Notes under the pieces: generated by a model
Database searches by the model: none
Seen by the model: only the letters and a program-made list of their open reading frames with translations
Told to the model about the DNA's origin: nothing
From: Clostridia bacterium
GTDB taxonomy: Bacteria; UBA6262; WVXT01; JAUXBS01
Assembly: GCA_030618495.1 (NCBI GenBank)
Contig: JAUXDE010000100.1
Coordinates: 1 to 6,070 of the forward strand
Direction of reading: 5' to 3'
DNA: 6,070 nucleotides
Part shown: one piece after another, positions 1-6,070 of the stretch
How positions within the stretch are numbered: the first letter of the stretch is position 1
Layout: every line of letters starts with the position of its first letter
Program-made: the position numbers and the translations under genes

Positions 1-334
1 TGCCTTTGCAACACTCGGCTTACATACACCCGGTATGCTCGCCTCTCGTTGCTTCGGTGCGGCTCAAAATCCCCTGGCAAAAAAAACGGGAATTTATGAG
101 ACAGAGTACTGGGAGGAAAGACGAAGAAGACGCTCAAAGAGAGCCCTTCCCGAAGGGCTGTCGTCTTTTGTTCATCGTCGGCGTCACTCATCGTTCACAT
201 ACGTACAGTATTCTCACTCTTTGTTCCTTGACGCTGAAGCAAAATACTTCCAGCATATGTAAAGATATGTTGGTAACACTACACTATAGAGTTAAAAGAA
301 AAAAAGCAAAAAGGATTCACTAAAAGGAGATGCC
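1..334. other. Upstream region without a recognisable gene
   Basis: No convincing gene is seen here. The open frames crossing it (6-323 and 35-262 on the plus strand) lack a ribosome binding site, give arginine-rich or mixed peptides that resemble no family I know, and overlap each other. The region holds a weak inverted repeat at 17-43 (GGC/GCC and CATAC/GTATG arms) and a stronger hairpin at 142-159. It then becomes AT-rich towards the next gene. A TTGACG at 228-233 could be a -35 element, but no matching -10 lies at the right distance. TATAGA at 285-290 could be a -10, but it lacks a good -35. The promoter of the 335 gene is therefore probably in 228-300 but is not pinned down. Confidence 0.5.
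127..169 (+). terminator. Candidate terminator hairpin of an upstream gene
   Basis: AGCCCTT (142-148) and AAGGGCT (153-159) form a perfect 7-bp GC-rich stem around the loop CCCG. An outer pairing of AAGACG (127-132) with CGTCTT (162-167) can extend it across an internal loop. The downstream side reads TCTTTTG, which is only a short T tract. It could end a transcript entering from the left, but no upstream gene is in the window to confirm this. Confidence 0.4.
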
Positions 335-1534
335 ATGAAAAAGATTTATACTTTTATTCTGGTACTTGTATTTAGCGTATTTGTGTTCCCGTCTGAAGGT
401 TTTTCCCGCATTTTTGGCGATGATGTGACGGCTATTATTACCACCGCAAACGGCAAGAGAGTTCCGGCCCAGCAGTATCTTTCAAAGGAAATCGCCTTGA
501 AAAAACCCGTGGTCATAAAGGGGAAAGTCACGGACAAGGGCGGTGAACCCATACCGTCGGTAATGGTTTTAATCTCAAACCTGAAGGATGACGAATCCGT
601 TCAGGATGCAACGGGGGATAACGGCAGTTACCGGATTGAACTGCCCGCAAACGATAAGATGACCACCTACAAGATGAGTATCATATTTCTTTCCGGTGAA
701 TTTGAGTTTGATTCCAACAAGATATTTACTGAAAAGGCGTACCAGGAAAGTTCCAAGGATATTACGTCCTACAGGGCGTCCAATTCAATGTGCCTGAACG
801 AGATGCTGTACCTTGCCAAGAAGAAGACAAGGTTAAAATCCAAGGACATCACGCTTACTCTTAACATAGCGCATCAGAAGGAATCAATATTGACAAAAAA
901 AGCCATAGAGTCCGCCAGGGATATTATAGATCGTAAAAATGATGTTTCAATTCCAATAAGTATCAAAGAAAGACTGGTTGCGCGTTTTGAGGAGATACGG
1001 AAGATATATCCGGAGGAACGGCTGTATTTTGAAGCGCTTGGTTTTCTGCAGTATGAACTGAAGAACCTTCCCAACCGCAATTACAGGAAGGCGGCCATAA
1101 ACAGGTTCAGGGCGGCCGTGAAACTGGGTTCCGTTAACATTGAGGTTTATTATAGGCTGATAGACCTGCTGACCGAGGCCGAGTTCTATGGTGAATCCAT
1201 TCAGGTTGCCGCCAGGGGGTTGGAGCTTTTCGGGGAGAATACCGAAAGGTTTAAGGACAGGCAGGAACTGGAATGGCTTATAAGAAGGTCAAAGTTTCAT
1301 TTCAAGGAGAAAGACAAGGAAAAAATACTGACCAATGAGGAAAAGGGATTAAGAAAAGAATGGTCGCTTAAAATAATTGAAGACCAGAGGGATGTGTACA
1401 GACGCGAAGGATACCCTAACGAAATTAAGAATTTCAACCGCAGGGAAGGCGTCATGCAGCAATGGTGGTATTATAATAAGGGACTATGTTACGTGTTTTT
1501 AAACGGCATGCTGAACGCTAAAAAGGAATTCTAG
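335..1534 (+). CDS. Secreted protein with carboxypeptidase-regulatory-like domain and TPR-like helices
   Basis: The product is 399 aa and its function is unknown. Residues 1-24 look like a signal peptide: MKK, a hydrophobic core (IYTFILVLVFSVFVF), then PSEGFS. This predicts export to the periplasm or envelope. Residues 58-104 (VVIKGKVTDKGGEPIPSV, then TGDNGSYRIELP) match the pattern of carboxypeptidase-regulatory-like (CarboxypepD_reg) beta-sandwich domains. Residues about 210-320 are helical, with TPR-like spacing (YFEALGFLQYELK, RKAAINRFRAAVKLG, VYYRLIDLLTEAEFYGESIQVAARGLELF). The C-terminus (350-399: VYRREGYPNEI, then QQWWYYNKGLCYVFLNG) recalls the end of GWxTD or BamE-like domains, where a pattern like 'EqWvYp.g..f.F.dG' occurs. 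That link is inference. AAGGAGA at 324-330, four bases before ATG, supports the start. The next gene begins 38 nt downstream with no strong terminator between, so co-transcription is possible. Confidence 0.8.
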   Translation: MKKIYTFILVLVFSVFVFPSEGFSRIFGDDVTAIITTANGKRVPAQQYLSKEIALKKPVVIKGKVTDKGGEPIPSVMVLISNLKDDESVQDATGDNGSYRIELPANDKMTTYKMSIIFLSGEFEFDSNKIFTEKAYQESSKDITSYRASNSMCLNEMLYLAKKKTRLKSKDITLTLNIAHQKESILTKKAIESARDIIDRKNDVSIPISIKERLVARFEEIRKIYPEERLYFEALGFLQYELKNLPNRNYRKAAINRFRAAVKLGSVNIEVYYRLIDLLTEAEFYGESIQVAARGLELFGENTERFKDRQELEWLIRRSKFHFKEKDKEKILTNEEKGLRKEWSLKIIEDQRDVYRREGYPNEIKNFNRREGVMQQWWYYNKGLCYVFLNGMLNAKKEF

Positions 1535-1560
1535 TAACACTAGTTAAAATATCAAAATAA

Positions 1561-2843
<1,283 letters not shown>

Positions 2844-2844
<1 letters not shown>

Positions 2845-3137
2845 TGCAAAAACCGTGGGAAACAAACGGCGTCATAAGAAGAATATTAACCCTGAACTGG
2901 GTGGACATTGATGTCCTGTTGGTGAATACTGTAAAAAACACCGTTTTTATTAAGGGGGACCTCAGGTTTAAGGGCAGGTTAATACAGGATGACGATGAAC
3001 CTGCCGTAATCGAGAAGTTAGAGAAAATTGAGGGGATGATAATGGATGTGGACGGGATAGAACATTTGAGATGGGAACTTAAAGACTGGAGGGTGGAAGA
3101 AGGCAAATGGAAAACTGCGCAAAATACGCGGGATTGA
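2844..3137 (+). CDS. Small BON-like domain protein of unknown function
   Basis: The product is 97 aa from the ATG, or 98 aa if the GTG at 2841 is used. Either start overlaps the serS stop codon, so translation is probably coupled. No strong ribosome binding site is seen. There is no signal peptide or membrane segment, so it is predicted to be cytoplasmic. The chain runs beta (DIDVLLVNTVKNTVFIKGDLRF), helix (AVIEKLEKIEGMIMDVDGI) and beta (EHLRWELKDWRV). This order, with an 'xVxIxGxL' strand and a helix ending in a 'DVDGIxxL' turn, resembles a single BON (bacterial OsmY and nodulation) domain, a fold associated with phospholipid or envelope interaction. The match is by pattern only. Its last 31 nt overlap the start of the transglycosylase gene, placing it in the serS operon. 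It is clearly a real gene, given its tight packing and a protein-like composition similar to its neighbours, but its role is not known. Confidence 0.75.
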
Positions 3138-4693
3138 GGGTTGTTCCGGGAGTAATTGTTTTAATTCTTCTTTTTCTGTCGCCCGTGGGCGCCCAGCCGG
3201 ACGGACAGAAAATAGAGTCCTTCAAGAAGATAATCGTAAAAGCGGAGGATTTTTATAATAAGGCGGTTGTGAGTTATGAAAAGGGTGATTCCGAAAAGGC
3301 GGAGAAATACTACATTAAAGCAATGCAGAAACTTTACCAGGCAAAACTTGGCGCTGATGAAAACTACAAATTAAAAGAGGAATTCGATAACCTCTTTGCC
3401 AGGATGGATGGCATTTTACAGGAAATGAACGGGACTGCCACGGCTTCCCTTGAAGTTACCGATGAGGAATTGAAAAAAATTAAAGAAGTTGAGGAAACGG
3501 GCAAGGTGGAAGTGGGCAGGAAATATACTATTCCCATAGATCCTGACGGCCATCTTGTCAGGAGATATATAACGTTATATAACTTTAAAAAGAGAAAAAC
3601 GCTCCAGAAAGCGCTTGAGAGGTCCGGGATGTACCGGGACATGATATTGGGCATCCTGAAGGAAAACAATTTACCGGAGGAACTCATTTACCTGCCGGTC
3701 GTGGAGAGTTTATACAAGGTCAATGCGTATTCACCCGCAAGGGCGGTGGGATTATGGCAGTTCATGTCGAAAACCGGTAGAGGGTTCGGCCTTAAAATCA
3801 ATTACTGGATAGACGAAAGGAAGGACCCGGAAAAGTCAACGCGGGCCGCGGTAAAATACCTGGCTAAGTTATACGAATGGTTTGACGACTGGCACCTGGC
3901 GCTTGCCGCCTATAACAGGGGAGAGGCTGGTATAGGCAGGGACCTCAAATTCTCCAAGGCAACGGATTTCAGCGCCCTGCAGAAAATGAATGCAATTCCC
4001 CTGGAGACCAATCATTTTGTCCCGAAGTTCGTGGCTAGCACAATAATCGGCGATAACTGCGAGGACTACGGTTTTGAGATTGATTTCATGGAGCCGATGG
4101 AATACGACGAAGTTGAACTGAACAAGGTAATAGACCTTGAGGTGATAGCGAAGTGTATTAATTCAACGGTAAGAAAGATAAAAAAACTAAACCCGGCGCT
4201 TATGGCGTGGTGCACGCCAAAGAATTATCCCGGGTACAGGTTGAAATTGCCGGCAGGGACAAAGGAGCTGTTTCAGGCGAACATCGCAAAGGTTAAGAAC
4301 CTGACTCCGACAAGAGGTTTTGTGAAGTACAGGGTAAGAAAAGGCGATGTTTTAGGCAAAATCGCCTCAAAATTCCATACCACGGCGTACGCCATCAAGA
4401 GGAATAACAACATAAGAAACGTAAACCGTATCAGCATAGGCAAAGTGCTTAAAATACGTCCGGGCAGGCGGTATTTTACGAAAAAGAAAAGCGGGAAAAA
4501 AACAACAATCGCCAAGTCGGGCAAAGGATTTGTCAATTACCAGGTAAAAAGCGGGGATATCCTGATGAATATTGCAAAAAAGTATAGCACCACGGTATCT
4601 TCCATAAAAAAAGATAATGACATAAGAAACGCCAATAGGTTAAAAATCGGCCAGGTGCTCATGATAAAACCTGGCAGGAATTACCGGGGATAA
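3107..4693 (+). CDS. mltD: MltD-like lytic murein transglycosylase with SLT and LysM domains
   Basis: The product is a 528-aa exported peptidoglycan lyase. It cleaves the MurNAc-GlcNAc bond to leave 1,6-anhydro-MurNAc and acts in the periplasm. Residues 1-29 look like a signal peptide (hydrophobic core VVPGVIVLILLFL, cleavage after PVGA). A TPR-like pair of helices follows (45-80). The SLT domain spans about 188-320. Catalytic Glu is E200 in LPVVES, followed by SPARAVGLWQFM (209-220) and ALAAYNRGEAGIG (265-277), all canonical. Residues 334-385 look like the degenerate LysM seen in MltD relatives (DLEVIAKCINS, then LNPALMAW, then YRLKLPAGT). Two clear LysM repeats follow at 404-457 and 474-527, identical at about 30 of 54 positions, for peptidoglycan binding. 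The preferred start is the ATG at 3107, with GGAGGG and GAAGG upstream. It overlaps the preceding gene by 31 nt. A TTG at 3134 is possible but has no binding site. Confidence 0.93.
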   Translation: MENCAKYAGLRVVPGVIVLILLFLSPVGAQPDGQKIESFKKIIVKAEDFYNKAVVSYEKGDSEKAEKYYIKAMQKLYQAKLGADENYKLKEEFDNLFARMDGILQEMNGTATASLEVTDEELKKIKEVEETGKVEVGRKYTIPIDPDGHLVRRYITLYNFKKRKTLQKALERSGMYRDMILGILKENNLPEELIYLPVVESLYKVNAYSPARAVGLWQFMSKTGRGFGLKINYWIDERKDPEKSTRAAVKYLAKLYEWFDDWHLALAAYNRGEAGIGRDLKFSKATDFSALQKMNAIPLETNHFVPKFVASTIIGDNCEDYGFEIDFMEPMEYDEVELNKVIDLEVIAKCINSTVRKIKKLNPALMAWCTPKNYPGYRLKLPAGTKELFQANIAKVKNLTPTRGFVKYRVRKGDVLGKIASKFHTTAYAIKRNNNIRNVNRISIGKVLKIRPGRRYFTKKKSGKKTTIAKSGKGFVNYQVKSGDILMNIAKKYSTTVSSIKKDNDIRNANRLKIGQVLMIKPGRNYRG

Positions 4694-4720
4694 ATTATTA
4701 GTGTCAGATAATATTTTTTT
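4694..4720 (+). terminator. Weak candidate terminator after the transglycosylase gene
   Basis: ATTAT and ATAAT form a short AU-only stem (about 4695-4713), followed by a run of seven T at 4714-4720. The stem is weak and the T run is part of the repeated module described separately. It may end the serS operon, but this is a guess. No better hairpin lies between the two genes. Confidence 0.25.
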
Positions 4721-4743
4721 AATATGTCGCATAAGGACGTGGG
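4701..4743 (+). repeat. Upstream module, copy A (before the first NYN gene)
   Basis: This stretch matches 5743-5786, which lies before the second NYN gene. The core (4717-4743 against 5760-5786, 27 nt) differs at only two bases. The upstream part shares GTGTCA and an AT-rich spacer, with one base of length difference. TAATAT at 4720-4725 could be a -10 element, but no good -35 lies 17 bases upstream. From the ATG at 4724 a ten-codon frame MSHKDVGGKD ends at TAA 4754-4756. It is in the same frame as the NYN gene that starts 12 bases later. No ribosome binding site precedes this small frame. The module may be a shared promoter or 5' leader, a recombination boundary, or a remnant of the 5' end of a small gene. 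Confidence 0.85.
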
Positions 4744-4768
4744 TGGTAAAGACTAACGGAAGAATAGA

Positions 4769-5512
4769 ATGTTTAAATCAACAAAAGAAACCATTATAAA
4801 TATTGCTAAATCAAAAGCAAAAGTAATTCAACAACTGGAAGGATTACTTACTGGAAAAACTAATGTTTATATTGATTATGCTAATGTTCGGCCCTGGGCT
4901 GAACGACTACAATGGCATGTTGACCTAAAAAGACTAAAACATTTTCTGGATTCCTTTGACAATATAAACGTAGTATCAATATATTATGGAACTTTACAGG
5001 GTGATCATACTTCACAGAAATTAATTAATGATATGAACCGCTTTCACTATCATGTCAGGACTAAACCTGTTAAAATCATCAAAATACCTATTGATGCAAC
5101 CAGTATAGACACACAATCTCCCGCTTTACTTAAGAGTTTCATTCGTAGTGCATTATTACAGAAATATAATATAGAAACTATCCAGTATTTAAACCGAAAA
5201 TTCGCGGAAATGAACAGACAGGGGATATATTACATTGAAGACCGAAAATGTAATTTTGATGTTGAAATAGGCAGAGATATGGTAATTGACCATGAAAAAG
5301 AAGAAACCGAATGTTTTGTCCTATGGAGCGGAGATAGTGATTTTCATGATCCTATCAAAGAATTGCTGGATACAGGCAGAAAAGTAATATTATTTGCTAC
5401 AGCCAGGGTGGTATCTTCTGAGCTAAATGAACTTAGAAAAAATGGATTGTTTATTTTTGATATCAAGAAAATAAGGGAATTCATTTGTTGGAAAAGAGAA
5501 TTACAACCTTAA
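4769..5512 (+). CDS. NYN (PIN-like) domain predicted ribonuclease
   Basis: The product is 247 aa, cytoplasmic, with no signal peptide or membrane segment. It follows the NYN/DUF88 (LabA-like) pattern of PIN-fold nucleases that cut RNA with bound metal. The acidic residues sit where expected: D36 in NVYIDYANV, D164 and D170 in KCNFDVEIGRDMVID, and D189 and D191 in LWSGDSDF. The usual last strand follows (GRKVILFA, 203-210). An N-terminal extension of about 30 residues (KETIINIAKSKAKVIQQLEGLL) precedes the domain and is predicted helical. The region between about 100 and 150 is a long, mostly helical insert. The start is ATG 4769, with GGAAG six bases upstream. Codon use is much more AT-rich than in the serS operon, suggesting transfer. 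The substrate is unknown. NYN proteins occur in RNA turnover, toxin-like and defence settings, and nothing here chooses between them. Confidence 0.85.
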   Translation: MFKSTKETIINIAKSKAKVIQQLEGLLTGKTNVYIDYANVRPWAERLQWHVDLKRLKHFLDSFDNINVVSIYYGTLQGDHTSQKLINDMNRFHYHVRTKPVKIIKIPIDATSIDTQSPALLKSFIRSALLQKYNIETIQYLNRKFAEMNRQGIYYIEDRKCNFDVEIGRDMVIDHEKEETECFVLWSGDSDFHDPIKELLDTGRKVILFATARVVSSELNELRKNGLFIFDIKKIREFICWKRELQP

Positions 5513-5576
5513 AATGCAAAAGGGACATCATTGAAGATGCCCCTAAGCTTTAAAATTATTGTCATCATAAGATGAC
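5510..5576 (-). ncRNA. Candidate short leftward RNA, convergent with the first NYN gene
   Basis: A transcript from the promoter at 5583-5611 would start near 5576 with a perfect stem-loop and meet a second stem (5544-5521) followed by TTTTGCATTTT. This would give an RNA of roughly 65 nt ending at the NYN stop codon. It also holds a 19-codon frame (5568-5509, minus strand) encoding MMTIILKLRGIFNDVPFAF, but no ribosome binding site precedes it, so it is not called as a gene. The RNA could be a convergent or antisense regulator of the NYN mRNA, or the relic of a longer leader. The ends are inferred from the promoter and hairpin only. Confidence 0.3.
5521..5544. terminator. Hairpin at the 3' end of the first NYN gene
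   Basis: GGGACATC (5522-5529) pairs with GATGCCCC (5536-5543) around the loop ATTGAA, with one A-C mismatch and an added A-T at the base. On the plus strand it lies 9 nt after the NYN stop, but only TAAGCTTTAAAA follows, a poor T tract. Read leftward it is followed by TTTTGCATTTT, a better terminator. It may act in both directions and separate the NYN transcript from the leftward one. Confidence 0.5.
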
Positions 5577-5578
5577 AA
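5559..5578. repeat. Perfect 8-bp hairpin
   Basis: TTGTCATC (5559-5566) and GATGACAA (5571-5578) are perfect inverted repeats around ATAA. The element lies exactly at the expected start of a transcript from the leftward promoter at 5583-5611. It could be a 5' stem-loop that stabilises that RNA, or a protein-binding operator overlapping the transcription start. Confidence 0.7.
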
Positions 5579-5582
5579 CAGA

Positions 5583-5611
5583 AGTATAGCACAGTAGATA
5601 TATTTTGTCAA
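5583..5611 (-). promoter_or_regulatory. Leftward sigma-70-type promoter
   Basis: On the minus strand TTGACA (5611-5606) is a perfect -35, separated by exactly 17 bases from TATACT (5588-5583), a 5/6 match to the -10 consensus. Transcription would start near 5576 and run leftward into the 3' end of the first NYN gene. This is the best promoter-like sequence in the window, and it does not point at any recognisable gene. Confidence 0.6.
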
Positions 5612-5621
5612 CAAATATTTT

Positions 5622-5640
5622 ATATTACGAATTGCGAAAT
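5622..5640. promoter_or_regulatory. Operator-like imperfect palindrome, site 1
   Basis: TATTACGAATTGCGAAATA is an imperfect palindrome that shares AATTGCGA with the stronger palindrome at 5678-5694. It lies about 11 bp upstream of the -35 of the leftward promoter. This suits a regulator bound next to the polymerase. Confidence 0.4.
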
Positions 5641-5677
5641 AGCACTAAAGTAGAATATGAATCTTTTAAATCTTTGG

Positions 5678-5694
5678 TATCGCAAATTGCGATA
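5678..5694. promoter_or_regulatory. Operator-like perfect palindrome, site 2
   Basis: TATCGCAAATTGCGATA has perfect 8-bp arms around a single central base, the form expected for a dimeric helix-turn-helix repressor site. It shares AATTGCGA with site 1 at a distance of 55 bp, close to a whole number of helical turns. No gene for the regulator is in the window. Confidence 0.5.
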
Positions 5695-5724
5695 TTAAGG
5701 GCAGGCAATCCGGTTAAATAAGAA

Positions 5725-5781
5725 GTGCTTATGAGGACCAAAGTGTCAACCAATTATTGTTTTAATATGTCGCATAAGAAC
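5725..5781. repeat. Imperfect inverted repeat enclosing module copy B
   Basis: GTGCTTATGAGGAC (5725-5738) is nearly the reverse complement of GTCGCATAAGAAC (5769-5781). CTTATG/CATAAG and GAC/GTC pair, with one bulge and about two mismatches, around a 30-nt loop. The right arm is part of the shared module. The matching left arm was not found before copy A, so the structure is specific to copy B. Confidence 0.4.
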
Positions 5782-5786
5782 GTAGG
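5743..5786 (+). repeat. Upstream module, copy B (before the second NYN gene)
   Basis: This is the second copy of the module at 4701-4743, 1,043 bp further on and in the same orientation. The ATG at 5767 opens a 17-codon frame, MSHKNVGTTQEKKREII. Its TAA (5818-5820) overlaps the ATG of the second NYN gene by one base (TAATG), an arrangement typical of translational coupling. The two core differences from copy A change D to N and leave V unchanged. No ribosome binding site precedes the small frame, so its translation is uncertain. Confidence 0.85.
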
Positions 5787-5819
5787 CACTACACAAGAGA
5801 AAAAGAGAGAAATAATATA

Positions 5820-6070
5820 ATGCCTGAACAAAAAGATTTATTTAAGCAAAAGAACGTAATAGTTTTTATAGACGGAAGTAATTTTTATCATTCACTATAT
5901 GCTTGCTATGGAATTAATTATATGGACATTCTTAAGCTATCTAAAAAACTATGTAACGCAAACAGAAACTTGAAAGAAGTAAGATACTATTATTCCCCAT
6001 TTATTAAGGAAATAAATCCTCCCCTTTCTGAAGAACAACAGCGTTATATAACAACTATTAAACGTATTCC
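5820..6070 (+). CDS. Second NYN domain predicted nuclease, 3' end outside the window
   Basis: The first 83 codons are present and the frame is open to the window edge. The protein begins MPEQKDLFKQKNVIVFIDGS. VIVFIDGSNFYHSL (residues 13-26) is the classical first strand and metal-binding aspartate (D18) of NYN/LabA-like PIN-fold nucleases. VRYYYSPF (about 55-62) is the expected second core strand. The later acidic residues lie outside the window. The N-terminus is short and unlike that of the first NYN protein, so the two are different subfamilies and not recent duplicates. The start is ATG 5820. The ribosome binding site is weak (GAGAG at 5805-5809), and coupling to the small upstream frame may help. 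The AT-rich codon use matches the first NYN gene. Confidence 0.85.
   Translation, partial: MPEQKDLFKQKNVIVFIDGSNFYHSLYACYGINYMDILKLSKKLCNANRNLKEVRYYYSPFIKEINPPLSEEQQRYITTIKRI

Follow-up and report, generated by a model that had tools for sequence, protein, structure and literature searches.

The window analyzed here, a stretch of 6,070 nucleotides, raises the question of why one short sequence module stands directly before two different NYN nuclease genes. An earlier note on this DNA had described 27-nt cores differing at two bases, with similarity reaching upstream to GTGTCA. We found the two-base difference at 4717-4743 and 5760-5786. A repeat search of the window gave 29 of 32 identical positions for 4712-4743 against 5755-5786, and local alignment extended the match to AGTGTCA (4700 and 5742) across a few mismatches and a single gapped base, which was as noted except for the gap; none of 1000 shuffles aligned as well. 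Copy 1 of the module, GTGTCA plus the 32-nt core, spans 4701..4743 on the plus strand, between the stop codon of an SLT-LysM gene and the first NYN gene (NYN1). Copy 2 spans 5743..5786 on the plus strand, upstream of the second (NYN2). Both lie shortly before their genes, with copy 1 ending 25 nt before the NYN1 ATG (4769) and copy 2 ending 33 nt before the NYN2 ATG (5820).

NYN1 (4769..5512, plus strand) is predicted to encode a 247-aa NYN/LabA-type ribonuclease. The protein scored 52.2 bits against the Pfam NYN family (PF01936), above the gathering cut-off of 24.2. An alignment of 10 NYN1 orthologs (A7) showed six invariant aspartates (D36, D164, D170, D174, D189 and D191), and the conserved active-site aspartates D36, D164, D189 and D191 are among them. 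The predicted structure (pLDDT 86.6) had 2qip as its sole significant fold match (E = 9.8e-7), consistent with an NYN/PIN-like fold. The window holds the 5' part of NYN2 (5820..6070, plus strand). This fragment scored 17.8 bits, below the Pfam NYN cut-off, and its likely continuation on C108 (L025/L129), a second contig of the same genome, passed with 53.3 bits. A comparison of the two proteins, with NYN2 cut by the contig end at 6070, gave no significant match. Thus, a shared 5' element precedes dissimilar NYN genes, in agreement with the earlier note's view that this is not a simple gene duplication. Orthologs of NYN1 with 47-60% identity were present in six Patescibacteria genomes, a remnant was found in a seventh genome (Ca. 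Harrisonbacteria), and a 47% relative occurred on the viral contig IMGVR_UViG_3300025924_000908. The phage and plasmid collections contained no NYN1 relatives.

Positions 4694..6070 belong to a low-GC insertion of about 1.9 kb (32% GC vs. 45% in the flanking genes), which holds both NYN genes, together with the small RNA (sRNA) genes described below, between the SLT-LysM gene and hisD. The site is empty in a genome of the same genus (G001), where hisD follows about 35 nt after the SLT-LysM stop; here 1.4 kb on the contig of the window (C63) and 0.5 kb on C108 separate the two genes. C108 starts with an NYN C-terminus, followed by hisD. The C63-C108 join was inferred from synteny and protein alignment, with the contig ends sharing five bases only, and Patescibacteria relatives align across it. 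Because the site is empty in G001 and C108 runs from the NYN C-terminus into hisD, we conclude that the two NYN genes are, judged by synteny, one insertion. The units also appear to be laterally acquired. In the flanking DNA, an ORF of 98 aa at 2841-3137, between the seryl-tRNA synthetase and SLT-LysM genes, had no Pfam match.

We then asked how far the module is distributed. The second copy has an E-value of 2e-6 in the 1.69-Mb genome, and no third copy was present in that genome, even at up to three mismatches in 20 nt. Among 379 Patescibacteria genomes there were 0 copies at up to three mismatches in 26 nt, and the module was not found upstream of orthologous NYN genes. Viral contigs and plasmids gave no match, and phages gave a single chance-level 29-nt match. 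A search for many copies had been set beforehand as the test of a widely reused leader, a cassette or an insertion hot spot; in these searches the core occurs at these two places only, so the many-copy idea fails, and we rejected a widespread leader or cassette. Within the module, the E. coli matrix detected no sigma-70 promoter (shuffle fractions 0.42 and 0.46), and no RNA hairpin was kept between both copies. A Xer/dif-type site was also rejected, as the module has a XerC-like CGCATAA without a XerD arm and no convincing dif was found in the host.

The main recurrent feature appears to lie beyond the module and was missed by the earlier note: behind each NYN gene is a predicted convergent sRNA gene, made up of a promoter close to consensus, a pair of hairpins and an intrinsic terminator that reaches the NYN stop. 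A promoter scan identified the sRNA1 promoter on the minus strand (5583..5611), consisting of TTGACA (5611-5606), a 17-nt spacer and TATACT (5588-5583), with a TG before the -10 element. The predicted sRNA1 gene spans 5511..5582 on the minus strand and runs convergently to NYN1. Its parts on that strand are hairpin A (5578-5559), a linker with the sequence TAATTTTAAAGCTT (5558-5545), and a terminator hairpin B with a U-run (5544-5511), which ends at the NYN1 stop. Behind NYN2, a promoter of the form TTGACA-16-TATACT begins at C108:16878 and would direct sRNA2, this gene's own version, unlike sRNA1 in sequence. Both promoters are antisense to NYN, with shuffle fractions of 0.002 (sRNA1) and 0.004 (sRNA2). 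No tandem repeats were detected at 4690-6070. Rfam searches of the window (to E = 5) and of 20 NYN loci gave no match at the sRNA positions, returning only tRNAs and one LOOT RNA (RF03000); the latter lies at 2190-2308 of L056, close upstream of an NYN gene, and may be a coincidence. Pairing of sRNA1 with the module (CAUAAG with the CUUAUG loop of sRNA1) was considered and discarded, because it was no better than in shuffles and is absent in the orthologs.

An NYN1-type sRNA was found behind every NYN1 ortholog, with the linker consensus UUCUARAGCUU. We aligned 14 distinct NYN1-type sRNA sequences (A8) and found 95.8% of cells paired, a figure biased towards structure because the alignment was fitted to the model, although a hand-made alignment gave the same picture. 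None of 500 shuffles was as good, and slid controls reached at most 61% paired. Changes on both sides occurred in 14 of the 16 pairs, and one terminator-stem pair was a wobble in all 14 sequences (13 GU, 1 UG). A covariance model (R2) applied to 244 genomes from the order of G060 returned six matches, all adjoining an NYN1-type gene or remnant. A second covariance search, in the order of G089, covered two genomes only and added nothing new. In three genomes (G060, G626 and G620), NYN was broken or deleted while the sRNA and its promoter were intact; three such copies are few, and assembly errors in metagenome-assembled genomes could mimic some of them. The G620 locus (L104, NYN1-type gene at 706-1433) also has its sRNA on the same strand as NYN. 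The gene itself has TGA at three positions where orthologs have Trp and one frameshift, which could reflect decay or a source that reads TGA as Trp.

To ask whether the pairing extends beyond the NYN1 family, we used 50 Patescibacteria NYN genes obtained from two protein searches. A downstream antisense promoter (score at least 12) was present at 27 of the 50, compared with 3 of 50 in the sense direction. When both a promoter and a terminator were required, 24 of 50 NYN genes had a downstream antisense sRNA gene and 6 of 50 an upstream sense one, and controls with reversed orientation gave 0/50 and 1/50. Among other Patescibacteria genes, 3 of 269 were positive downstream in antisense (p = 3e-19) and 6 of 269 upstream in sense (p = 0.005); one of the three positive control genes is itself NYN by sequence (L111 9282-9822). 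The 3/269 and the reversed controls rule out an artefact of compact genomes. These tests were designed after the pattern had been seen in nine loci, and with those nine left out 19 of 41 NYN genes were positive. Neither strict test was passed by 20 of the 50 genes; some of these (for example L039, L042 and L044) have an sRNA by covariance model, below the cut-off, and others seem to be without one. Similarity among the sRNAs tracked similarity among the proteins (Mantel permutation p = 0.001, or 0.0005 with the NYN1 family left out), a pattern to be expected of RNAs that are each matched to their own protein. Taken together, we are confident that NYN and sRNA genes form a two-gene unit, to the extent that sequence can tell.

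Several individual loci deserve mention. At L078, L079, L081, L085, L091 and L094 an sRNA-like gene lies upstream in the same direction, its promoter and terminator immediately preceding the start of NYN, a type III-like order. On a viral contig, an NYN1-type gene with a convergent sRNA (L106, 3974-4831) is accompanied by genes resembling an integrase and a lysozyme, both named by inspection, and by a transposase. In a genome outside the Patescibacteria (G048), the convergent sRNA of the NYN gene at L028 is similar to the one at L056, which suggests that the pairing reaches other phyla.

Returning to the module, 75 nt separate the SLT-LysM stop from NYN1, and the module takes up most of them. 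The control signals of NYN1 therefore probably lie there, unless NYN1 is transcribed from the upstream gene. The case for control rests on this position, since the E. coli matrix gave no sigma-70 promoter within the module, which is known from one genome. We interpret the module as the probable common front end of two adjacent units, brought or copied together; among possible roles we rank a control region first and a junction second. That it is an NYN control region, driving or tuning the NYN gene, we give even chances. The overall reading receives the same balanced weight, namely that two adjacent lateral units, each pairing an NYN ribonuclease with a convergent sRNA gene, have the module in common as their 5' control region. 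The module would have been copied ahead of each NYN gene as the units were brought together.

A direct repeat could also arise at a recombination or junction site, left when one unit inserted before NYN2 or when two units recombined, and we consider this origin possible though doubtful. With a spacing of 1043 bp, the module copies enclose exactly one NYN-sRNA unit (NYN1-sRNA1). Direct repeats also bracket the units at L052 (184 bp, about 97%), L059 (126 bp) and L043 (about 90 bp), and the L052 repeat is the NYN upstream region, adjoining an apparent remnant of a second NYN start. Overall, bracketing repeats (score at least 30) were found at 6 of 43 NYN units vs. 5 of 334 slid controls. However, the excess over neighboring ORFs (3 of 52) was not significant alone, a search of the right end of the insertion for a third copy found none, and the insertion contains no recombinase; the absence of further genomic copies and of a convincing dif-like site likewise speaks against a junction. 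A cassette boundary, as the earlier note had suggested, is possible in that the NYN1-sRNA1 unit has the module on both sides, much as a few Patescibacteria units are flanked by direct repeats; a many-copy cassette fails. Two of these repeats fall at the ends of other genes, a PEP-synthase-like gene at L059 and a small membrane protein gene at L043.

What could the sRNA do beside a nuclease gene? One NYN protein that has been studied cuts ssRNA as a non-specific, Mn-dependent endonuclease (PMC11346440), and, by analogy, this would be the kind of activity that requires restraint. We hypothesize that a sigma-70 promoter of its own drives the sRNA, which would form one hairpin on each side of a conserved single-stranded linker, bind its own NYN protein and keep that RNase switched off. 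If the RNA supply failed, the nuclease would be freed, by analogy with type III toxin-antitoxin or AbiF-ncRNA systems. We are evenly divided on whether the RNA restrains the NYN nuclease. The loci in which NYN is dead and the sRNA intact (G060, G626 and G620) suggest antitoxin-like decay.

Alternatively, the sRNA might control NYN by antisense pairing or convergent transcription in a type I-like manner, without binding the protein. In most units the convergent sRNA has a terminator that overlaps the NYN stop, and an NYN mRNA extended by read-through would therefore carry sequence complementary to the sRNA. Against this, the structure and the linker sequence are conserved, which antisense pairing does not need, and there is no unusual complementarity between sRNAs and NYN 5' regions. 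In addition, the L104 sRNA is on the NYN strand and some units, at six loci, have it upstream in sense, from which we infer action in trans rather than antisense. We therefore prefer direct binding, given the conserved structure and linker and the non-antisense positions, and judge antisense control unlikely.

Somewhat less likely still, the sRNA could serve as a guide or cofactor, turning NYN into an active ribonucleoprotein effector, or could be a substrate matured by NYN. The RNA and protein families co-vary, the conserved linkers are single-stranded, an NYN protein has been proposed to trim crRNA (PMC11346440), and there is a weak PADLOC match to the defense candidate HEC-09. However, no variable guide segment or target is known, and the persistence of the sRNA at loci where NYN is dead is better explained by an antidote; for that reason we prefer inhibition over guidance. 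A broader form of this idea, to which we give equally little weight, is that the NYN proteins of Patescibacteria and neighboring phyla are a large undescribed RNA-protein class, in which a structured sRNA dedicated to each subfamily would act as guide or sensor instead of plain inhibitor, for example in a phage-defense ribonucleoprotein travelling as a 1-kb unit.

The least probable proposal concerns the module again, as a translated upstream ORF (MSHK[D/N]VG...) whose leader peptide acts through translational coupling: an ATG in both copies opens a putative ORF of 10 codons (4724..4756, plus strand, MSHKDVGGKD) or 17 codons (5767..5820, plus strand, MSHKNVGTTQEKKREII), and the second ends on the NYN2 start as TAATG, yet identity is equal through the 12 nt before the ATG and ends after seven codons, the upstream one-base gap fits nucleotide-level conservation, and the ORF is absent from all orthologs.

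We compared restraint of the nuclease by its sRNA with known systems. Type III toxin-antitoxin systems (ToxIN, AbiQ, CptIN and TenpIN) likewise combine an endoribonuclease gene with a neighboring gene for a structured RNA that ends in an intrinsic terminator, are small and mobile, and have an RNA that can be the antidote. The NYN units differ in carrying an NYN/PIN-like nuclease instead of a ToxN-like one, and a single two-hairpin RNA that lacks tandem repeats, is usually convergent and has its own promoter; we found neither a tandem-repeat RNA upstream in one operon nor a ToxN/AbiQ-type fold. The nearest analog is AbiF/Abi_2 with its ncRNA (RCd22, C. difficile, PMC12373285), a predicted RNase with an adjacent, dedicated ncRNA gene, in which the ncRNA binds and restrains the AbiF protein (PMC12373285). 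AbiF, however, has an Abi_2 domain, for which the Pfam scan gave no match, returning NYN; its ncRNA lies upstream, and the RNAs described here have no Rfam match. Type I toxin-antitoxin systems have in common with the NYN units a convergent antisense RNA, which overlaps the protein gene at its 3' end. Their toxins are mostly small membrane peptides in contrast to a nuclease of 200-250 aa, and their RNA is always antisense, unlike that of the NYN units. Other NYN/LabA ribonucleases, such as the B. fragilis CRISPR-associated NYN (PMC11346440) and PADLOC HEC-09, share the domain, the acidic active-site pattern and the 2qip fold match. The papers found on NYN proteins cover Rae1, MARF1 and the CRISPR-associated NYN (PMC11346440 for the last), and in the literature searched, with preprints and most subscription journals outside its scope, there was no report of a dedicated adjacent sRNA for the family. 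The units look most like a nuclease-RNA pair that would act as type III toxin-antitoxin or AbiF-ncRNA systems do while belonging to neither.

NYN nucleases are common in Patescibacteria genomes without a known role, and a convergent sRNA gene of their own, present at about half of those sampled, with a covarying fold and kept where the nuclease is dead, would give them a testable function as RNA-controlled nucleases. It would also extend the known toxin-antitoxin and abortive-infection modules by an RNA-antidote architecture in which the RNA gene is convergent, has its own promoter and lacks repeats. Given their size of only about 1 kb, their movement between phyla and their presence on a viral contig, we consider the units good candidates for defense or addiction modules. 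Finally, the DNA separating unit 1 from module copy 2 contains a perfect palindrome, TATCGCAAATTGCGATA (5678..5694), which is a possible operator for NYN2 and has a related half-site in the vicinity of 5630.
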